64,000 nt of DNA, from positions 1 to 64,000 of the forward strand of contig NZ_JAFKID010000008.1 in assembly GCF_017306545.1 (NCBI RefSeq), in the 5' to 3' direction. The position numbers and the translations under genes are program-made. The notes under the pieces are model-generated. The model saw only the letters and a list, made by a program, of their open reading frames with translations, did no database searches and was not told the origin of the DNA. Shown here in pieces: positions 1-64,000 of this stretch. Origin of the DNA: Mesorhizobium sp. (lineage in GTDB: Bacteria > Pseudomonadota > Alphaproteobacteria > Rhizobiales > Rhizobiaceae). The stretch's first letter is position 1. Every line of letters begins with the position of its first letter.

Positions 1-266
1 TGTGTTTGCTATGGACGAGACCTTTTCCCTTACCAGTGGAAGCCGCCTGGTTCGACCATGCAACTTGACGAGCGTCATGCGGCGAGAGCATGCTGGCGAA
101 CAGAGAGACTTTGACTGTCTGCCCCATTTCCTTCCGCTCTTAGGACGTTGTCGATCATCTGGCGACTGCATTTTCGGAAAAGCCGCCGTGGGTAGGCTGA
201 CGGGCCGGTGCGAGATCGGTCCCATGCCTCCATTGGCTGGGCTGGTCGCTTTGAGGATCGGCTGGG
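1..266. other. gene-free left edge
   Basis: No reading frame here resembles a known family on either strand. The stretch leads directly into the istA remnant, so its last part may be the non-coding left end of the same IS21-type element. I could not identify a terminal inverted repeat, and the true left end may lie outside the window. Confidence 0.3.
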
Positions 267-353
267 ATGTTTGCCGTGGAAGCGTACGCCGCTGTCCGGC
301 ACTTTGTGTTTGTCGAGGGTAAAAGTCGTCGCGAGGCTGCGCGTGGTTTCTAG
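267..353 (+). pseudogene. IS21-family istA N-terminal remnant
   Basis: The ATG at 267 opens a 28-codon frame whose product contains the motif FVEGKSRREAAR. This is the N-terminal helix-turn-helix start of IS21-family IstA transposases (family knowledge). The frame stops at TAG 351-353, where an intact IstA would continue for several hundred residues. No istA body or istB follows; the next gene, the hydroxyproline epimerase, starts its stop codon at 379. The element is therefore a dead 5-prime stub. A short motif match is the only evidence, but it is a distinctive one. Confidence 0.65.
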
Positions 354-378
354 GTAAGCCGCGAGACGGTTTAGCCGC

Positions 379-1380
379 TCACTTCACCACGAAGCCGTGC
401 GCGAAGGGGTCGCGGTCGTCGATGAAGATGGTGTTGTAGCCGGTCATGCGCGCCCATCCCGCGATGGACGGGATGATGGCGTCATGGTTGGCCACCGTCG
501 CCGCCGCCTCGACACGGCCCTTGAACAGCGAGCCGATGATCGATTCGTGCACGAACTCGTCACCGACCTTGAGCTTGCCCTTGGCGGCAAGCTGCGCCAT
601 GCGCGCCGAGGTGCCGGTGCCGCAAGGCGAGCGGTCGATGGCCTTGTCGCCGTAGAACACGGCGTTGCGGGCATGCGCGCCGGCCTGCGTCGGTTTGCCG
701 GTCCATTCGATATGGCTGAGGCCGCGGATTTCGGGGTGTTCGGGATGCACGAACTCGTATTTCGCGTTCAGCGCGGCGCGCAGCTTCGGCGACCAGCCGA
801 TCAGCTCGCCGGCGGTATGGTCGGCCATGTCGCGAAAGTTCTTCTGCGGCTCGACGATGGCGTAGAAGTTGCCGCCATAGGCGACGTCGACGACGATCTC
901 GCCCAGGCCTTCGACCTCCGCCGTCAGCCCTTCGGCATAGAGGAAGCCGGGGACGTTGGTCAGCCGCACCTCCTCGACGAAGCGGCCCTCCTGGCGGTAG
1001 GCGATGTCCACCTTGCCCGCCGGCGCGTCGATCGAAAGCCGTCCCGGCTCGCGCGGAGCGATCAGGCCGTTTTCGATGCCCATGGTGACTGTGCCGATGG
1101 TGCCGTGGCCGCACATGGGCAGACAGCCGGACGTCTCGATGAACAGCACCGCCACGTCGCAGTCGGGCCGCGTCGGCGGATAGAGGATGGAACCCGACAT
1201 CATGTCGTGGCCGCGCGGCTCGAACATCAGGCCGGTGCGGATCCAGTCGAATTCGCGCAGGAAATGCGCTCGCTTCTCCAGCATGTTTGCGCCTTCCAGG
1301 CGTGGGCCGCCGCCGGAGACGAGGCGCACCGGGTTGCCGCAGGTATGGCCGTCGATGCAGGAGAAGGTGTGGGTGGCCAT
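379..1380 (-). CDS. 4-hydroxyproline 2-epimerase (proline racemase family)
   Basis: The 333-residue product belongs to the proline racemase family. It interconverts trans-4-hydroxy-L-proline and cis-4-hydroxy-D-proline, the entry step of hydroxyproline degradation. Both catalytic cysteines are visible: Cys90 in the MCGHGTIG motif and Cys253 in SPCGTGTSAR. Two cysteines fit a 4-hydroxyproline epimerase or proline racemase; trans-3-hydroxyproline dehydratases replace the first one with Ser or Thr. The start chosen is the ATG at 1380, 14 bases after the stop of the upstream dehydrogenase, in a three-gene operon read leftward. The neighbouring pathway genes make the hydroxyproline substrate much more likely than proline. 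A long open frame extends upstream of the ATG but is only the shadow of the next gene. Confidence 0.9.
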   Translation of the reverse strand: MATHTFSCIDGHTCGNPVRLVSGGGPRLEGANMLEKRAHFLREFDWIRTGLMFEPRGHDMMSGSILYPPTRPDCDVAVLFIETSGCLPMCGHGTIGTVTMGIENGLIAPREPGRLSIDAPAGKVDIAYRQEGRFVEEVRLTNVPGFLYAEGLTAEVEGLGEIVVDVAYGGNFYAIVEPQKNFRDMADHTAGELIGWSPKLRAALNAKYEFVHPEHPEIRGLSHIEWTGKPTQAGAHARNAVFYGDKAIDRSPCGTGTSARMAQLAAKGKLKVGDEFVHESIIGSLFKGRVEAAATVANHDAIIPSIAGWARMTGYNTIFIDDRDPFAHGFVVK

Positions 1381-1394
1381 GATCGGGTCCTCTG

Positions 1395-2645
1395 TCAGAA
1401 ACGTTGCGGCGAAAAGGGGGTCATATTTATGGCCGGCGGTTGGCCGGTGATCAGGTCGGCGACCAGCCGGGCGGTGCCGGCGGATTGGGTCAGGCCGAGA
1501 TGGCCGTGGCCGAAAGCATAGGTGACGCGCGGCGTGGCGCGTGCCCGCCCGATCGCCGGCAGGCTGTCCGGCATGGAAGGGCGAAACCCCATCCATTGCG
1601 TGCCGCCCCCGGTCTTCAAGCCCGGCAGGAAGGTTTTCGCCTTCTTCAGCATCGCCTCGGAACGCTTGAAGTTCGGCGGCAGCGACAGGCCACCGAGTTC
1701 GACCGCGCCGCCGACGCGGATGCCGGTGGAAAGCCGGGTGACGACGAAGCCATGGCCGCCGAAGGTGACCTGCGTGCTGAGGTCGAGCGCGTCGGCGGGC
1801 AAGGTGGTGTTGTAGCCGCGCTCGGTTTCCAGCGGGATGCGTTCGCCGAAGCTGCGGGCGATGCGGTGCGAGAAGGCGCCGGCGGCGAGCACGACATGGC
1901 CGGCGCGGCGCGGCGTTCCGGCGATCACGTCGACACCGTTGTCGACCGGACGAAGCGCCGACACCTCGGCGCGCTCGATGCTGCCGCCGTTGGCGATGAA
2001 GCGCTCGGCCAGAGCCAGCGTGTAGAGCTTCGGGTCGGCGATTGAATACCAGCCGGGCGTGAAGGTCCCATGCGTGAAGCGCGGCGCGATGCCGGGCTGG
2101 ATGTCCGCCATCTCGTCCGCCTTCATGTGGCGGAATTCGATGCCGTGTTCGGCGCGCGCCCGCCAGCCGGGCAGCGAGGCGTTCAGCTCGGCCTCGCTCT
2201 CGTAGACTTGCAGGTTGCCGTCCTTGCGCAGCATCCCGATGGTGCCGGTGGCCGCAAGGAACGGCTCCAGTTCGGCCTTGGAGAGGTCCATCAGCGCCGT
2301 CTGCGCGGCGGTCGATTGCGCCACCCGGCCGGGCGAGCAGGCCCGCCAGAAGCGGAACATCCAGGGCGCGATCCGCAGCGCATAGGCGGGCGGCACAGAG
2401 AGCGGGCCGAGCGGGTCCAGCAGCCATTTCGGCGCCTTGCGCAGGATGCCCGGCGAAGCGAGCGGCAGGATGTCGGTGAAGGCGAAGGCGCCGGCATTGC
2501 CGGCGGAAGCGCCCGCGGCCGGGCCTTCCCGGTCGAGCACGGTGACGGAAAGGCCGCGCGCCTGCAACGCCAATGCCGCCGACAGGCCGACGACACCGGC
2601 GCCGACGACGATCACATCCGGCTGCCGTTCCGCCCCCGGCATCAT
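1395..2645 (-). CDS. FAD-dependent D-hydroxyproline dehydrogenase (DadA-like)
   Basis: The 416-residue product is a DAO-family FAD-dependent amino-acid dehydrogenase. The dinucleotide-binding motif VGAGVVGLSAALAL lies near residues 13-26, and a C-terminal FAD-contact segment reads GHGHLGLTQSAGTARLVADL. In this context it should oxidise cis-4-hydroxy-D-proline to 1-pyrroline-4-hydroxy-2-carboxylate at the membrane or respiratory chain. Two adjacent ATG codons (2645 and 2642) follow a GGTGAGG ribosome site, and the gene starts 4 bases after the stop of the aldehyde dehydrogenase, so translation is probably coupled. General D-amino-acid dehydrogenase activity is the alternative; the operon argues for hydroxyproline. 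Confidence 0.88.
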   Translation of the reverse strand: MMPGAERQPDVIVVGAGVVGLSAALALQARGLSVTVLDREGPAAGASAGNAGAFAFTDILPLASPGILRKAPKWLLDPLGPLSVPPAYALRIAPWMFRFWRACSPGRVAQSTAAQTALMDLSKAELEPFLAATGTIGMLRKDGNLQVYESEAELNASLPGWRARAEHGIEFRHMKADEMADIQPGIAPRFTHGTFTPGWYSIADPKLYTLALAERFIANGGSIERAEVSALRPVDNGVDVIAGTPRRAGHVVLAAGAFSHRIARSFGERIPLETERGYNTTLPADALDLSTQVTFGGHGFVVTRLSTGIRVGGAVELGGLSLPPNFKRSEAMLKKAKTFLPGLKTGGGTQWMGFRPSMPDSLPAIGRARATPRVTYAFGHGHLGLTQSAGTARLVADLITGQPPAINMTPFSPQRF

Positions 2646-2649
2646 CGCC

Positions 2650-4170
2650 TCACCGCGCCTCGACCGGTTCGGGCAACAGCGCCGCCGGGACGTTCTGATA
2701 GGCAACGGGCCGCAGGAAGCGCCTGATCGACAAGGTGCCGACGCTGGTGGCGCCGAAATTGGTGGAGGCCGGATAGGGGCCGCCATGCACCATGGAATCG
2801 ACCACCTCGACCCCGGTCGGGAAACCGTTGACCAGCACGCGGCCGGCCTTGCGCTCGAGGATCGGCATCAGGGAGCGGGCAGCGTCGAGATCGGCGTCGT
2901 CCATGTGCAGCGTCGTCGTCAACTGGCCTTCGAGGCCGAGCGCCAGCGCGCGCATCTCGCCCAGCGAGCCGACCCGCACGACCAGGCCGAGCGGACCGAA
3001 CACTTCCTCGCCCATCGTATGGTCGCGCAGGAACTGCGCGCCGGTCGTCTCGAACAGATTTGGCGAGGCGCTGCGCCCCTCGGATTCCGTCACCAGCACC
3101 GGGCGGATCGAGTTGCGGGTGGCGAAACGCTCCTGGCCGGCGCGATAGGCGGCGGCGATGCCGTCGGTCAGCATGGTCTGCGCCGGCACCTTTTCCAGCG
3201 CCGCGCGGGTCGCGCCGACGAAACGGTCGGCATCGGCGCCGTCGATCACCACGGCGATGCCGGGATTGGTGCAGAACTGGCCGGCGCCCATGGTGAGCGA
3301 GCCCGACCAGCCCTGGCCGAGCGCCACGGCGCGGTTGGCGACCGCATGCGGCAGCACGAACATCGGATTGACGCTGCCGAGCTCGCCGAAGAACGGGATC
3401 GGTTCGGGCCGCGCCGCGCACAGGTCGAACAAAGCGCGCCCGCCGCCGAGGCCGCCGGTGAAGCCGACCGCCTTGATGTGCGGGTGCTGGACCAGCGCTT
3501 CGCCGACCGAGCGGTTGCCGCCTTGGATCAGGCTAAAGGTGCCCTTCGGCATGCCTGTCTTCTCGATCGCCGCCTTCACCGCTTCCGCGACGATCTCGCC
3601 GGTGCCGGGGTGGGCCGAATGGCCCTTGACCACGACCGGGCAGCCGGCGGCCAATGCGGCTGCCGTATCGCCGCCCGCCGTGGAGAAGGCGAGCGGGAAG
3701 TTGGAGGCGCCGAACACCGCAACCGGGCCGATGGGGCGCTGGATCATGACGATCTCGGGGCGCGGCGCCGGCTGGCGCTCGGGCTGGGCCGCGTCGCGGC
3801 GGCGGTCGAGATAGTCGCCCTTGCGGATATGGCTGGCGAACAGCCGCAACTGGCCGGTGGTGCGGCCGCGCTCGCCTTGCAGGCGGGCGGCGGGCAGGCC
3901 GGTTTCCTGCGTGCCGATCTCTGTGATCGCCTCGGCACGCGCCTCGATCTCGTCGGCGATGGCGTCGAGGAAGGCGGCGCGCTCCTCGCGCGACTTGGCG
4001 CTGTAGGTCCAGAAGGCGTCTTCCGCTGCCTGGCAGGCGCGGTCCACCAGTTCCGCCGTACCGACGCAGAACTCGTGCGCGGGGCCGTGTGCGGGCGAGG
4101 AAGGAAAACGCGCGGCGCTTTCCACCCATTCTCCGGCAATCAGGTGTTTGCCATGTGGTGTGAAGCTCAT
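2650..4170 (-). CDS. alpha-ketoglutarate semialdehyde dehydrogenase
   Basis: This 506-residue aldehyde dehydrogenase carries the catalytic glutamate in FFGELGSVNP (about residue 263) and the catalytic cysteine in GAGQFCTNPG (Cys300). The sequence resembles the NADP-type ketoglutaric semialdehyde dehydrogenases that finish hydroxyproline breakdown by making 2-oxoglutarate. It is the first gene of the leftward operon and starts at the ATG at 4170. The divergent intergenic region (4171-4295) carries a candidate GntR operator. The length is normal for the family. The exact substrate comes from the context; the enzyme class is clear from sequence. Confidence 0.9.
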   Translation of the reverse strand: MSFTPHGKHLIAGEWVESAARFPSSPAHGPAHEFCVGTAELVDRACQAAEDAFWTYSAKSREERAAFLDAIADEIEARAEAITEIGTQETGLPAARLQGERGRTTGQLRLFASHIRKGDYLDRRRDAAQPERQPAPRPEIVMIQRPIGPVAVFGASNFPLAFSTAGGDTAAALAAGCPVVVKGHSAHPGTGEIVAEAVKAAIEKTGMPKGTFSLIQGGNRSVGEALVQHPHIKAVGFTGGLGGGRALFDLCAARPEPIPFFGELGSVNPMFVLPHAVANRAVALGQGWSGSLTMGAGQFCTNPGIAVVIDGADADRFVGATRAALEKVPAQTMLTDGIAAAYRAGQERFATRNSIRPVLVTESEGRSASPNLFETTGAQFLRDHTMGEEVFGPLGLVVRVGSLGEMRALALGLEGQLTTTLHMDDADLDAARSLMPILERKAGRVLVNGFPTGVEVVDSMVHGGPYPASTNFGATSVGTLSIRRFLRPVAYQNVPAALLPEPVEAR

Positions 4171-4247
4171 AGGAATGCTCCTGTTTACGGGAGGACGGCA
4201 ATGCGCTTTAGCACGGCGGCCGGCTTGCTATTCTGTCGGCACATTAA

Positions 4248-4260
4248 ATACAATATGTAT
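4248..4260. promoter_or_regulatory. candidate GntR operator, copy 1
   Basis: The sequence ATACAATATGTAT lies between the divergent aldehyde dehydrogenase and Ldh-family genes. The same 13-mer with one base changed (ATACCATATGTAT) is found at 6412-6424, in front of the DapA-like gene of the same pathway. Partial dyad symmetry and presence at two promoters of one cluster suggest the binding site of the cluster's GntR regulator. Binding is inferred. Confidence 0.5.
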
Positions 4261-4295
4261 GCAGATATGCAACCAAAGAATCGGAAAGAAGCCGC

Positions 4296-5330
4296 ATGAG
4301 TGAAACCGTTATCCTGGGCGTCGAGGCGCTGACCGGCCGGGCCGAGGCAATCTTTCGCAAGGCCGGCCTGTCTTCCCGGCACGCGGCGGCCCTTGCTCGC
4401 GTGATCGTCGCCGGCGAGCGCGACGGCTGCAAGTCGCACGGCATCTACCGCATCGAGGGCTGCCTGCGAACCCTCAAGGCGGGCAAGGTGTCGCCCGATG
4501 CCGAACCCATCCTGCACGACGACGGTTCGGCGGTCCTGCGCGTCGCAGCCGGCGGCGCCTTTTCCTGCACGGCATTCGAGCTCGGCGCTCCCGTCCTTGC
4601 CGAGCGGGCGAAGCGGCTTGGCCTTGCAGCGCTGGCCATCAACGACTGCACGCATTTTTCCGCGCTGTGGCCGGAGGTCGAGGTGCTGACCGGAATGGGG
4701 GTGGCCGCACTTGCCATGTGCCCGAGCTATTCCACGGTTGCGCCGGCGGGCGGGAGCCGGCCGCTGCTCGGCACCAACCCGATCGCCTTCGGCTGGCCGC
4801 GCCCGAACCAGCCGCCCTATGTCTTCGACTTCGCCACCTCGGTCGCCGCGCGCGGCGAAATCGAGCTGCATCGCCGGGCCGGCCGCGCCTTGCCCGAGGG
4901 ATGGGCCCTCGATGCGGAAGGCGAAGCCACGACCGACCCGGAAGCGGCGCTGTCGGGCGCCATGCTGCCTTTTGGCGGCCACAAGGGTTCGGCCATCTCG
5001 ACGATGATCGAATTGCTGGCCGGCGCCATGATCGGCGACATGACCAGCAGCGAGGCTCTGGACTGGCTCGGCACCACGGCGCTGGCGCCGCGGCATGGCG
5101 AACTCATCCTGGCCTTCTCGCCCGAGCGTTTTGCCGCCGGCCGGCCCGGCGATCCGTTCGCGCGAGCCGAGACGCTGTTCGAGGCCATCGTCGGGCAGGG
5201 CGCGCGGCTGCCCTCGCAGCGCCGCTTCGCCGCGCGCGAAAAGACCATGGCACACGGCATCGTCTTGACCGCCGCCGAAGCCGGGCACCTGGATCGGTTG
5301 GAGGCGCAGGGTCTGGATGCGGTGTCCTGA
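4296..5330 (+). CDS. Ldh-family imine reductase (pyrroline-2-carboxylate reductase-like)
   Basis: The 344-residue product belongs to the malate/L-lactate dehydrogenase (Ldh_2) family, which includes NAD(P)H-dependent 1-pyrroline-2-carboxylate and 1-piperideine-2-carboxylate reductases. Family landmarks include DGCKSHGIYR near residue 45, the LGTNPIAFGWP segment near 152 and GGHKGSAISTMIELL near 228. Beside a hydroxyproline epimerase operon, such an enzyme usually reduces pyrroline-2-carboxylate to L-proline, linking trans-3-hydroxyproline use to the pathway. The gene is read divergently from the aldehyde dehydrogenase operon and ends just before a strong hairpin. A malate or ureidoglycolate dehydrogenase role is less likely here. 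Confidence 0.8.
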   Translation: MSETVILGVEALTGRAEAIFRKAGLSSRHAAALARVIVAGERDGCKSHGIYRIEGCLRTLKAGKVSPDAEPILHDDGSAVLRVAAGGAFSCTAFELGAPVLAERAKRLGLAALAINDCTHFSALWPEVEVLTGMGVAALAMCPSYSTVAPAGGSRPLLGTNPIAFGWPRPNQPPYVFDFATSVAARGEIELHRRAGRALPEGWALDAEGEATTDPEAALSGAMLPFGGHKGSAISTMIELLAGAMIGDMTSSEALDWLGTTALAPRHGELILAFSPERFAAGRPGDPFARAETLFEAIVGQGARLPSQRRFAAREKTMAHGIVLTAAEAGHLDRLEAQGLDAVS

Positions 5331-5338
5331 CCATGAAA

Positions 5339-5364
5339 AAGGCCCTCCCGGCGGGGAGGGCCTT
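5339..5364 (-). terminator. rho-independent terminator
   Basis: An 11-bp perfect stem (AAGGCCCTCCC with GGGAGGGCCTT) closes a 4-base loop between two convergent genes. On the minus strand it is followed by five T residues, so it should end the transcript of the DapA-like gene. It may also work for the plus-strand gene, with a poor T tract. Confidence 0.8.
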
Positions 5365-5388
5365 CTGTCCGCATGAAGGGATTGACCG

Positions 5389-6351
5389 TCAGGCAGCGTA
5401 TTTCTGCACCGCTCCGGTCTGCTTCGACCAGTTGGCGTACCAGGTATCGAACAGCTTCAATTGCGCCTCGACGTAGCCGCGCTGGCTGTCGCTGAGGGCG
5501 TCCGTCTCGTTGAAGTGCAGCGTGTATTCCGGATTCCCCTTCAGAACCATCATGTGCTTGAAGTAGAGCACCAGGTCCGGGCCTTCGTCGAAGGAGGAGA
5601 GCACGCCGAGCGCGGCTTCCAGTTCGAGCGCCCGCTGGCGAGCCTCGACGTCGCCCTTCGCCGCCGCCTGGCTGAGCGCGACGAGATGCAGCACCTCCTT
5701 CGGCAGCACGCAGCCGATGCCGGTGATGGCGCCGCCGGCGCCGCAGTTGACGAAGCCGTGGAACACGGCGGTATCGACGCCGATCATCAGCACCACCTCG
5801 TCGTCGCGGCTGGTGATGTTCTCGGCCGCGTAGCGCAGGTCCGCGTGGCCGCCGAACTCCTTGAAGCCGACGAGGTTCGGATGCTCGGCGCGCAGCGCGA
5901 AGAACAGGTCGGCGCGGGTGGCGAAGCCGTAGTAAGGGCTGTTGTAGATCACCGCAGGCAGGTCGGGTGCCGCGGCGAGGATCGCCTTGAAGTGGTTCTT
6001 CTGGGCGGCGATGACCGAGCCGCGCGACAGAACGCGCGGGATCACCATCAGGCCGCGTGCGCCGACCTTCTGGGCGTGCGCGGCGTGCGCCACCGCCGAA
6101 GCGGTGTTGACGGCGCCGGTGCCGACGATGACCGGTACGCCGGCCTTCACCAGCCGCTCGACGCCCTCCATGCGCTGCGCGTCGGTGAGCAACGGCCAGT
6201 CGCCCATCGAGCCGCAATAGACGACGGCCGACATGCCGGCGGCGATCAGTTCCTTGCCCTTGCGCACCAGCGCGTCGAAATCCGGCGTGCGGTCGTCCTT
6301 GCAGGGGGTCATCAGGGCCGGCATGCAGCCGGAAAAGACCTGCGCGCTCAT
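5389..6351 (-). CDS. DapA-family 1-pyrroline-4-hydroxy-2-carboxylate deaminase
   Basis: This 320-residue protein is a DHDPS/N-acetylneuraminate lyase family TIM barrel. The Schiff-base lysine is Lys164 in VGFKEFGG and the catalytic tyrosine lies in NSPYYG (about 140). In hydroxyproline clusters this subgroup converts 1-pyrroline-4-hydroxy-2-carboxylate to alpha-ketoglutarate semialdehyde with loss of ammonia, bridging the dehydrogenase and the aldehyde dehydrogenase. Its promoter region (6352-6512) carries two candidate operator types. True dihydrodipicolinate synthase for lysine synthesis is unlikely in this setting. The start is the ATG at 6351. Confidence 0.87.
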   Translation of the reverse strand: MSAQVFSGCMPALMTPCKDDRTPDFDALVRKGKELIAAGMSAVVYCGSMGDWPLLTDAQRMEGVERLVKAGVPVIVGTGAVNTASAVAHAAHAQKVGARGLMVIPRVLSRGSVIAAQKNHFKAILAAAPDLPAVIYNSPYYGFATRADLFFALRAEHPNLVGFKEFGGHADLRYAAENITSRDDEVVLMIGVDTAVFHGFVNCGAGGAITGIGCVLPKEVLHLVALSQAAAKGDVEARQRALELEAALGVLSSFDEGPDLVLYFKHMMVLKGNPEYTLHFNETDALSDSQRGYVEAQLKLFDTWYANWSKQTGAVQKYAA

Positions 6352-6411
6352 TCTCGTCTCCTTGCGGTTAGCCGTTCTGCGGGTGGATTGCTCATTAAGT
6401 CGACGGCCATA

Positions 6412-6424
6412 ATACCATATGTAT
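6412..6424. promoter_or_regulatory. candidate GntR operator, copy 2
   Basis: ATACCATATGTAT differs by one base from the motif at 4248-4260. It lies about 60 bases upstream of the DapA-like deaminase start, on the promoter side. Confidence 0.5.
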
Positions 6425-6429
6425 TTTAT

Positions 6430-6439
6430 TTGTCGACAA
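6430..6439. promoter_or_regulatory. palindrome TTGTCGACAA, candidate operator
   Basis: A perfect 10-bp palindrome sits 6 bases from the previous motif, upstream of the deaminase gene. A near copy, TTGTCGACAT, occurs at 7230-7239 just upstream of the gntR start. The shape resembles sites bound by FCD-class GntR regulators. The assignment is inference. Confidence 0.5.
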
Positions 6440-6512
6440 GAATTTCCGCCCCGAAGAAATCATGGCTCCCGCACGGCGAAGCCGGGCCGGCCGCCGATGG
6501 CCGATGTTCTTT

Positions 6513-7217
6513 CTAGAGAGCGATCTGCTGGCGGCGGTCGCGCGCGATCATCTCCTGGATCTGGCGCACGATCTGGTCGGCATGGGCGCTGGCCAGCCGG
6601 TCGGCAGCCTCGACGTCGCGCGCTTCGATGGCCGCGATGATGTCCTCGTGCTCGACCACGTAGCGGTGCGGCAGGTGGTCGTCGAACGAGGAATAATAGA
6701 TGCGCAGGATGCGCCGGCCTTCGTCCAGCAGCCGGCAGAACAGTCCGGTATAATACGGGTTGCGCCCGGCCTCGGCGATCGCCGCGTGGAAATCGCGATT
6801 GGCGGCGATCATGGCCAGCGCGTCGTGCGTCTCGACGGCGCGGGCGAATTCCTGCTGGCGGGCACGGATGGTTTCGAGGTCGGCCGCCGTGCGGGCCTGT
6901 GCCGCCAGCCGTGTGGTGACGCGGTACATCAGCGTCATCGCGTCGAAAAAGGTGTGCAGGTTGAGGAAGTCGATGTTCGACACCACCGTCGAGCGGTTGG
7001 GCAGCGTCGTCACCAGCCCTTCGCCGGCCAGCCGCACCAGTGCCTCGCGGATCGGCGTGCGCGACATCGAAAGACGTTCGGCCAGTTGCACCTCGTCGAT
7101 CGGGCTGCCCGGTGGCAGGACGAGGTCGAGGATGTCATCGCGCAATATGTCGTAGACGAACTTGACCCCTTCGCCGCGCTTACGCTCCGCCTGCGATGCC
7201 GTCGCCTTGTCGTTCAT
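6513..7217 (-). CDS. GntR-family (FCD) regulator of hydroxyproline genes
   Basis: The 234-residue protein has an N-terminal winged helix (about residues 18-80, with the recognition helix segment LAERLSMSRTPIREAL) and a C-terminal all-helical FCD ligand-binding domain with histidines suited to metal or ligand binding (for example ANRDFHAAIA and RYVVEHEDI). It is the last gene of the hydroxyproline block and probably controls it, as GntR regulators do in comparable clusters. A near-palindromic site 13 bases before its own start suggests autoregulation. The start is the ATG at 7217. Confidence 0.88.
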   Translation of the reverse strand: MNDKATASQAERKRGEGVKFVYDILRDDILDLVLPPGSPIDEVQLAERLSMSRTPIREALVRLAGEGLVTTLPNRSTVVSNIDFLNLHTFFDAMTLMYRVTTRLAAQARTAADLETIRARQQEFARAVETHDALAMIAANRDFHAAIAEAGRNPYYTGLFCRLLDEGRRILRIYYSSFDDHLPHRYVVEHEDIIAAIEARDVEAADRLASAHADQIVRQIQEMIARDRRQQIAL

Positions 7218-7229
7218 ATCGATTCCTCT

Positions 7230-7239
7230 TTGTCGACAT
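7230..7239. promoter_or_regulatory. near-palindrome TTGTCGACAT upstream of gntR
   Basis: This site matches the perfect palindrome at 6430-6439 at nine of ten positions and sits 13 bases upstream of the GntR start codon. Shared use in front of the regulator and a pathway gene suggests autoregulation. Confidence 0.45.
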
Positions 7240-7311
7240 GAAGAATACAGGCTTCGCCGAAATGTTCAACCGAGCCGGGAGGCCCGAACGGACGGCTCCT
7301 CGGCTATCGAG

Positions 7312-7421
7312 TGATCTGATCCCCGAAAATTGGGCCGTTCAGAATTGGAGTTTTCGGCTGTAATTTTCCGACTGGGAAAGGGGCGGAAGACGATGAAGGC
7401 ATCGAATTTTCCCTACGCCTG
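7312..7421 (+). mobile_element. IS3-type element left-end remnant
   Basis: The stretch starts TGATCTGATCCCCGAAAATT, which looks like the terminal region of rhizobial IS3-family elements. After a GTTTTCGGC-type segment comes an ATG at 7393 opening MKASNF, close to the MKASKF start of such orfA proteins. Similarity fades after about 7421 and no transposase body or second end follows. It appears to be a truncated relic at the edge of an accessory islet. I judge this from remembered family sequence only. Confidence 0.45.
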
Positions 7422-7446
7422 CCGGCGCCCGAAACTTTTCACGGAT

Positions 7447-8367
7447 CTAGACTTGCTGCACCTCGTCACGACGGGTTCGCTTGCAACTGCGCGCGTAGGC
7501 TGCGGGCGGAACCCCGACCCGACGGGCAAATGCGACGCTGAACGTGCTGGACGAACTGTAGCCTACGCGCTCAGAAATCTCGGCGATGCTTAGGCGATCG
7601 TCGCGCAGGAGGTTCTTGGCGAGCGCCATGCGCCAGCCGAGCAGATACTCCATCGGTGCAACGCCGACCTCGCGACGGAATCGGTCGAAGAAGGTCGAGC
7701 GCGACAGGGCCGCTTCCTTCGCCAGTTCGCCGACCGTCCAAGCGCGGGTCGGATCGTCATGCATCCGACGCAACGCCGCCGCGAGCCGCTCGTCCGCCAG
7801 CCCCCGCAGGAGTCCCGGTGCGGCGGTTCGCTCCGTCGTATTCCGAAATGCCTCGATCAGCAGCACCTCAAGGAGGCGAGCCAATACCACGTCGCGGCCG
7901 GGTCGATCGGCTCGGGCTTCTCCGCTGAGCAACTCGACCAGTGTTGTCAGGCGACGGTCGCCGCGCACGACCACCAACTGCGGCAGTAGCGAGACCAGAA
8001 GCGGAGCGTCGTGTGCACCGAACAAGCAATAGCCGATCAGCATGCGCGTGTCGGGTTCGCCTGGCCCGCCGAGATGAAAGACGCCAGGGCGGATTTCGAC
8101 CGGGTCCATCACCCGACCACCCGACGGCGGCGTCAAGCTCGTGACCGTGAAGTCATACGTCGCGGGGATCAGGACGAAATCTCCTGCCTGGACCCTTACG
8201 GATGGCTGCCCGCTGACCGACAGCTCCAGATCGCCTTCAAGCAGGGCCGCATAGAAGGGCCCCTCCCGGGGTGGGCGTACGGCCCAGGGGCTGGTCGCGG
8301 TCACCAATTTGGAGAAGGACGCGCTCGGCTGAAGCAGGCTTATCATCTGAGTGAGGGGGTCGATCAT
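7447..8367 (-). CDS. AraC-family regulator with N-terminal cupin
   Basis: This 306-residue regulator has an AraC-binding cupin-type N-terminal half (about residues 10-170) and a C-terminal pair of helix-turn-helix motifs. The first HTH is near WTVGELAKEAALSRSTFFDR and the second near LSIAEISERVGYSSSSTFS. It is divergent from the SDR gene at 8464, a common pairing in which the AraC protein controls the neighbouring oxidoreductase. The pair lies between an IS3-type remnant and decayed trb genes, so it may have arrived by transfer. The start is the ATG at 8367. Confidence 0.9.
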   Translation of the reverse strand: MIDPLTQMISLLQPSASFSKLVTATSPWAVRPPREGPFYAALLEGDLELSVSGQPSVRVQAGDFVLIPATYDFTVTSLTPPSGGRVMDPVEIRPGVFHLGGPGEPDTRMLIGYCLFGAHDAPLLVSLLPQLVVVRGDRRLTTLVELLSGEARADRPGRDVVLARLLEVLLIEAFRNTTERTAAPGLLRGLADERLAAALRRMHDDPTRAWTVGELAKEAALSRSTFFDRFRREVGVAPMEYLLGWRMALAKNLLRDDRLSIAEISERVGYSSSSTFSVAFARRVGVPPAAYARSCKRTRRDEVQQV

Positions 8368-8463
8368 TGCCGGACTATCTCAAACAAGATACGGACGCAT
8401 AACCGTAGCACGTCCGGTCTGCGTCGGATATCTCATGGTCGCCTTCCCAAGGAGACCTGACCC

Positions 8464-9219
8464 ATGAAAACCGTTCTGATCACCGGCTGCTCGACCGGCT
8501 TCGGCCGCGAAACCGCCTCCCGTTTCCTGGCGGAAGGGTGGAACGTCATCGCCACGATGCGCGATCCTTCGGCCAACACGCTGCCCACATCCGATCGGCT
8601 TCGCGTGCTTTCGCTCGATGTCACGGATGCGGACCGTATCGCAGCTGTGATGGTCGAGGCCGGTACTGTCGACGTGCTAGTCAACAACGCCGGCATTGGC
8701 TGGCTGAACGCCGTGGAAGGCACGTCATTGGAAATGGTCCGTCGCGTCTTCGAGACGAACACCTTCGCAACGATCGCGGTGATGCAGGCCGTGCTGCCGG
8801 GCATGCGCGAACGGCGGGCCGGCGTGATCGTCAACGTCAGTTCCAGCGCCACCATGAAGCCGTTACCGCTCCTGTCTGTCTACCGCGCCAGCAAGGCGGC
8901 GGTGAACGCCCTCACCGAGGCGGCGGCGCTGGAGCTGGCAGCATTCGGCATCCGCGTGGCGGCGGTCCTGCCGGGGGCGGCGCCCACGACCAGCTTCGGC
9001 GACAGCGCGCGGGCGCAGATCGAAGCGAATGGCGGTTTCCCTGACGCCTATGCGAGTTTTGCCCAGCAGACGATTGCGCGCATGCAGCAGGCCGCAAGCG
9101 GCCCAGTGACGACCGCGCAGGATGTCGCAAAGGCGGTCTTCCGCGCGGCGACCGACCCCAGCTGCCCGACGATCCTTCCGGCCGGTGCCGACGCCGTGGC
9201 TTGGTTCGAGGGTCGCTGA
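8464..9219 (+). CDS. SDR-family oxidoreductase
   Basis: The 251-residue short-chain dehydrogenase has the cofactor motif TGCSTGFG near residue 7, the NNAG motif near residue 76 and the catalytic YRASK near residue 140, preceded by a serine-rich strand (NVSSSAT). A strong ribosome site (AAGGAGACCTGACCC) precedes the ATG. The cofactor motif TGCSTGFGRE is common in retinol-dehydrogenase-like SDRs. The physiological substrate cannot be read from the sequence. Control by the divergent AraC protein is likely from gene arrangement. Confidence 0.88.
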   Translation: MKTVLITGCSTGFGRETASRFLAEGWNVIATMRDPSANTLPTSDRLRVLSLDVTDADRIAAVMVEAGTVDVLVNNAGIGWLNAVEGTSLEMVRRVFETNTFATIAVMQAVLPGMRERRAGVIVNVSSSATMKPLPLLSVYRASKAAVNALTEAAALELAAFGIRVAAVLPGAAPTTSFGDSARAQIEANGGFPDAYASFAQQTIARMQQAASGPVTTAQDVAKAVFRAATDPSCPTILPAGADAVAWFEGR

Positions 9220-9510
9220 CCGACGTGACGGTATAAGCGCCCAAGCGTCCAGAGCAAGCACGCGAATGAACAGAGTCCGTTGCTGGTCCGTCATGCCGGC
9301 GAACCGGCCTTGATCGATACCCGTCCAGCGCGAGCTGGACGGGTGTTGCCTGGGCGGAACCAGAAACCATCCGCGAGCGGAGGATGGCGAATGACGGTCA
9401 ATGAAGCGTTGGATAAAATGCGGCCAGCTGCCTTCACTGCACTTTATCCCGTAGCCACGACGCCTCAGGCGTTTCCTTTCCTCGTTTCGAGTTGATCAAT
9501 ATGGGCACCG
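9220..9510. other. gene-free stretch with one perfect hairpin
   Basis: No convincing gene is present. It contains the hairpin at 9319-9344 and a short frame ending MRPAAFTALYPVATTPQAF that I do not recognise. The stretch leads directly into decayed trb genes and is probably debris of a mobile element. Confidence 0.4.
9319..9344. terminator. perfect 11-bp hairpin
   Basis: ACCCGTCCAGC pairs perfectly with GCTGGACGGGT around the loop GCGA, 100 bases after the SDR stop. No T tract follows, so it may be a rho-assisted terminator, an RNA stabiliser or a relic structure. Confidence 0.4.
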
Positions 9511-9606
9511 ATGCTGATCCAGATCGTGTTCGGCCTGTCGATCGCGGTTGCGGCCAGCTCATTCTTCCTGTCGTTATTCTCGTTCGGCGGCGCGGCGCTC
9601 GTCTGA
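9511..9606 (+). pseudogene. trbC C-terminal remnant
   Basis: The frame beginning at 9511 encodes LIQIVFGLSIAVAASSFFLS and a short tail ending GGAALV before TGA 9604-9606. This matches, from memory, the C-terminal membrane helix of TrbC pilin-like proteins of Ti-plasmid and ICE conjugation systems. The N-terminal two thirds of TrbC are absent: an in-frame stop sits 6 codons before the first ATG. The stop overlaps the ATG of the trbD remnant as TGATG, the coupling expected for an intact trb operon. Confidence 0.7.
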
Positions 9607-9692
9607 TGGCGGCCGCCTTTGAACAACTCGACGCGGTGCCCGGATACATGATCCCCCCGCATCGCACGCTGACCGAACAGATCCTGCACGGT
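9606..9692 (+). pseudogene. trbD N-terminal remnant
   Basis: The ATG at 9606 overlaps the trbC stop. The product begins MAAAFEQLDAVPGY and continues with PPHRTLTEQILHGGA, matching the conserved start of TrbD (an HRALTEPILLGGAPR-like motif). After about 29 codons the similarity ends, so the two membrane helices of TrbD are missing. The frame itself stays open through the trbE remnant to 9884, probably by chance after an internal deletion. Confidence 0.65.
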
Positions 9693-9761
9693 GGGGCAGT
9701 CGAAATCGGGCAGGCATCTGCGAATCCCCGCTTTCTTGGCGGTCTGAGGGGAGGGCATGTC

Positions 9762-9830
9762 ATGCTGAACCTCACCGAATATCGTCGTAACGCTCAACGT
9801 CTGGCGGACTCTCTCTGGGTGAGGTGGCGC
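9762..9830 (+). pseudogene. trbE N-terminal remnant
   Basis: The ATG at 9762 begins MLNLTEYRRNAQRLADSL, the recognisable start of TrbE (VirB4-type ATPase) proteins, which normally begin M-NL-EYR and continue LADFLPW. The match stops after about 20 residues and the ATPase body is absent. The order trbC-trbD-trbE is that of Ti-plasmid/ICE trb operons, which supports the call on all three fragments. Confidence 0.6.
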
Positions 9831-9841
9831 TTCTCCTTCCC

Positions 9842-10234
9842 CTACTCTTCTGACCGGCCCTTGCCTTCGCGATCGCGCTGGTAATGCTTGCCGAGCGGGA
9901 AGGGTGGCAGCCAGGATTCGCGGCGGATGGTCCACAGTTCGTAGGTCGGCATCAACTGGTCGGGCGCATCAAGCGAGCCAAGGTTGACTTCCACTTCGTC
10001 GCCGCTGCGCGAGAAGACGGACGAGCCGCAGCGCGGACAGAAATGGCGACCGGCGTAGGCGCCTGTCTCGCCCTCGATTGCCACCGCCTCCTGCGGAAAT
10101 ATCGCCGAGGCATGGAAGAGTGCGCCATGATGCTTACGGCAGTCGAGGCAATGGCAAAGGCCGACGCGATATGGCCGTCCGGTTGCGACGAGACGGACGT
10201 TGCCGCACAGACAACCGCCGGTGAAACGATCCAT
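9842..10234 (-). CDS. GFA (CENP-V/GFA) zinc-binding family protein
   Basis: The 130-residue product is a GFA-domain protein. Zinc-binding cysteines appear in GGCLCGNVR near residue 8, in the segment CHCLDCRKHHG near residue 27, and in HFCPRCGSS near residue 66. The family includes the original glutathione-dependent formaldehyde-activating enzyme, but most members have unknown substrates. I chose the ATG at 10234 because an AGGAG site lies 8 bases upstream; a longer frame from 10267 lacks one. The gene sits beside conjugation-gene relics, so it may be acquired. Confidence 0.85.
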   Translation of the reverse strand: MDRFTGGCLCGNVRLVATGRPYRVGLCHCLDCRKHHGALFHASAIFPQEAVAIEGETGAYAGRHFCPRCGSSVFSRSGDEVEVNLGSLDAPDQLMPTYELWTIRRESWLPPFPLGKHYQRDREGKGRSEE

Positions 10235-10572
10235 GTCGAGATCTCCTGCCAGATCAGGGGCTGTCATGGCTACGACAGATCGCGCTCGTCTTGCAAATTT
10301 CCGATATCCCTGAGCTGAGGCGTGTCGTTCGAAAATGAACCCGGTTTCGGGTCAAAGACAGGCATGAGATGAAGGCCTAGGGCGCGGGCGCATCCTAAAA
10401 GACGGCGGCGCGCTCCAGGCTCACGGTACCCACGTCATCGAGCGGTCGCCTGCGCCGGCGGTTCTTTCTGATCGGGCGTTGATGCCGCGCCAACAGTTCG
10501 GCCGGTACGGCGAGATCTGCTTTTGCAGGCCAGGTGAGGGTGTCACGAACGGGAAGATCCGGCGAAAAGGAA
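10235..10572. other. gene-free stretch
   Basis: No convincing gene on either strand. A short plus-strand frame at 10266 encodes MATTDRARLANFRYP and stops, possibly another gene relic. The region separates the accessory islet from ctaD and holds the ctaD terminator at its right end. Confidence 0.35.
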
Positions 10573-10598
10573 GGGCGGAAGCTTGTCGGCTCCCGCCC
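10573..10598 (-). terminator. ctaD terminator
   Basis: On the minus strand GGGCGGGAGC and GCTTCCGCCC pair, with one mismatch, around a 6-base loop. CTTCCTTTTC follows, 39 bases after the ctaD stop. Confidence 0.6.
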
Positions 10599-10636
10599 AG
10601 GGTCGTGTGGATCGGAGATGCAATTCCGCGGGGCGT

Positions 10637-12241
10637 TTAGCGCATTACCGGCAGCTTCTCGAACTGATGGTAAGGCGGAGGTGACGAAAGCGTCCATTCC
10701 AGCGTCGTGGCGCCTTCGCCCCACGGATTGGCCTGGGCGATGCGTTTGCGGGCAAAAGCTTCCGCTATCATGATGAAGAACAGGACGAGGCCGGTAGCGG
10801 AAATGTAGGAGCCGACCGAGGAGATGAAGTTCCAGCCGGCAAAGGCGTCGGGGTAGTCGGCATAGCGGCGCGGCATGCCGGCGAGGCCGAGGAAATGCTG
10901 CGGGAAGAACACCAGGTTCACGCCGATGAAGGTGATCCAGAAGTGCAGCTTGCCGAGCGTCTCGTTGTACATGTAGCCGGTCATCTTCGGGAACCAGTAG
11001 TAGAAGCCGGCGAAGATGCCGAAAGCGGCGCCCAGTGACAGCACGTAGTGGAAGTGCGCCACCACATAGTAGGTGTCCTGGAAGGACCGGTCGAGGCCCG
11101 GATTGGCGAGCTGCACGCCCGTCACGCCGCCGATCGTGAACAGGAGCACGAAGCCGATCGCCCACAACATCGGCGTCTTGAAGGAGATGGAGCCGCCCCA
11201 CATGGTGGCGATCCACGAAAACACCTTCACACCCGTCGGTACCGCGATCACCATCGAGGCGAAGGCGAAATAACGCTGGGTGTCCACGGAAAGGCCGACC
11301 GTGAACATATGGTGCGCCCATACGACGAAGCCGATCACGCAGATCGCCACCATGGCGTAGGCCATGCCCAGATAGCCGAAGATCGGCTTCTTCGAGAAGG
11401 TCGAGATGACGTGGCTGACGATGCCGAAAGCCGGCAGGATCATGATGTAGACTTCCGGATGACCGAAGAACCAGAACAGGTGCTGGTAAAGGACCGGATC
11501 GCCGCCGAATTCGGGCGTGAAGAAGGACGTGCCGAAGTTGCGGTCGGTCAGGAGCATAGTGATGGCGCCCGCCAGAACCGGCAGCGAGAACAGCAGCATG
11601 AAGGCCGTAACCAGCAGCGCCCAGGCAAACAGCGGCATCTTGTGGATGGTCATGCCCGGTGCGCGCATGTTGAGGATCGTCGTGATGAAATTGATGGCGC
11701 CGAGAATGGAGGACGCGCCCGACAGGTGGATCGACAGGATGACGAGATCCACCGCCGGCCCCGGCTGGCCGGTGGTCGAATAGGGTGGATAGAGCGTCCA
11801 GCCGCCGCTATGGCCGAGGCTGCCTGCCGCACCGGGGACGAAGAGCGAGGTCAGGAACAGGATGAAGGAAGCCACCAGCAGCCAGAACGAGATGTTGTTC
11901 ATACGCGGGAAGGCCATGTCCGGCGCGCCGATCATGATCGGCACGAACCAGTTGCCGAAGCCGCCGATCAGGGCCGGCATCAGCACGAAGAAGATCATCA
12001 CCAGGCCGTGCGCGCTGACGACGACGTTGTAGGTGGACGGGTCCTGGAATATCTGAAGGCCGGGCTCCTGGAGCTCGGCGCGAAGCGCCACCGAAAGGCC
12101 GGTGCCGAGAATGCCCGCCAGCATTGAAAACATCAGGTAGAGGGTGCCGATATCCTTGTGGTTGGTCGAGTAGAACCAGCGCGCGAGGAATGAAGGTTTG
12201 TGGCCCTGGTGGGCGTCATGGGTTGCTGCGGTGTCCGACAT
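10637..12241 (-). CDS. ctaD: cytochrome c oxidase subunit I (aa3 type)
   Basis: This 534-residue, twelve-helix membrane protein is the catalytic subunit of a haem-copper oxidase. The haem and CuB ligands are visible: [10 protein letters not shown] (about His78), [14 protein letters not shown] with the cross-linked His-Tyr pair, [10 protein letters not shown] (two CuB histidines) and [10 protein letters not shown] (haem a and a3 histidines). The start [12 protein letters not shown] segment is typical. Genes for subunits II and III and haem O synthase are not adjacent, which is unusual for ctaD. This could be a second, orphan copy or a lineage-specific split of the operon. A terminator follows the gene. 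Confidence 0.93.
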
Positions 12242-12323
12242 GGGGCTCCTGTCCTTTCTTTGACAGGACGGTTCGATGCGGGCGGCGGTGACGTCGCCGG
12301 CAGAACCGGCCTGCTGTTTTCTC

Positions 12324-12974
12324 TCAGTCCGTCAAGACGACGTCCATGGCGATATCGTGGGGTTGGGGGTGAATGGTCGGCATGCGCGCCTCGGCATAGC
12401 CGACGCCGATGGCGACGGGCTTGCGGCGCATGGCGGCGAGCGTCCTGTCGAAAAAGCCGCCGCCATATCCCAGGCGGTGATGGTCTTCGTCGAAGCCGAC
12501 GACCGGGGCGACGACGATGTCGGGCTGCACCGCCGGGCCGCGCGCCGGCGACGGAATGTTGCCTATGCCGTTCTCGAGCAGGTCGCCCGGCGACCAGATG
12601 CGGTATTCCAGCGGCCATCCCTTCTGGATAACGACCGGCAAGGCGATGCGGCCGCCGCGCTCGACGACCCTGATCGTCCAGTCGCGCAGGTCCGGTTCGC
12701 CCTGCACCGGCCAGTAGACGCCGACGACGCGGCCGCTGAAGCGGCTGATGGCGAGATCGAGCAGGCTGGCGATACGCTGCGCCTTGCGCTTGCGTTCCTC
12801 GACGCCGACCGCAAGGCGCTCCGAAATCAGGCGTTTCCGCTCGGCCTGGCGCCAGCGGACCACGTCCGGCCAGCGTTCCGGCTGATCGGTTTCGCACCGG
12901 GGTGCCGAGTCATATGCCAGGCATGCGGCGGCGCCCGGCTCGCCGGCTTCGCCCGCCCGGCTTGCCTGCGTCAT
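12324..12974 (-). CDS. 5-formyltetrahydrofolate cyclo-ligase
   Basis: The 216-residue product is a 5-FTHF cyclo-ligase (YgfA family), which uses ATP to convert 5-formyl-THF to 5,10-methenyl-THF. The conserved glycine-rich motif GYGGGFFDR lies near residue 171, following [16 protein letters not shown]. Residues 30-50 hold the [11 protein letters not shown] helix with basic residues used for nucleotide binding. I chose the ATG at 12974 because GAGGA sits 5 bases upstream; a longer frame runs back to 13130 but overlaps the divergent LysR promoter and start. Confidence 0.87.
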
Positions 12975-13059
12975 GACGGTCCTCATTGTTTGACGGCTTG
13001 TTTCCCGCCGAACGTGCAACCGCGTAAAGCAGAAGGCAAACGGAATTAAATGCTGTATG

Positions 13060-13078
13060 AATGCAAAATTGTTGCATT
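13060..13078. promoter_or_regulatory. inverted repeat, candidate LysR autoregulatory site
   Basis: AATGCAA and TTGCATT form a perfect 7-bp inverted repeat with a 5-base AT-rich centre, 14 bases upstream of the LysR start. Such sites next to divergent lysR genes are typical autoregulatory operators. The link is inferred. Confidence 0.5.
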
Positions 13079-13092
13079 TATCGGAGGATTGC

Positions 13093-13935
13093 ATGGATAT
13101 TGACCGGGCTCGTACCTTTCTGGAGATCATCCATTCCGGCAGCTTCCTGAACGCTGCGGACCGTCTTCATGTCACCCAGACCACCGTCAGCGCCCGCATC
13201 CGCACGCTGGAGGACGAGCTTGGCCGCAAGCTCTTCGTGCGCAACCGCAACGGCGCGCAACTGACGCCGGCCGGCCGGGAGTTCCAGTCCTATGCGCAAT
13301 CCATGGTGCAGCTTTGGGAGCGTGCGCGCCACCAGCTTGCCATTCCTGACGGCAGGACCAGCATCGTCGCGCTCGGCGGGGAACTCAGCCTGTGGAATCC
13401 GCTGCTGCTGGACTGGCTTGTGTGGATGCGCAAGGCGATGCCGCATGTGGCGATCCGGGCGCAGGTCGGCGTTCCCGACCAACTCCTCGAACAGTTGCGC
13501 ACCGGCGTTCTCGATATCGCCGTGCTCTATGCGCCGAAACTCCTGCCCGGCTTCACGGTGACGCTGTTACAAGAAGAACAACTGGTCCTCGTCAGAAGCG
13601 TCCGCCGGCAAGGCGACGTGGAACCGGAGGGCTATGTGGATGTCGACTGGGGACCGCAATTCGCGGCCCGGCACGAAGAAGGCATTCGCGGTTTCGGCGA
13701 ACCCGGCCTGATGGTCGGGCTGGGTCCGCTGGGCTTGAGCTACATCCTGCGTGCCGGCGGCATAGGCTACTTCCGCAAAGGCATGGCCGCGCCGCATATC
13801 GAGGCCGGCGAACTGGAACTGGTCGAGGGCGCGCCCGAATTCACGTATCCGGTCTATGCCGTCTATCCGGAGCCGGCCGAGGGGCGCGAGGATCTCGGCG
13901 AAGCCCTGCGCGGTTTGACGGAAATCGTAAAGTAG
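13093..13935 (+). CDS. LysR-family transcriptional regulator
   Basis: The 280-residue protein has the N-terminal winged helix of LysR regulators (residues 3-62, with LNAADRLHVTQTTVSARIRT as the HTH) and a C-terminal periplasmic-binding-like effector domain. GGAGG lies 5 bases before the ATG at 13093; an in-frame ATG at 13057 lies upstream of that site and is rejected. The gene is divergent from the 5-formyl-THF cyclo-ligase. Its target and ligand are unknown. The C-terminal part ends EALRGLTEIVK with no extra domain. Confidence 0.88.
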   Translation: MDIDRARTFLEIIHSGSFLNAADRLHVTQTTVSARIRTLEDELGRKLFVRNRNGAQLTPAGREFQSYAQSMVQLWERARHQLAIPDGRTSIVALGGELSLWNPLLLDWLVWMRKAMPHVAIRAQVGVPDQLLEQLRTGVLDIAVLYAPKLLPGFTVTLLQEEQLVLVRSVRRQGDVEPEGYVDVDWGPQFAARHEEGIRGFGEPGLMVGLGPLGLSYILRAGGIGYFRKGMAAPHIEAGELELVEGAPEFTYPVYAVYPEPAEGREDLGEALRGLTEIVK

Positions 13936-13965
13936 CCGCCCGGCTGTGGGGCGTCGCGGAATAGC

Positions 13966-14262
13966 CTATGTCGGTTCTCCGGAATGGTCCAAGCGCGCGG
14001 CGAGCAGCGTGGCGATCACCAGTTCGCGGCCGGCCCGGCTGATGCCGACGCCGGCGGGCCGGCTGGCCACGAGGCCGAGCGCCAGCAGCCGTTCGGCGGT
14101 CACGGCATCGAGGCCCGGATAGGGACCACGATTCAGGCGCTTCAAAGCGGTCCGCTCGTCGGCGGTCAGGGCGGACCAGTCGACCGTGGCGGCCGGGCTA
14201 TCGGGTGCCGGGTTGCCTGCCTCGCCGCCGGCCCTTCCGCCGGCTCCTGATTTTCGTCTCAC
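13966..14262 (-). CDS. small conserved-looking hypothetical protein
   Basis: The frame encodes about 98 residues from a GTG at 14262. The N-terminal third is Gly/Ala-rich and low complexity; the rest forms an apparent helical domain containing LTADERTALKRLNRGPYP and ISRAGRELVIATLLAARL, which reads like a small winged-helix-like fold. I recognise no named family. In-frame ATG codons at 14355 and 14346 would give longer forms, so the start is uncertain. It is convergent with the LysR gene, 30 bases apart. Confidence 0.5.
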   Translation of the reverse strand: MRRKSGAGGRAGGEAGNPAPDSPAATVDWSALTADERTALKRLNRGPYPGLDAVTAERLLALGLVASRPAGVGISRAGRELVIATLLAARLDHSGEPT

Positions 14263-14630
14263 AATAGCGGTTCCGTCTTTCTCGGTGGGAGGGGTTACGC
14301 CTACTTTTGCGACCGGACGAGTGTGGAAGCGGCCAAAATCGGCCATTTGCGCCATCAAACGCGGCAATTCACGAAATTTTTTTGCCGCAACATTCCTGTT
14401 GCCCGGCTTTTTGCTGAAAGAACAAAGTCGTCGCCGCTTCGCCGGTCCTTGGAATGATCGTCTAGGATCGGCTTTGTAGCAATTTTATCGCATTAGTTAG
14501 CAATATCATTCATTTGTCAGCCTCCCTTTTCACGCTGCAAACGTGCCTTGTCGGCACCCTGAAACGCCCTTTTTTCGCTTTCGGAACAGGCGCTGAACAG
14601 CTTGCAAACGAGACATTGGAAGTCGCCGCC

Positions 14631-16469
14631 ATGACCGCTTTGGAGTTTCCGGGACCTGGCCTGAACGCCGATCAATGGAACCAGGTCGGCGCACTTGCAA
14701 CCTCGTTGCGGCCCGGCCAGGCGCTGTGGCTGAGCGGCTACTTCGCCGGCATCGACCATGCGGCGCGCGGCTTCGGCGACGATGCCTTGCCCCTGTTGCG
14801 GGATGGCGGCGCCAAGGCGGTTGCCGCGCCCGCTGCGGTTGCCACGCGCACGCTGACCATCCTCTACGGTTCCGAGACGGGCAACAGTGCCGCGTTGGCG
14901 AAGGCGCTCGCTGCTGCCGCCCGCGCCAAGGGCATCGAGCCGACCGTCGCCGACATGGCCGACTACAAGCCGCGCCGGCTGAAGGAGGAGCAGGACCTGC
15001 TGATCCTCGCCTCCACGCATGGCGAGGGCGAGCCGCCGCGCTCGGCCGCCGGCTTCTTCGAGTTCGTCGAGGGCCGCAAGGCGCCGCGGCTGGAGGGCGT
15101 GCGCTATTCCGTGCTGGCGCTGGGCGATTCCACCTACGAGTTCTACTGCGGCGCCGGCAGGCGGCTGGACGAACGGCTGGCGGAACTCGGTGCGACCCGC
15201 ATCCGCGCGCGTCTCGATTGCGACGTTGACTACGACGAGCCGTCCGCCGGCTGGATCGCGGCCGTCGCCGACGATCTCGCGCCGGCCAAGGCGAGCGCCG
15301 TGCCGGCCACGGTTGTTGCCCTGCGATCTTCGACCGCCGCCGTCGCGTCCGTCTTCGACAAGCGCAATCCGTTCGTCGCGACGGTGACGGAGAACCTTCT
15401 GCTCACCGGTCGCGGGTCGAGCAAGGAGACGCGCCACGTCGAACTGTCGCTCGGCGGCTCGGGCCTGTCCTTCGAGCCGGGCGACGCGCTGGGCATCGTG
15501 CCGCGCAACGATCCCGCCCTGGTGGAATCCCTGATCGGCGCGCTCGGCCTCGACGCGGCTGCCACCGTCGCGGTCAAGGACCGTTCGCTGCCGCTCGGCG
15601 AGGCGCTCGGCGGCACGTTCGAGATCACCGCCGCGACGCCGCGCTTCCTCGACCAGTGGGCCGAACTCTCCGGCGCCGGCGAGCTTCAGGCGCTGCGCGG
15701 CGAGGGCGCCGCCGAGGCGCGCCGGGCCTTTCTCGACGGCAATCACGTCATCGACATCGTCAAGCGCTTCCCGGTGCCGGGCATTGACGCCGCAAGCTTC
15801 ACCGCCGGCCTCAGGCCATTGCAGCCGCGCCTCTATTCCATCGCTTCCAGCCAGAGTCTCGCGCCGGACGAAGTGCACCTGACGGTCAGCACCGTGCGCT
15901 ACGATCTCAACGGCATGGCGCGCAGCGGCGTCGCCTCGGGCCATCTCGCCGATCGTTGCGACCTCGACGCCGAATTGCCGATTTACGTGCAGGCAAACCC
16001 GCATTTCCGCCTGCCGGGCGACGACGTGCCGATCATCATGGTCGGCGCCGGCACCGGCGTCGCGCCCTACCGCGCCTTCCTGCAGGAGCGCGAGGTGCGC
16101 GGCGCGGCAGGCAAATCCTGGCTGTTCTTCGGCGAGCGCAACTTTGACAGCGATTTTCTCTACCAGACCGAATGGCAGGGCTTCCTCAAGGACGAGGTGC
16201 TGTCGCGCATGAACGTCGCCTTCTCGCGCGACGGCGCGGAAAAGGTCTATGTCCAGCACCGCATCGCCGCCGAGGCGCGCGAGGTCTATGCCTGGCTGGA
16301 AGAAGGCGCGCACGTCTATGTCTGCGGCGACGGCGCCAGGCTGGCGCCGGACGTGCACAAGGCGCTGGTCGCCGTCGTGCAGGAGCAGGGCGCCAGGAGC
16401 CGGGAAGCGGCCGAGGACTATATCGCCGGGCTGCAAGCCGCCCATCGCTACCAGATCGACGTTTATTGA
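14631..16469 (+). CDS. cysJ: sulfite reductase (NADPH) flavoprotein alpha subunit
   Basis: The 612-residue diflavin reductase passes electrons from NADPH through FAD and FMN to the sulfite reductase haemoprotein. A flavodoxin domain begins with ILYGSETGNSAAL near residue 79. The FAD contact RLYSIASS lies near residue 401 and the NADPH-binding motif MVGAGTGVAPYR near 467. The C-terminus ends QIDVY, as in CysJ. The ATG at 14631 follows TTGGAAG by 8 bases; a longer frame from 14514 lacks support. It is followed 9 bases later by cysI, forming an enterobacterial-type cysJI pair, unlike the cysG-cysI-cysH block at 57-60 kb. Confidence 0.9.
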   Translation: MTALEFPGPGLNADQWNQVGALATSLRPGQALWLSGYFAGIDHAARGFGDDALPLLRDGGAKAVAAPAAVATRTLTILYGSETGNSAALAKALAAAARAKGIEPTVADMADYKPRRLKEEQDLLILASTHGEGEPPRSAAGFFEFVEGRKAPRLEGVRYSVLALGDSTYEFYCGAGRRLDERLAELGATRIRARLDCDVDYDEPSAGWIAAVADDLAPAKASAVPATVVALRSSTAAVASVFDKRNPFVATVTENLLLTGRGSSKETRHVELSLGGSGLSFEPGDALGIVPRNDPALVESLIGALGLDAAATVAVKDRSLPLGEALGGTFEITAATPRFLDQWAELSGAGELQALRGEGAAEARRAFLDGNHVIDIVKRFPVPGIDAASFTAGLRPLQPRLYSIASSQSLAPDEVHLTVSTVRYDLNGMARSGVASGHLADRCDLDAELPIYVQANPHFRLPGDDVPIIMVGAGTGVAPYRAFLQEREVRGAAGKSWLFFGERNFDSDFLYQTEWQGFLKDEVLSRMNVAFSRDGAEKVYVQHRIAAEAREVYAWLEEGAHVYVCGDGARLAPDVHKALVAVVQEQGARSREAAEDYIAGLQAAHRYQIDVY

Positions 16470-16478
16470 GACAAAGCC

Positions 16479-18209
16479 GTGACCACGATTGAAGTCGACC
16501 GCAGCCGCGACCTCTCGCAGCCGTTGGAGAAGCTCGGCCCCGACGAGACGATGAAGGCCAACAGCGACCAGCTGCGCGGCACCATCGCCGCCGGGCTGGA
16601 GGTGGAACTGACGGCGGCGGTGCCGGGCGACGACATCAAGCTGATGAAGTTCCACGGCGTCTACCAGCAGGACGACCGCGACATTCGCGACGAGCGGCGC
16701 CGCCAGAAGCTGGAGCCGGCCTATCGCTTCATGGCGCGGGTGCGCCTGCCGGGCGGGGTCCTGTCGTCCAGCCAGTGGCTGAAGCTCGACGCGCTCGGCC
16801 GCGCCTATGCCAACAACACGCTCAGGCTCACCACCCGCCAGACCTTCCAGTTCCACTACGTGCACAAAAAGAACCTGCGCGCCTTGATGCAGGGGCTGCA
16901 CGACGTGTTGCTCGACACCAAGGCGGCCTGCGGCGACGACGCGCGCGGCGTCATGGCCTCGATCAACCCGCAGCTTTCCGCGCTTCACGCGGAGGTCTAC
17001 GCGCTGGCCAAGCAGGCGAGCGACCACGCCATCCCTAAGACCGGGGCCTATCGCGAGATCTGGTACGGCGAGGAGCGTGCGGCGCCGACGAGCGAGCCGG
17101 AAGAGCCGCTCTACGGCAAGACCTACATGCCGCGGAAATTCAAGATCGGCTTCGTCATTCCGCCGATCAACGACATCGACGTCTATGCGCAGGATCTCGG
17201 CTTCATCGCCGTCACCGAAGGCAAGGAACTGAAAGGCTTCAACGTCGCCATCGGCGGCGGCATGGGCCGCACGGACAACGCGCCGAAGACCTATCCCAGG
17301 CTCGCCAGCGTCATCGGCTACATTGCGAAGGACAAGGTCATCGAGACCTGCGATGCCGTGATGACCGTGCAGCGCGACTACGGCGACCGCGTCGAGCGCA
17401 GCCGCGCCCGCTTCAAATACACGGTCGACGACAAGGGCCTCGACTTCATCAAGAGCGAGATCGAATCCCGGCTCGGCTTCGCATTGGAGCCGGCGAAACC
17501 CTACAATTTCACCTCCAACGGCGACGCCATCGGCTGGCAGCGCGGTGAGGACGGGCGCGAGCATTTCACGCTGTTCATCCAGAACGGCCGCGTCAGCAAT
17601 TTTCCTGATCTCGCGCTGTTCGACGGCTTGAGGGCAATCGCCCAGGTGCACAAGGGCATGTTCCGCGTCACGCCGAACCAGAACCTCATCATCGCCGATA
17701 TCGAACCTGCCGACCGGCCGGCGATCGAGGCGCTGCTGAAGCAGTACAAGCTCGACACGCTGAACAAGGCCAGCGGGCTTCGCCTCAATTCCATGGCTTG
17801 CGTGGCGTTTCCGACCTGCGGGCTGGCCATGGCCGAGAGCGAGCGCTACCTGCCCTCGCTGGTCGGAAAGATCGATGAAATCCTGGCCGAGCATGGCCTT
17901 TCCGAAGAGCCTATCACCATCCGCATGACCGGCTGCCCGAACGGCTGCGCCCGGCCCTATATCGCCGAGATCGCGCTGACGGGGCGGGCGCCGGGCAAGT
18001 ACAACCTCTATCTCGGCGGCGGCTTCCACGGCCAGCGCCTGAACAAGATGGTGCTGGAGAACGTCGCCGAGCCGGCGATCCTCGATCATCTCGGCAAGGT
18101 CATCGGCGATTTCGCGCACAACCGGGAGCCGGGCGAACGCTTCGGCGACTTCGCCATCCGCGCCGGCCATGTGGCGGAAGTGAAGGAAGGCCGGTTCTTC
18201 AACGATTGA
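16479..18209 (+). CDS. cysI: sulfite reductase haemoprotein beta subunit
   Basis: The 576-residue haemoprotein reduces sulfite to sulfide with siroheme and a 4Fe-4S cluster. The four cluster cysteines are intact in CVAFPTCGLAMAESER (about residue 440) and MTGCPNGCARPY (about 484). The siroheme arginine segment TLRLTTRQTFQFH is present near residue 111. It starts at GTG 16479, 9 bases after cysJ. The length and order match NADPH-dependent CysI. A second cysI-like gene at 57595-58941 has lost these cysteines, so this copy is probably the working assimilatory enzyme. Confidence 0.93.
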   Translation: MTTIEVDRSRDLSQPLEKLGPDETMKANSDQLRGTIAAGLEVELTAAVPGDDIKLMKFHGVYQQDDRDIRDERRRQKLEPAYRFMARVRLPGGVLSSSQWLKLDALGRAYANNTLRLTTRQTFQFHYVHKKNLRALMQGLHDVLLDTKAACGDDARGVMASINPQLSALHAEVYALAKQASDHAIPKTGAYREIWYGEERAAPTSEPEEPLYGKTYMPRKFKIGFVIPPINDIDVYAQDLGFIAVTEGKELKGFNVAIGGGMGRTDNAPKTYPRLASVIGYIAKDKVIETCDAVMTVQRDYGDRVERSRARFKYTVDDKGLDFIKSEIESRLGFALEPAKPYNFTSNGDAIGWQRGEDGREHFTLFIQNGRVSNFPDLALFDGLRAIAQVHKGMFRVTPNQNLIIADIEPADRPAIEALLKQYKLDTLNKASGLRLNSMACVAFPTCGLAMAESERYLPSLVGKIDEILAEHGLSEEPITIRMTGCPNGCARPYIAEIALTGRAPGKYNLYLGGGFHGQRLNKMVLENVAEPAILDHLGKVIGDFAHNREPGERFGDFAIRAGHVAEVKEGRFFND

Positions 18210-18274
18210 GGGAACGGTAGCGCCGCTGGTCACGCGTCAGGGGCGACAATTCTGTTGGGTATCCGCACTCGATA

Positions 18275-18412
18275 CCCCCACCCCTAACCCCTCCCCGCAA
18301 GGGGGAGGGGGATTCTTGCGACGGCGCCACAGTTCGTCGTCAATGATGATCTAGAGGAGACGGCGGCGTCTGCGTCTCCCTCCCCCTTGCGGGGAGGGGA
18401 CAGGGGTGGGGG
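18275..18412. repeat. C-rich palindromic repeat, copy 1 (two arms)
   Basis: A left arm (18275-18310, beginning CCCCCACCCCTAACCCCTCC) and a right arm (18376-18412, ending GGGGTGGGGG) are inverted copies of each other around a 65-base spacer. Each arm also forms its own hairpin around GCAA or TTGC. Related arms occur at 24831-24922 and 30099-30136. These behave like an intergenic repetitive element family. Confidence 0.8.
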
Positions 18413-18523
18413 TGCGCGCCCTCAGCGGTTGGAAGCCGGCGTCGGCTTTTCTCTTTACTTTTGTTCCTTTTTTGTTCTAAATTCATGCCGGGACAGGGTC
18501 GGTTTTCGCAAGGGAGCACGACG

Positions 18524-19162
18524 ATGCCCGAGTTTATCCAGCCCGCATTCGATTTCATCGAACCGCCCGATCCTCGCCGGCCGAAGCGGCCGGAGCGGGT
18601 TTTCACCTGCATCGGGGCCGGCACGGCCGCAGCGGACGCCGTTCGATGCCGGGAGCGGATCAAGCGCGACAATGCGATCTTGGCGAAGGGGATTGCGCCT
18701 GAACGATTCCATATCTCGCTCTGCGGCCTCGGCGATTATGTTCGCATTCCGAGCCGCGTTCCTTTCGCCGCCATGCGCGCGGCCCGATGTATCGCCCTGT
18801 CGCCGTTCGAGGTCGTGCTTTACCGTGCCGTGACCTTTCCCGGCTTCAATCCTGACAGGCGGCCGACGGTCCTGCTCGCCCAAAGCGGGGAGCTTCGCGA
18901 GCTTGGCGCTGTGCTTTTCGGGCATCTTCGCCGTGAAGGGCTGAAAGCCGGGGAATTGATAACGCCGCACATGACGCTGTTCTACAGTCCGCGCTCCATT
19001 CGCCCGGTCGATATCGAGCCGATCCGCTTCCGTGTCGATCGTTTCTACCTGATCCACAGCGAGCGGGGGCTGACACGATACAATGTGCTCGGCTGCTGGC
19101 TGCTCAACGGCTTGGGCCTCGCAACCGCCGGCCCCCTAGCCTTTGGTTCCATGGCTGCATAA
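18524..19162 (+). CDS. 2'-5' RNA ligase-like 2H phosphoesterase
   Basis: The 212-residue protein carries the two HxT/S motifs of the 2H phosphoesterase superfamily: FHISLCG near residue 64 and HMTLFYS near residue 148. Such proteins (ThpR/LigT group) hydrolyse cyclic phosphodiester or 2'-5' linked RNA ends; cellular roles are mostly unknown. The ATG at 18524 follows AAGGGAGCACGACG. The gene stands alone between the C-rich repeat and the acyl-CoA ligase. The basic segment PRRPKRPERVF near residue 15 could help bind RNA, which is speculation. Confidence 0.8.
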   Translation: MPEFIQPAFDFIEPPDPRRPKRPERVFTCIGAGTAAADAVRCRERIKRDNAILAKGIAPERFHISLCGLGDYVRIPSRVPFAAMRAARCIALSPFEVVLYRAVTFPGFNPDRRPTVLLAQSGELRELGAVLFGHLRREGLKAGELITPHMTLFYSPRSIRPVDIEPIRFRVDRFYLIHSERGLTRYNVLGCWLLNGLGLATAGPLAFGSMAA

Positions 19163-19211
19163 AGTCCGCTGCGCTAAAAGGTGGCCGGACGCCGCTGCGG
19201 AGGACAATGCC

Positions 19212-20855
19212 ATGGATTTTTCGACGGTCGACCGCACCTACGCCGATGCGCGCCGGAACTTTCATCCCGTCGTTCCGGAAGGGTTCAATTTCGCCTTCGA
19301 CGTCATCGACGACTGGGCCGCGCGCGACGACCGCACGGCGATCATCGCCGTGTCGCGCGACGGCGAGACGGTGCGGCACCTGCCGTTCTCATGGTTTGCC
19401 GACCAATCGAACCGCTTCGCCAACGCCTTGCGGTCGCGGGGCGCCAGGCCGGGCGAATTCGCCGTGGTCATCGCCGGCCGCGTGCCCGAATGGTACACGG
19501 TGCTGTTCGGCTGCATGAAGGCCGGCGTGGTGTCGATGCCCGGCACCAACCTTTTGACCGCGCACGACATCGAATACCGGGCCAACCACGCCAAGGCGAC
19601 GCTGGCGATCGTCGCGCCCGAGCATTGCGAGAAGGTGGACGCCATCCGCGCCGCCTGTCCGACGCTGAAGCATTTCATCGTCGTCGGCGGCGAGCGCGAC
19701 GGCTGGCTGTCGCTGGAGGCGCTATTGACCGAGGCCTCGCCCGTCCTCGACCGCGCGGCGCTTCCCGCGACGCATGCCGGCGACATGATGATGGCCTATT
19801 TCACCTCCGGCACCACCTCCATGCCGAAAATGGTGCCGCGCGACCACGGCTATGCGCTGGCGCATGCGGCGACGGGCCTGTTTTGGCAGGACCTGCGGCC
19901 GGGCGACGTGCACTGGTCGCTGACCGATACCGGCTGGGCCAAGGCCGCCTGGGGCATCCTGTTTCCGCAGATGGTGCTCGGCACGCCCTGCGTGCTTTAC
20001 GACGGTCCGACGGCCTTCAACGCCGAAATGCACCTCAATCTTATCGGTAAGCTGAAGGTTACGACTTTCTGCGCGCCGCCGACGGTCTACCGCCTGTTCG
20101 CGCAGCAGGACCTTTCGCAATACGATCTTTCCTCGCTGCGGCGCTCGCTCGGCGCCGGCGAGCCGCTCAACCCGGAAGTCATGCGCATCTGGAAAAAGGC
20201 GACCGGCACGGTGATCGCCGACGGCTACGGCCAGACCGAGACGATCAACATCGTCGCAAATTTTCCCGGCGAGGAGGTGCGCCCCGGCTCGATGGGCAAG
20301 CCGGTTCCGGGCTTCGACGTTGACGTGGTCGACGACGACGGCAAGCGGATGCCCGACGAGGAGGTCGGCCATATCGGCGTCAGGGTCACCGATCCGTGGC
20401 CGCCCGGCCTGTTCCACGGCTATTACGAGGCCGGTGGCAGGCTCGACACGAAACCCTTCCGCAACGGCTGGTACTATACCGGCGATACCGCGCGGCGCGA
20501 CAAGGACGGCTATCTGTGGTTCGTCGGCCGCTCGGACGACCTGATTTCCTCGGCCGGCTATCGCATCAGCCCGTTCGAGGTGGAAAGCGCGCTGCTGGTG
20601 CACGATGCGGTCGCCGAAAGCGCGGTGATCGGCAAGCCGGACGCCACGCGCGGCGAGATCGTCAAGGCCTATGTCGTGCTCGCCAAGGGCTTCACGCCGT
20701 CCGACGAACTGGTGAAGGACATCCAGGATTTCTGCCGAAGAGAGACGGCGCCCTATAAATATCCGCGCGAGATCGAGTTCGTCGAGGCGCTGCCGAAGAC
20801 GATTTCGGGAAAGATCCGGCGCGTCGAACTGCGCGCGGCGTCGAAAGACAAGTAA
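19212..20855 (+). CDS. AMP-forming acyl-CoA synthetase
   Basis: This 547-residue adenylate-forming enzyme activates a carboxylic acid to its CoA thioester. The P-loop-like motif YFTSGTTSMPKM lies near residue 197, the YGQTE motif near residue 338, the YTGDTARRDKDG motif near residue 420 and the catalytic lysine in SGKIRRVELR near residue 536. The overall pattern resembles medium-chain or benzoate-type ligases. GGAGG lies 9 bases before the ATG at 19212. It converges on the ATC hydrolase gene with an 8-base gap that includes a short GTAAG/CTTAC hairpin. The substrate cannot be read from sequence. Confidence 0.87.
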   Translation: MDFSTVDRTYADARRNFHPVVPEGFNFAFDVIDDWAARDDRTAIIAVSRDGETVRHLPFSWFADQSNRFANALRSRGARPGEFAVVIAGRVPEWYTVLFGCMKAGVVSMPGTNLLTAHDIEYRANHAKATLAIVAPEHCEKVDAIRAACPTLKHFIVVGGERDGWLSLEALLTEASPVLDRAALPATHAGDMMMAYFTSGTTSMPKMVPRDHGYALAHAATGLFWQDLRPGDVHWSLTDTGWAKAAWGILFPQMVLGTPCVLYDGPTAFNAEMHLNLIGKLKVTTFCAPPTVYRLFAQQDLSQYDLSSLRRSLGAGEPLNPEVMRIWKKATGTVIADGYGQTETINIVANFPGEEVRPGSMGKPVPGFDVDVVDDDGKRMPDEEVGHIGVRVTDPWPPGLFHGYYEAGGRLDTKPFRNGWYYTGDTARRDKDGYLWFVGRSDDLISSAGYRISPFEVESALLVHDAVAESAVIGKPDATRGEIVKAYVVLAKGFTPSDELVKDIQDFCRRETAPYKYPREIEFVEALPKTISGKIRRVELRAASKDK

Positions 20856-20863
20856 GCATAATC

Positions 20864-21391
20864 TTACGTATTGACCGGCGACCCTGCATCGCGGTCGGTC
20901 AATGCGATGTGGCAGCAGCCGGAGCCGTGGCCGGGCGTCCAGGTGACGTTGTCGAAGCGCACGCCGGTCGCTTCGAACAGGCCGCGGTCGAAGGCGCCGG
21001 CGATGCGGCACAGCGTGGCGAGCTTTTTCTCGCCGACGCCGGCGTCGGTCCATGCGTCCTTCAGCGGGCAGCGCTTGACCCGGAAGGCGATGCGGTCGGC
21101 ATGACGCTCGACGTCGGTCGGATACATGCGCCCGCCGTCCGGGCTGACAGCAAGAAAAGCCTCGCCGATGGCGCGCGCGTCGTTCGGCCCGAATTTGGTG
21201 AAGGCGGCGACCGCGACCTCCCGGCCGCGCTTTTCGATGATGCGGATCATCAGCTCTTCGGCCTGTTCGGCGCCGAGATCGGCGGTCAGTTCGTCCAGCA
21301 TCAGCCGGTAGAGGTCGGCGCGGTTGCGGAAGGCGGCTTCCAGTTCGGCAGCGAGCGTCTCGGCCGGGGCGTGGGCGTTTTTCTCGGTCAT
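20864..21391 (-). CDS. L-2-amino-thiazoline-4-carboxylate hydrolase family protein
   Basis: The 175-residue product matches the ATC hydrolase family pattern: CPLKDAWTDAGVGEKKLATL followed by a Cys (Cys108 and Cys128) and a C-terminal GCCHIAL (Cys159/160). The founding enzyme opens L-2-amino-delta2-thiazoline-4-carboxylate toward cysteine; the function of most members is untested. The ATG overlaps the stop of the ABC ATPase gene by 4 bases, so it is the last gene of the transporter operon and its substrate is probably what the transporter imports. No signal peptide is seen, so it should act in the cytoplasm. Confidence 0.75.
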   Translation of the reverse strand: MTEKNAHAPAETLAAELEAAFRNRADLYRLMLDELTADLGAEQAEELMIRIIEKRGREVAVAAFTKFGPNDARAIGEAFLAVSPDGGRMYPTDVERHADRIAFRVKRCPLKDAWTDAGVGEKKLATLCRIAGAFDRGLFEATGVRFDNVTWTPGHGSGCCHIALTDRDAGSPVNT

Positions 21392-22182
21392 GATGCATCC
21401 TGTCCTGTAAATCCGTGCAGTTTCGGCGTCGCCGCCACCAGCGCCTTGCCGACCGCCGATTGCGGGGCGTCGATGACGGCGCGGGCATCGCCCTGTTCAG
21501 CCAGCCGGCCGCCGTCGAGGATGGCGACGCGGTGGGCGAAGACGCGCACCAGGCCGAGGTCGTGCGAAATGAACAGATAGGCGATGCCGTCGGTGCGCTG
21601 CAGATCGGCGAGCAGTTCGAGGATCTTGCCCCGCACCGAGACGTCGAGCGCCGAGACGGCCTCGTCCAGCACGATCAGCGACGGTTTTGTCGCGATGGCG
21701 CGGGCGATGGCCACGCGCTGGCGCTGGCCGCCGGAAACCTCGTGAACGGCGCGGCCGGCAAGATCGGTTGAGAGGCCGACGCGCTCCAGCAGTCCGGCGA
21801 TGCGGCGCGGCCGCTCGGCACGCGGGGCGATACGGTGGATGCGCAAGGGATCGTCCAGCACGCGCGCCACGGTGGCGCGCGGGTTGAAGGCGGCGAGCGG
21901 GTCCTGGAACACCATCTGCATTTTTGCCCGGTGCGTGCGCAGGGGGGCACCTTCCAACGCCAGCCAGTTTTCGCCTTCGAAGGTGACGCTCCCTGCGTCC
22001 GGTTCGATCAGCCGCAGCAGAAGACGTGCGACGGTGGATTTGCCGGAACCGGAGGGGCCGGCCAGCGCCAGCGTTTCGGCCGCATCGATATGAAAGGATA
22101 TGGCTTCAGCCGCGGCGACAGTGCTGTCGCCGCGGCGGAAGCGCTTGGCGAGGCCATCGACTGTCAGCAGATGCTCAGCCAT
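21388..22182 (-). CDS. peptide-type ABC transporter ATPase (DppF-like)
   Basis: The 264-residue ATPase has a Walker A motif GPSGSGKSTVA near residue 38, the ABC signature VSGGQRQRVAIARA near residue 150 and Walker B LIVLDEAVSALD near 173. It belongs to the DppF/OppF group that pairs with DppD. The start ATG (22182) overlaps the stop of the preceding ATPase gene by 8 bases. The gene ends in a 4-base overlap with the ATC hydrolase gene. A longer frame from 22209 is not needed. Confidence 0.9.
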   Translation of the reverse strand: MAEHLLTVDGLAKRFRRGDSTVAAAEAISFHIDAAETLALAGPSGSGKSTVARLLLRLIEPDAGSVTFEGENWLALEGAPLRTHRAKMQMVFQDPLAAFNPRATVARVLDDPLRIHRIAPRAERPRRIAGLLERVGLSTDLAGRAVHEVSGGQRQRVAIARAIATKPSLIVLDEAVSALDVSVRGKILELLADLQRTDGIAYLFISHDLGLVRVFAHRVAILDGGRLAEQGDARAVIDAPQSAVGKALVAATPKLHGFTGQDAS

Positions 22183-22981
22183 TGACGGGTATGTCCGTAG
22201 TGGCGGCAAAGAGCGGCGGGCTGTCGAGGCTGATATGGGCGACGACCAGGCTTTGCGTGTAGGGATCTTGCGGGCGGCCGATCACCTGCCGGGTCGATCC
22301 AAGTTCCAGCAACTTACCGTTGCGCAGCACGGCGATGCGGTCGGCCAACTCGGCGGCGAGCGCAATGTCGTGGCTGACGAACAGCAGCGTCATGCCGTCC
22401 TCGGCGACCAGACGGCGGATCAGCGCGACGATCTCGGCCTGCACGATGGTGTCGAGCGCGCTGGTCGCCTCGTCGGCGATCAGGAGTTTCGGCCGGGCGG
22501 CGATCGCCGCGGCAATCGTCACGCGCTGCTTCTGGCCGCCGGAAAGCTGGTGCGGATAGGCGTGCACGAGCGTATCGGGATCTGGCAGGCCGACGCGGCC
22601 GAACAGGTCGCGCGCGCGCGCCAGCGCATCGGTCCACGACAGGCCGAGATGCGTGCGCGCCACCTCCGCCACCTGGCGGCCGACCGCCATCACCGGGTCG
22701 AGGCTGCCGGCGGGGTTCTGGAAGACGAAGCCGATGTCGCGGCCGCCGAGCGGCGGCGCACCACCCCATACGATGGTGCCGGCGCTTTTGGCCGAGGCCG
22801 GCAGCAGGCCGGCGACGGCAAGCGCCAGCGTCGACTTGCCCGAACCGCTTTCGCCGATGAGTGCCAGCCGCTCGCCGGCGCGGATGTCGAGGTCGATGGC
22901 GCTGAGCGCCAGGGCATCATCGCCGTAGGCGACAGTCAAGCCGCGTAGGGCGACCAATGGAACTTGCGGTGCTGCGCTCAT
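22175..22981 (-). CDS. peptide-type ABC transporter ATPase (DppD-like)
   Basis: The 268-residue ATPase has Walker A GESGSGKSTLALA near residue 42, signature LSGGQKQRVTIAAA near residue 147 and Walker B LLIADEATSALD near 170. Its C-terminal part reads DPYTQSLV, typical of DppD/OppD proteins, though the usual cysteine-rich 4Fe-4S tail is absent. The start overlaps the permease stop as ATGA (22978-22981). It forms a heterodimer with the following ATPase in the importer. Confidence 0.9.
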   Translation of the reverse strand: MSAAPQVPLVALRGLTVAYGDDALALSAIDLDIRAGERLALIGESGSGKSTLALAVAGLLPASAKSAGTIVWGGAPPLGGRDIGFVFQNPAGSLDPVMAVGRQVAEVARTHLGLSWTDALARARDLFGRVGLPDPDTLVHAYPHQLSGGQKQRVTIAAAIAARPKLLIADEATSALDTIVQAEIVALIRRLVAEDGMTLLFVSHDIALAAELADRIAVLRNGKLLELGSTRQVIGRPQDPYTQSLVVAHISLDSPPLFAATTDIPVNG

Positions 22982-23802
22982 GACAGCCCCTTTTTCACGG
23001 CCGCGCTCTCGACCGCGCCTTCGCCGGCGAGGTAAACGCCGAGTACGGTCACCACCAGCGCGATGCCGGGAACGATGGACAGGAAGGGCGCGGTGCGCAG
23101 CACGGTGCGGCCTTCCGCGACCATGCCGCCCCAGGTCACGCGGTTGGGATCGCCGAGGCCAAGGAAGGAAAGGGCTGCCTCGATCAGGATCGCCTGGGCT
23201 ACGATGATGGACGACAGCGCCAGCACCGGCGGCAGCGCGTTGGGCAGCACCTCGCGGAAAGCGATCTCCAGCGGGTGCATGCCGACCACGCGCGCGCCGG
23301 CGACGAAATCGCGTTCGCGGATCGACAGCACTTCGGCCCGCGCAATGCGGGCCGGGCCGGTCCAGGCCGACAGCGCGATCGCCATCACCACCACGGAAAG
23401 CGAGGGGCCGACGATGCTGACGAAGGCGAGCGCCAGAAGGAAGCCGGGCACGGTCTGGAAGGCGTCGGTCAGCCGCATCAGCGCCTCGTCCGCCAGCCCG
23501 CCGGCGAAGCCGGCCAGCGTGCCGATGACGGCGCCGACGGCCAGCGAGGCCGCTGCCGCCGCCAGCCCGACGACGAGCGAGGTGCGGGCGCCGTGGAACA
23601 GCTCGGCCAGCACGTCGCGGCCGAGCCGGTCGGTGCCGAGCGGCAGCGTCCAGTCCTGGAAGGGCGGCACCAGCGCCGGGCCGGCGATGCGCAGCGGATC
23701 GCCGGGAAAGATCAGCGGTGCTGCCAGCGCCATGGTTGCCAGCAGGACGAGGATGGCTGTGCCGGCCATCGCCTCGGGCGTTTGCAGGAAACGGCCTCTC
23801 AT
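22978..23802 (-). CDS. peptide-type ABC transporter permease (DppC-like)
   Basis: The 274-residue inner-membrane protein has an N-terminal helix, the DppC-typical LPLGTDRLGRDVLAELFHGA segment near residue 53, and about five further helices. The EAA-loop that contacts the ATPases reads ARVVGMHPLEIAFREVLPNA near residue 170. It overlaps both neighbours by 4 bases, showing tight translational coupling through the operon. Confidence 0.9.
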   Translation of the reverse strand: MRGRFLQTPEAMAGTAILVLLATMALAAPLIFPGDPLRIAGPALVPPFQDWTLPLGTDRLGRDVLAELFHGARTSLVVGLAAAAASLAVGAVIGTLAGFAGGLADEALMRLTDAFQTVPGFLLALAFVSIVGPSLSVVVMAIALSAWTGPARIARAEVLSIRERDFVAGARVVGMHPLEIAFREVLPNALPPVLALSSIIVAQAILIEAALSFLGLGDPNRVTWGGMVAEGRTVLRTAPFLSIVPGIALVVTVLGVYLAGEGAVESAAVKKGLS

Positions 23803-24785
23803 GCTGTGGCCTCATTGGCGCCGACGCGCGGGTCCAGCAGCGCGTAGGCGATGTCGACCGCGAGGTTGATGAGGACGACGGTGACGGCGCTGACGAGGAT
23901 GATGCCGAGCAGCAGCGGCGTATCGCGCCCGGCCACGGCCTCCTGCGCCAGCCGGCCGAGACCCGGCACGGAAAAGACGCTTTCGATGACCACTGAGCCC
24001 CCGAGCATTTGCGCCGATTGCAGGCCGAGCATGGTGACGAGCGGCAAAAGCGCGTTGCGCGCCACATGGGCGAGCACGATGCGGCGGCGCGGCAGGCCGC
24101 GCGCACGGGCGGCAAGGATAAAATCCTGCCGCCAGACCTCGGCCATGCCGGCGCGCATCATGCGCAAATAAAGCGCCAGGTAGATGAAGCCGAGCGCGGA
24201 GACCGGCAGCACCAGGTGCCAGGCGATATCGGCGGCGCGGGCGAGGCCGGTCTTGTTCGAAGCGATCGTTTCGATGCCGGCGATCGGCAGCCAGCGCAGG
24301 TCGACGGCAAAGACGATGACCAACACCAGCGCCAGCCAGAAGCTCGGCACCGCATAGAGCGCCAGCGAGCCGGTGGAGAGCAGCCGGTCGCGCAGCGAGC
24401 CAGGCCGCGCGCCGGCGACGATGCCGAGGGCGGAGCCGAGGAAGAAGGAGAGCGCCGTGGCGCTGCCCATCAAAAGCAGCGTGTTGGGCAGGCGCTCCAG
24501 CACGACGTCGCGGATCGGACGCGAGAAGGTCACCGACCAGCCGAGGTCGAGGTGGAGAAGCGCCCACAGGTAGTTGGCAAGGCGCGTCCATATCGACTGG
24601 TCGAGCCCCCAGGAATGCCGCAGCGCCTCGACCAGGCCGGCGTCGCCGCCCATGGAGACGACATAGGCGTCCACCGCGTCACCGGGGGCCGCCTCCAGCA
24701 TCAGGAAGGAGCCGACGACGACGATCAACAGCACGAAGACGGAGCCGACCAGCCGGCGGCGGACGAGGCGGAGGGTGCGGGTCAT
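23799..24785 (-). CDS. peptide-type ABC transporter permease (DppB-like)
   Basis: The 328-residue protein has the DppB layout: an N-terminal helix (SVFVLLIVVVGSFLMLEAAP), a periplasmic segment, then about five helices. The EAA-loop ARARGLPRRRIVLAHVARNA lies near residue 225. It is the first gene of the coupled permease-ATPase-hydrolase set. The substrate-binding protein gene lies 270 bases upstream, separated by a C-rich repeat. Confidence 0.9.
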   Translation of the reverse strand: MTRTLRLVRRRLVGSVFVLLIVVVGSFLMLEAAPGDAVDAYVVSMGGDAGLVEALRHSWGLDQSIWTRLANYLWALLHLDLGWSVTFSRPIRDVVLERLPNTLLLMGSATALSFFLGSALGIVAGARPGSLRDRLLSTGSLALYAVPSFWLALVLVIVFAVDLRWLPIAGIETIASNKTGLARAADIAWHLVLPVSALGFIYLALYLRMMRAGMAEVWRQDFILAARARGLPRRRIVLAHVARNALLPLVTMLGLQSAQMLGGSVVIESVFSVPGLGRLAQEAVAGRDTPLLLGIILVSAVTVVLINLAVDIAYALLDPRVGANEATA

Positions 24786-24830
24786 GGAAGGGTGCCGGGT
24801 GCCGGGATAGCCTGGTTGGCGGCTGGAATA

Positions 24831-24922
24831 CCCCCACCCCTAACCCCTCCCCTTAAGGGGGAGGGGAACTCAGGGCGCGGCAGCTCCCCCTCCCCCTTGA
24901 GGGGAGGGGTTAGGGGTGGGGG
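24831..24922. repeat. C-rich palindromic repeat, copy 2 (two arms)
   Basis: A left arm at 24831-24866 and an inverted right arm at 24886-24922 flank a spacer of about 20 bases. The left arm matches copy 1 except for TTAA in place of GCAA at its own hairpin tip. The element lies inside the transporter operon, between the substrate-binding protein gene and dppB-like gene, and could cause attenuation or mRNA processing there. Confidence 0.82.
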
Positions 24923-25055
24923 TACAACGCCGCATGCAATTGTTATTCCCCTAAGCCGATTCAAGGGGAGATCGGCAGGCCGCCGGAGAATAGCGCGCAC
25001 GAAATCCATGGCCGGACCTTACCGGCAAGCCGGCGTTCGGCTCAATCCCGCACGC

Positions 25056-26666
25056 CTATTCCGCCAGCCATGTATCGGCCCAGTTGGACACCGCCCAGCG
25101 CGGATTGTTCGCGATGTTGCGCACCTTGTCGCTGGCGACCGAGGTAAAACTCCATTCGGCGACGTTGATCAGCGGCAGGTCGGCGGCGACCTTCTTCTGG
25201 AATTCGCGGTAGAGTTCGGTGCGCTTTTCCGCGTCCAGTTCCTCGGAAGCCTTCTCGATGATGGCGTCGATCTCGGCGTTCTTGTAGCCACCCTGGTTGG
25301 AGAAGGGCACGCCGTCCGGAATGCCGCTCTGCACCAGGATTGTGGTGGAGATGGCCGGGTCGCCGCGGAACACAGGCGGGCCGACGGCGAGGTCGAAGGC
25401 GTGATCAGTGTAGACAGCCTTGATGTGGGCGGCCGAGTCGTTGTTGACGAGCTGGGCGTCGATGCCGACGGCGGCGAGCGCCTGGCGCAGATAGTCGCCG
25501 AACTGCTTCGTCTCGTTGAAATAGGGCGCCGGCAGGAGCCTCAGCGAAAAGCGCGTGCCGTCGGCGCCCTTCTTGTAGCCGGCGGCGTCCAGCAGCGCGT
25601 TGGCCTTGGCGACGTCGAACGGATAGGTTTCGACGTCCGGCGTGTAGAATTGCGGGTCGTTGGCCGGCACCGGGCCGGTGGCGGCGTGGGCGTAGCCGAG
25701 AAACACCGTCTTGACGACGAAGTTCTTGTCGATGGCGTGGGCGATGGCCTGCCGCACCTTGAGGTTCGCCAGTTCCTTGCGGCGGTGGTTGATCTCGACG
25801 ACAAGCTGGTAGGTCAGCCCCTCGTAGCCCTTGGTCACGACGGTGAGGCCCGGCACCTTGGAGATGCGCTCGAGGTCGGCCAGTGGCACGGCCGAGAAGG
25901 CGGCGAGCTGGATCTCGCCGGCTTCCAGCGCATTCGCGGCCGAGGTACGGTCGGGCAGCACCTGATAGATGATCTCGTCCAGATAGGGCTGGTCCTTCTC
26001 CCAATAAGCCGGGTTCTTCTCCAGCCGGTAGTACTGGCCGGCCTTGTATTCGGCGAACTTGAACGGGCCGGTGCCGACCGGGGCGTTGTTGGCCGGGTTC
26101 TCCTCGATCCTGGTGCCCTCGTAGAGATGCTTCGGCACGACGCTGGAAAGCGCCGGCAAGGCGTTGCGGACGAGCTGGAAGGGCGTCGGCTTGGAGAACT
26201 TGAAGACGGCGGTATGGTCGTCCGGCGTCTCGACGGCCTCGAGGTCCTTGAAGACCGTGCGCCCGAGGTTCTGCAAGGGCTTCCACACTTCGAGCGCCGA
26301 AAACGCCACGTCGGCGGCGGTGAAGGGCTTGCCGTCGTGCCAGGTCACGCCTTCGCGCAGCTTGAAGGTGACCGAGCGCCCGTCGGCGGCGCCTTCCCAA
26401 CTCGTCGCCAGGCGCGGCGCGAGCTGGTCCTTGGCGGTGTAGTCGGCCTCGGCCAGCGTCTCAATAACCTTGCTGGAGACGAAGAAGACGCCGTTGGAGG
26501 CGACGATGGCCGGGTTGAGGTTGCGCGGCTCGGAATCGGCGGCCACCACCAACCGGCCGCCTGCCTTCGGCGTCTGCGCCCACGCGAAGCGGGGCAGGGC
26601 GGTCGAGGCCATCAGTGCGGCGGAGCTGGCGAGCAGGCTGCGTCTGGAAAGGGAAAAATCGGGCAT
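25056..26666 (-). CDS. ABC transporter substrate-binding protein, family 5
   Basis: The 536-residue periplasmic protein starts with a signal peptide containing twin arginines (SLSRRSLLASSAALM) and a likely cleavage after AWA. The family-5 landmark region VTFKLREGVTWHDGKPFTAA lies near residue 100. It should capture the ligand for the downstream permeases and deliver it to DppBC. The start ATG 26666 follows GGAG by 8 bases; an upstream GTG at 26675 is less likely. The ligand is not evident; family members bind peptides, opines, nickel or glutathione. The coupled ATC-hydrolase gene hints at a cyclic sulfur-containing amino acid. Confidence 0.88.
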   Translation of the reverse strand: MPDFSLSRRSLLASSAALMASTALPRFAWAQTPKAGGRLVVAADSEPRNLNPAIVASNGVFFVSSKVIETLAEADYTAKDQLAPRLATSWEGAADGRSVTFKLREGVTWHDGKPFTAADVAFSALEVWKPLQNLGRTVFKDLEAVETPDDHTAVFKFSKPTPFQLVRNALPALSSVVPKHLYEGTRIEENPANNAPVGTGPFKFAEYKAGQYYRLEKNPAYWEKDQPYLDEIIYQVLPDRTSAANALEAGEIQLAAFSAVPLADLERISKVPGLTVVTKGYEGLTYQLVVEINHRRKELANLKVRQAIAHAIDKNFVVKTVFLGYAHAATGPVPANDPQFYTPDVETYPFDVAKANALLDAAGYKKGADGTRFSLRLLPAPYFNETKQFGDYLRQALAAVGIDAQLVNNDSAAHIKAVYTDHAFDLAVGPPVFRGDPAISTTILVQSGIPDGVPFSNQGGYKNAEIDAIIEKASEELDAEKRTELYREFQKKVAADLPLINVAEWSFTSVASDKVRNIANNPRWAVSNWADTWLAE

Positions 26667-26878
26667 CAAGAGCACTCCGTCATCAGGCCGGCTGTCGCGC
26701 CGCGCGGCTTTGCGGCATCGGTGCGCGATTATGGCCCTCGCGGGAGCTTACGCCAGAGAAGGAATTGGCGCGAACGGGCGTGGCCGTGAAAATTTCGTTC
26801 GCTGGCCCAGTGCCGTGCGGTCGAGGGTGCTCTTCTCGGCCGTGCAAGATGAAGTCTGGCCTTTGTTCCGGAAGACGA

Positions 26879-28300
26879 TCAGTTTCCGCTGTTCCATGGC
26901 CCGTGGAACGCGCCCTGTTCGCCGATGCGCTCGAAGCCGTGCGCGCCGAAGAAATCGCGCTGGCCCTGGATGAGATTGGAGGTACCGCGCCCCTGTCGGT
27001 AGGCGTCGAAATAGCCGAGCGCGGAAGATAGCGCCGGCGCCGGCAGGCCGGCCTCTGCCGCGCGGGCAACGATGCGGCGCAGCGACGGATGGGCTTCCTT
27101 CATGAAGGCCACGAAGGCGGGCGCCATCAGGAGATTTTTGTCCGCGCCGCCGCCGGAAAAAGCCTCGGCCATGGTGTCGAGCATTTCCGAGCGGATGATA
27201 CAGCCGGCGCGCCAGATTTTGGCGATCGTCGGCATCGGCAGATTCCAGCCGAATTCCTTCGAGGCGCCGGCCATCACCGCGAAGCCCTGCGCATAGGCGG
27301 CGATCTTGCCGGCGAACAGGGCAAGCTCCAAGTCTTTCAGGAGCGCATCCCTCGGCGCATCGATCTTTTCCACGGCGAGCGCGCCATAGGCCTTTTCGGC
27401 GGCCTGCCTTTCGTCTTTCAGCGAGGAGAGCACGCGCGCCGCCACCGCCGCCTCGATGGCGGTTGCCGGGATGCCGAGTTGCTGTGCTTCTATGACCGAC
27501 CATTTGCCGGTGCCCTTCTGGCCGGCACGGTCGAGGATGACGTCGACCACCGGCCTGCCGGTCTTCGGGTCGTCGGCGGCGAGAACCTTGGCGGTGATCT
27601 CGATCAGGTAGGAGTTCAGCCGGCCCTTGTTCCACGTCTCGAAGACGGGCGCGATGTCCTTCGCACCCATGCCGAGCCCGTCGCGCAATATGCCGTAGAT
27701 CTCGGCGATCATCTGCATGTCGGCATATTCGATGCCGTTGTGGATGGTTTTCACGAAATGCCCGGCGCCGTCCGGACCGAGCCAGGCAGCGCAGGGCTCG
27801 CCCTTGAACTTGGCGGAGATGGCGGTGAGCACGGCTTCCACGCGCTTCCAGCTTTCTTCCGTGCCGCCGACCATGATGGAGGGGCCGTGGCGTGCGCCTT
27901 CCTCGCCGCCCGACACGCCCATGCCGATGAAGGTGAGGCCGGAGCCTTCAAGTTCCTTGAAGCGGCGCACGGTGTCGTGGAAATTGGCGTTGCCGGCGTC
28001 GATGATGATGTCATTCGCTTCGAGGTCGCCGCGAAGGGCGGCGATCTGCTCGTCCACCGGCTTGCCGGCCAGCACCATGATGATGATCGGGCGCGGCGGC
28101 CGGATGGCGGCGGCGAGTTCGGAAAGGCTGTGGCAAGGCACGATGCGGTCGGCAAGCGCGCCGGCATTGGCCTTGAACGCGTCGACGCGGGCGACGGTGC
28201 GGTTGAAGACGGCGATGCGGTGGCCCTTCTCGGCGATGTTGAGCGCCAGGTTGGAGCCCATCGTGCCAAGGCCGATCAGGCCGATTTCGGCTTTTTCCAT
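26879..28300 (-). CDS. gnd: 6-phosphogluconate dehydrogenase, decarboxylating
   Basis: The 473-residue enzyme converts 6-phosphogluconate to ribulose 5-phosphate with NADP. The cofactor motif IGLIGLGTMGSNLALN lies at residues 5-20, the catalytic segment MGVSGGEEGARHGPSIM near 128, and the HNGIEYADMQMIAE helix near 186. The ATG at 28300 follows GAGGA by 7 bases. The length is that of the classic long-form enzyme. It lies 90 bases downstream of the copper operon in the same direction but is probably independent. Confidence 0.95.
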   Translation of the reverse strand: MEKAEIGLIGLGTMGSNLALNIAEKGHRIAVFNRTVARVDAFKANAGALADRIVPCHSLSELAAAIRPPRPIIIMVLAGKPVDEQIAALRGDLEANDIIIDAGNANFHDTVRRFKELEGSGLTFIGMGVSGGEEGARHGPSIMVGGTEESWKRVEAVLTAISAKFKGEPCAAWLGPDGAGHFVKTIHNGIEYADMQMIAEIYGILRDGLGMGAKDIAPVFETWNKGRLNSYLIEITAKVLAADDPKTGRPVVDVILDRAGQKGTGKWSVIEAQQLGIPATAIEAAVAARVLSSLKDERQAAEKAYGALAVEKIDAPRDALLKDLELALFAGKIAAYAQGFAVMAGASKEFGWNLPMPTIAKIWRAGCIIRSEMLDTMAEAFSGGGADKNLLMAPAFVAFMKEAHPSLRRIVARAAEAGLPAPALSSALGYFDAYRQGRGTSNLIQGQRDFFGAHGFERIGEQGAFHGPWNSGN

Positions 28301-28389
28301 CGTTTTGTCCTCATTTACGGCGGCGGCTCTGTTGCTGGCCATGATGGCACGCGGCCGGTGCCGACTTCAATCGATTTGGCGGCGAGAGC

Positions 28390-30210
28390 CTATGGCCGGA
28401 TGTCGATCGGCGCCTCGATCTGCACCATGTCGAAGTCTGAGACGAGAATGTCGAGGCGTGCCGTCCAGCGGCCGGCAACCGGAATGACGAGGTTGTCGAT
28501 GCGCCATGTTCCGTCACCCGGCTTTTTCGCCTCGCGCTTCAGCGGGCCGATGCCGGAGTCCGGCTTGGACAGGACAAGCGTCACCCCCTTGGCGTCGAGC
28601 GGGCCGAAATCGCCGGTCATGACGACGATGGAGGTGGTGGTTTCACCGGTGTGGCCGGGGGTGATCGTAAGATCCGCCATCGCCTTTTCGGTGTGGATAT
28701 GGATTACGGCGGGTTGTGCCGCGGCGATCGCCAGGGCGCGCGGCGGCGGGGTGAAGCGCCAGCCTGCCGCGACACCGAAAACGGCCAGAACGAGCAGCAT
28801 TTCGGCCGCGATGGAGCGGGAAAGCCGAGCGGTCGAGCGCCGGTTGCCGGCCTCGGCCGGCCCGGTGAGGCGCCAGCGATTCAGGGCGGCAAGGCCGAAC
28901 AGCACCGCCAGCAAAGCGAGCTTCACCGTCAGCAGGCGGCCGTAGGCGGTGGTCAGCAGGGCGTCCGGCGTCTGCACCTGGATGACGGCGAGCCCCGCGC
29001 CGGACAGGGCCAGGATGGCGACGACGGGCAGGATCGTGCGCGAAAAGCGGGCAAGAAAGACGGGCGCATCGGGGCTTCGCCGCTTTAGGGCGAGCCCGAG
29101 CGGCAGCAGCGCGCCGGTCCAGAAGGCGATGCCGGTGCCGTGCAGGAAAACCAGCGGCCGCGTCAGCCATTGCGGTTCGGCGGCGCTGGCATGGCCGCTG
29201 GCGGCAAGGGCCGCCCCGATACCGGCGAGCGCGGCCGCCGCCAGCAGGCGGCGCCCCGGCAGGACCAGAGACAGCAGGCCGAGCCCGAGCGCGACGGCGG
29301 CGATCAGCACCGTCCAGGCGAAGCTGGTGGACAAGGCGGCACGCCAGATCGCCGGATCGGCCCAATGCGACAGCGGCGCGTCCAGCGCGTCGAGGCCTTG
29401 CAGGCCGAGGGAGACGGGCGCGGCGGCGAGGCCGACGAGCAGGAGGGCGGCAATGGCGCGGAAGCCGTCGCGGCCGCGCGCCAGCCAGGCGAGCGAGAAG
29501 GCCCCGCCGATGCCGAGGAAGAGGCCGGCATAGAGCAGCACCTTGCCGGACCAGATGGCTGCCCTGAGCGGCCAGTCGATCGGTTCGGTGGTGGCGGGCG
29601 CCGCGCTCGGCGCGCCGATGGAGAACAGCAGCGAACCGGCGACCGGGTGGCCGTCTGCGGAAACCACGCGCCAGCTCAGCACATGCGTGCCGTGTGCGAG
29701 GTTCGCCGGTGCCTTGATGGAAACGGTGGCGCCTTCGGTATGGAAATCGGACAACCGGCGCGGTGTGCCGTCGGGGGCGACGAGGGTGAGTTTGAGCGGC
29801 GCCACCGGCTCGCTGAAGGTGAGGACGAAGCGCGCCGGGCTACCGGTCAGTATGGCATTGTCGGCGGGCTCGGCGGAAATCAGCGCGGCATGGGCGAAGG
29901 CGGCGGCCGATAGGGTGAGTAGCAGGAAGAGGGAGAGGATGAGGCGGGCTATCGCGCGCGGTGTGCATTCCCGTCTCTGCCCTTGTCGGGGCGAGCCATG
30001 TGTCTCGCTCGCCCTTCGGATTCCGACTCGAGGGACATCGGCGCCGCAGCTTTGCCCAAAGTCGCCAACGTTGGCGTCTCGTGGCAGCGCCGCAAAGTCC
30101 CCCTCCCCGTTGTGGGGAGGGGTTAGGGCCGGGGGTGCGCCGTCGTCGGCGATAGCCCTCTCGTCGAGAGGGAAGCCCGTAGACGGAACGGAGCGGGATG
30201 CGGGTATCAT
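28390..30210 (-). CDS. CopCD copper resistance fusion protein, start unclear
   Basis: The product joins a CopC-like domain (mature start HAALISAEPADNA, with AHGTHVLSWRVVSADGHPVA), eight or so CopD-type membrane helices and a C-terminal beta-sandwich tail. It probably moves copper across the inner membrane. The signal peptide (IARLILSLFLLLTLSAAAFA) has no in-frame ATG, GTG or TTG close before it. The only in-frame ATG is at 30210, giving an odd 100-residue extension that reads through a C-rich repeat. An ATG at 29968 is out of frame by one base, so a one-base indel or error at the start codon is likely. It is the last gene of the PCuAC-YcnI-CopCD operon. Confidence 0.8.
   Translation of the reverse strand: MIPASRSVPSTGFPLDERAIADDGAPPALTPPHNGEGDFAALPRDANVGDFGQSCGADVPRVGIRRASETHGSPRQGQRRECTPRAIARLILSLFLLLTLSAAAFAHAALISAEPADNAILTGSPARFVLTFSEPVAPLKLTLVAPDGTPRRLSDFHTEGATVSIKAPANLAHGTHVLSWRVVSADGHPVAGSLLFSIGAPSAAPATTEPIDWPLRAAIWSGKVLLYAGLFLGIGGAFSLAWLARGRDGFRAIAALLLVGLAAAPVSLGLQGLDALDAPLSHWADPAIWRAALSTSFAWTVLIAAVALGLGLLSLVLPGRRLLAAAALAGIGAALAASGHASAAEPQWLTRPLVFLHGTGIAFWTGALLPLGLALKRRSPDAPVFLARFSRTILPVVAILALSGAGLAVIQVQTPDALLTTAYGRLLTVKLALLAVLFGLAALNRWRLTGPAEAGNRRSTARLSRSIAAEMLLVLAVFGVAAGWRFTPPPRALAIAAAQPAVIHIHTEKAMADLTITPGHTGETTTSIVVMTGDFGPLDAKGVTLVLSKPDSGIGPLKREAKKPGDGTWRIDNLVIPVAGRWTARLDILVSDFDMVQIEAPIDIRP
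30099..30136. repeat. C-rich palindromic repeat, copy 3 (single arm)
   Basis: CCCCCTCCCC, a GTTGT loop and GGGGAGGGGTTAGGG recreate one arm of the repeats at 18.3 and 24.9 kb. It lies in the 5-prime region of the CopCD gene, between the end of ycnI and the signal peptide codons. Confidence 0.7.
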
Positions 30211-30237
30211 CTGCTATGCCTGAGACCAGGCGGTCCT

Positions 30238-30762
30238 TCATTTCTTCGGCAGCAGCCTGACGCCGGGTGCTGGGGTTTCGAGATCATCCTCGTTCTGGCC
30301 GGCCTGCGGTACCTGGATCCAGCGCTCGACCGCGCCGCCCTCGCATTCCTGCACGACCGGGAAGTACAGCGTCTCGCCCGCCGGCAGGTCGCCCGCAAGC
30401 GTGCCGCGCAGGACGAACTCGTCGTAAAAATCGTCCGGCAGGTTGCCGCCCGTCCAGTCTATTTCCTGCACGCCCTCGGTCACGGCTTCGCCGTAGAGCG
30501 TGTAGGCCTTGGCGTATTTGCCCTTCACCGTCTTCACCTGCCAGCCGGGTTTGGGCATCGGCTTGGCGGCGATGAAGCCTTCCGGCATCTTGATGCGGAT
30601 CGCCACGGTCGCCTTGCCGTCGCAACCATGCGGCACGCGCAGCACCGCCTTGTAGGCGGAGCCGACGGCGGCCTCGGGCGTTTCGAGGGTGACATGGGCG
30701 AGCGCTGTGCCGGTCGTGGCAAGCAGGGCAGCCGCGCAGATGAGAAACCGCGATCTAGTCAT
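30238..30762 (-). CDS. YcnI-family (DUF1775) copper-associated protein
   Basis: The 174-residue secreted protein has a signal peptide (FLICAAALLATTGTALA) followed by HVTLETPEAAVG. The N-terminal histidine after cleavage is the copper ligand known in YcnI proteins. A single DUF1775 beta-sandwich fills the rest. The gene overlaps the end of the PCuAC gene by 8 bases and lies just upstream of CopCD, the standard copper-acquisition arrangement. Confidence 0.88.
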   Translation of the reverse strand: MTRSRFLICAAALLATTGTALAHVTLETPEAAVGSAYKAVLRVPHGCDGKATVAIRIKMPEGFIAAKPMPKPGWQVKTVKGKYAKAYTLYGEAVTEGVQEIDWTGGNLPDDFYDEFVLRGTLAGDLPAGETLYFPVVQECEGGAVERWIQVPQAGQNEDDLETPAPGVRLLPKK

Positions 30763-31291
30763 GGTCCATCTCCATGCCGCCGTTCATGCCTTCGACCTGG
30801 AATTCGACCGTGACGCTGCCGGCCTTTTCGAAGGTCAGCGTGGCGGGAAAGTTCTCGCCCTGCTTGGCCGGGTGCTTCAGGCCCATCAGCATCAGGTGAT
30901 AGCCGCCGGGCTTCAGCTCGAGCTTGCCGCCGGCGGGGATTTCCAGCCCGCCCTCGACCGGGCGCATGGTCATGACGCCGTCCTTGACGGCCATTTCGTG
31001 CACCTCGGCCTTGGCCGCGATGTCGGAGCTTATCGAGACAAGCCTGTCCGGCGCGCTGCCGTGATTGGTGACGGTGAAATAACCGCCGGCGACCTTGGCG
31101 CCCGGCGGCGTGGCACGCGACCATGGATGGTCGATCTCGAGGTCGCCGACTTTGAACTCATGCGCCGAAGCGGCCCAGGGACCGGCGAGCAGAAGGGCAA
31201 GCGCCAGCGAAGCGGCCGCGCCTGCCTGGCGAAGAGGATTCGGAGTGTGTGGGCGGCCTGAGCCTGCCCGCGAGAAACAGAAATTGGACAT
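30755..31291 (-). CDS. periplasmic copper chaperone PCuAC
   Basis: The 178-residue secreted protein has a signal peptide ending ASA, then HEFKVGDLEIDHPWSRAT. The copper site is visible as HEMAVKDGVMTMRPVEGG near residue 98 with a second His/Met cluster GYHLMLMGL near 131. The C-terminal EGMNGGMEMDHD tail adds possible metal ligands. PCuAC proteins deliver Cu(I) to cytochrome oxidases. GGAG lies 5 bases before the ATG at 31291. A solitary ctaD lies 18 kb away, an obvious possible client but not shown by context. Confidence 0.9.
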   Translation of the reverse strand: MSNFCFSRAGSGRPHTPNPLRQAGAAASLALALLLAGPWAASAHEFKVGDLEIDHPWSRATPPGAKVAGGYFTVTNHGSAPDRLVSISSDIAAKAEVHEMAVKDGVMTMRPVEGGLEIPAGGKLELKPGGYHLMLMGLKHPAKQGENFPATLTFEKAGSVTVEFQVEGMNGGMEMDHD

Positions 31292-31391
31292 GGATGCTCC
31301 ATGAAGATCGTGCCGCGCCGCCCTGCGGCCGCGACGAATGACGATTGTTTGGATGATCGTGGCCGCGGGAGGTTCCTGCGGCTGGTCGTGC

Positions 31392-31772
31392 TCAGGCGAG
31401 CGCCGGCGGGGCGCGCGGATTGGCCTGGGAGCGATGGCGGCTGAAAAGCGGGCGCTCGGGAACGGCGGCTACGGTCGCGCCGATCTCGACAAAGGCGATC
31501 TTCAGCGCCGGCAAAGCGTCCGGCGGCGTGCCGAGGCCAGAGGCGGAAAAGGCGCAGCCGAGCGCGCAGCAGGACGGCTGGTGGCCCTGCGGGCTGCCGG
31601 CGGGCTGTTCGGCAGCGCCCGCATGGGTGCAGATGACGTTGCCGAAGGCGTCCGTCTGCCCGTCTGTTCCCGTACCAAGGGCGAAGGCGCCGAGCAGCGT
31701 TTGCAGGACGAGCACATAGGCGGCGGCGAACGCCACCGGCATGCTCCATTTCCTGCGCTTCGCGAAAGCCAC
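31392..31772 (-). CDS. DUF2946-like small membrane protein
   Basis: The protein of about 126 residues has one N-terminal membrane helix (MPVAFAAAYVLVLQTLLGAF) and a cysteine/histidine-rich stretch (ICTHAG, then PSCCALGCAFSA) that could bind metal. It sits at the head of the PCuAC-YcnI-CopCD operon, where DUF2946 proteins are common. I chose GTG 31772 because GAGGGGAAGGAC precedes it; an upstream start at 31808 or the ATG before MPVAF are possible. Function is unknown, with copper handling implied by neighbours. Confidence 0.65.
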   Translation of the reverse strand: MAFAKRRKWSMPVAFAAAYVLVLQTLLGAFALGTGTDGQTDAFGNVICTHAGAAEQPAGSPQGHQPSCCALGCAFSASGLGTPPDALPALKIAFVEIGATVAAVPERPLFSRHRSQANPRAPPALA

Positions 31773-31866
31773 GTCCTTCCCCTCTTTCCGGCTGCCAAGA
31801 CCTAGCACGCCATCACGCGCCGGGAAATCGCCAAACGGTGCGGCATCCGCGCCGGTCGAGGCTTGT

Positions 31867-32826
31867 CTATACCGGATCGCCGGCGGGAAGTTTGATCTGG
31901 CGCATACTTTCGGCGTGTTTCGCGGCCGGCTCTGCGGAAATGTCGCTTTCGGGGACCGAAGCCAGCAGCGTGTCGCGCGCCGACTTCAGGTGCCGGCGGC
32001 AGGCGGCGTAGACCTTGGCCGGGTCGCGCGATTTCAGCGCGGCGATGTAGGCAAGGTGCTCCTGTAGCGCCACCTCGTTGCGCAGGCGCTCGCCCGCCTT
32101 GTTCCATTGGTAGTGGTAATGGAAGACCATGGCGATGACGTCGTAGAAGTCGACGATGAAGCGGTTCAGCGAAGCGCCGTGGACCAGCCGGTGGAAACGC
32201 TCGTCCAGTTCGGAAAATTCGCCGAAGCGGGTGGCGAAGGCACGGCCAAGCGCATGATGTTCGGCTTCCAGCCGGTCAAGCTCGGCCCAGGCGGGGTCGT
32301 CCTGCGGCAAGGCGGCAAAGGCGGCGGCCGAGCGCAGCTCGAACATCTCGCGGATCTCGGCCAGCTCCAGCGCGAAGGACCGGGTAAAGCCCTTCAGCAC
32401 CCAGTGGCTGTTGCGGCGTTTCTCGATCAGGCCGAAGCGGGAAAAGCGGATCAGGAATTCGCGCACGCCTGTGGTGCCGACGCCGATTTCGCGCGCCAGT
32501 TCCAGTTCGTTGATCTGCATGCCGGGTTCGGCGCCGCCGGCCAGCAGCCGGCGCATGAACGAGCGTTCGATGACCTGCGAGAGCGAATCGGTTTCCTCGG
32601 TCGGGAAATAATCGTCCGCGCAGGGTGCCCGCAGCATCGTCTTGTCGCGCTTGTTCCAGGAAATCAGCCCCGTTTCCGCCATCCGCGCCAGGATCAGGCG
32701 CACGGTGGTGCGGCTGACGCCGAGCGTGGCGCCCAATTCCGGTTCGGAGGCGAGGCTGCCCGCCGCGCCGAGCAGGCCTAGGCAGCGGTTATAGGCTTCC
32801 TTGTAGACGTTGTTGCCCCTGGCCAT
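31867..32826 (-). CDS. GntR-like regulator with two winged-helix domains and FCD
   Basis: The 319-residue protein appears to have two successive HTH units: LASEPELGATLGVSRTTVRL near residue 25 and INELELAREIGVGTTGVREF near residue 105. An FCD-type helical domain follows (about 150-290). Ordinary FCD regulators have one HTH and about 230 residues, so this one is longer by one DNA-binding domain. It is divergent from the UxaA-family dehydratase gene and probably regulates it. I chose ATG 32826 over a TTG two codons earlier. Confidence 0.82.
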   Translation of the reverse strand: MARGNNVYKEAYNRCLGLLGAAGSLASEPELGATLGVSRTTVRLILARMAETGLISWNKRDKTMLRAPCADDYFPTEETDSLSQVIERSFMRRLLAGGAEPGMQINELELAREIGVGTTGVREFLIRFSRFGLIEKRRNSHWVLKGFTRSFALELAEIREMFELRSAAAFAALPQDDPAWAELDRLEAEHHALGRAFATRFGEFSELDERFHRLVHGASLNRFIVDFYDVIAMVFHYHYQWNKAGERLRNEVALQEHLAYIAALKSRDPAKVYAACRRHLKSARDTLLASVPESDISAEPAAKHAESMRQIKLPAGDPV

Positions 32827-32967
32827 CGGCAATCCCGAGAGAAGGCCGGTTCCGGCCGGCTTCGAAGGTCAAAAAATGATTTGCGCGGAATTGTTCTTTT
32901 CCGATAAAAGACAGTATAGCCATACGGGCCGCTGTCAACCGGCGGCCTTTCACCGTCATTCCAGGAA

Positions 32968-34479
32968 ATGCCCGTGCCAGCCGCCGCCACCATCCTTCTG
33001 TCTCCCGCCGACAACGTCGCCGTCGCCAATGGCAAACTGGAGGCCGGCGCCGCCCTGCCGCAAGGGGCGAAGGCCGTCCAGCCGATCGAACCCGGCCACA
33101 AGGTCGCCATCCGGCCGATCGCGGCCGGCGAGGCTGTGGTCAAATACGCGCAGGCGATCGGCCGGGCGACCTGCGATATCGCGGCGGGCGAGCATGTGCA
33201 TTCGCACAATCTTGCCTTCGAGTCCGGTCGCCTGCCGGTCGTGCCGCCGGGTGAGGCGTTGCGCGCCGAGGCGGCCGACAAGGCCCGCACCTTCATGGGC
33301 TACCGCCGCGCCGACGGGCGCGCCGGCACGCGCAACTTCGTCGGCATCGTGGCCAGCGTCAACTGCTCGGCGACTGTCTGCCATGCCATCGCCGACGAGG
33401 CGAACAAGCGGCTGCTGCCGCTCTATCCCGGCATCGACGGCTTCGTGCCGATCGTGCACGGCCAGGGCTGCGGCATGAGCGCGACCGGCGACGGCATGAT
33501 GGTGCTGCATCGCACGCTGGCCGGCTACGCCCGCCATCCCAATTTCGGCGGCATCCTGATGGTCGGCCTCGGCTGCGAGGTCAACCAGTTGACGCTTTAC
33601 GGCCAGAAGGGCGTTGCGGCGGGAAAACGCCATTTCAACATCCAGGATTCCGGCGGCTCGCGCAAATCGGTGGAGCGGGCGATGGGCGTGCTGGCGGAAA
33701 TCGCGGCGGAAGTCGGCGCGCTGAAGCGCGAGCCGATCCCGCTCAGCGAAATCGTCGTCGGCCTGCAATGCGGCGGCTCGGACGGCATGTCCGGCATCAC
33801 CGCCAATCCGGCGCTGGGTGCTGCCGTCGATCTCCTGGCAGACGTCGGCGGCATCGGCATTCTTTCCGAGACGACCGAGATTTACGGCGCCGAGCATCTG
33901 CTGGCCTCGCGCGCGGCGAGTCCGGAAATCGCGGAGAAGCTCGACGGCCTGATCAAGTGGTGGGAGGACCACGTCGCCCGGCACGGCGCTTCGATCGACA
34001 ACAACCCGTCGCCCGGCAACAAGCGCGGCGGACTGACCACCATCCTGGAAAAGTCGCTCGGGGCGGTGGCGAAAGGCGGCTCGACGCCGCTCAACGGCGT
34101 CTTCAATTATGCCGAGAAGGTTTCCGGCCACGGCCTCGTCTTCATGGACACGCCCGGCTACGATCCGGTTTCGGCGACCGGACAGGTGGCCGGCGGCGCC
34201 AACATCATCGTCTTCACCACCGGGCGCGGCTCCTGCTTCGGCAGCCATCCGACGCCGTCGATCAAGGTCGCCACCAATACGGCGCTCTACAACGCGATGG
34301 AGGAGGACATGGACGTCAATTGCGGCGTCATCGCCTCGGGCGACCGGAGCATTGCCGAGATGGGTCGGGAACTTTTCGAGCTGATCGTCGAGACGGCATC
34401 GGGCAAGAAGACCAAGAGCGAACTGTTCGGCTACGGCGACAACGAGTTCGTGCCGTGGCACCTTGGCGCCACGCTCTGA
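32968..34479 (+). CDS. UxaA-family sugar-acid dehydratase (SAF fused to catalytic domain)
   Basis: The 503-residue enzyme has an N-terminal SAF domain (about residues 8-90) fused to the UxaA catalytic domain, as in altronate and galactarate dehydratases. Landmarks are FMGYRRADGRAGTRNFVGI near residue 109, HGQGCGMS near 165 and GLQCGGSDGMSGITANPALG near 265. These enzymes dehydrate sugar acids to 2-keto-3-deoxy acids with a metal ion. The following gene encodes an aldose-dehydrogenase-like aldo/keto reductase. The specific sugar acid is not evident. It is divergent from the double-HTH GntR regulator. Confidence 0.85.
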   Translation: MPVPAAATILLSPADNVAVANGKLEAGAALPQGAKAVQPIEPGHKVAIRPIAAGEAVVKYAQAIGRATCDIAAGEHVHSHNLAFESGRLPVVPPGEALRAEAADKARTFMGYRRADGRAGTRNFVGIVASVNCSATVCHAIADEANKRLLPLYPGIDGFVPIVHGQGCGMSATGDGMMVLHRTLAGYARHPNFGGILMVGLGCEVNQLTLYGQKGVAAGKRHFNIQDSGGSRKSVERAMGVLAEIAAEVGALKREPIPLSEIVVGLQCGGSDGMSGITANPALGAAVDLLADVGGIGILSETTEIYGAEHLLASRAASPEIAEKLDGLIKWWEDHVARHGASIDNNPSPGNKRGGLTTILEKSLGAVAKGGSTPLNGVFNYAEKVSGHGLVFMDTPGYDPVSATGQVAGGANIIVFTTGRGSCFGSHPTPSIKVATNTALYNAMEEDMDVNCGVIASGDRSIAEMGRELFELIVETASGKKTKSELFGYGDNEFVPWHLGATL

Positions 34480-34519
34480 CCACGAGCGGCCGATACAGGC
34501 GGCAAGGGGAGATTTGCGG

Positions 34520-35536
34520 ATGAAGACGCGCCGCATCGGCAGGACAGGGCTCGAGGTCACGGAGTACAGCTTCGGCGGCGCTTCGCTCGGCAATCTTTAT
34601 CAGACTGTGTCGCCAGAGGGCGCTTTTGGCGCGCTCGATGCGGCCTGGGGCGCCGGCATGCGCTATTTCGATACGGCGCCGCATTACGGCTTCGGCCTGT
34701 CGGAGCGCCGCTTCGGCGACTACCTGCGGGCGAAGCCGCGCGACAGCTACGTTTTGTCCACCAAGGTCGGGCGCCTGCTGAAGCCGGTGCCGGAAGACCA
34801 GGTTCCCGATGTCGGCTTCGTCGATCCGCTGCCGTTCAAGCTCGAATACGACTACAGCTATGACGGCATCATGCGCTCTGTCGATTTCAGCTATGCGCGG
34901 CTGGGGCTGAACCGCATCGATATCCTTTATGTGCACGATATCGGCGTCTACACGCACGGCATCGAACAGACCGAAATCCATCTCAGGCAGTTCCTCGACG
35001 GCGGGCTGAAGGCGCTGGAAGAGCTGAAATCGAGCGGCATGATTTCCGCCTACGGGCTCGGCGTCAACGAGGTCGAGGTTTGCCTGAACGTCATGCACCG
35101 GGCGCCGCTCGACTGCATCCTGCTTGCCGGCCGCTATTCGCTGCTCGACCGTTCCGCCGAAGCGGAGCTGATCCCGCTCTGCCGGCAGGCCGGTACCTCG
35201 CTGGTGGTCGGCGGCGTCTTCAATTCGGGCATCCTGGCGACCGGCGCCAAGCCCGGCGCGCATTTCGACTACGGCGCCGCGCCGCAGGCCATTCTGGACA
35301 AGGTCGCCGCGATGGAGGCGATTGCCGCCGATGGCGGCTATCCGCTGGCCGCCGCCGCCATGAAGTTTCCGCTTGCGGAACCTGCGGTGGCGACGGTGCT
35401 GATCGGCACCGCCAAGGCGTCCAGCCTGAAGCGCAACATGGATTTGCTGAAGATCGACGTGCCTGCCGCGGATTGCGAGAAATACCGCGCGTATACGACC
35501 GTGCAGCAGCCGCTGACGGGAGCCGTGCGCGAATAG
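34520..35536 (+). CDS. aldo/keto reductase (aldose 1-dehydrogenase / pyridoxal dehydrogenase type)
   Basis: The 338-residue TIM-barrel enzyme has the AKR tetrad: Asp in YFDTAPHYG (residues 51-59), the lysine in LSTKVGRL near 83, and the histidine in DILYVHDI near 138. Its closest family feel is D-threo-aldose (L-fucose) 1-dehydrogenase and pyridoxal 4-dehydrogenase, which oxidise with NAD. It lies 40 bases downstream of the UxaA-family dehydratase in the same direction, which supports a sugar or sugar-acid pathway. GGGGAG precedes the ATG at 34520; a longer frame from 34463 is rejected. Confidence 0.83.
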   Translation: MKTRRIGRTGLEVTEYSFGGASLGNLYQTVSPEGAFGALDAAWGAGMRYFDTAPHYGFGLSERRFGDYLRAKPRDSYVLSTKVGRLLKPVPEDQVPDVGFVDPLPFKLEYDYSYDGIMRSVDFSYARLGLNRIDILYVHDIGVYTHGIEQTEIHLRQFLDGGLKALEELKSSGMISAYGLGVNEVEVCLNVMHRAPLDCILLAGRYSLLDRSAEAELIPLCRQAGTSLVVGGVFNSGILATGAKPGAHFDYGAAPQAILDKVAAMEAIAADGGYPLAAAAMKFPLAEPAVATVLIGTAKASSLKRNMDLLKIDVPAADCEKYRAYTTVQQPLTGAVRE

Positions 35537-35629
35537 GGCTTTTTAGCCAGTCGCATTCGCCGTCGGCTGGACGATCCGAGGTCGGTTTTGCGGCCGCCTT
35601 TCGCCGCAATTGCGAGCCAGCCTTGCGCC

Positions 35630-36010
35630 GTGACGATTCCCAAGCTGCTTGCCGCTTTGCCTCTCCTCCTTGCCGCCGGATCGGCTCATGCCGGCGCGAG
35701 CGGTCTTTATGTTTATTGCGACAACGGGCTGCGCTGCGTGAAGGCGCCGTGCCCGTCCAGCAGCGTGCTGGACCTCAGGACCGGCGCGGTCATCAAAGGC
35801 GTGTCGGTCGATACGAAGCGGTTGCCTGAAAAGGATCGGCCGGCCGACCTGCCCGACCGGCTCTACGCCGGAAAGCTGGTGCTGCGCGGGGCCGTCGAGC
35901 GGCGGATGGTGACTTATACCGGCAAGGCATACGCCTTGCCCTATCTCGTCGCCACGGCGATAGAGCGCAAAGCCACGGCAGATGAAGCGGCGCGCTGCCG
36001 CGGCCGCTAA
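35630..36010 (+). CDS. small secreted hypothetical protein
   Basis: The frame encodes about 126 residues with a clear signal peptide (TIPKLLAALPLLLAAGSAHA) and a mature domain with three cysteines near the start (YCDNGLRCVKAPCPSSS) and one near the end. I chose GTG 35630, which places the signal peptide at the N-terminus; no strong ribosome site is seen. No named family is recognised. It converges on the amidase gene with a 4-base overlap. Confidence 0.55.
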   Translation: MTIPKLLAALPLLLAAGSAHAGASGLYVYCDNGLRCVKAPCPSSSVLDLRTGAVIKGVSVDTKRLPEKDRPADLPDRLYAGKLVLRGAVERRMVTYTGKAYALPYLVATAIERKATADEAARCRGR

Positions 36011-37302
36011 GCCTTAAGCAGCTTTTCCGCGGCAGCGGCGATCGCCAGTAGCCGCCGGTCGTGGCCGGCGCGCGCCACCAGCATCAGGCCGCTGGGCAGG
36101 CGGGTGCCCGGCATCGGCAGGGTGATGGCGCAGAGGTCGAACTGGTTGGCGACCTGGGTGTTTCTCAACAGCAGGCCTTCGGTGTGGTCGCGCAACCGCT
36201 CGTCGGCCGCCATGGCGGCGATCGGCGCTGCAAAGAGTGGCACGGTGGGCAGCACCAGCGCGTCGAGGCCGGTCAAGCGCTCGTCCATGGCGGCCGCCAG
36301 TTCGGTGCGCCGGCGCAGGGCGCGGATGTAGAAAGGCGTCGGCACGGCAACGGCGCGCACAAGCGGTTCCTCGACGTGCGGATCGACCGGAGCGCCTGCG
36401 CCTTCAGCCAGCCAGTCGGCGTGGATTTCCGCTCCTTCCAGCGCCGCAAGCGAGCCGCGCTTGCGCGTCGCCTTCATTTCGGACAGCAGGTCGTCGATAC
36501 CGAAATCGGCAATATGCGATCCTGTAAGCTCAAGCTTACGGATTGTCGCATCGAAGGCGGCGGCGATTTCGTCCTCGATGTTCTCGAACAGTATGCCGCG
36601 CGGCACGCCGAAGCGCAGGCCGGCAAGCGACAGGACGGGCAGGGGCGCGGCTTCCTCGCCGGCCATGACGGCGTCCGCCGCCGCGCAATGCGCGACGCTG
36701 CGGGCGAGCGGGCCGATCGAATCCAGCGTCGGCGACAGCGGGAAGGCGCCGGCCAACGGCACCCGCCGCGCCGTCGGCTTGAAGCCGACGATGCCGTTGA
36801 GCGCCGCCGGGATGCGCACCGAGCCGCCGGTGTCGGAGCCGATGGCGATCTCGCTGGTGCCCTCGGCGGCCGAAACGCCGGCGCCCGAGGACGAGCCGCC
36901 GGGAATGAGGCTGGCGTCGGCGGCGTTGCCCGGCGTGCCGGTGTGCGGGTTGTCGCCAATGGCCGTGAAGGCGAATTCCGTCATCGTTGTCTTACCGATG
37001 ATGACGGCGCCGGCCCTTCGCAACCGCATGACGATTGCCGCGTCGGCGGCGGCGGGCGGAGCGTTGCGCCGCAGCACGGAGCCGGCCAGCGTCGGCTCGC
37101 CGGCGACGTCGAACAGGTCCTTGATCGAGACGATCGCGCCGTCCAGCGGCCCGAGCGTGACACCGGCCTTGCGGCGGGCATCGGCGGCGTCGGCTGCTGC
37201 GCGGGCGGCTTCGGCATAGAGCTTGGCGAAGACGCGCTCCTCGTCGGCGCGGGCTTGCAGGCGATTCAAGATTTCTTCGAGACAGTCGCGGGATGACGGC
37301 AA
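36007..37302 (-). CDS. amidase signature-family hydrolase
   Basis: The protein of about 431 residues carries the amidase Ser-cisSer-Lys triad: Lys in VSIKDLFDVAGE (about 60), the serine-rich loop PGGSSSGAGVSAA (about 135) and the nucleophile in GSDTGGSVRIPAAL (about 157). It hydrolyses an unknown amide; it is not the GatA subunit, given its lone context. No ATG lies near the start. TTG 37302 has GGAG 7 bases upstream and is preferred over GTG 37359. The start is uncertain. Confidence 0.85.
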   Translation of the reverse strand: MPSSRDCLEEILNRLQARADEERVFAKLYAEAARAAADAADARRKAGVTLGPLDGAIVSIKDLFDVAGEPTLAGSVLRRNAPPAAADAAIVMRLRRAGAVIIGKTTMTEFAFTAIGDNPHTGTPGNAADASLIPGGSSSGAGVSAAEGTSEIAIGSDTGGSVRIPAALNGIVGFKPTARRVPLAGAFPLSPTLDSIGPLARSVAHCAAADAVMAGEEAAPLPVLSLAGLRFGVPRGILFENIEDEIAAAFDATIRKLELTGSHIADFGIDDLLSEMKATRKRGSLAALEGAEIHADWLAEGAGAPVDPHVEEPLVRAVAVPTPFYIRALRRRTELAAAMDERLTGLDALVLPTVPLFAAPIAAMAADERLRDHTEGLLLRNTQVANQFDLCAITLPMPGTRLPSGLMLVARAGHDRRLLAIAAAAEKLLKA

Positions 37303-37397
37303 GATCGCACTCCGGATTTCAGCCGACCTTGCTATAGCAGGGCTACTGGGGCGCAACACCCCCGTTGGCTTGGGCCATCGATCCGAAGGACTATCGA

Positions 37398-38450
37398 CTA
37401 TCCGTCCTGTCCGAAGGCTTCTACGGCGTCCGGCCGGCTCAGGCTTTGCAGCGAAGCCACCGGCTTGCCGGCGATGCGCGCCATCACCGCGCGTGCCAGT
37501 TCAGAGCCCGCCAGCCGCACGTTTTCGTTGACGACGTGAATCTGCGGGCGCAGCAGGTGCAGCAGGCGCGATGCCTGCTTGGAAACGATGTCGATGTCGC
37601 TGCCGAGACGGAAACCGGCATCCTCGATGCCGGCGACCAGCGCGAAAGTGGCCGCACCCGCGCCGCTGACGATGCCGTCCGGCCGCACCTTGCGCCTCAT
37701 CATTTCGGCCGTGCGGGCGCGGATCGCCTCGATGGAATGGTCGACGGTGACGCCGGTCAGCGGCGCCTCCGTCAGGCCGTGCTCGGCCAACGCCTCGGCG
37801 AAGCCGTCGCGCATGTGGTGGAAGTAGCTGAGGTTGGCGGGCGGCGCCAGAAGCGCCAGCCTGCGACGGCCGAGCGCCGCCAATCTTTCCACCGCCTGTG
37901 CGGCGAAGGCGGTGTTGTCGAAGTCGTGATAGGGGTGCTCGATGCCCATGGCGGTGCGGCCGTGCGTGGCGAAGGGAAAGCCGTGCTCGGTCATGTAGCG
38001 CACGCGCTTGTCGTCCGGCTCGGTGCGCGAAATGATGATGCCGTCGGCCGATGCCGTTTCGACGATGTAGCGCACCGGTTCCAGCGGATCGTTGTTGCGC
38101 GAATAGGGCGTGACGATGAGGTGATAGGGCGTCGGCGCCAGCGCTTCCGAGATGCCGTAGATCATGTCGGAGACGAAACCGCCGATCTGCTCCTCGGTGT
38201 CGAGCACCAGCGAGATGACGTTGGTCTTGCCGGTGCGCAGGCGCACGCCGGCGCGGTTCGGCCGGTAGCCGATCTGGCGGGCGACGAGCTGCACGCGCTT
38301 GCGGGTCTCGGCGCCGATCTCCGGCGCGTCCTTCAATGCGCGCGAGACGGTGGTGACGCCGAGCCCGGTCATGAAGGCAAGCGTCTTCAGCGTCGGCCGT
38401 TCGGCCTGCTCCGTCTCGTCCGTTCCGCTGGTGTGGCTGTCCTGGTCCAT
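37398..38450 (-). CDS. LacI-family sugar regulator
   Basis: The 350-residue regulator has an N-terminal LacI HTH (LKTLAFMTGLGVTTVSRALK, about residues 20-40) with the hinge region LVARQIGYRPNRAG, and a periplasmic-binding-like sugar domain. It is divergent from the sugar ABC operon at 38707. A 16-bp operator occurs once on each side of the intergenic region, in opposite orientation, so it probably represses both itself and the transporter. The start is the ATG at 38450; a longer frame to 38522 would run into the first operator. Confidence 0.9.
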   Translation of the reverse strand: MDQDSHTSGTDETEQAERPTLKTLAFMTGLGVTTVSRALKDAPEIGAETRKRVQLVARQIGYRPNRAGVRLRTGKTNVISLVLDTEEQIGGFVSDMIYGISEALAPTPYHLIVTPYSRNNDPLEPVRYIVETASADGIIISRTEPDDKRVRYMTEHGFPFATHGRTAMGIEHPYHDFDNTAFAAQAVERLAALGRRRLALLAPPANLSYFHHMRDGFAEALAEHGLTEAPLTGVTVDHSIEAIRARTAEMMRRKVRPDGIVSGAGAATFALVAGIEDAGFRLGSDIDIVSKQASRLLHLLRPQIHVVNENVRLAGSELARAVMARIAGKPVASLQSLSRPDAVEAFGQDG

Positions 38451-38527
38451 CGCTTCCGCCCTGCAAGGCGCATAGCAGTCGCATCGTCGTCCCGCAATTG
38501 CCGACGCGGCTGACTTCCGCATTTATT

Positions 38528-38543
38528 CTGAAACGTTACAGAT
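38528..38543. promoter_or_regulatory. LacI-type operator O1
   Basis: CTGAAACGTTACAGAT contains the TGNAAC-GTTNCA core typical of LacI-family sites. It is the exact reverse complement of the site at 38671-38686. Confidence 0.7.
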
Positions 38544-38670
38544 ATGCAATTACCTTGGTCTGGATTTATGGAAATTAAAGAAAAACAAGATCTTGTCGCT
38601 TCCGTGGGTTGAGGATGTGGCTCCAGTTTGGCAGGAGGGTTGCGTTGGACGACATTTTACCGTATCCAAA

Positions 38671-38686
38671 ATCTGTAACGTTTCAG
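38671..38686. promoter_or_regulatory. LacI-type operator O2
   Basis: ATCTGTAACGTTTCAG lies 20 bases before the substrate-binding protein start codon and its ribosome site. It is the perfect inverse of O1. The centres are 143 bp apart, a spacing that would allow DNA looping. Confidence 0.7.
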
Positions 38687-38706
38687 ATTTCTGGGAGGAA
38701 AGCGAA

Positions 38707-39951
38707 ATGCGATACAGAAGCGTCACCGCCTTGCTGGCGGCGAGCGCCGCCGCCCTTGCCTTTGCAGGCACCGCGGGAGCCACGGACCTGGAGGTGACCC
38801 ACTGGTGGACCTCGGGCGGCGAGGCGGCCGCAGTCGCCGAACTCGCCAAGGCCTTCGACGCCACCGGCAATCACTGGGTGGACGGCGCCATCGCGGGCTC
38901 CGGCGACACGGCGCGGCCGATCATGGTCAGCCGCATCACTGGCGGCGATCCGATGGGGGCGACGCAGTTCAACCATGGCCGCCAGGCCGAGGAACTGGTC
39001 GAGGCCGGGCTGATGCGCAACCTCGACGACATCGCGGCGAAGGAGAACTGGAAGGGCGTCATCAACCCGCCGTCGCTGCTCGAAGGCTGCGTGCTCGACG
39101 GCCATGTCTATTGCGTGCCGGTCAACATCCATGCCTGGCAGTGGCTATGGCTGTCGAACAAGGCCTTCGCCGATGCCGGCGTTGCGGTTCCAACCAACTG
39201 GGACGAGTTCGTGGCTGCCGCACCGGCGCTCGAGAAAGCCGGCATCACGCCGCTCGCCCTCGGCAAGCAGGGATGGCAGGAGGGCGGCCTGTTCAACAAC
39301 CTGGTTCTCGCGATCGGCGGCAAGGACCTTTACCTGAAGGTCTATCAGGACAAGGACGCCGCCGCCGCCGGCGGGCCGGATATGGCGAAGGTCTTCAAGG
39401 CCGCCGACGACGCCCGCAAGATGGCCAAGAACTCCAACGTCCAGGACTGGAACCAGGCCACCAACCTGGTTATCACCGGCAAGGCCGGCGGCCAGTCGAT
39501 GGGCGACTGGGCGCAGGGCGAATTCCAGGTGGCGGGGCAGGTGGCCGGCAAGGACTACAGCTGCCTCGTCGGGCTCGGCATGCCGAATGCCTATATCACC
39601 ACCGGCGGCGACAGCTTCTATTTTCCCAAGCTGGCCGACGAGGAAAAGTCCAAGGCGCAGGAAGAACTGGCTTCGGTCATGCTGTCGCCGAAGACGCAGG
39701 TGGCCTTCAACCTCAAGAAGGGGTCGATGCCGGTGCGCGGCGATGTGGACCTCACCACCGCCAACGACTGCATGAAGAAGGGCCTCGAGGTGCTGAAGGC
39801 CGGCAATGTCATCAAGAGCACGGATGAGTTGATCAGCCCCGACACCAACACGCAATTCAACGACCTGATGGCGGAATTCTTCGCCAAGCAGGACATGAGC
39901 GTGGAGGACGCGCAGAAGCGCTTCGCCGACATCATCGGCTCGGCCGACTAG
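38707..39951 (+). CDS. sugar ABC transporter substrate-binding protein (CUT1)
   Basis: The 414-residue periplasmic protein has a signal peptide (residues 1-25, ending GATA-like before TDLEVTHWW). The HWWTSGGEAAAVAELAKAF start resembles glucose/mannose-type CUT1 binding proteins. Aromatic residues for sugar stacking are plentiful (IHAWQWLWLS near 135). GGGAGG precedes the ATG at 38707. It heads an operon with two permeases, an ATPase, an isomerase and a dehydrogenase, and is followed by a hairpin that may raise its expression over the permeases. Confidence 0.9.
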   Translation: MRYRSVTALLAASAAALAFAGTAGATDLEVTHWWTSGGEAAAVAELAKAFDATGNHWVDGAIAGSGDTARPIMVSRITGGDPMGATQFNHGRQAEELVEAGLMRNLDDIAAKENWKGVINPPSLLEGCVLDGHVYCVPVNIHAWQWLWLSNKAFADAGVAVPTNWDEFVAAAPALEKAGITPLALGKQGWQEGGLFNNLVLAIGGKDLYLKVYQDKDAAAAGGPDMAKVFKAADDARKMAKNSNVQDWNQATNLVITGKAGGQSMGDWAQGEFQVAGQVAGKDYSCLVGLGMPNAYITTGGDSFYFPKLADEEKSKAQEELASVMLSPKTQVAFNLKKGSMPVRGDVDLTTANDCMKKGLEVLKAGNVIKSTDELISPDTNTQFNDLMAEFFAKQDMSVEDAQKRFADIIGSAD

Positions 39952-39968
39952 GACGGCGCCAGGCAACC

Positions 39969-39997
39969 GGCCCGGTTCCGCTCAGCGGGACCGGGCC
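39969..39997 (+). terminator. intra-operon hairpin after the binding-protein gene
   Basis: GGCCCGGT and ACCGGGCC pair, extended by a partly paired inner stem, in the 60-base gap between the binding-protein and permease genes. No T tract follows. Such hairpins protect the upstream mRNA and give higher levels of binding protein. Confidence 0.55.
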
Positions 39998-40011
39998 ATC
40001 CCTGTCACGCA

Positions 40012-40920
40012 ATGAAGACAGCGATGCGCAGCCAGAGCGAACGCCCCAACCCTCTCTTTCGCAATCTCAATGCGAAGATCGCCTCGATCCCGATGGTGCT
40101 GACAGCGCTCGTCGTGTTTGTCGGCGGCACGGCCTGGACGGTCCTCTACTCCTTCACCAATTCCAAGCTTCTGCCGCGCTGGAAGTTCGTCGGCCTCGAC
40201 CAGTACGAGCGGCTGTGGTCGACGCCGCGCTGGCTGGTCTCGATCGAGAATCTTTTCATCTACGGCGCGCTGTCGCTGATCTTTTCCTTCGTCATCGGCT
40301 TCCTGCTGGCGGCGATGCTCGACCGCAAGATCCGCTTCGAGGACACGTTCCGCACCATCTTCCTCTATCCGTTCGCGCTGTCCTTCATCGTCACCGGGCT
40401 GGTCTGGCAATGGCTGCTCAATCCCGATTTCGGTGTGCAGCACGTGGTGCGCTTGCTGGGCTGGGAGAGCTTCACCTTCAATCCCCTCTACGACCGCCAA
40501 CTCGTCATCTACGGCATCCTGATCGCAGCGCTGTGGCAGGGCACGGGGCTGATCATGTGCCTGATGCTGGCCGGTCTGCGTAGCATCGACGAGGATATCT
40601 GGAAAGCGGCGCGGGTGGACGGCATTCCGGTGTGGAAGACCTATCTGTTCATCGTCATCCCGATGTTGCGGCCGGTCTTCGTCACCACGCTGGTCATCAT
40701 CGCCTCGGCCATCGTCAAGGTCTACGACCTGGTGGTGGCGCAGACCGGCGGCGGTCCCGGCCATGCATCGGAAGTGCCGGCAAAATACGTCTACGACTAC
40801 ATGTTCCTCGGCCAGAACCTCGGCCAGGGTTTCGCGGCTTCGACGATGATGCTGCTTTCGGTGGTCATCGTCATCGTGCCGTGGGCCTATCTGGAATTCG
40901 GACGGCGGGGGCGGCGATGA
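40012..40920 (+). CDS. sugar ABC transporter permease (MalF-like)
   Basis: The 302-residue protein has six predicted helices and the CUT1 EAA-loop IWKAARVDGIPVWKTYLFIV near residue 198. The N-terminal cytoplasmic segment is about 25 residues. It pairs with the MalG-like permease, whose start overlaps its stop as ATGA. Either ATG 40012 or 40024 could be used. Confidence 0.9.
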   Translation: MKTAMRSQSERPNPLFRNLNAKIASIPMVLTALVVFVGGTAWTVLYSFTNSKLLPRWKFVGLDQYERLWSTPRWLVSIENLFIYGALSLIFSFVIGFLLAAMLDRKIRFEDTFRTIFLYPFALSFIVTGLVWQWLLNPDFGVQHVVRLLGWESFTFNPLYDRQLVIYGILIAALWQGTGLIMCLMLAGLRSIDEDIWKAARVDGIPVWKTYLFIVIPMLRPVFVTTLVIIASAIVKVYDLVVAQTGGGPGHASEVPAKYVYDYMFLGQNLGQGFAASTMMLLSVVIVIVPWAYLEFGRRGRR

Positions 40921-41825
40921 ACGTTGCGACAGCCGATACCGCTGCCGATGGACCGCGTGGCCGCAAACCGCGCCGGATGCTGTCGCGCCGCAACATCATT
41001 CTCTACGGTACGCTGTTCGTCGTGGCGGTCTATTATCTTTTGCCGCTCTACGTGATGGTCGTGACCTCCCTGAAGGGCATGCCGGAAATCCGCCTCGGCC
41101 ACATCTTCGCGCCGCCGGTGGAGATCACCTTCCAGCCCTGGGTGAAGGCGTGGGCACAGGCCTGCACGGGCCTGAATTGCGACGGTCTCTCGCGTGGCTT
41201 CTGGAATTCGGTGCGCATCACCGTGCCGTCTGTGCTTTTGTCGATCGCCATTGCCTCGGTGAACGGCTATGCGCTCGCCAACTGGCGCTTCAAGGGCGCG
41301 GAGGTGTTCTTCACCATCCTCATCGTCGGCGCCTTCATTCCCTATCAGGTGATGCTCTATCCGATCGTCATCATCCTGCGCGAGATGGGCCTCTACGGCA
41401 CGTTGACCGGGCTGGTGCTGGTCCATTCCATCTTCGGCATGCCGATCCTGACGCTGCTGTTTCGTAACTACTTCACGGCCTTGCCGGAGGAACTGTTCAA
41501 GGCCGCGCGCGTCGACGGCGCCGGCTTCTGGGGCATTTATCTCAGGATCATGCTGCCGATGTCGCTGCCGGTCTTCGTCGTCGCCGTCATCATCCAGATC
41601 ACCGGCATCTGGAACGACTTCCTGTTCGGCGTCGTCTACACCAAGCCCGACCTCTACCCGATGACGGTGCAGCTCAATAACATCGTCAATTCCGTGCAGG
41701 GCGTGAAGGAATACAACGTCAACATGGCGGCGACGCTGCTGACCGGCCTGGTGCCGCTGCTGGTCTATTTCGTTTCGGGAAAACTGTTCGTGCGCGGCAT
41801 CGCCGCCGGCGCTGTGAAGGGGTGA
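40917..41825 (+). CDS. sugar ABC transporter permease (MalG-like)
   Basis: The 302-residue protein has six predicted helices and the EAA-loop LFKAARVDGAGFWGIYLRIM near residue 192. It overlaps the upstream permease by 4 bases. A loop near residue 80 has two cysteines (ACTGLNCDGLSRGFWNS), often seen in the glucose/alpha-glucoside subgroup. The ATPase gene follows 4 bases later. Confidence 0.9.
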   Translation: MNVATADTAADGPRGRKPRRMLSRRNIILYGTLFVVAVYYLLPLYVMVVTSLKGMPEIRLGHIFAPPVEITFQPWVKAWAQACTGLNCDGLSRGFWNSVRITVPSVLLSIAIASVNGYALANWRFKGAEVFFTILIVGAFIPYQVMLYPIVIILREMGLYGTLTGLVLVHSIFGMPILTLLFRNYFTALPEELFKAARVDGAGFWGIYLRIMLPMSLPVFVVAVIIQITGIWNDFLFGVVYTKPDLYPMTVQLNNIVNSVQGVKEYNVNMAATLLTGLVPLLVYFVSGKLFVRGIAAGAVKG

Positions 41826-41829
41826 GCGC

Positions 41830-42933
<1,104 letters not shown>

Positions 42934-42964
42934 GAATTTTCCTCCCAGCAAACGGACAGAAACG

Positions 42965-43711
42965 ATGAACTGGTCATTCCAACTCTACAGCGCCCGCAAC
43001 TTCCAGCCGTGGGATGCCGTGCTGAAAATGCTCGGCGAGGTCGGCTATACTGAGGTCGAGGGCTTCGGCGGCGTCTACGACGATCCGAAGGCCTTGCGCG
43101 CCGAACTCGACAGGAACGGGCTCGCGATGCCGACCGGGCATTTTTCCATCGATGCGCTGGAGAATGATTTCGACGGTGTGCGCCGGATCGCCGAGGCACT
43201 CGGCATGAAGCTGTTGATCTGCCCTTACCTGGAGGCGCAGGCGCGGCCGACCGATGCCGCCGGCTGGCGCGGTTTCGCCGAGCGGCTGGCGAAGGCCGGC
43301 GAGAAGGCGAAGGCGACCGGCTACGGCTTCGCCTGGCACAACCACGATTTCGAGTTCCAGGCGCTGCCCGGCGGCTCTGTGCCGATGGAGCACATCCTGT
43401 CGGCCGCGCCCGGCATCGGCTGGGAGATGGACGTCGCCTGGGTGGTGCGCGGCGGTACCGATCCGCTGCCCTGGATCGAGAGGCACGGCAAGCGGATTTC
43501 GGCGGTGCATGTGAAGGATATCGCCAGGGCGGGCGAGGGGCTGGACGAGGACGGATGGTCCGACGTCGGCCACGGCACCATCGACTGGCCCGGGCTGTTC
43601 AAGGCGTTGCGCGCCAGGACCGCTGCCGACCACTACGTCATGGAGCAGGACAACCCGAACGATATCGGCCGTTTCGCACGTCGGTCGATCGCATCGGCCA
43701 AGGCCTGGTGA
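42965..43711 (+). CDS. sugar phosphate isomerase/epimerase-like TIM barrel
   Basis: The 248-residue protein belongs to the AP-endonuclease-2-like sugar isomerase/epimerase family. Metal-binding positions are suggested by GFAWHNHDFEF near residue 122, WEMDVAWVV near 159 and VHVKDIARAG near 181. It follows the transporter ATPase in the same operon and is 12 bases upstream of a Gfo/Idh/MocA dehydrogenase. That pair is common in pathways that oxidise glycosides to 3-keto sugars. The substrate is not known. Confidence 0.8.
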   Translation: MNWSFQLYSARNFQPWDAVLKMLGEVGYTEVEGFGGVYDDPKALRAELDRNGLAMPTGHFSIDALENDFDGVRRIAEALGMKLLICPYLEAQARPTDAAGWRGFAERLAKAGEKAKATGYGFAWHNHDFEFQALPGGSVPMEHILSAAPGIGWEMDVAWVVRGGTDPLPWIERHGKRISAVHVKDIARAGEGLDEDGWSDVGHGTIDWPGLFKALRARTAADHYVMEQDNPNDIGRFARRSIASAKAW

Positions 43712-43723
43712 GCGGAGGGGACC

Positions 43724-44863
43724 ATGGTGAAAAGACTCGGGATCGGCGTCATCGGCTGCGGCAACATCTCGGCCGCCTATTTCCGTCTGGCGCCGCTGTT
43801 TCGCGGCATCGAGATGCGCGCCTGCGCGGATATCGCCATGGAGGCGGCGCGGGCGCGGGCGAAGGAGTTCAAGCTGCGCGCCGAGACAGTGGACGACCTG
43901 CTCGCAGCGAAGGACATCGACATCGTCGTCAACCTGACCATTCCGGCGGTGCATTACGAAGTGTCGAAGCGTGTGCTCGACGCCGGCAAGCACGTCTATT
44001 CGGAAAAGCCGTTCGTGCTGTCGGTGAAGGAAGGGTTAGACCTCAAGAAGCGGGCCGGGAAAAACGGCCTGCGCATCGGCTCGGCGCCGGACACTTTCCT
44101 TGGCGGCGCGCACCAGCTCGTGCGCAACCTGATCGACACCGGCAAGGTGGGGAAAATCACCAGCGGCACCTGCTACGTCATGAGCCACGGCATGGAGCAC
44201 TGGCATCCCAACCCGGACTTCTTCTTCCAGCCGGGGGCCGGGCCGGTGCTGGATATAGGCCCTTACTACGTCACCGACCTGATCCAGCTGATCGGCCCGG
44301 TACGCCAGGTTGCCGCTGTCGCCACCACGCCGGCGAAGGAGCGCACGATCCTGTCGAAACCGCGCAAGGGCGAGAAGATCCCCGTCAACACGCCGACGAC
44401 CATCCATGCGATTCTCCAGTTCGAGAATGGCGCTGTGGTGACGCTGAACACGAGCTGGGATGTCTGGCGCCATGGCCATGCGCCGATGGAACTCTACGGC
44501 GAGGCCGGCACCGTCTTCGTGCCGGACCCGAATTTCTTCGGCGGCACGGTCAGCTACACCAAGGGCGAATCGACGGTGAAGACGCTGCCGAAGTGGGATC
44601 ATCCCTTCGCCGTCGCCAACGAGAAGCATCCGCACGGCATGATGGCCAATTACCGCACCGCCGGTCTTGCCGACATGGCGCTGGCGATCATGGAGGGCCG
44701 GCCGCATCGCTGCTCGATGGAACTGGCGCTGCACGCGGTGGACGTCATGACCGGGATATTGAAATCCGGCGAGACGGGAAAATTCGTTGCCATGCAGACG
44801 ACGTGCGGGCGGCCTGCTGCGCTTGGGGTGAAGGAGGCGAAGGGACTGCTGGCGAAGAAGTAG
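43724..44863 (+). CDS. Gfo/Idh/MocA-family sugar dehydrogenase
   Basis: The 379-residue NAD(P)-dependent oxidoreductase has an N-terminal Rossmann motif GVIGCGNISAAYF near residue 8, the conserved VYSEKPFVLS (EKP motif) near residue 91 and a C-terminal substrate domain with GPVLDIGPYYVTDLI near 170. It acts on sugars or their derivatives. It is the sixth gene of the LacI-controlled operon, after the isomerase. No signal peptide is visible, so it is cytoplasmic. Confidence 0.87.
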   Translation: MVKRLGIGVIGCGNISAAYFRLAPLFRGIEMRACADIAMEAARARAKEFKLRAETVDDLLAAKDIDIVVNLTIPAVHYEVSKRVLDAGKHVYSEKPFVLSVKEGLDLKKRAGKNGLRIGSAPDTFLGGAHQLVRNLIDTGKVGKITSGTCYVMSHGMEHWHPNPDFFFQPGAGPVLDIGPYYVTDLIQLIGPVRQVAAVATTPAKERTILSKPRKGEKIPVNTPTTIHAILQFENGAVVTLNTSWDVWRHGHAPMELYGEAGTVFVPDPNFFGGTVSYTKGESTVKTLPKWDHPFAVANEKHPHGMMANYRTAGLADMALAIMEGRPHRCSMELALHAVDVMTGILKSGETGKFVAMQTTCGRPAALGVKEAKGLLAKK

Positions 44864-44890
44864 CCTTGCCGTTTTGTCCCAAACAGGCTG

Positions 44891-44921
44891 AATTGCAGGT
44901 GCGTCCGACGCACCCGCAATT
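44891..44921 (+). terminator. hairpin between dehydrogenase and reductase genes
   Basis: AATTGC-A-GGTGCGT and ACGCACC-C-GCAATT pair around a 3-base loop with one mismatch, followed by TCTTCT. It could end the sugar operon or reduce transcription of the next gene. Confidence 0.55.
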
Positions 44922-44941
44922 TCTTCTGACTGGAACATCTC

Positions 44942-45988
44942 ATGCCCTATACCCCTGCCGAAAATCGTTACGCCTCCATGCTTTACAATCGCTGCGGGCG
45001 CTCGGGTCTGAAGCTGCCGGCGATCTCGCTCGGCCTGTGGCACAATTTCGGCGACGACACGCCGCACCGCACCAAGCAGGCGATCGTGCGCAAGGCGTTC
45101 GACCTCGGCATCACCCATTTCGACCTCGCCAACAATTACGGCCCGCCGCCCGGTTCGGCCGAGCGCGCCTTCGGCGAGATCCTGCGCACCGACCTTGCCG
45201 GTTATCGCGACGAGCTGATCGTCTCGACCAAGGCCGGCTATGAGATGTGGCCGGGGCCTTACGGCGAATGGGGCAGCCGCAAATATGTGCTTTCCAGCCT
45301 CGACCAGAGCCTCAGGCGCATGGGGCTCGACTATGTCGACATCTTCTATTCGCATCGCTTCGATCCCGACACCCCGCTGGAGGAAACTTGTGGAGCGCTC
45401 GATCAGGCGGTGCGCTCCGGCAAGGCTCTCTATGCCGGCATCTCCTCCTACAATTCGCAGCGCACGCGCGAAGCCGCCGATATCCTTCACCGGCTCGGCA
45501 CGCCCTGTCTGATCCACCAGCCGAGCTATTCAATGCTCAACCGCTGGGTCGAGGAGGACGGGCTGCTCGACACGCTGGAGGGGCTCGGCGTCGGCTCGAT
45601 CGTGTTTTCGCCGCTGGCGCAGGGCATGCTGACCGACAAATATCTCGGCGGGATTCCCGAAGGCAGCCGGGCCAGCCAGGGCAAGTCGCTCAAGACCGCC
45701 TTCATCAACGAGCGGACCATCGCCAACATCAAGGCGCTGAACGCCGTCGCCGGCAAGCGCGGGCAGAGCCTCGCCCAGATGGCGCTGGCCTGGGTGCTGC
45801 GCGGCGGTCGCGTCACCTCGGCGCTGATCGGCGCCAGCCGGCCAAGCCAGGTCGAGGATTGCGTCGGCGCGTTGAAAAACCTCGACTTCAGCGAGGCGGA
45901 ACTGACCGAGATCGACCGCTTCGCGCGCGAGTCCGACATCAATCTTTGGGCCGCTTCCGCCGAGCGCAAGGGGCCGCCGCGCAAGTAG
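44942..45988 (+). CDS. aldo/keto reductase, L-glyceraldehyde 3-phosphate reductase type
   Basis: The 348-residue protein matches the YghZ-type AKR group: ISLGLWHNFGDDTP near residue 28, THFDLANNYGPPPGSAERA near 56, and STKAGYEMWPGPYG near 95. The histidine of the tetrad lies in DIFYSHRFDPDTP near 134. These enzymes detoxify aldehydes such as L-glyceraldehyde 3-phosphate. It follows the sugar operon after a hairpin and may be its last gene. Confidence 0.85.
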   Translation: MPYTPAENRYASMLYNRCGRSGLKLPAISLGLWHNFGDDTPHRTKQAIVRKAFDLGITHFDLANNYGPPPGSAERAFGEILRTDLAGYRDELIVSTKAGYEMWPGPYGEWGSRKYVLSSLDQSLRRMGLDYVDIFYSHRFDPDTPLEETCGALDQAVRSGKALYAGISSYNSQRTREAADILHRLGTPCLIHQPSYSMLNRWVEEDGLLDTLEGLGVGSIVFSPLAQGMLTDKYLGGIPEGSRASQGKSLKTAFINERTIANIKALNAVAGKRGQSLAQMALAWVLRGGRVTSALIGASRPSQVEDCVGALKNLDFSEAELTEIDRFARESDINLWAASAERKGPPRK

Positions 45989-46136
45989 GTTTCTCAAGCG
46001 GGGCCGGCCGGTTGCTCCGGCCGACTTGCCGGCAAACCGGCTTGGATGGCGCGGTGGCGGTGGTAAAATCGCCTGATCGTCGCTATGTCTTGGGCGCGGC
46101 ATCGCCAATGCGGCCTGTGCCGGCAGGAACGGAATC

Positions 46137-46541
46137 ATGACGGCCAGGGCGACACTGACGAAAAACCAGATCAACGTGCTGGAGAAGCTGGAGGCGGCGA
46201 GTGGACCGCTCAGCGCCTACACGCTGCTCGACCAGTTGCGCGAGCGGGGCTTCCGCGCGCCCTTGCAGGTTTACCGGGCGCTCGACGCGCTCATCAAGGA
46301 AGGGTTCGTGCATCGGCTGGAAAGCCTGAACGCCTTCGTCGCCTGCGCCGAGCCACACGACCATGGCCATTCCATGACAGCCTTCGCCATATGCGACACC
46401 TGCGGGCAGGTGCAGGAGTTTTCCGACGACGCCATCGGCCGTCAGCTCGAGGATTGGGTGCGCGCCGGCGGCTTCGTGCCGAAAAAAGCGGTGATCGAGT
46501 TTCGCGGCACCTGTGGGAAATGCCGGGCCGAGGCGGCCTGA
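46137..46541 (+). CDS. Fur-family regulator, Zur-like
   Basis: The 134-residue protein has the Fur winged helix (PLSAYTLLDQLRERGFRAPL with VYRALDALIKEGFVHR) and two CxxC pairs for structural zinc (CDTCGQ near residue 85 and CGKC near residue 128). The HDHGHSMTAFAICDTC stretch contains the regulatory metal histidines. The lack of a long histidine-rich tail and the ALDALIKEGFVHRLES segment resemble Zur more than Fur or Irr. The target genes are not adjacent. The frame starts at ATG 46137. Confidence 0.85.
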   Translation: MTARATLTKNQINVLEKLEAASGPLSAYTLLDQLRERGFRAPLQVYRALDALIKEGFVHRLESLNAFVACAEPHDHGHSMTAFAICDTCGQVQEFSDDAIGRQLEDWVRAGGFVPKKAVIEFRGTCGKCRAEAA

Positions 46542-46606
46542 CGGGCACTCGTTCCATTTGGCCGCATTTGTGCGACGCCGAACGTGACCGTCCGGCTGCA
46601 AAATGC

Positions 46607-49555
46607 TCAATGCGCCTCGTCCCAGTTGTCGGCGGCGCGGGCGTCGACCTGCAACGGCACCGACAGCGAAACCGCCGGCATCGCCGCGTTTTCCATGATG
46701 GCCTTCACCACCGGGATGGTCGCATCGACCTCAGCTTCGACCGTCTCGAAGATCAGTTCGTCATGCACTTGCAAGAGCATACGGGCGCCGAGATTGGCCT
46801 TCAGCAGAGCGTCGTCCATGCGGATCATGGCGCGGCGGATGATGTCGGCGGCGGTGCCTTGCAGGCGGGCGTTGATCGAGGCGCGCTCGTTGAAAGCGCG
46901 CAGCGACGGGTTGGCGGCGCGGATTTCCGGATAGTGGATGCGGCGGCCGAACACAGTCTCGACATAGCCGTTCTCGCGGGCGAAGGCCTTCGTCTCGTCC
47001 ATATAGTCGCGGATGCCGGGGAAGCGCTCGAAGTATTTCTTGATGTAGGCGCCGGCCTCCTCGCGGGGAATGGAAAGCTGGTTGGCCAGGCCAAAGGCGG
47101 AAATGCCGTAGATGATGCCGAAGTTGATCGCCTTGGCGCGGCGGCGGACTTCCGAAGGCATGCCCTCCACCGGTACGCCGAACATTTCCGACGCTGTGAT
47201 GGCGTGGATGTCGGCGCCGTCGGCGAAAGCCTGCTTGAGCTGCGGGATATCGGCGACATGCGCCAGCACGCGCAACTCGATCTGGCTATAGTCGGCCGAA
47301 ATCAGCTTGTGGCCGGGTTCGGCGATGAAGGCGGTGCGGATTTTCCTGCCCTCGGCAGTCCGCACCGGGATGTTTTGCAGGTTCGGATCGGAGGACGACA
47401 GGCGCCCCGTCGTCGTCGCCGCCAGCGCATAGGAGGTGTGGACGCGCTTCGTGTCCGGGTGGATGAAGCCGGGCAGGGCGTCGGTGTAAGTGGATTTCAG
47501 CTTGGTGAGCTGGCGCCAGTCGACGATTTTCCGTGGCAATTCGTGGCCTTCGGCGGCGAGGTCTTCCAGGAGCTGGGCCGAGGTGGACCATTGACCGGAC
47601 TTGGTCTTGGAACCGCCCGGCAAGCCCATGCGGCCGAACAGAATGTCGCCGAGCTGTTTTGGCGAGCCGATGTTGATGCGCTCGCCGATCAGCTGGTAGA
47701 TTTCCTCTTCGAAGCGGGCGGCGCCCTGTGCCAGATCGCCCGAAAGCCGCGACAGGATCTGCCGGTCGACCGAAATGCCACGCTGTTCCATGCGCGCCAG
47801 AACCGGCACCAGCGGCCGCTCCAGCCGCTCGTAGACCGAGACGAGGCCCTTGGCCGCCAGGCGCGGCTTCAGCACCATCCAGAGCCGTAGCGTGACGTCG
47901 GCGTCTTCGGCGGCGTAGCAGGTGGCCCGGTCGAGCGGCACTTGATGGAAGCCGATAAAACTTTTTCCCGAGCCGGCGACGTCCTTGAAGGCGATCGGCT
48001 TGTGGCCGAGCCACTTCTCCGACAGCGCATCCATGCCGTGACCGCCGGACGTGCCGGCGTCGAGCACGTAGGAGATCAGCATGGTGTCGTCGTAGGGTGC
48101 GACGTCGACGCCGTGGCGCTGCATGACGACGAGGTCGTATTTCAGGTTCTGCGCGATCTTGAGGACCGACCTGTCCTCCAGCAGCGGCTTGACCGCCGCG
48201 AGCGCCTCGCGGATCGGGATCTGGCCTTCGACCAGTCCGCCGCCGAGAAGATCGTCCTGGCCGTTTTTGTGACCGACCGGGACATAGCAGGCATGGCCGG
48301 GGCGGGTGGCGAGCGAGAAGCCGACGAGTTCCGCCTGCATCGGGTCGAGCGAGGTCGTTTCAGTGTCGAAGGCGACGATGCCGGTCTCGCGCGCTTCCTC
48401 GACCCATCGCTGCAAGGTCGGCAGGTCGCGCACGCAGTGATAGGCGTTGACGTCGATCTTGTCGGCGACAGCGGCTTCGGCGCGCAAGGCGGAGAGGAGG
48501 GAAGGAGTGTCGCCTTCCTCCTTGGCGGCTGCGCTCACGGCCGTCGTATCGCCGTTGCCTTCCGAGGCCTGCGCCTCGGCGCCGGCGCCCACGTCCGGTC
48601 CGTGTGCCGCATCGGCGCGCTCAACCTTGACCGAAGATGCTTCGATCTCGCCGGCTTCGGTGCCGGTCGCTTCCGCAACCCGGCGCGTCAGTGAGGAAAA
48701 TTCCATCGCCTTCAGGAAGGCGATCAGCTTCGGCCCGTCGGCCGGCTCGAGGACGAAGTCGTCCAGGCCTTCGCCGGCGGCCGTCGGCACGTCGGTCTTC
48801 AGCGTCACCAGTTCACGCGAGATCAGCGCCTTGTCGGCGTTGTCGATGATCGATTGGCGGCGCTTCTCCTGCTTGATCTCGCCGGCGCGCTCCAGCAGCG
48901 TGTCGAGATTGCCGAACTGTTCCAGCAGTTGCGCGGCGGTCTTGGGGCCGATGCCGGGCACGCCCGGCACGTTGTCCACCGAATCGCCGGTCAGCGCTTG
49001 CAGGTCGATCATCTTTTCCGGCGGCACGCCCCATTTTTCGATCACTTCGGGAATGCCGATCTGGCGGTCCTTCATCGGGTCGTACATGCCGACGGTCGGG
49101 CCGACGAGCTGCATCAGATCCTTGTCGGAGGAGACGATGGTGGTGTCGCCGCCGGCCTCGCGGGCCAATCGGCAATAGGTGGCGATCAGGTCGTCCGCCT
49201 CGAAACCTTCCATCTCGACGCAGGGCAGGCCGAAGGCCCGCGTCGCCTCGCGGATCAGGCCGAACTGCGGGATCAGGTCCTCCGGCGGGGCTGAGCGGTT
49301 GGCCTTGTATTCGGGATAGAGGTCGTTGCGGAAGGTCCTGGAGGAATAGTCGAAGATGACGGCGAAATGGGTCGGCGTGACGCCGACATCGGTGTTCCTG
49401 GCTTCCTGAAGCAGTTTCCACAGCATGTTGCAAAAGCCGGAGACGGCGCCGACCGGCAGGCCGTCCGACTTGCGCGACAGCGGCGGCAGCGCGTGATAGG
49501 CGCGGAAGATGTAGCCGGAGCCGTCGACGAGGAAGAGGTGATCGCCTTTTTTCAT
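46607..49555 (-). CDS. polA: DNA polymerase I
   Basis: The 982-residue polymerase has all three domains. The 5'-nuclease domain starts LFLVDGSGYIFRAYHAL at residue 7. The 3'-5' proofreading domain keeps its acidic pair (VAFDTETTSLDPMQ near 395). The polymerase domain shows motif A (SADYSQIELRVLAH), motif B (RRAKAINFGIIYGISAFG) and motif C (LQVHDELIFE). An acidic linker near residues 300-370 separates the first two domains. I chose ATG 49555; a longer frame to 49648 is an unlikely extension. A candidate sRNA is divergent from its promoter. Confidence 0.96.
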   Translation of the reverse strand: MKKGDHLFLVDGSGYIFRAYHALPPLSRKSDGLPVGAVSGFCNMLWKLLQEARNTDVGVTPTHFAVIFDYSSRTFRNDLYPEYKANRSAPPEDLIPQFGLIREATRAFGLPCVEMEGFEADDLIATYCRLAREAGGDTTIVSSDKDLMQLVGPTVGMYDPMKDRQIGIPEVIEKWGVPPEKMIDLQALTGDSVDNVPGVPGIGPKTAAQLLEQFGNLDTLLERAGEIKQEKRRQSIIDNADKALISRELVTLKTDVPTAAGEGLDDFVLEPADGPKLIAFLKAMEFSSLTRRVAEATGTEAGEIEASSVKVERADAAHGPDVGAGAEAQASEGNGDTTAVSAAAKEEGDTPSLLSALRAEAAVADKIDVNAYHCVRDLPTLQRWVEEARETGIVAFDTETTSLDPMQAELVGFSLATRPGHACYVPVGHKNGQDDLLGGGLVEGQIPIREALAAVKPLLEDRSVLKIAQNLKYDLVVMQRHGVDVAPYDDTMLISYVLDAGTSGGHGMDALSEKWLGHKPIAFKDVAGSGKSFIGFHQVPLDRATCYAAEDADVTLRLWMVLKPRLAAKGLVSVYERLERPLVPVLARMEQRGISVDRQILSRLSGDLAQGAARFEEEIYQLIGERINIGSPKQLGDILFGRMGLPGGSKTKSGQWSTSAQLLEDLAAEGHELPRKIVDWRQLTKLKSTYTDALPGFIHPDTKRVHTSYALAATTTGRLSSSDPNLQNIPVRTAEGRKIRTAFIAEPGHKLISADYSQIELRVLAHVADIPQLKQAFADGADIHAITASEMFGVPVEGMPSEVRRRAKAINFGIIYGISAFGLANQLSIPREEAGAYIKKYFERFPGIRDYMDETKAFARENGYVETVFGRRIHYPEIRAANPSLRAFNERASINARLQGTAADIIRRAMIRMDDALLKANLGARMLLQVHDELIFETVEAEVDATIPVVKAIMENAAMPAVSLSVPLQVDARAADNWDEAH

Positions 49556-49662
49556 GGGCAACCGATAGCGCGGCCGGGCGGCGCGGTCCACGCCTAACGG
49601 CGCGATGGCGAACAGTTCCGGCACTGTCCTGACAGGAACCGTCAGCACTTCACGGCCATATT

Positions 49663-49681
49663 ACGAAGATGTAATCTTCGT
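49663..49681. promoter_or_regulatory. inverted repeat in the polA upstream region
   Basis: ACGAAGA and TCTTCGT form a perfect 7-bp inverted repeat with a 5-base centre, upstream of polA and of the candidate sRNA. It could be an operator or a hairpin; no specific regulator is implied. Confidence 0.35.
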
Positions 49682-49714
49682 GCCCTTGAATCGCCACGTT
49701 CCCAGACACAGATA

Positions 49715-49863
49715 GCAGGCATCGGCAGTTTTCGCCGAAGTCCGGAGCAAGGCCCGTCCCCCGCCTATGCCGGACACCTGCGGCAGCCTTCCCCCCTCTC
49801 CGGGCTGCCGCAATGTTTCGAGTAAGCCGCCGTGGTTCCCCCTCCACCACGGCGGCTTTTTTT
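49715..49863 (+). ncRNA. candidate small RNA with three C-rich loops and a terminator
   Basis: This gene-free stretch folds into three successive hairpins. Hairpin 1 (49740-49775) pairs GTCCGG/CCGGAC and GGC/GCC around the loop CCGTCCCCC. Hairpin 2 (49779-49812) is a perfect 10-bp stem around TTCCCCCCTCTCCG. Hairpin 3 (49824-49858) is a perfect 12-bp stem around TTCCCCCTCCA, followed by seven T residues, a textbook rho-independent terminator on the plus strand with no coding gene before it. All loops are C-rich and complementary to Shine-Dalgarno sequences, as in several alphaproteobacterial sRNA families. A CTTGAA element at 49685 could be a -35 box; the start is approximate. I cannot assign a named family. 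Confidence 0.7.
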
Positions 49864-49865
49864 GT

Positions 49866-50300
49866 CTATGTATCGATAACGTGCAATGCGGACTTGCCGT
49901 TGCGTACGGCAGCCACTGAGAGCTTGCGATCGAACGTTGCCAACGATCCGCCCTTCGCTTTCGCAAGCGCCAGCAAATAGGTGTCGGTCACCTGGGCCGA
50001 GGTCAGAATGCGGGCAGGATCGACGTCGGTTGAATCGAAAAGGCTGATTTCGTCGGGCCAGAAAGCGTAGCCATCCAATTCCCGCATGGCGTTGAGGATT
50101 TCGGCGACTGCCGCTGGCGAACCGGGCGAGTTCGGATAGCGAGGATTGCCGACGATCCTGATGACGCCATTTTCGGTCAGGGGACATGTCGCCCAGCTTT
50201 GCTTTCCTTCCTTGCCAAACCAGTCATGCGCGGAATCATGCGCGATATGGCCAGGGTCGATCAATGCGATCAGGACATTGACGTCGAGCAGGAAAGTCAC
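49866..50300 (-). CDS. vapC: PIN-domain toxin, VapC-like
   Basis: The 144-residue protein is a PIN-domain ribonuclease. The first catalytic aspartate is in FLLDVNVLIALID (Asp6); further acids are in LTENGVIRIV (about 43), VTDTYLLALA (about 105) and LATFDRKLSV (about 123). It starts at GTG 50300, overlapping the antitoxin stop by 4 bases as GTGA, the normal toxin-antitoxin coupling. The pair lies between the candidate sRNA terminator (2 bases away) and a peptidase gene. Confidence 0.87.
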   Translation of the reverse strand: MTFLLDVNVLIALIDPGHIAHDSAHDWFGKEGKQSWATCPLTENGVIRIVGNPRYPNSPGSPAAVAEILNAMRELDGYAFWPDEISLFDSTDVDPARILTSAQVTDTYLLALAKAKGGSLATFDRKLSVAAVRNGKSALHVIDT

Positions 50301-50524
50301 GGCAATTCGTCGCGCAGCGCGTTGACTGTTTCGAGCGTTACCGGCGGCGTGCCGGGCCGTGGGGAAAGCAGCGGTATGCCGTTTCGTTCGGCTGGCGGCC
50401 GGGGCCGCTGCAACGCCTTACGCGCAAGTTCGGAGATGACCTCGCCAAGCGGTCGGTTCTTTTGCTCGGCGATGGCTTTCGCTGCCAAAAGCACATCATC
50501 GTCTATGGCCAGGGTCGTTCGCAT
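50297..50524 (-). CDS. vapB: VapB-like ribbon-helix-helix antitoxin
   Basis: The 75-residue protein begins MRTTLAIDDDVLLAAKAIAE, the beta-strand and first helix of a ribbon-helix-helix DNA-binding domain. The C-terminal tail (PRPGTPPVTLETVNALRDEL) would wrap and inhibit the PIN toxin encoded next. I chose ATG 50524 to match the family start; a frame extends upstream to 50569 through direct repeats. The repeats may be its operator. Confidence 0.83.
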   Translation of the reverse strand: MRTTLAIDDDVLLAAKAIAEQKNRPLGEVISELARKALQRPRPPAERNGIPLLSPRPGTPPVTLETVNALRDELP

Positions 50525-50544
50525 CGGAGTCTTTCGCACATCAC

Positions 50545-50578
50545 GCATCAAACATCGCGCATCAAACATCGCGCATCA
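50545..50578. repeat. tandem 14-bp repeats upstream of vapB
   Basis: GCATCAAACATCGC occurs twice head to tail, followed by a further six bases (GCATCA). The array begins 21 bases upstream of the vapB start codon, where VapB or the VapBC complex would bind for autoregulation. Confidence 0.6.
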
Positions 50579-50692
50579 TAACTCCGAGCGGATCGATCTT
50601 CAAGTTGTCCCGGTGGCCTATGCGGCAGGGGCTTTTCCATCGCGCTTTGCGGCGATAGGGTCGCGGCCTTCTTATGAAAGGCCTTTTTGCTC

Positions 50693-52090
50693 ATGTCCGC
50701 AGTTTCCCCTGTCCTCGACCGTCTCGATAAAGATCTTGACCAAAGCCTGGAGCGGCTCTTCCACTTGCTCCGGATCAAGTCGATCTCCACCGATCCGGCC
50801 TTCGCCGCCGACTGCCGCAGCGCCGCCGAATGGCTGGTGGCCGATCTGAAGACGATCGGCTTCGAGGCTTCGGTGCGCGCTACCCCCGGTCATCCGATGG
50901 TGGTGGCGCATCACGACGGTCCGGCGGGCAGCCCGCACATCCTGTTCTACGGCCATTACGACGTGCAGCCGGTCGATCCGCTGGATTTGTGGGACGCCGA
51001 TCCGTTCGATCCGAAAATCAAGGACCTTGAACCGGGCCGCAAGGTCATCACCGGCCGCGGCTCCTCGGACGACAAGGGCCAGCTCATGCTGTTCGTCGAG
51101 GCTTGCCGCGCCTGGAAGGCGGTGCACGGTTCGCTGCCGTGCCGCCTGACGCTGCTGTTCGAGGGCGAGGAGGAAAGCGGCTCGCCGTCGCTGAAACCCT
51201 TCCTCGAGGCCAATGCCGAGGAACTGAAGGCCGATTTCGCGCTGGTCTGCGACACCGACATGTGGAACCGCGAAACGCCGTCCATCTGCACCTCGCTGCG
51301 CGGGCTGGTGGGCGAGGAAGTCGTCGTCAAGGCGGCGAACCGCGATCTGCATTCGGGCATGTACGGCGGTCCGGCGGCGAACCCCATCCGCGTCCTGGCC
51401 AAGATCCTGGCCGATATCCATGACGAGACGGGTCGCGTCACCATTCCCGGCTTCTACGACGGGGTGGAGGAGACGCCCTCGCAGGTGCTGAAAGCGTGGG
51501 AGACGCTGGGCGAGACGGCCGAGAGTTTTCTTTCTCCGATCGGCCTGTCGATCCCTGCCGGCGAAAAGGGCCGTTCGGTGCTGGAAATGGTGTGGGCGCG
51601 GCCGACGGCAGAGTTCAACGGCATTTCGGGCGGCTACGAAGGCAAGGGCTTCAAGACGGTGATCGCAGCACAGGCGTCTGCGAAAGTGTCGTTCCGGCTG
51701 GTCCACAAGCAGGACCCGAAGAAAGTCCGCGCCGCTTTCCGCCAGTTCGCTTCCGAACGGCTGCCGGCCGATTGCACGATCGAGTTCCATCAGCATGGTG
51801 GCTCGCCGGCGATCCAGCTCGCCTACGATTCGCCGTTCCTGACCAAAGCGCGCACCGCCTTGACCGAGGAATGGGCGAAGCCGGCGGTCACGGTCGGCAG
51901 CGGCGGTTCGATCCCCGTCGTCGGCGATTTCCAGACCTATCTCGGCATGGAATCGCTGCTGGTGGGCTTTGCGCTGTCGGACGACCGCATCCACTCGCCC
52001 AACGAAAAGTACGACCTCAATTCTTTCCACAAGGGGCAGCGCTCCTGGGTGCGTATCCTGGCGACGCTCGCGGCGGGAGCGGGCCGATGA
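50693..52090 (+). CDS. M20-family dipeptidase
   Basis: The 465-residue metallopeptidase has the di-zinc ligands of the M20 family: YGHYDVQPVDP near residue 86, GRGSSDDKGQ near residue 120, FEGEEESGS near 155 and CDTDMW near 185. A dimerisation domain is inserted around residues 205-360. Such enzymes are beta-alanyl/dipeptide hydrolases in the cytoplasm. The ATG at 50693 is preferred over TTG two codons earlier. The next gene overlaps its stop by 4 bases. Confidence 0.88.
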   Translation: MSAVSPVLDRLDKDLDQSLERLFHLLRIKSISTDPAFAADCRSAAEWLVADLKTIGFEASVRATPGHPMVVAHHDGPAGSPHILFYGHYDVQPVDPLDLWDADPFDPKIKDLEPGRKVITGRGSSDDKGQLMLFVEACRAWKAVHGSLPCRLTLLFEGEEESGSPSLKPFLEANAEELKADFALVCDTDMWNRETPSICTSLRGLVGEEVVVKAANRDLHSGMYGGPAANPIRVLAKILADIHDETGRVTIPGFYDGVEETPSQVLKAWETLGETAESFLSPIGLSIPAGEKGRSVLEMVWARPTAEFNGISGGYEGKGFKTVIAAQASAKVSFRLVHKQDPKKVRAAFRQFASERLPADCTIEFHQHGGSPAIQLAYDSPFLTKARTALTEEWAKPAVTVGSGGSIPVVGDFQTYLGMESLLVGFALSDDRIHSPNEKYDLNSFHKGQRSWVRILATLAAGAGR

Positions 52091-52710
52091 GCAGCTCCGT
52101 CCGCTTCCATAAAGGCGACCTGCCGGATTTGTCTCACTACGATGTCGAGGCGGTCGCCATCGACACCGAGACGCTGGGGCTCAACCCGCATCGCGACCGC
52201 CTGTGCGTGGTGCAGCTTTCGCCGGGCGACGGCACCGCCGACGTGGTGCAGATCGCGCCCGGCCAGCGGCGGGCGCCGAACCTTGCCGCGCTGCTGCGCA
52301 ACCGCAAGGTGACGAAGCTGTTCCATTACGGCCGCTTCGACATTGCCGTGCTCTACCATGCCTTCGGCGTCATGGCCGAGCCGGTGTTCTGCACCAAGAT
52401 CGCCTCGCGGCTCACCCGCACCTACACCGACCGGCACGGCTTGAAGGACATCTGCCACGAGCTTCTCGGCGTCAGCCTGTCCAAACAGCAGCAGTCGTCC
52501 GACTGGGCGGCCGAGGCGCTGTCGCCCGAACAGCTCGACTATGCCGCGTCCGACGTGCTCTACCTGCACCGGCTGCGCGAGGTGCTGGCCGGGCGGCTGA
52601 CGCGCGACGGACGCACGAAGGAGGCCGAAGCCTGCTTCCGTTTCCTGCCGACGCGCGCGAAGCTCGATCTCATGGGCTGGGCGGAAGAAGACATCTTCGC
52701 GCACAGCTGA
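52087..52710 (+). CDS. RNase D-like 3'-5' exonuclease
   Basis: The 207-residue protein has the DEDD exonuclease motifs: AIDTETLGL near residue 24, FHYGRFDIAVLYHAFG near residue 80 and the YAASDVLYLHRLR motif near 155. It lacks the HRDC domains of full-length RNase D, so it is the short alphaproteobacterial type. The start overlaps the peptidase stop as ATGA. It probably trims structured RNA 3' ends. Confidence 0.86.
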   Translation: MSSSVRFHKGDLPDLSHYDVEAVAIDTETLGLNPHRDRLCVVQLSPGDGTADVVQIAPGQRRAPNLAALLRNRKVTKLFHYGRFDIAVLYHAFGVMAEPVFCTKIASRLTRTYTDRHGLKDICHELLGVSLSKQQQSSDWAAEALSPEQLDYAASDVLYLHRLREVLAGRLTRDGRTKEAEACFRFLPTRAKLDLMGWAEEDIFAHS

Positions 52711-52767
52711 GGGAACTTCGGCGCGGGTTCGGCGTTATGCGGCGCAAACCGATTTGAGGGGATTGCC

Positions 52768-52995
52768 ATGACCGAGCGCAAGCCAATCGCCAGCGCGCCG
52801 AAGGACGGCTCGCAGATCACCGTTTCGTGGACCGACAAGGACGGCGTGACCAGCGAGTCGCTGGCGCGCTGGGAAGACGGCGGCTGGTGGACCTATATCG
52901 ACGGCGACACCAAGAAGCGGATCGAGCCGTCCAGCTGGCGGCCCGCCGGCTCGGACGACGCCAACTCGGGCGACGCCGGCTCGGGCGACGATTGA
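52768..52995 (+). CDS. small hypothetical protein
   Basis: The 75-residue acidic product starts MTERKPIASAPKDGSQITVS and has a compact WEDGGWWTYIDGDTKKR stretch that looks like a small beta domain. The C-terminal tail is Asp/Gly/Ser-rich and low complexity. GAGGGGATTGCC precedes the ATG. No named family is recognised. It may be cotranscribed with the RNase D-like gene 57 bases upstream. Confidence 0.6.
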   Translation: MTERKPIASAPKDGSQITVSWTDKDGVTSESLARWEDGGWWTYIDGDTKKRIEPSSWRPAGSDDANSGDAGSGDD

Positions 52996-53017
52996 GAAAA
53001 TACTCCCGGCAGCTCGG

Positions 53018-53317
53018 CTATCGGGAGGCGTGATGCCTGGCGTTGCGCTCCGCGATCACCGGAGACGGGCCTGCATCGACCAGAAGGCCGGTGATGCGGG
53101 CGAAGCCGGCGAAGGATTTGCGGGCCTCCTCCGCGCTCATCTGGGCGGCCAGGGCGGCTGCACAGCAATTCAGCGCGCAACGATAGACCGGACCGCGGCG
53201 TCCCACCGGCCATTGGCGCAGGAACACCATCGCCTCGGCGACATTGTCGATATCCTCGACAGGATGACCCGGCCCGCGCGAAAGACGCACGGACGAAAGA
53301 AATTGCAAGCGATCCAC
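53018..53317 (-). CDS. DUF982-family protein
   Basis: The 99-residue product matches the rhizobial DUF982 pattern: GPGHPVEDIDNVAEAMVFL, then a GRRGPVYRCALNCCAAAL helix. GTG 53317 has GGGAGG 6 bases upstream and gives the usual family length, so it is preferred over ATG codons farther upstream. Function is unknown. It is divergent from the class A PBP gene. Confidence 0.78.
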   Translation of the reverse strand: MDRLQFLSSVRLSRGPGHPVEDIDNVAEAMVFLRQWPVGRRGPVYRCALNCCAAALAAQMSAEEARKSFAGFARITGLLVDAGPSPVIAERNARHHASR

Positions 53318-53577
53318 GGCAATCCTCCCACGGAAACTGGCGGCCGGCTTATGGCTGGAACCTTTATCAACGCTGGAAATTCGACTTGGTTCCGCCTGTT
53401 CTTCGGCATGAGCCATTGGGCATAGTGAATGCGGGACGGCGCGCGATGGCAAATCACTTTGACTTCCAGATTGTGACAGACGGTTGCCGGCTTTGCCGCT
53501 CTGTCGCGCGGGATTCTTTCGAGGCGGAACCGCGCAGAAATTCGCCAGCGAATTCAACGCATTCGAACGATACGGCG

Positions 53578-53592
53578 TTAACCCGCCCTTAA
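53578..53592. promoter_or_regulatory. perfect CtrA box
   Basis: TTAACCCGCCCTTAA fits TTAA-N7-TTAA exactly, the consensus of the alphaproteobacterial cell-cycle regulator CtrA. It lies 62 bases upstream of the PBP start codon in a 337-base gap between divergent genes. Binding is inferred from the match alone. Confidence 0.6.
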
Positions 53593-53654
53593 ACCGCCGC
53601 AACTACCGTTCAACCGGACGCCATCGGCATTCGGGGGAATACAGGGCGCAGCGC

Positions 53655-55925
53655 ATGGCGAGCCGCAGGGACAAACGCATCGAGCCCAGCTTCGGGGAGC
53701 CGTCGCGCGCGGCTTCCGCCGACGGGTTTTCGGTGCGCGAGGAGGACCGCGTCGTGCCGGGCCGCAGCAAAGCCGCCCCCAAGGGCAAAGCACGGAAGAC
53801 GAAGGCCGGGCGTCGCAGCGGCCGGCCGCGGCGCGGCCTGCTCGGCATCGCCGTGCGGCTGATCTACTGGTGCTTCGTGCTCGCCATCTGGGGCGGCATC
53901 GCGGCCGCCGGCATCGTCATCTATTATGGCGCCAAGATGCCGGCCGCGACGACCTGGGAAATCCCCGACCGCGCGCCCAACATCAAGATCGTCTCCGTCG
54001 ACGGCAAGCTGATCGCCAATCGCGGCATGAGCGGCGGCGAGGCGCTGACGCTCAAGGAAATGTCGCCCTACATTCCCGAAGCCGTCGTGGCCATCGAGGA
54101 CCGCCGGTTCTATTCGCATTTCGGCATCGATCCCATCGGCCTGGCGCGGGCGATGGTGACGAACATCCTGGGCGGGCATTTTTCGCAGGGCGGCTCGACG
54201 CTGACCCAGCAGCTCGCCAAGAACCTGTTCCTGAAGCCCGACCGCACGCTGGAGCGCAAGGTGCAGGAGGTGCTTCTGGCGCTCTGGCTGGAGCACAAGC
54301 ACAGCAAGGACCAGATCCTGCAAATGTACCTGAACCGGGTCTATTTCGGTTCGGGCGCCTATGGCGTGGAGGCCGCCTCGCGGCGCTATTTCGGCAAGAG
54401 CGCGCGCGACGTCACGCTGGCGGAGGCGGCCCTTCTGGCCGGTCTGCTCAAGGCGCCGTCACGGCTTTCGCCGGCGCGCGACCCGAAGGCGGCGGAGGAT
54501 CGGGCGCAACTCGTGCTCGCCGCCATGCAGGACGAGGGCATGGTTTCGGCCAAGCAGGTGGCGACTGCCATGAGCGCGCCGGCGACGCGCGCGCCGTCCT
54601 ACTGGACCGGCTCGGAAAACTACGTCGCCGATACGGTCATGGAAGAACTGCCGAACCTGATCGGCGACGTTCAGGGCGACATCGTCGTCGATACGACCGT
54701 CGATCTCACCTTGCAGAAGATCGCCGAGAAATCGATCCGCGAACTGATCGACCAGAACGGCAAGAAGCTCAACGTCAGCCAGGGCGCGCTGGTTTCCATC
54801 GACAATTCGGGCGCCGTGCGCGCCATGGTCGGCGGCTACGATTATTCCACCAGCCAGTTCGACCGCGCCTCGGAGGCGAAACGTCAGCCGGGTTCGGCGT
54901 TCAAACCGTTCGTCTATATGGCGGCGTTGGAAGCCGGCCGCACGCCCGACAGCGTGCGCAACGACGCGCCGATCCGGATCGGCAAATGGACGCCGGAGAA
55001 CTACGGCGGCAAATATTACGGCAAGGTGACGCTCGCCACCGCGTTGGCGAAATCGCTGAATTCGGTGGCGGCGCAACTCACCATGGAGGTCGGGCCGGCG
55101 GCCGTCATCGAGGCCGCGCACCGCATGGGCATCCAGTCCGAGTTGCAATCCAACGTCTCGATCGCGCTCGGCACGTCGGAAGTGACGCCGCTGGAACTGA
55201 CCGCCGCCTACGTGCCGTTCGCCAATGGCGGCTATCGGCCCGAGGTCCATTTCATCCGCCGGATCACCACCGCAGACGGCAAGCTGCTCTATGCCGACGA
55301 CGGCGGCAACGCGCCGCGCGTGGTGAAGCCGGAAATCGTCGGCATGATGAATTCGATGATGGCGGGCACGGTCGAAGTGGGCGGCACTGCGAGGAAAGCG
55401 GGTTTCAACTGGCCGTCGGCCGGCAAGACCGGGACCAGCCAGAATTCGCGCGACGCCTGGTTTGTCGGCTACACCGCCAATCTCACCACCGGCGTGTGGT
55501 TCGGCAATGACGACGGCTCGCCGATGAAGAAAGTCACCGGCGGCGCGCTGCCGGCGCAGGCCTGGCATGAATTCATGGTTGCAGCGCACGAAGGCGTGCC
55601 GATCCGGCCGCTGCCCGGCGGCTGGAAGCCGGCGCCCGGCGACGCGATCGTCCAGGACGACGGCCCGGCGCCCGTGCCGGCCGCCGATGTCGGCGGAGCG
55701 CGGACGGCAAGCCCTCGTCAGGCGGCGCCGGCCCAGCCGCCGCAGCCTGTGGCGTCGTCGCGGCCGGCCAAGGCGACCGAGACGGTCGATGCGGGCGGCT
55801 TCGGCATGCCGGCCGAAGATGCGGCGCCGACCGCTTCAATCAGGAGGCCTGTGCCGCCGGGCGACGTCGGCGGTCCGCTGAAGAAAAAGCAGACCTCCAT
55901 CATGGATATCCTGACCGGCGGCTGA
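53655..55925 (+). CDS. class A penicillin-binding protein (PBP1A-type)
   Basis: The 756-residue bifunctional enzyme polymerises and cross-links peptidoglycan. A basic, disordered N-terminus precedes one membrane helix (WCFVLAIWGGIAAAGIVIYY, about residue 74). The glycosyltransferase glutamate is Glu148 in EDRRFYSHFG and the transpeptidase serine is Ser414 in GSAFK, with KTGTS at 591-595. The C-terminus is Pro/Ala-rich and low complexity for about 110 residues. I chose ATG 53655; the frame extends back to 53484 across the CtrA box. Cell-cycle control is suggested by that box. Confidence 0.9.
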   Translation: MASRRDKRIEPSFGEPSRAASADGFSVREEDRVVPGRSKAAPKGKARKTKAGRRSGRPRRGLLGIAVRLIYWCFVLAIWGGIAAAGIVIYYGAKMPAATTWEIPDRAPNIKIVSVDGKLIANRGMSGGEALTLKEMSPYIPEAVVAIEDRRFYSHFGIDPIGLARAMVTNILGGHFSQGGSTLTQQLAKNLFLKPDRTLERKVQEVLLALWLEHKHSKDQILQMYLNRVYFGSGAYGVEAASRRYFGKSARDVTLAEAALLAGLLKAPSRLSPARDPKAAEDRAQLVLAAMQDEGMVSAKQVATAMSAPATRAPSYWTGSENYVADTVMEELPNLIGDVQGDIVVDTTVDLTLQKIAEKSIRELIDQNGKKLNVSQGALVSIDNSGAVRAMVGGYDYSTSQFDRASEAKRQPGSAFKPFVYMAALEAGRTPDSVRNDAPIRIGKWTPENYGGKYYGKVTLATALAKSLNSVAAQLTMEVGPAAVIEAAHRMGIQSELQSNVSIALGTSEVTPLELTAAYVPFANGGYRPEVHFIRRITTADGKLLYADDGGNAPRVVKPEIVGMMNSMMAGTVEVGGTARKAGFNWPSAGKTGTSQNSRDAWFVGYTANLTTGVWFGNDDGSPMKKVTGGALPAQAWHEFMVAAHEGVPIRPLPGGWKPAPGDAIVQDDGPAPVPAADVGGARTASPRQAAPAQPPQPVASSRPAKATETVDAGGFGMPAEDAAPTASIRRPVPPGDVGGPLKKKQTSIMDILTGG

Positions 55926-56089
55926 CCCTAAAGTTTCGCGATCTTTCAGATCCGCTCGGCACGCTTTACATTCCTCATATTGCGCATGCCCTTGTCCCGA
56001 AATCGGGGCCGCTTTCGGGAGACATGCTCTCTCGCCACGGCGCGCGCATTCGGCTACATGTCCGGCGCAATAGCCGGAACCGACCTCAG

Positions 56090-56839
56090 ATGACCGATAC
56101 GGAAAACAGGAAGACCATCGTTCTGACCGGCGCCAGCCGCGGCATCGGCCATGCCACGGTCAAGCGGTTCTCGCGCGAGGGCTGGCGGGTTATCACCTGC
56201 TCGCGGCAGGCTTTTGCCGACAACTGCCCGTGGCCGGCCGGGCCGGAAGACCACATCCGCGTCGATCTCGCCGATCCGGAAGACGTCGGCGTCGCCGTGT
56301 CGGAAATCCGCCATCGGCTGGAAGCGGACGGCGGCCGGCTTCATGCGCTGGTCAACAATGCCGGCATTTCGCCGAAGCTCGCCGACGGCGGGCGGATGAA
56401 CTCCATCGACACGCCCATGCATGTCTGGCGCGACGTCTTCCAGGTCAATTTCTTCGCGCCGATCATGCTGGCGCGCGGTCTGTTCAAGGAACTGGCGGCC
56501 GCGCAGGGCGCCATCGTCAACGTCACCTCGATCGCCGGCAGCCGGGTGCATCCCTTCGCCGGCACCGCCTACGCCACGTCCAAGGCGGCGCTCGGCTCGC
56601 TGACGCGCGAGATGGCGCACGATTTCGGTCCCGCCGGCATCCGCGTCAACGCCATTGCGCCCGGCGAGATCGACACCGCCATCCTGTCGCCGGGCACGGA
56701 GAAGATCGTCGAGACGATCCCGCTGCGCCGCCTCGGCACGACGGCGGAGGTGGCCGACATCATCTTCTTCCTGTGCTCGGGGCAGGCGGCCTACGTCACC
56801 GGATCGGAAATCCACATCAACGGCGGCCAGCACGTCTGA
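56090..56839 (+). CDS. SDR-family oxidoreductase
   Basis: The 249-residue short-chain dehydrogenase has TGASRGIGHA near residue 13, NNAGIS near residue 91 and the active-site pair NVTSIAGSR and YATSKAALGS near 150-165. The C-terminus SEIHINGGQHV is typical of 3-oxoacyl-reductase-like SDRs. ATG 56090 is preferred over 56024. It is convergent with cysH, 16 bases apart. Its substrate is unknown. Confidence 0.85.
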   Translation: MTDTENRKTIVLTGASRGIGHATVKRFSREGWRVITCSRQAFADNCPWPAGPEDHIRVDLADPEDVGVAVSEIRHRLEADGGRLHALVNNAGISPKLADGGRMNSIDTPMHVWRDVFQVNFFAPIMLARGLFKELAAAQGAIVNVTSIAGSRVHPFAGTAYATSKAALGSLTREMAHDFGPAGIRVNAIAPGEIDTAILSPGTEKIVETIPLRRLGTTAEVADIIFFLCSGQAAYVTGSEIHINGGQHV

Positions 56840-56855
56840 AGCGGGGCGTCCGGCT

Positions 56856-57620
56856 TTACAGCGAGGCGTCGGTCAGCGACTTTTCCAACCCGGACAGGTG
56901 AATGCCGCATTCGGTCTTGGCCTGTCCGGCCCAGCGGCCGGAGCGGGCATCCTCGCCCGGCTGCACCGGCTGCGTGCAGGGAAAGCAGCCGATCGACAGG
57001 TAGCCGTAGGCGACGAGCGGGTTTTCCCGGAGCGCGTGGGCGCGCATGTAGTCGGCCTGGTCGGCGGTGGTCCAGTGCGCCAGCGGGTTGATGCGGATGC
57101 GGTGTCCCACCGCCTCGAAGACCGGCAAGGCGGTCCGCGTCGAGGCCTGAAAACGCTTGCGGCCGGTGAACCAGGCCTCGAACGGCTCGACGCCGCGCGC
57201 CATCGGCTCGACCTTGCGGATCGCGCAGCAGGCGTCGGTGTCGGTTTCATGCAGCCTGCCCGTCGGATCGAGGCGGGCGAGCGCGGCCTCCTGCGGGGCG
57301 ACGACGCGCACGTCGGTCAGTCCGAAGTCGGCCACCAGTGCGTCACGGTAGCTCAGCGTTTCCTCGAAATGCTTGCCCGTGTCGAGGAAGACGATCGGCA
57401 GATGCCGATCGATCCCGGCGATCATGTGGAGCAGTACCGCCGAGTCGGCGCCGAACGACGAGACCGCCGCGACGGCGCCCGCAAACAGGTCGGCCGCGGC
57501 GCGCTCGATGATCGCTTGCGGCGCCAGATGGCCGTACAGCGCATCGAGCCCGGCGGCATGGGCCGTGCTTTCCGCGGCGGCGGTGGTTACGGCGTCAAGC
57601 GGCCCGGATTTCGCGAGCAT
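56856..57620 (-). CDS. cysH: adenylyl-sulfate (APS) reductase, CysH family
   Basis: The 254-residue protein reduces activated sulfate to sulfite. The nucleotide-binding loop reads SSFGADSAVLLHMIAG near residue 55. The paired cysteines CCAIRK near residue 131 and the CFPC motif near residue 218 are the 4Fe-4S ligands that mark APS rather than PAPS reductases. The catalytic cysteine is in ECGIHLSG near the end. The start ATG 57620 overlaps the degraded cysI by 26 bases, so the two are translationally linked. Confidence 0.92.
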   Translation of the reverse strand: MLAKSGPLDAVTTAAAESTAHAAGLDALYGHLAPQAIIERAAADLFAGAVAAVSSFGADSAVLLHMIAGIDRHLPIVFLDTGKHFEETLSYRDALVADFGLTDVRVVAPQEAALARLDPTGRLHETDTDACCAIRKVEPMARGVEPFEAWFTGRKRFQASTRTALPVFEAVGHRIRINPLAHWTTADQADYMRAHALRENPLVAYGYLSIGCFPCTQPVQPGEDARSGRWAGQAKTECGIHLSGLEKSLTDASL

Positions 57621-58941
57621 GAAGCGTCTCCTCGATGGGCTGCGGGCCGGCGTGGCGGCGGCTGTCGGTGATGTGGTTCCCGCGATCCTGCCGGGCGGCG
57701 GCCAGGCCGACCGCCGTCAACGTTTCGTACACCGCCTTGAGATCAGCGCGCGCCACGTGCGGCAGGACCAGGCTTTGCTCGGGGCTGATGCGCAACGCGT
57801 CGAAACCGTAGCGCGCGGCAAGGCCGGCCACAGTCTCCATCTGCTCGGCCGAGATGTCGCCGGATGCTTCGCTCGCGCCGCCGAGCGGCACCACGACCAC
57901 CGCGTAATCGGGATTGTGATGGGCAAGCGTGTCGCGGGCGAGCCATTCGCCGAAGAAACGTGAATCGAGCCGGGCGAGTTTAACCGCTTCATTGCTTTCC
58001 GGGCGGGCCCGCAGGTCCGGCGGCGCGAAGCGCGCGTTGATCGTCTCGACCGTGGCTTCGGGCAGCGCCGGCTCGGTTCTTTTCAGGTCGGCCCATTCGG
58101 CTTCGACCTCATGGGCGAAGGCCTCCGCGCCGGCTTCGTGCACGAGCGTGGCGAGGCGCGCCCGGTGTTTGCCCGGACGCTGCCTGTGGCGGTCGTAGAC
58201 GCGCAGGAGCGCCGTGCAGTAGGAGGCGAGGTGGTCGGCCGGCAGGAAGCCGCGCAGCGTCGCCGACGCTCCCGGCACGCCGCCGACATGGACGGCAAAG
58301 CCCAGTTGCCTGCGGTCGTTCCGGTCTAGCCGCAGGCCGATATCGTATGCGCTGGCGGTGCCGTGATCGCGCTCCGAGCCGGTGACGGCGATCCTGACCT
58401 GGCGCGGCCGGCCGGAAAGTTCCGGATGCCGCGCCGACCACCGACGCAGGATTTCGGTGAAGGGGCGCGGGTCGGCGATCTCGTCGGCCGCCGCGCCGGC
58501 GAGATGATCGGCCGCGACGATGCGGATGCCGCCGGGCGACGCCTGGGCCGGTTGCAGTTCGACGGCGGCGAGGCCGGTGAGGATCGCCGGCACGTCGGCC
58601 AGCGCCGGCCAGTCGAACCGGATCTCCCGCCGTGCGGTGAAGTGGGCGTAACCCTTGTCGTATCGGCGCGCGACATGGGCAAGCGCGCGAAGCTTTCGCG
58701 GCGTCAGCATGCCGTAGGGCAGGGGAATGCGCAGCATGTAGGAATGAGGTTGCAGGTAGACGCCGTTCATCAGTCTGAGCGGGCGGAACTGGTCTTCGGT
58801 GATTTCCCCGGCCAGCCGGCGCTCGACCTGATCGGCGAATGCGGCGATGCGGGCCTTTACGACTTCTCCGTCGAACCCGTCGCAGGCGCCTACCAGATCC
58901 TGTCCCGGCGTCCGTATCCGTTCGGCGGCGAGCATCGTCAT
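57595..58941 (-). pseudogene. degraded sulfite reductase haemoprotein (cysI-like) with internal deletion
   Basis: The 448-codon open frame matches rhizobial-type CysI up to LPHVARADLKAVYETLTAVG and NHITD, where normal proteins continue into IIACPGLDYC. It then jumps to SRRHAGPQPIEETLHA, which looks like the extreme C-terminus of the family. About 110-130 residues with all four siroheme/4Fe-4S cysteines are missing, with no frameshift. Siroheme-contact segments also diverge: FTARREIRF replaces the FTTRQNIQF pattern. The gene overlaps cysG and cysH, so it is still translated or simply retained for coupling. It cannot be an active sulfite reductase; a pseudoenzyme role is open. Confidence 0.8.
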
Positions 58942-60386
58942 GCGCCGGCCCTTTCCGTAGTGGGTGCGGTCCTGTCCGCCCGCCGCGCGGCAAGCGGCTC
59001 GGAACGGTCGAAGCGGGCGCCGGCGACGGCATCGCCGATGACGGTCATGACCGGGCCTGTGAGATCGGTGCGCGCCTCGAGCGACGGCAGGTCGGAAAGA
59101 ATGCCGTGGAAGCGGCGGCAGGTCGGCAGGCTGGCGTTTTCGGCGACGGCGACGGCGGTGTCCGGCGAAAGTCCCGCCTCGATCAACCGGCCGGCGACCT
59201 CGGCAGCGACGCTGCGGCCCATATAGACGGCAACGGTCGCCCCGGAGACGGCGAGTTTTGCCCAGTCCGGCAGCGTGCCGCCCTTGAGGTCGTGGCCGGT
59301 GGTGAAGACCATCGAAGAGGTGACGCCGCGCAAGGTCAGCGGCAGTTCGAAGTCGGCTGCGGCGGCGAAGGCGGCGGTGACGCCGGGCACGACTTCGTAG
59401 GCGATGCCGGCCTCGCGCAGCGCCGCCATTTCCTCGCCGGCACGGCCGAACACCAGCGGATCGCCGCTTTTCAGCCGCACGACGCGCTTGCCCTCGCGGC
59501 CGAGCGCCACCAACAGGGCGTTGATCTCCTCCTGGGTTTTGGAATGGCAGCCCTTGCGCTTGCCAACCGGCAGCCGCTCGGCATCGCGGCGTCCCATGGC
59601 GACGACCGCCTCCGGCACAAGCGCGTCGTAAAGGATCGCGTCTGCTTCCATCAGCAGGCGCTGCGCCCGCAAGGTCAGGAGGTCTTCGGCGCCTGGTCCG
59701 GCGCCGACCAGCGCGACATGCCCTGTCGCCGGCGCATCGGCGCGCAGCAGGTCGGCCGCGGCACGGCGGGCGGCGGCGATGTCGCCGTCCGCGAGGGCTT
59801 GCGCCGGCGCGCCGCGGAAGAAGCCGGCCCAGAAGCGGCGCCGGCGGTTGCCTTTCGGCAGCAGCCGTTCGGCCGTGTCGCGGAAGGAGGCGGCGAGGGC
59901 GGCCAGCGGTCCGAGATGCGGCGGCAGCATCTGGTCGATCCGGACGCGGATCATTTGCGCCAGCACCGGGCCGGCGCCCTCCGTGCCGATGGCGACGGCG
60001 ACCGGCGCCCGGTTGACCAAAGCAGGGGTAAAGAAATCGCACAGGGCCGGCCGGTCCACCGCGTTGACGGCGATGCCCAGGCAGCGTGCGTCGGCGGCGA
60101 CGCGCGTGTCCAGCGTTCCGTCGCCACTGGCGGCGAAGACCATCACGGCGCCTTCCAGGTGGCGCGCGGCGTAAGGTGCTGCGACGTGCTCCAGCCTGTG
60201 GCCGGCCATGAAGGCGGCGAGCGCCGGCTCAACCGTTTCCGCGACGACGCGCAGCCTTGCACTCGACTGCGCAAGAAGCCGCGCCTTGGCCAACGCCTCC
60301 TCGCCGCCGCCGACGATGGCGACGACGCGATCTTCCACCCGCATGAAAACGGGGAAGGCATTCAGTCTGTCGGCGTGGTTGGTCAT
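58938..60386 (-). CDS. cysG: siroheme synthase
   Basis: The 482-residue trifunctional enzyme makes siroheme from uroporphyrinogen III. The N-terminal precorrin-2 dehydrogenase/ferrochelatase part has VVAIVGGGEEALAKARLL near residue 18. The C-terminal methyltransferase has VALVGAGPGAEDLLTLRA near 222, RLKSGDPLVFGRAGEEM near 302, and VVPGVTAAFAAAA near 330. It heads the cysG-cysI'-cysH block with a 4-base overlap to the next gene. The DUF2849 gene often found between cysG and cysI in rhizobia is absent. Two inverted repeats lie in its promoter region. Confidence 0.92.
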   Translation of the reverse strand: MTNHADRLNAFPVFMRVEDRVVAIVGGGEEALAKARLLAQSSARLRVVAETVEPALAAFMAGHRLEHVAAPYAARHLEGAVMVFAASGDGTLDTRVAADARCLGIAVNAVDRPALCDFFTPALVNRAPVAVAIGTEGAGPVLAQMIRVRIDQMLPPHLGPLAALAASFRDTAERLLPKGNRRRRFWAGFFRGAPAQALADGDIAAARRAAADLLRADAPATGHVALVGAGPGAEDLLTLRAQRLLMEADAILYDALVPEAVVAMGRRDAERLPVGKRKGCHSKTQEEINALLVALGREGKRVVRLKSGDPLVFGRAGEEMAALREAGIAYEVVPGVTAAFAAAADFELPLTLRGVTSSMVFTTGHDLKGGTLPDWAKLAVSGATVAVYMGRSVAAEVAGRLIEAGLSPDTAVAVAENASLPTCRRFHGILSDLPSLEARTDLTGPVMTVIGDAVAGARFDRSEPLAARRADRTAPTTERAGA

Positions 60387-60392
60387 TGCAGA

Positions 60393-60413
60393 ATTCCGCT
60401 CGGGACGGAATTT
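60393..60413. promoter_or_regulatory. inverted repeat at the cysG start
   Basis: AATTCCG and CGGAATT form a 7-bp inverted repeat with a 7-base spacer, 7 bases before the cysG start. A related palindrome, ATTCCGGAAT, lies at 60520-60529. They may be sites of a sulfur-responsive regulator; the regulator is not identified. Confidence 0.4.
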
Positions 60414-60519
60414 CTAACGGCAGGCGGGCGGTTCCAGAAGCAACGCTCTCGCGTCGCCGTTTGGGGAACACAATCGCTTTTCTGCAAGCGTCGAAGCCGA
60501 GGGAAAATTATTCCGGGTC

Positions 60520-60529
60520 ATTCCGGAAT
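60520..60529. promoter_or_regulatory. palindrome ATTCCGGAAT upstream of cysG
   Basis: A perfect 10-bp palindrome sits in the gap between cysG and the attachment-protein gene. A preceding TTCCGG copy at 60511-60516 forms a direct repeat with it. It shares the ATTCCG half-site with the repeat at 60393-60413. Confidence 0.4.
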
Positions 60530-60583
60530 CCGCTTCGGAGGGCTCCCTGAGCCCGCCTTCACAGAGAAGCGCAAACGATGATT

Positions 60584-60609
60584 TTCTATATTGCACTAAA
60601 ATTATAGAA
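60584..60609. promoter_or_regulatory. inverted repeat TTCTATA-N12-TATAGAA
   Basis: The two 7-base arms are perfect inverses with a 12-base spacer. The site lies 130 bases upstream of the attachment-protein gene and 200 bases upstream of cysG, so it may regulate either. Confidence 0.4.
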
Positions 60610-60720
60610 TTAAAGGAATCCGGGACTGTCGCTGAGGCCCCGGAACATTCCGCCTGTCCGGCACGTTTGTCGCCAAGGCTTCGGGGGACTGCAAAAGCAA
60701 ATGCCGGAAAGGGAAAGATC

Positions 60721-61182
60721 ATGGACAATCTCATCCTCAAGCACGATCTTTGGGTGGTCGTTGCCGACGGCGAAAGGGCCCTGTTCCTGAGGAACGAGGG
60801 CGGTGCGAAACATCCGGACTTTCAGGTCGCCGACGAGATGGAGCGGGAGAATCCGGCGACGCGCGAGCAGGGCACGGAGCGGCCCCGCCGTTATAGCGAC
60901 GGACCCTCGCCGCATAACAGCGCCTTTGCCGAAACCGACTGGCATCGTCTCAGCAAGGAACGCTTTGCCGACGACGTCGCCCGGCGGCTTTACAGGAGCG
61001 TCCATCAGGGGCGGATCGAAGAGTTGGTACTGGTCGCGCCGCCGCAGATCCTGGGCGCACTGCGCAAGAAACTACACAAAGAGGTCGGGGCCAGGGTGAA
61101 GGCGGAATTCGCCCGGACGCTGACCAATCAGTCTGTCCGGGATATCGAAGCCGTTCTCGGCAGTCGAAGCGTGGCGCCATGA
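60721..61182 (+). CDS. host attachment protein family
   Basis: The 153-residue protein matches the family annotated as required for attachment to host cells: WVVVADGERALFLRNEGG near residue 11 and a C-terminal LVLVAPPQILGALRKKLHKE segment near 103, ending with a TNQSVRDIEAVL helix. The fold is related to archaeal eRF1-type domains. Its function is not well established despite the name. GGAAAGGGAAAG precedes the ATG at 60721; an upstream start at 60667 is rejected. Confidence 0.82.
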   Translation: MDNLILKHDLWVVVADGERALFLRNEGGAKHPDFQVADEMERENPATREQGTERPRRYSDGPSPHNSAFAETDWHRLSKERFADDVARRLYRSVHQGRIEELVLVAPPQILGALRKKLHKEVGARVKAEFARTLTNQSVRDIEAVLGSRSVAP

Positions 61183-61225
61183 CCAGGCAGCTTTCGGGCC
61201 GGCAGCCGTGGCCCTTCGCCCGGCG

Positions 61226-61414
61226 TCAGCGGTCTTGGGTTTCTTCCTCGCTGGCCTCGAGCCGGTCGAGCAACTCCTTCAGATGGGCAGGAACGTCGCT
61301 GACCACCTGGAAGGCCGGCATGGCGCGCAGGAAGCGGGCTGTCGAGGGGGCCGTGAACTGGCGGCTGATATCGGCTGCCAACCTGTCCTGTCGGTCTGCG
61401 ATGTTGCGGGCCAT
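61226..61414 (-). CDS. small hypothetical protein
   Basis: The 62-residue product starts MARNIADRQDRLAADISRQF and is helical with a basic middle and an acidic C-terminus (ELLDRLEASEEETQDR). AGGA precedes the ATG at 61414 by 9 bases. No family is recognised. A longer frame to 61666 extends across the grpE promoter and is rejected. Confidence 0.5.
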   Translation of the reverse strand: MARNIADRQDRLAADISRQFTAPSTARFLRAMPAFQVVSDVPAHLKELLDRLEASEEETQDR

Positions 61415-61650
61415 GGTCGAAATCCTGTTGGTTGGCTCCGAAACTCCTCCGCATCGCGATGGTTCCCGTATCGTACCATTGTGGCAAGCGGCTTCGGCCG
61501 ACAGGATAAAATTTGATTTAACAGCGAACGGTCTTGCGCCTGCGGGTGCTCTCGTCCGCGAGTCGGCGTGCGGGCCTTGCCCCTTGATTTTTGGTGCCTG
61601 AACCTCGATATCGGGCGCAATCTCAAGACTGTTTGGCAATGGGAATTGTA

Positions 61651-62286
61651 ATGAGCGACCATGCAAGAGACGAGCACGCGCCGCTGGAGGCCGAGACGGC
61701 CGAGGCCGCGACCGACCGCGCGGAAGGCGGCGTCGACGGCGACTATGAGGCGCTGGTCCGTCTGCTTAAGGAAAACGACGAACTCAAGGACCGGGCGCTG
61801 CGGGCGGCCGCCGACATGGAAAACCTGCGGCGGCGTACCGCGCGCGACGTGCAGGACGCGCGCGCCTATGCGATCGCCAATTTCGCCCGCGACATGCTTT
61901 CGGTGTCCGACAACCTGCGCCGCGCCATCGACGCCATCCCGGCCGAGGCCAAGGACGCTGCCGAGGCCGGCTTCAAGGCGCTGCTGGAAGGCGTCGAGAT
62001 CACCGAGCGCGGCATGCTGTCGACGCTGGAGCGGCATGGGGTGAAGAAGCTCGAGCCTCAGGGCGAGAAGTTCGACCCCAATTTCCACCAGGCGATGTTC
62101 GAGGTGCCCAACCCCGAGGTGCCCGCCAACACGGTGGTCCAGGTCGTGCAGCCGGGCTATTCGATCGGCGAGCGGGTGCTGCGGCCGGCCATGGTCGGTG
62201 TCGCCAAGGGCGGACCGAAGCAGGCGGCCGGCGAAGCCCCCGCCGAGCCCGGCCCGGTCAACGAGCAGGCCGAGAAGGATGCCTGA
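61651..62286 (+). CDS. grpE: GrpE nucleotide exchange factor
   Basis: The 211-residue co-chaperone releases ADP from DnaK. An acidic N-terminus is followed by the long coiled-coil helix ([20 protein letters not shown], about residues 42-61) and a C-terminal beta-wing domain with [14 protein letters not shown] near 140 and [20 protein letters not shown] near 165. The ATG at 61651 gives normal family length; a frame from 61591 is too long. Its stop is 18 bases before the first octanucleotide array. Confidence 0.93.
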
Positions 62287-62304
62287 ACGGAAATGGTGGA
62301 GTAG

Positions 62305-62352
62305 GGCAATAAGGCAATAAGGCAATAAGGCAATAAGGCAATAAGGCAATAA
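62305..62352. repeat. octanucleotide array A, six copies
   Basis: GGCAATAA is repeated six times without interruption, starting 18 bases after the grpE stop. It lies outside any supported gene. Confidence 0.95.
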
Positions 62353-62426
62353 GGGGTGCCGCTCGGGCGCTGCCGCCTTCGAGGTTGAGGCAGCCGCTTG
62401 ACGAATCCGGCCGGGGGCCGCAGTTT

Positions 62427-62522
62427 CTACTGCCCTACTGCCCTACTGCCCTACTGCCCTACTGCCCTACTGCCCTACTGCCCTACTGCCCTACTGCCCT
62501 ACTGCCCTACTGCCCTACTGCC
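62427..62522. repeat. octanucleotide array B, twelve copies
   Basis: CTACTGCC is repeated twelve times without interruption. Its reverse complement, GGCAGTAG, differs from the unit of array A at two positions, so the arrays are inverted relatives. The array ends 14 bases before the TRIC start codon. Confidence 0.95.
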
Positions 62523-62536
62523 GTGGTCGACGTCCG

Positions 62537-63169
62537 ATGACCCTCGTCACCCTTCTCGACTACGCAGGCGTGGCCGTTTTCGCGGCGACCGGAGCGTTGG
62601 CCGCCTCCCGCAAGCAACTCGACATCATCGGCTTCCTGTTCCTTGCCGCTGCCACCGGCATCGGCGGCGGCACCTTGCGCGACCTCATCCTCGGCGTGCC
62701 GGTGTTCTGGGTCGCCAACCGGGCCTACGTGCTGATCTGCGCGGCGATGGCGGTGGTGGTGTTCTTCGGCGCCCACCGGGTCGAATCCCGCTACAGGCTG
62801 CTTCTGTGGCTGGATGCCATCGGCATCGCGGCCTTTTCGGTGATGGGCGCGGCCAAGGGCTTGGCCGTCACCGACTCGGCCACCATCGCGATCGTCATGG
62901 GCGTGCTGACGGCCACCTTCGGCGGCGTGCTGCGTGACCTTCTGGCCGGCGAGCCGTCGGTGCTTCTGCGGCCGGAGATCTACGTCACGGCCGCGCTCGC
63001 GGGCTCGGCCCTCTATACGCTGGGCGCCGTCGTCGGACTGGCGGCGCCGGCCGCCGCGCTGGCCGGTTTCGCCGCGGCCTTCCTGGTGCGCGGCGGCGCG
63101 CTTCGCTTCGGCTGGTCTTTCCCGGCCTACAGGAGCCGGCCGGGCCGGCGGCCGGAAGACATTCCGTAA
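62537..63169 (+). CDS. TRIC-family (UPF0126) cation channel
   Basis: The 210-residue membrane protein has seven predicted helices with the internal repeat of the bacterial TRIC family: TGIGGGTLRDLILG near residue 37 and TATFGGVLRDLLAGEPSVLL near residue 122. Family members form trimeric cation (potassium) channels. The start ATG 62537 follows array B by 14 bases, and no clear Shine-Dalgarno is seen, so changes in the array could affect its translation or transcription. Confidence 0.9.
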   Translation: MTLVTLLDYAGVAVFAATGALAASRKQLDIIGFLFLAAATGIGGGTLRDLILGVPVFWVANRAYVLICAAMAVVVFFGAHRVESRYRLLLWLDAIGIAAFSVMGAAKGLAVTDSATIAIVMGVLTATFGGVLRDLLAGEPSVLLRPEIYVTAALAGSALYTLGAVVGLAAPAAALAGFAAAFLVRGGALRFGWSFPAYRSRPGRRPEDIP

Positions 63170-63180
63170 GGAGCCGGCCG

Positions 63181-63504
63181 TCAGGTCCTGCCGACCCGCC
63201 GTGCTTTCGAAAGCATCTTCGGCGCAAGCATCGACCAGCTTCGTTCCAGCCGGTGGCCGAGTTCATCGTCGCCGATGGCCTCCATCCGCGCAAGCACCAG
63301 CGGCCAGTCCCTGTAATGGTCCGTCTCGAAATAGACGGCGGGGGCCGCCTGGAGCAGCATCTCCCTTTCCTCGATGGGGCAGGGAAGCACGACGGTCGCG
63401 GCGCCCTTCATCCGCGCCAGCATCTTCTTGCCGACCTTCAGGGCCGGCGTGCCGTAAGACGTTCCTTCCGTTACGCCAGGCAAGCCGTCGGCGGCGCGCT
63501 TCAA
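63181..63504 (-). CDS. MmcQ/YjbR-like protein
   Basis: The 107-residue frame matches the MmcQ/YjbR family: LPGVTEGTSYGTPALKVGKK near residue 8 and a C-terminal DWPLVLARMEAIGDDEL near 66 preceding RSWSMLAP. This family has a CyaY-like fold and is sometimes called DNA-binding, with little evidence. The start is uncertain: TTG 63504 is used here, but the frame is open back to about 63537, where CTG lies just after the stop of the upstream gene. The two genes are probably cotranscribed. Confidence 0.78.
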   Translation of the reverse strand: MKRAADGLPGVTEGTSYGTPALKVGKKMLARMKGAATVVLPCPIEEREMLLQAAPAVYFETDHYRDWPLVLARMEAIGDDELGHRLERSWSMLAPKMLSKARRVGRT

Positions 63505-63540
63505 GCGCGCGAATGCCTTGGAGATGTCGCCGGTCAGGGC

Positions 63541-64000
63541 TCAGGCGGCGAAGCGCTGGGCTTCGGCACCGTAATAATTGACGTAGCGCGAGGAGATTTC
63601 GCGCACCGGCAGCACGATGAAAACGTCCACCGTGCCGAAATCGCGGTCGATGACGCAGCCGTCGCCGATGCGCGCGCCGAGCCTGAGGTAGCCCTTGACC
63701 AGCGGCGGCATGCCGGCGATCGCCGCCTTGGGGTTGATTGCTTCTGCCGGCATCAGGTCCATGGCCTGATAGCGTTCCGGCACGGCGCGGATGTCCCAGT
63801 CGGCGCCGGCGCGGCAATGGTGGGCGAGGTAGCTCAGCGCTTCGGCATGGGCCGCCGGGTCCGTGCCGGGGAAGGACGCGCAGCCGGTCATGACGCCGAT
63901 GCGGTGGTGGTTGGTGTAGGCCCAGATGCCTTGCCACAGCACCTCGATGGTGCGCTTGGAGCGGTAATCGGGCAGCACGCAGGAGCGGCCCAACTCCAGG
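63541..64000 (-). CDS. olsB: ornithine-lipid N-acyltransferase OlsB (C-terminal part)
   Basis: This fragment runs off the window end, so the N-terminus is missing. The visible 153 residues match the acyltransferase that links a 3-hydroxy fatty acid to ornithine: LGRSCVLPDYRSKRTIEVLW at the left, IGVMTGCASFPGTDP near residue 35, and AMPPLVKGYLRLGAR-like GMPPLVKGYLRLGARIGDGC near 95. The C-terminal FGTVDVFIVLPVREISSRYV segment is also typical. Ornithine lipids are membrane lipids common in rhizobia under phosphate limitation. Any olsA lies outside the window. Confidence 0.85.
   Translation of the reverse strand, partial: LELGRSCVLPDYRSKRTIEVLWQGIWAYTNHHRIGVMTGCASFPGTDPAAHAEALSYLAHHCRAGADWDIRAVPERYQAMDLMPAEAINPKAAIAGMPPLVKGYLRLGARIGDGCVIDRDFGTVDVFIVLPVREISSRYVNYYGAEAQRFAA

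Follow-up and report, generated by a model that had tools for sequence, protein, structure and literature searches.

An eroded sulfite reductase gene between cysG and cysH in Mesorhizobium sp.

The cysG-cysH locus and its shortened CysI frame

The window analyzed here is the whole 64,000-nucleotide stretch of Mesorhizobium sp. DNA; it lies in contig C57 of a 4.8-Mb draft genome (G000; 66 contigs, completeness 99.99%). It carries an open reading frame (ORF) related to the sulfite reductase CysI between cysG and cysH, as well as genes for an NADPH-type sulfite reductase:

14514..16469, plus strand: cysJ, NADPH sulfite reductase flavoprotein, probable displacing enzyme (TIGR01931, 706.8 bits, cut-off 668.15)
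16479..18209, plus strand: cysI of the NADPH type (cysI2), complete, probable displacing enzyme (TIGR02041, 771.7 bits, cut-off 756.55)
56856..57620, minus strand: cysH (phosphoadenylyl-sulfate reductase), starting inside the CysI tail, 26-nt overlap
57595..58941, minus strand: eroded CysI ORF of 448 codons, without the second NIR_SIR (siroheme/4Fe-4S) domain (frame, Pfam, alignment)
57595..57678, minus strand: kept C-terminal CysI tail, where cysH has its start codon and, by eye, a Shine-Dalgarno-like sequence
57678..57700, minus strand: approximate junction of the 120-codon in-frame deletion (intact CysI about 414-533; alignment, exact edge not fixed)
57712..57882, minus strand: second NIR_SIR_ferr half-domain, kept (Pfam)
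58090..58527, minus strand: first NIR_SIR domain, kept; 4 residues missing, PRQVR in place of PRKFK (Pfam, alignment)
58564..58749, minus strand: first NIR_SIR_ferr half-domain, kept (Pfam)
58891..58941, minus strand: first 17 codons, possibly the start of a DUF2849 gene fused in frame to cysI
58938..60386, minus strand: cysG (siroheme synthase), its stop overlapping the relic start by 4 nt (ATGA)

The initial annotation had described an open CysI frame of 448 codons overlapping both neighbours, and this is what we found: no stop occurs between 57595 and 58941, and the overlaps amount to 4 nt with cysG and 26 nt with cysH. About 110-130 residues, including the four cluster cysteines, had been said to be missing. 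Alignment with intact CysI revealed gaps at residues 206-209 (4 residues) and 414-533 (120 residues), whose number and edges on the C-terminal side varied with the gap penalty, and neither the second siroheme/4Fe-4S domain nor any of the four cluster cysteines was present. Since the end of the ORF (GPQPIEETLHAREIRAA) aligns with the C-terminus of CysI (GPAPFKEALYGAEARAA), the deletion is internal. The proposed jump from NHITD to SRRHAGPQP was right about the deletion but not about the place of the junction: NHITD aligns with RFLD of ...RFLDVYRRVGPAP... in intact CysI and thus probably belongs to the C-terminal side, which would put the junction a few residues upstream of NHITD. The siroheme-contact motifs are altered as described, PRKFK reading PRQVR and TTRQNIQ reading TARREIR; we take PRKFK and TTRQ..Q to be active-site motifs, with the role they have in E. 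coli sulfite reductase (SiR).

On this alignment, we conclude that the window ORF derives from an alphaproteobacterial CysI that has lost 120 codons in frame; the parent enzyme was presumably of the ferredoxin-dependent type, judging by family resemblance. Alphaproteobacterial CysI (NIR_SIR; 556 aa in the sequences read from the genus) is homologous to the retained part, occupies the same place between cysG and cysH and also has two NIR_SIR_ferr stretches. Unlike it, the window ORF has no cluster cysteines, no second NIR_SIR domain (Pfam finds NIR_SIR_ferr twice and NIR_SIR once, compared with two of each in the intact CysI of G006), neither motif in its unaltered form, and no DUF2849 or DUF934 neighbour. 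It passes the Pfam cut-offs, so domain-based annotation could wrongly predict a working nitrite or sulfite reductase. The structure model of the ORF had a mean pLDDT of 73 and a pTM of 0.74, with pLDDT below 50 at residues 1-23, 63-67, 130-137, 355-361 and 416-448. Its best PDB match was tobacco nitrite reductase (3b0g; TMq 0.55, rmsd 9.0), and among solved structures the sequence relatives of CysI are nitrite reductases (3vlx, 3b0g, 2akj and 1zj8, for example). The model suggests a NiR/SiR fold but is not decisive.

About 40 kb from the window ORF, cysJ and cysI2 (14514-18209, plus strand) both score above their NCBIfam cut-offs; cysI2 also matched NF010029 (785.8 bits, cut-off 457), and its cysteines are visible in the translation. 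This E. coli-type CysJI, complete in the window, catalyzes the reaction that the relic would have lost. Its CysI belongs to another subfamily than the old CysI and has its own flavoprotein; the two are 28-32% identical over the matched part, among the matches listed. The missing cysteines, the altered motifs and the complete CysJI all agree with the earlier proposal that the product is a pseudoenzyme. A further NIR_SIR/NIR_SIR_ferr site elsewhere in the genome (G000:C52:34666-35220) has a 276-aa open frame and is perhaps CobG.

The locus in related genomes

A scan of 146 genomes of the genus gave a match to the old cysI in 144, at 1e-149 or better in 139; no match was found in G079 or in the 79%-complete G132. 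Matches in G024, G043 and G119 were weaker, being truncated or spread over contigs or frames; in the last (G119:C51:10803-12451), the old cysI occupies two overlapping frames (1-290 and 288-556), apparently because of a frameshift. The intact CysI sequences read from the genus (37 rows from 35 distinct genomes) all had 556 aa. The four-cysteine pattern was present in all 37 of these rows and in each of the 78 named sequences, among them one of 476 aa; two of the 80 named loci had no such frame and were left out.

The intact operon has the order cysG-DUF2849-cysI-cysH-DUF934. When DUF2849 and DUF934 were looked for genome-wide in 21 genomes as PF11011 and PF06073, PF11011 was present in 17 (absent from G000, G042, G079 and G132) and PF06073 in 18 (absent from G000, G042 and G079), so that neither family was found anywhere in G000, G042 or G079. 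Growth data implicate the DUF934 protein Psest_2088 of Pseudomonas stutzeri RCH2, whose intact gene lies beside that of the sulfite reductase beta subunit, in the activity of sulfite reductase (PMC5554334). The absence of the family here fits such a role. Open-licence PubMed Central returned no paper dealing with DUF2849 together with sulfite reductase.

The window ORF starts at position -4 relative to the cysG stop, which is the start site of DUF2849 in eight relatives. Its first nine residues resemble DUF2849 to a degree reached by 28 of 50,000 shuffles; for 11 residues the figure was 84, and over 16 residues the resemblance was weaker (1142 of 50,000). Among 1435 ATG-started peptides of the window, 2, 5 and 34, respectively, scored as high, the ORF itself counted. 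Given the start site and the nine-residue resemblance, the ORF may have arisen when the start of DUF2849 became joined to cysI in frame. In the sister genome G042, cysI keeps its native start, 13 nt downstream of the cysG stop; the loss of DUF2849 thus had a different outcome in each of the two genomes.

G042 is the sister of G000 in the rpoB tree (support 100). Its remnant, of 231 codons, has lost both NIR_SIR stretches and kept both half-domains; the gaps relative to intact CysI span residues 126-324 and 407-532, and the C-terminal one overlaps that of G000. Judged from the sequences, the two C-terminal deletions may or may not go back to one event, because their edges lie a few residues apart and shift with the alignment. 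In G079, which groups with G000 and G042 at only 75% support, cysI is lost and cysG is followed directly by cysH (G079:C10, 1758-3985); the cysH ATG lies 11 nt after the cysG stop, and an in-frame TTG overlaps that stop. The comparison of relatives suggested by the initial annotation thus gave an overlapping deletion in the sister, a missing gene in G079 and an intact gene elsewhere. The stages run from an intact gene beside CysJI (G006, G051, G101) through 448 codons (G000) and 231 codons (G042) to complete loss (G079); they represent separate lineages and not a single line of descent. As a separate observation from the ORF lists, both G000 and G042 carry an in-frame tandem repeat, PYCPTALL, between grpE and the next gene (about 62290-62540 in the window and about 2436-2850 in the G042 locus).

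The 26-nt overlap between cysI and cysH was found in G000, in G042 and in four relatives with an intact gene (G006, G051, G130 and G101); the intact G013, G055, G005 and G084, for which no cysH start was returned, are outside this count.

A full-strength match to cysI2 was obtained in 12 of the 146 genomes, among them G000, G042 and G079, where the old cysI is eroded or gone, and G132, where cysH lies at a contig end. Eight of the 12, including G006, G051 and G101, keep a full-strength match to the old cysI, so displacement does not force its loss. Since the genomes are few and related, the coincidence of cysI2 with loss of the old cysI is an association and not a test. Between G000 and G042, amino-acid identity is 90% for CysJ and 97% for its partner CysI2. 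In G066, where the old cysI match is at full strength, the NADPH-type cysI is in two pieces on two contigs (C36:25049-26152 and C29:44703-45326), one with an internal TGA and possibly from a broken copy.

The family was scanned with intact CysI (393 genomes, counted by hand, the top rows alone carrying coordinates): 367 genomes matched at 1e-216 or better, G000 and G177 were intermediate, nine were weak and 15 had no match. G177, from another genus, was the sole such case besides G000 among the matches listed. Its remnant of 227 aa consists of the two half-domains alone (gaps at 138-330, 347-350 and 414-545), lies between cysG and cysH, and overlaps cysH by 26 nt as read from the sequence; G177 also has the NADPH-type enzyme. 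The cysI of its congener G263 is intact. The G042 and G177 remnants are 48.8% identical to each other, compared with 57.8% (G042-G006) and 59.2% (G177-G263) to intact CysI. In the relic tree, G177 grouped with G263 (support 89), 11.3 log units better than a joint origin of the relics, although the AU test did not reject joint origin (p = 0.15 and 0.11). The argument is carried by the identities of the G177 cysG (84.5% with G263, 72.4% with G000, 70.8% with G042) and by the differing upstream junctions: the two-half-domain form of G177 probably arose by independent loss. All 73 records obtained in a plasmid search were below 60% identity and were set aside. A scan of 396 genomes of the order gave no further two-half-domain case among the matches listed; a 321-aa frame was seen there in G600.

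Selection on the remnant

The dN/dS calculation that had been suggested gave tip ω values of 0.15 (G000), 0.29 (G042) and 0.25 (G177) in branch models, compared with a background of 0.043-0.05, and ω = 1 was rejected on each tip (2ΔlnL 27.3, 14.4 and 16.9, respectively). These tip values mix two regimes, because the branches may partly predate the loss of function. In the pairwise comparison of G000 and G042, ω was 0.258 for the remnant, 0.052 for cysG, 0.058 for cysH and 0.022 for cysI2. On the stem before the split of these two genomes ω was 0.36-0.58; a value of 0.043 was rejected there (2ΔlnL 32.6), but ω = 1 was not (0.6). Relaxation therefore appears to have set in on the stem that the two genomes share. 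By region, ω in G000 was 0.16 for the first half-domain compared with 0.35 and 0.46, the site counts not differing significantly (p = 0.23 and 0.33); stem values by region were not used, as the first half-domain hit the search bound (7.4, dS 0.008).

We also followed the 95 half-domain sites that reach 97% conservation or more across 113 intact sequences (35 from the genus, 77 named ones of 550 aa or more, and G263). At these sites, 26 were changed in G000, 33 in G042 and 33 in G177, and 48 of the 95 were unchanged in all three. The changed sites shared by pairs numbered 18 (G000/G042, odds ratio 8.1), 21 (G000/G177, odds ratio 19.9, p = 1.6e-8) and 21 (G042/G177, odds ratio 7.3); since G000 and G042 are sisters, their overlap is not independent evidence. 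Under simulated independent evolution, the probability of the shared sites was 0.00025 for G000/G177 and 0.006-0.0075 for G042/G177. The eight identical replacements of G000 and G177 were reached in 0 of 4000 simulations, and the five of G042 and G177 had a probability of about 0.05. Changed in all three relics are T87, Q89, N90 and Q92 of TTRQNIQ as well as H375 and N378 of HEQN; the replacements T87A and N405R recur in all three and H375Y in G042 and G177.

None of the three relics contains a stop or frameshift, and their frames are open across seven aligned gaps; these were counted on protein alignments, where compensating pairs of small frameshifts would be invisible. The simulated chance of no stop in 405 codons was 0.0005-0.16 at neutral distances of 0.5-0.8, the value varying with equilibrium GC. 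GC-rich DNA contains few stops, and an open frame by itself is therefore weak evidence. A neutral pseudogene would show ω near 1 and random changes; the relics do not, and the stem branch alone fits ω = 1. We conclude that selection and site pattern are as expected of a protein without catalysis but with a fold.

Origin and maintenance of the remnant

On balance, we favour the reading that the window ORF is a catalytically dead pseudoenzyme that would retain its fold and be kept by translational coupling from cysG to cysH. CysJI probably took over sulfite reduction, relieving the old CysI of it, and the old module would then have been dismantled stepwise, with loss of DUF2849, the second NIR_SIR domain and DUF934, cysG and cysH staying in place. 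The remnant would still be translated: ribosomes leaving cysG could read through it and help to start cysH in its last codons, so that in-frame changes alone would be tolerated, with a product that is foldable and harmless. The large deletions in the relics are domain-sized and leave the frame open, and the relic frame runs into the cysH start, as a translational coupler would. The right edges of the large C-terminal gaps (532-545) spare the tail with the cysH start and the Shine-Dalgarno-like sequence, which fits a constraint from cysH. The relic start follows the cysG stop at a distance of 13 nt in G042 and 39 nt in G177, which makes upstream coupling look looser there than in G000, and the Shine-Dalgarno-like sequence that cysH itself has (by eye) means that coupling may not be needed. 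The initial annotation held that the gene might be kept only for coupling. Coupling is plausible from the overlap, the open frame and the adjacency of cysG and cysH in G079, but "only" is doubtful: purifying selection acts on what remains of the protein, and G177 spares largely the same sites. Purifying selection exceeds what a mere spacer needs, which favours a role of the protein.

Bacterial pseudoenzymes and operon pseudogenes can be kept for the sake of downstream expression. The relic resembles them in its lost catalytic residues, its kept frame and its overlap with a needed downstream gene; it differs in that domain-sized losses have, in two genera, led to the same pair of half-domains. 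No eroded CysI was apparent among the matches listed in open-licence PubMed Central, as far as titles and the opening lines of abstracts tell.

The main rival to retention by coupling, possible but less probable, is that the protein has been repurposed. The two NIR_SIR_ferr half-domains form one joint domain in SiR structures, and together they might make up a stable protein that has no cofactor and serves sulfur assimilation in a new or secondary way, for instance as a partner of CysH or CysG; we know of no partner for it. This would explain the strength of selection better. It is favoured by the arrival of two genera at the same end-form (231 aa in G042, 227 aa in G177), by the 48 unchanged sites and the recurrent T87A, N405R and H375Y, by identical replacements with G177 that simulations reached never (eight, G000) or in about 5% of cases (five, G042), and by the fall of ω from 0.36-0.58 on the stem to 0.15-0.29 on the tips. 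However, the gene can be lost, as G079 shows, and G177 is the lone further case identified among the 393 family genomes, with none among the matches listed for the 396 genomes of the order. Tentatively, one may go further and suppose that a sulfite reductase cut down to two half-domains at least twice independently is a new class of cofactor-free proteins of about 230 residues, with a role of its own beside CysG and CysH; the window ORF, with one NIR_SIR domain, would be an intermediate.

Transient neutral decay, in which a dead gene in a GC-rich genome has kept its frame by chance, appears unlikely. A stop-free frame of 405 codons had a probability of up to 0.16 in the simulations and tip ω is about 3-6 times the intact value, but ω = 1 was rejected on every tip, relaxation seems to date from the shared stem, where the intact ω did not fit, the three relics have stayed open across their gaps, and the changed conserved sites of G177 coincide with those of G000 and G042 (21 of 95 each). 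A simple pseudogene is thus disfavoured by ω and by site overlap. An assembly or sequencing artefact is hardly credible even in a draft of 66 contigs, given the overlapping deletion in the sister G042, a comparable one in G177 of another genus, the near-complete genome and the parallel absence of DUF2849 and DUF934.

The case bears on a general point: whether a protein has lost its catalytic activity and whether selection has ceased to act on it are two questions that are often taken as one. One genus displays stages of what may be the dismantling of an enzyme within its operon after another enzyme has taken over, with the shortest form seen again in a second genus. The remnant lends itself to a direct test between two possibilities: that the layout of the operon is enough to keep a dead gene in frame, or that a reductase scaffold has found another use.
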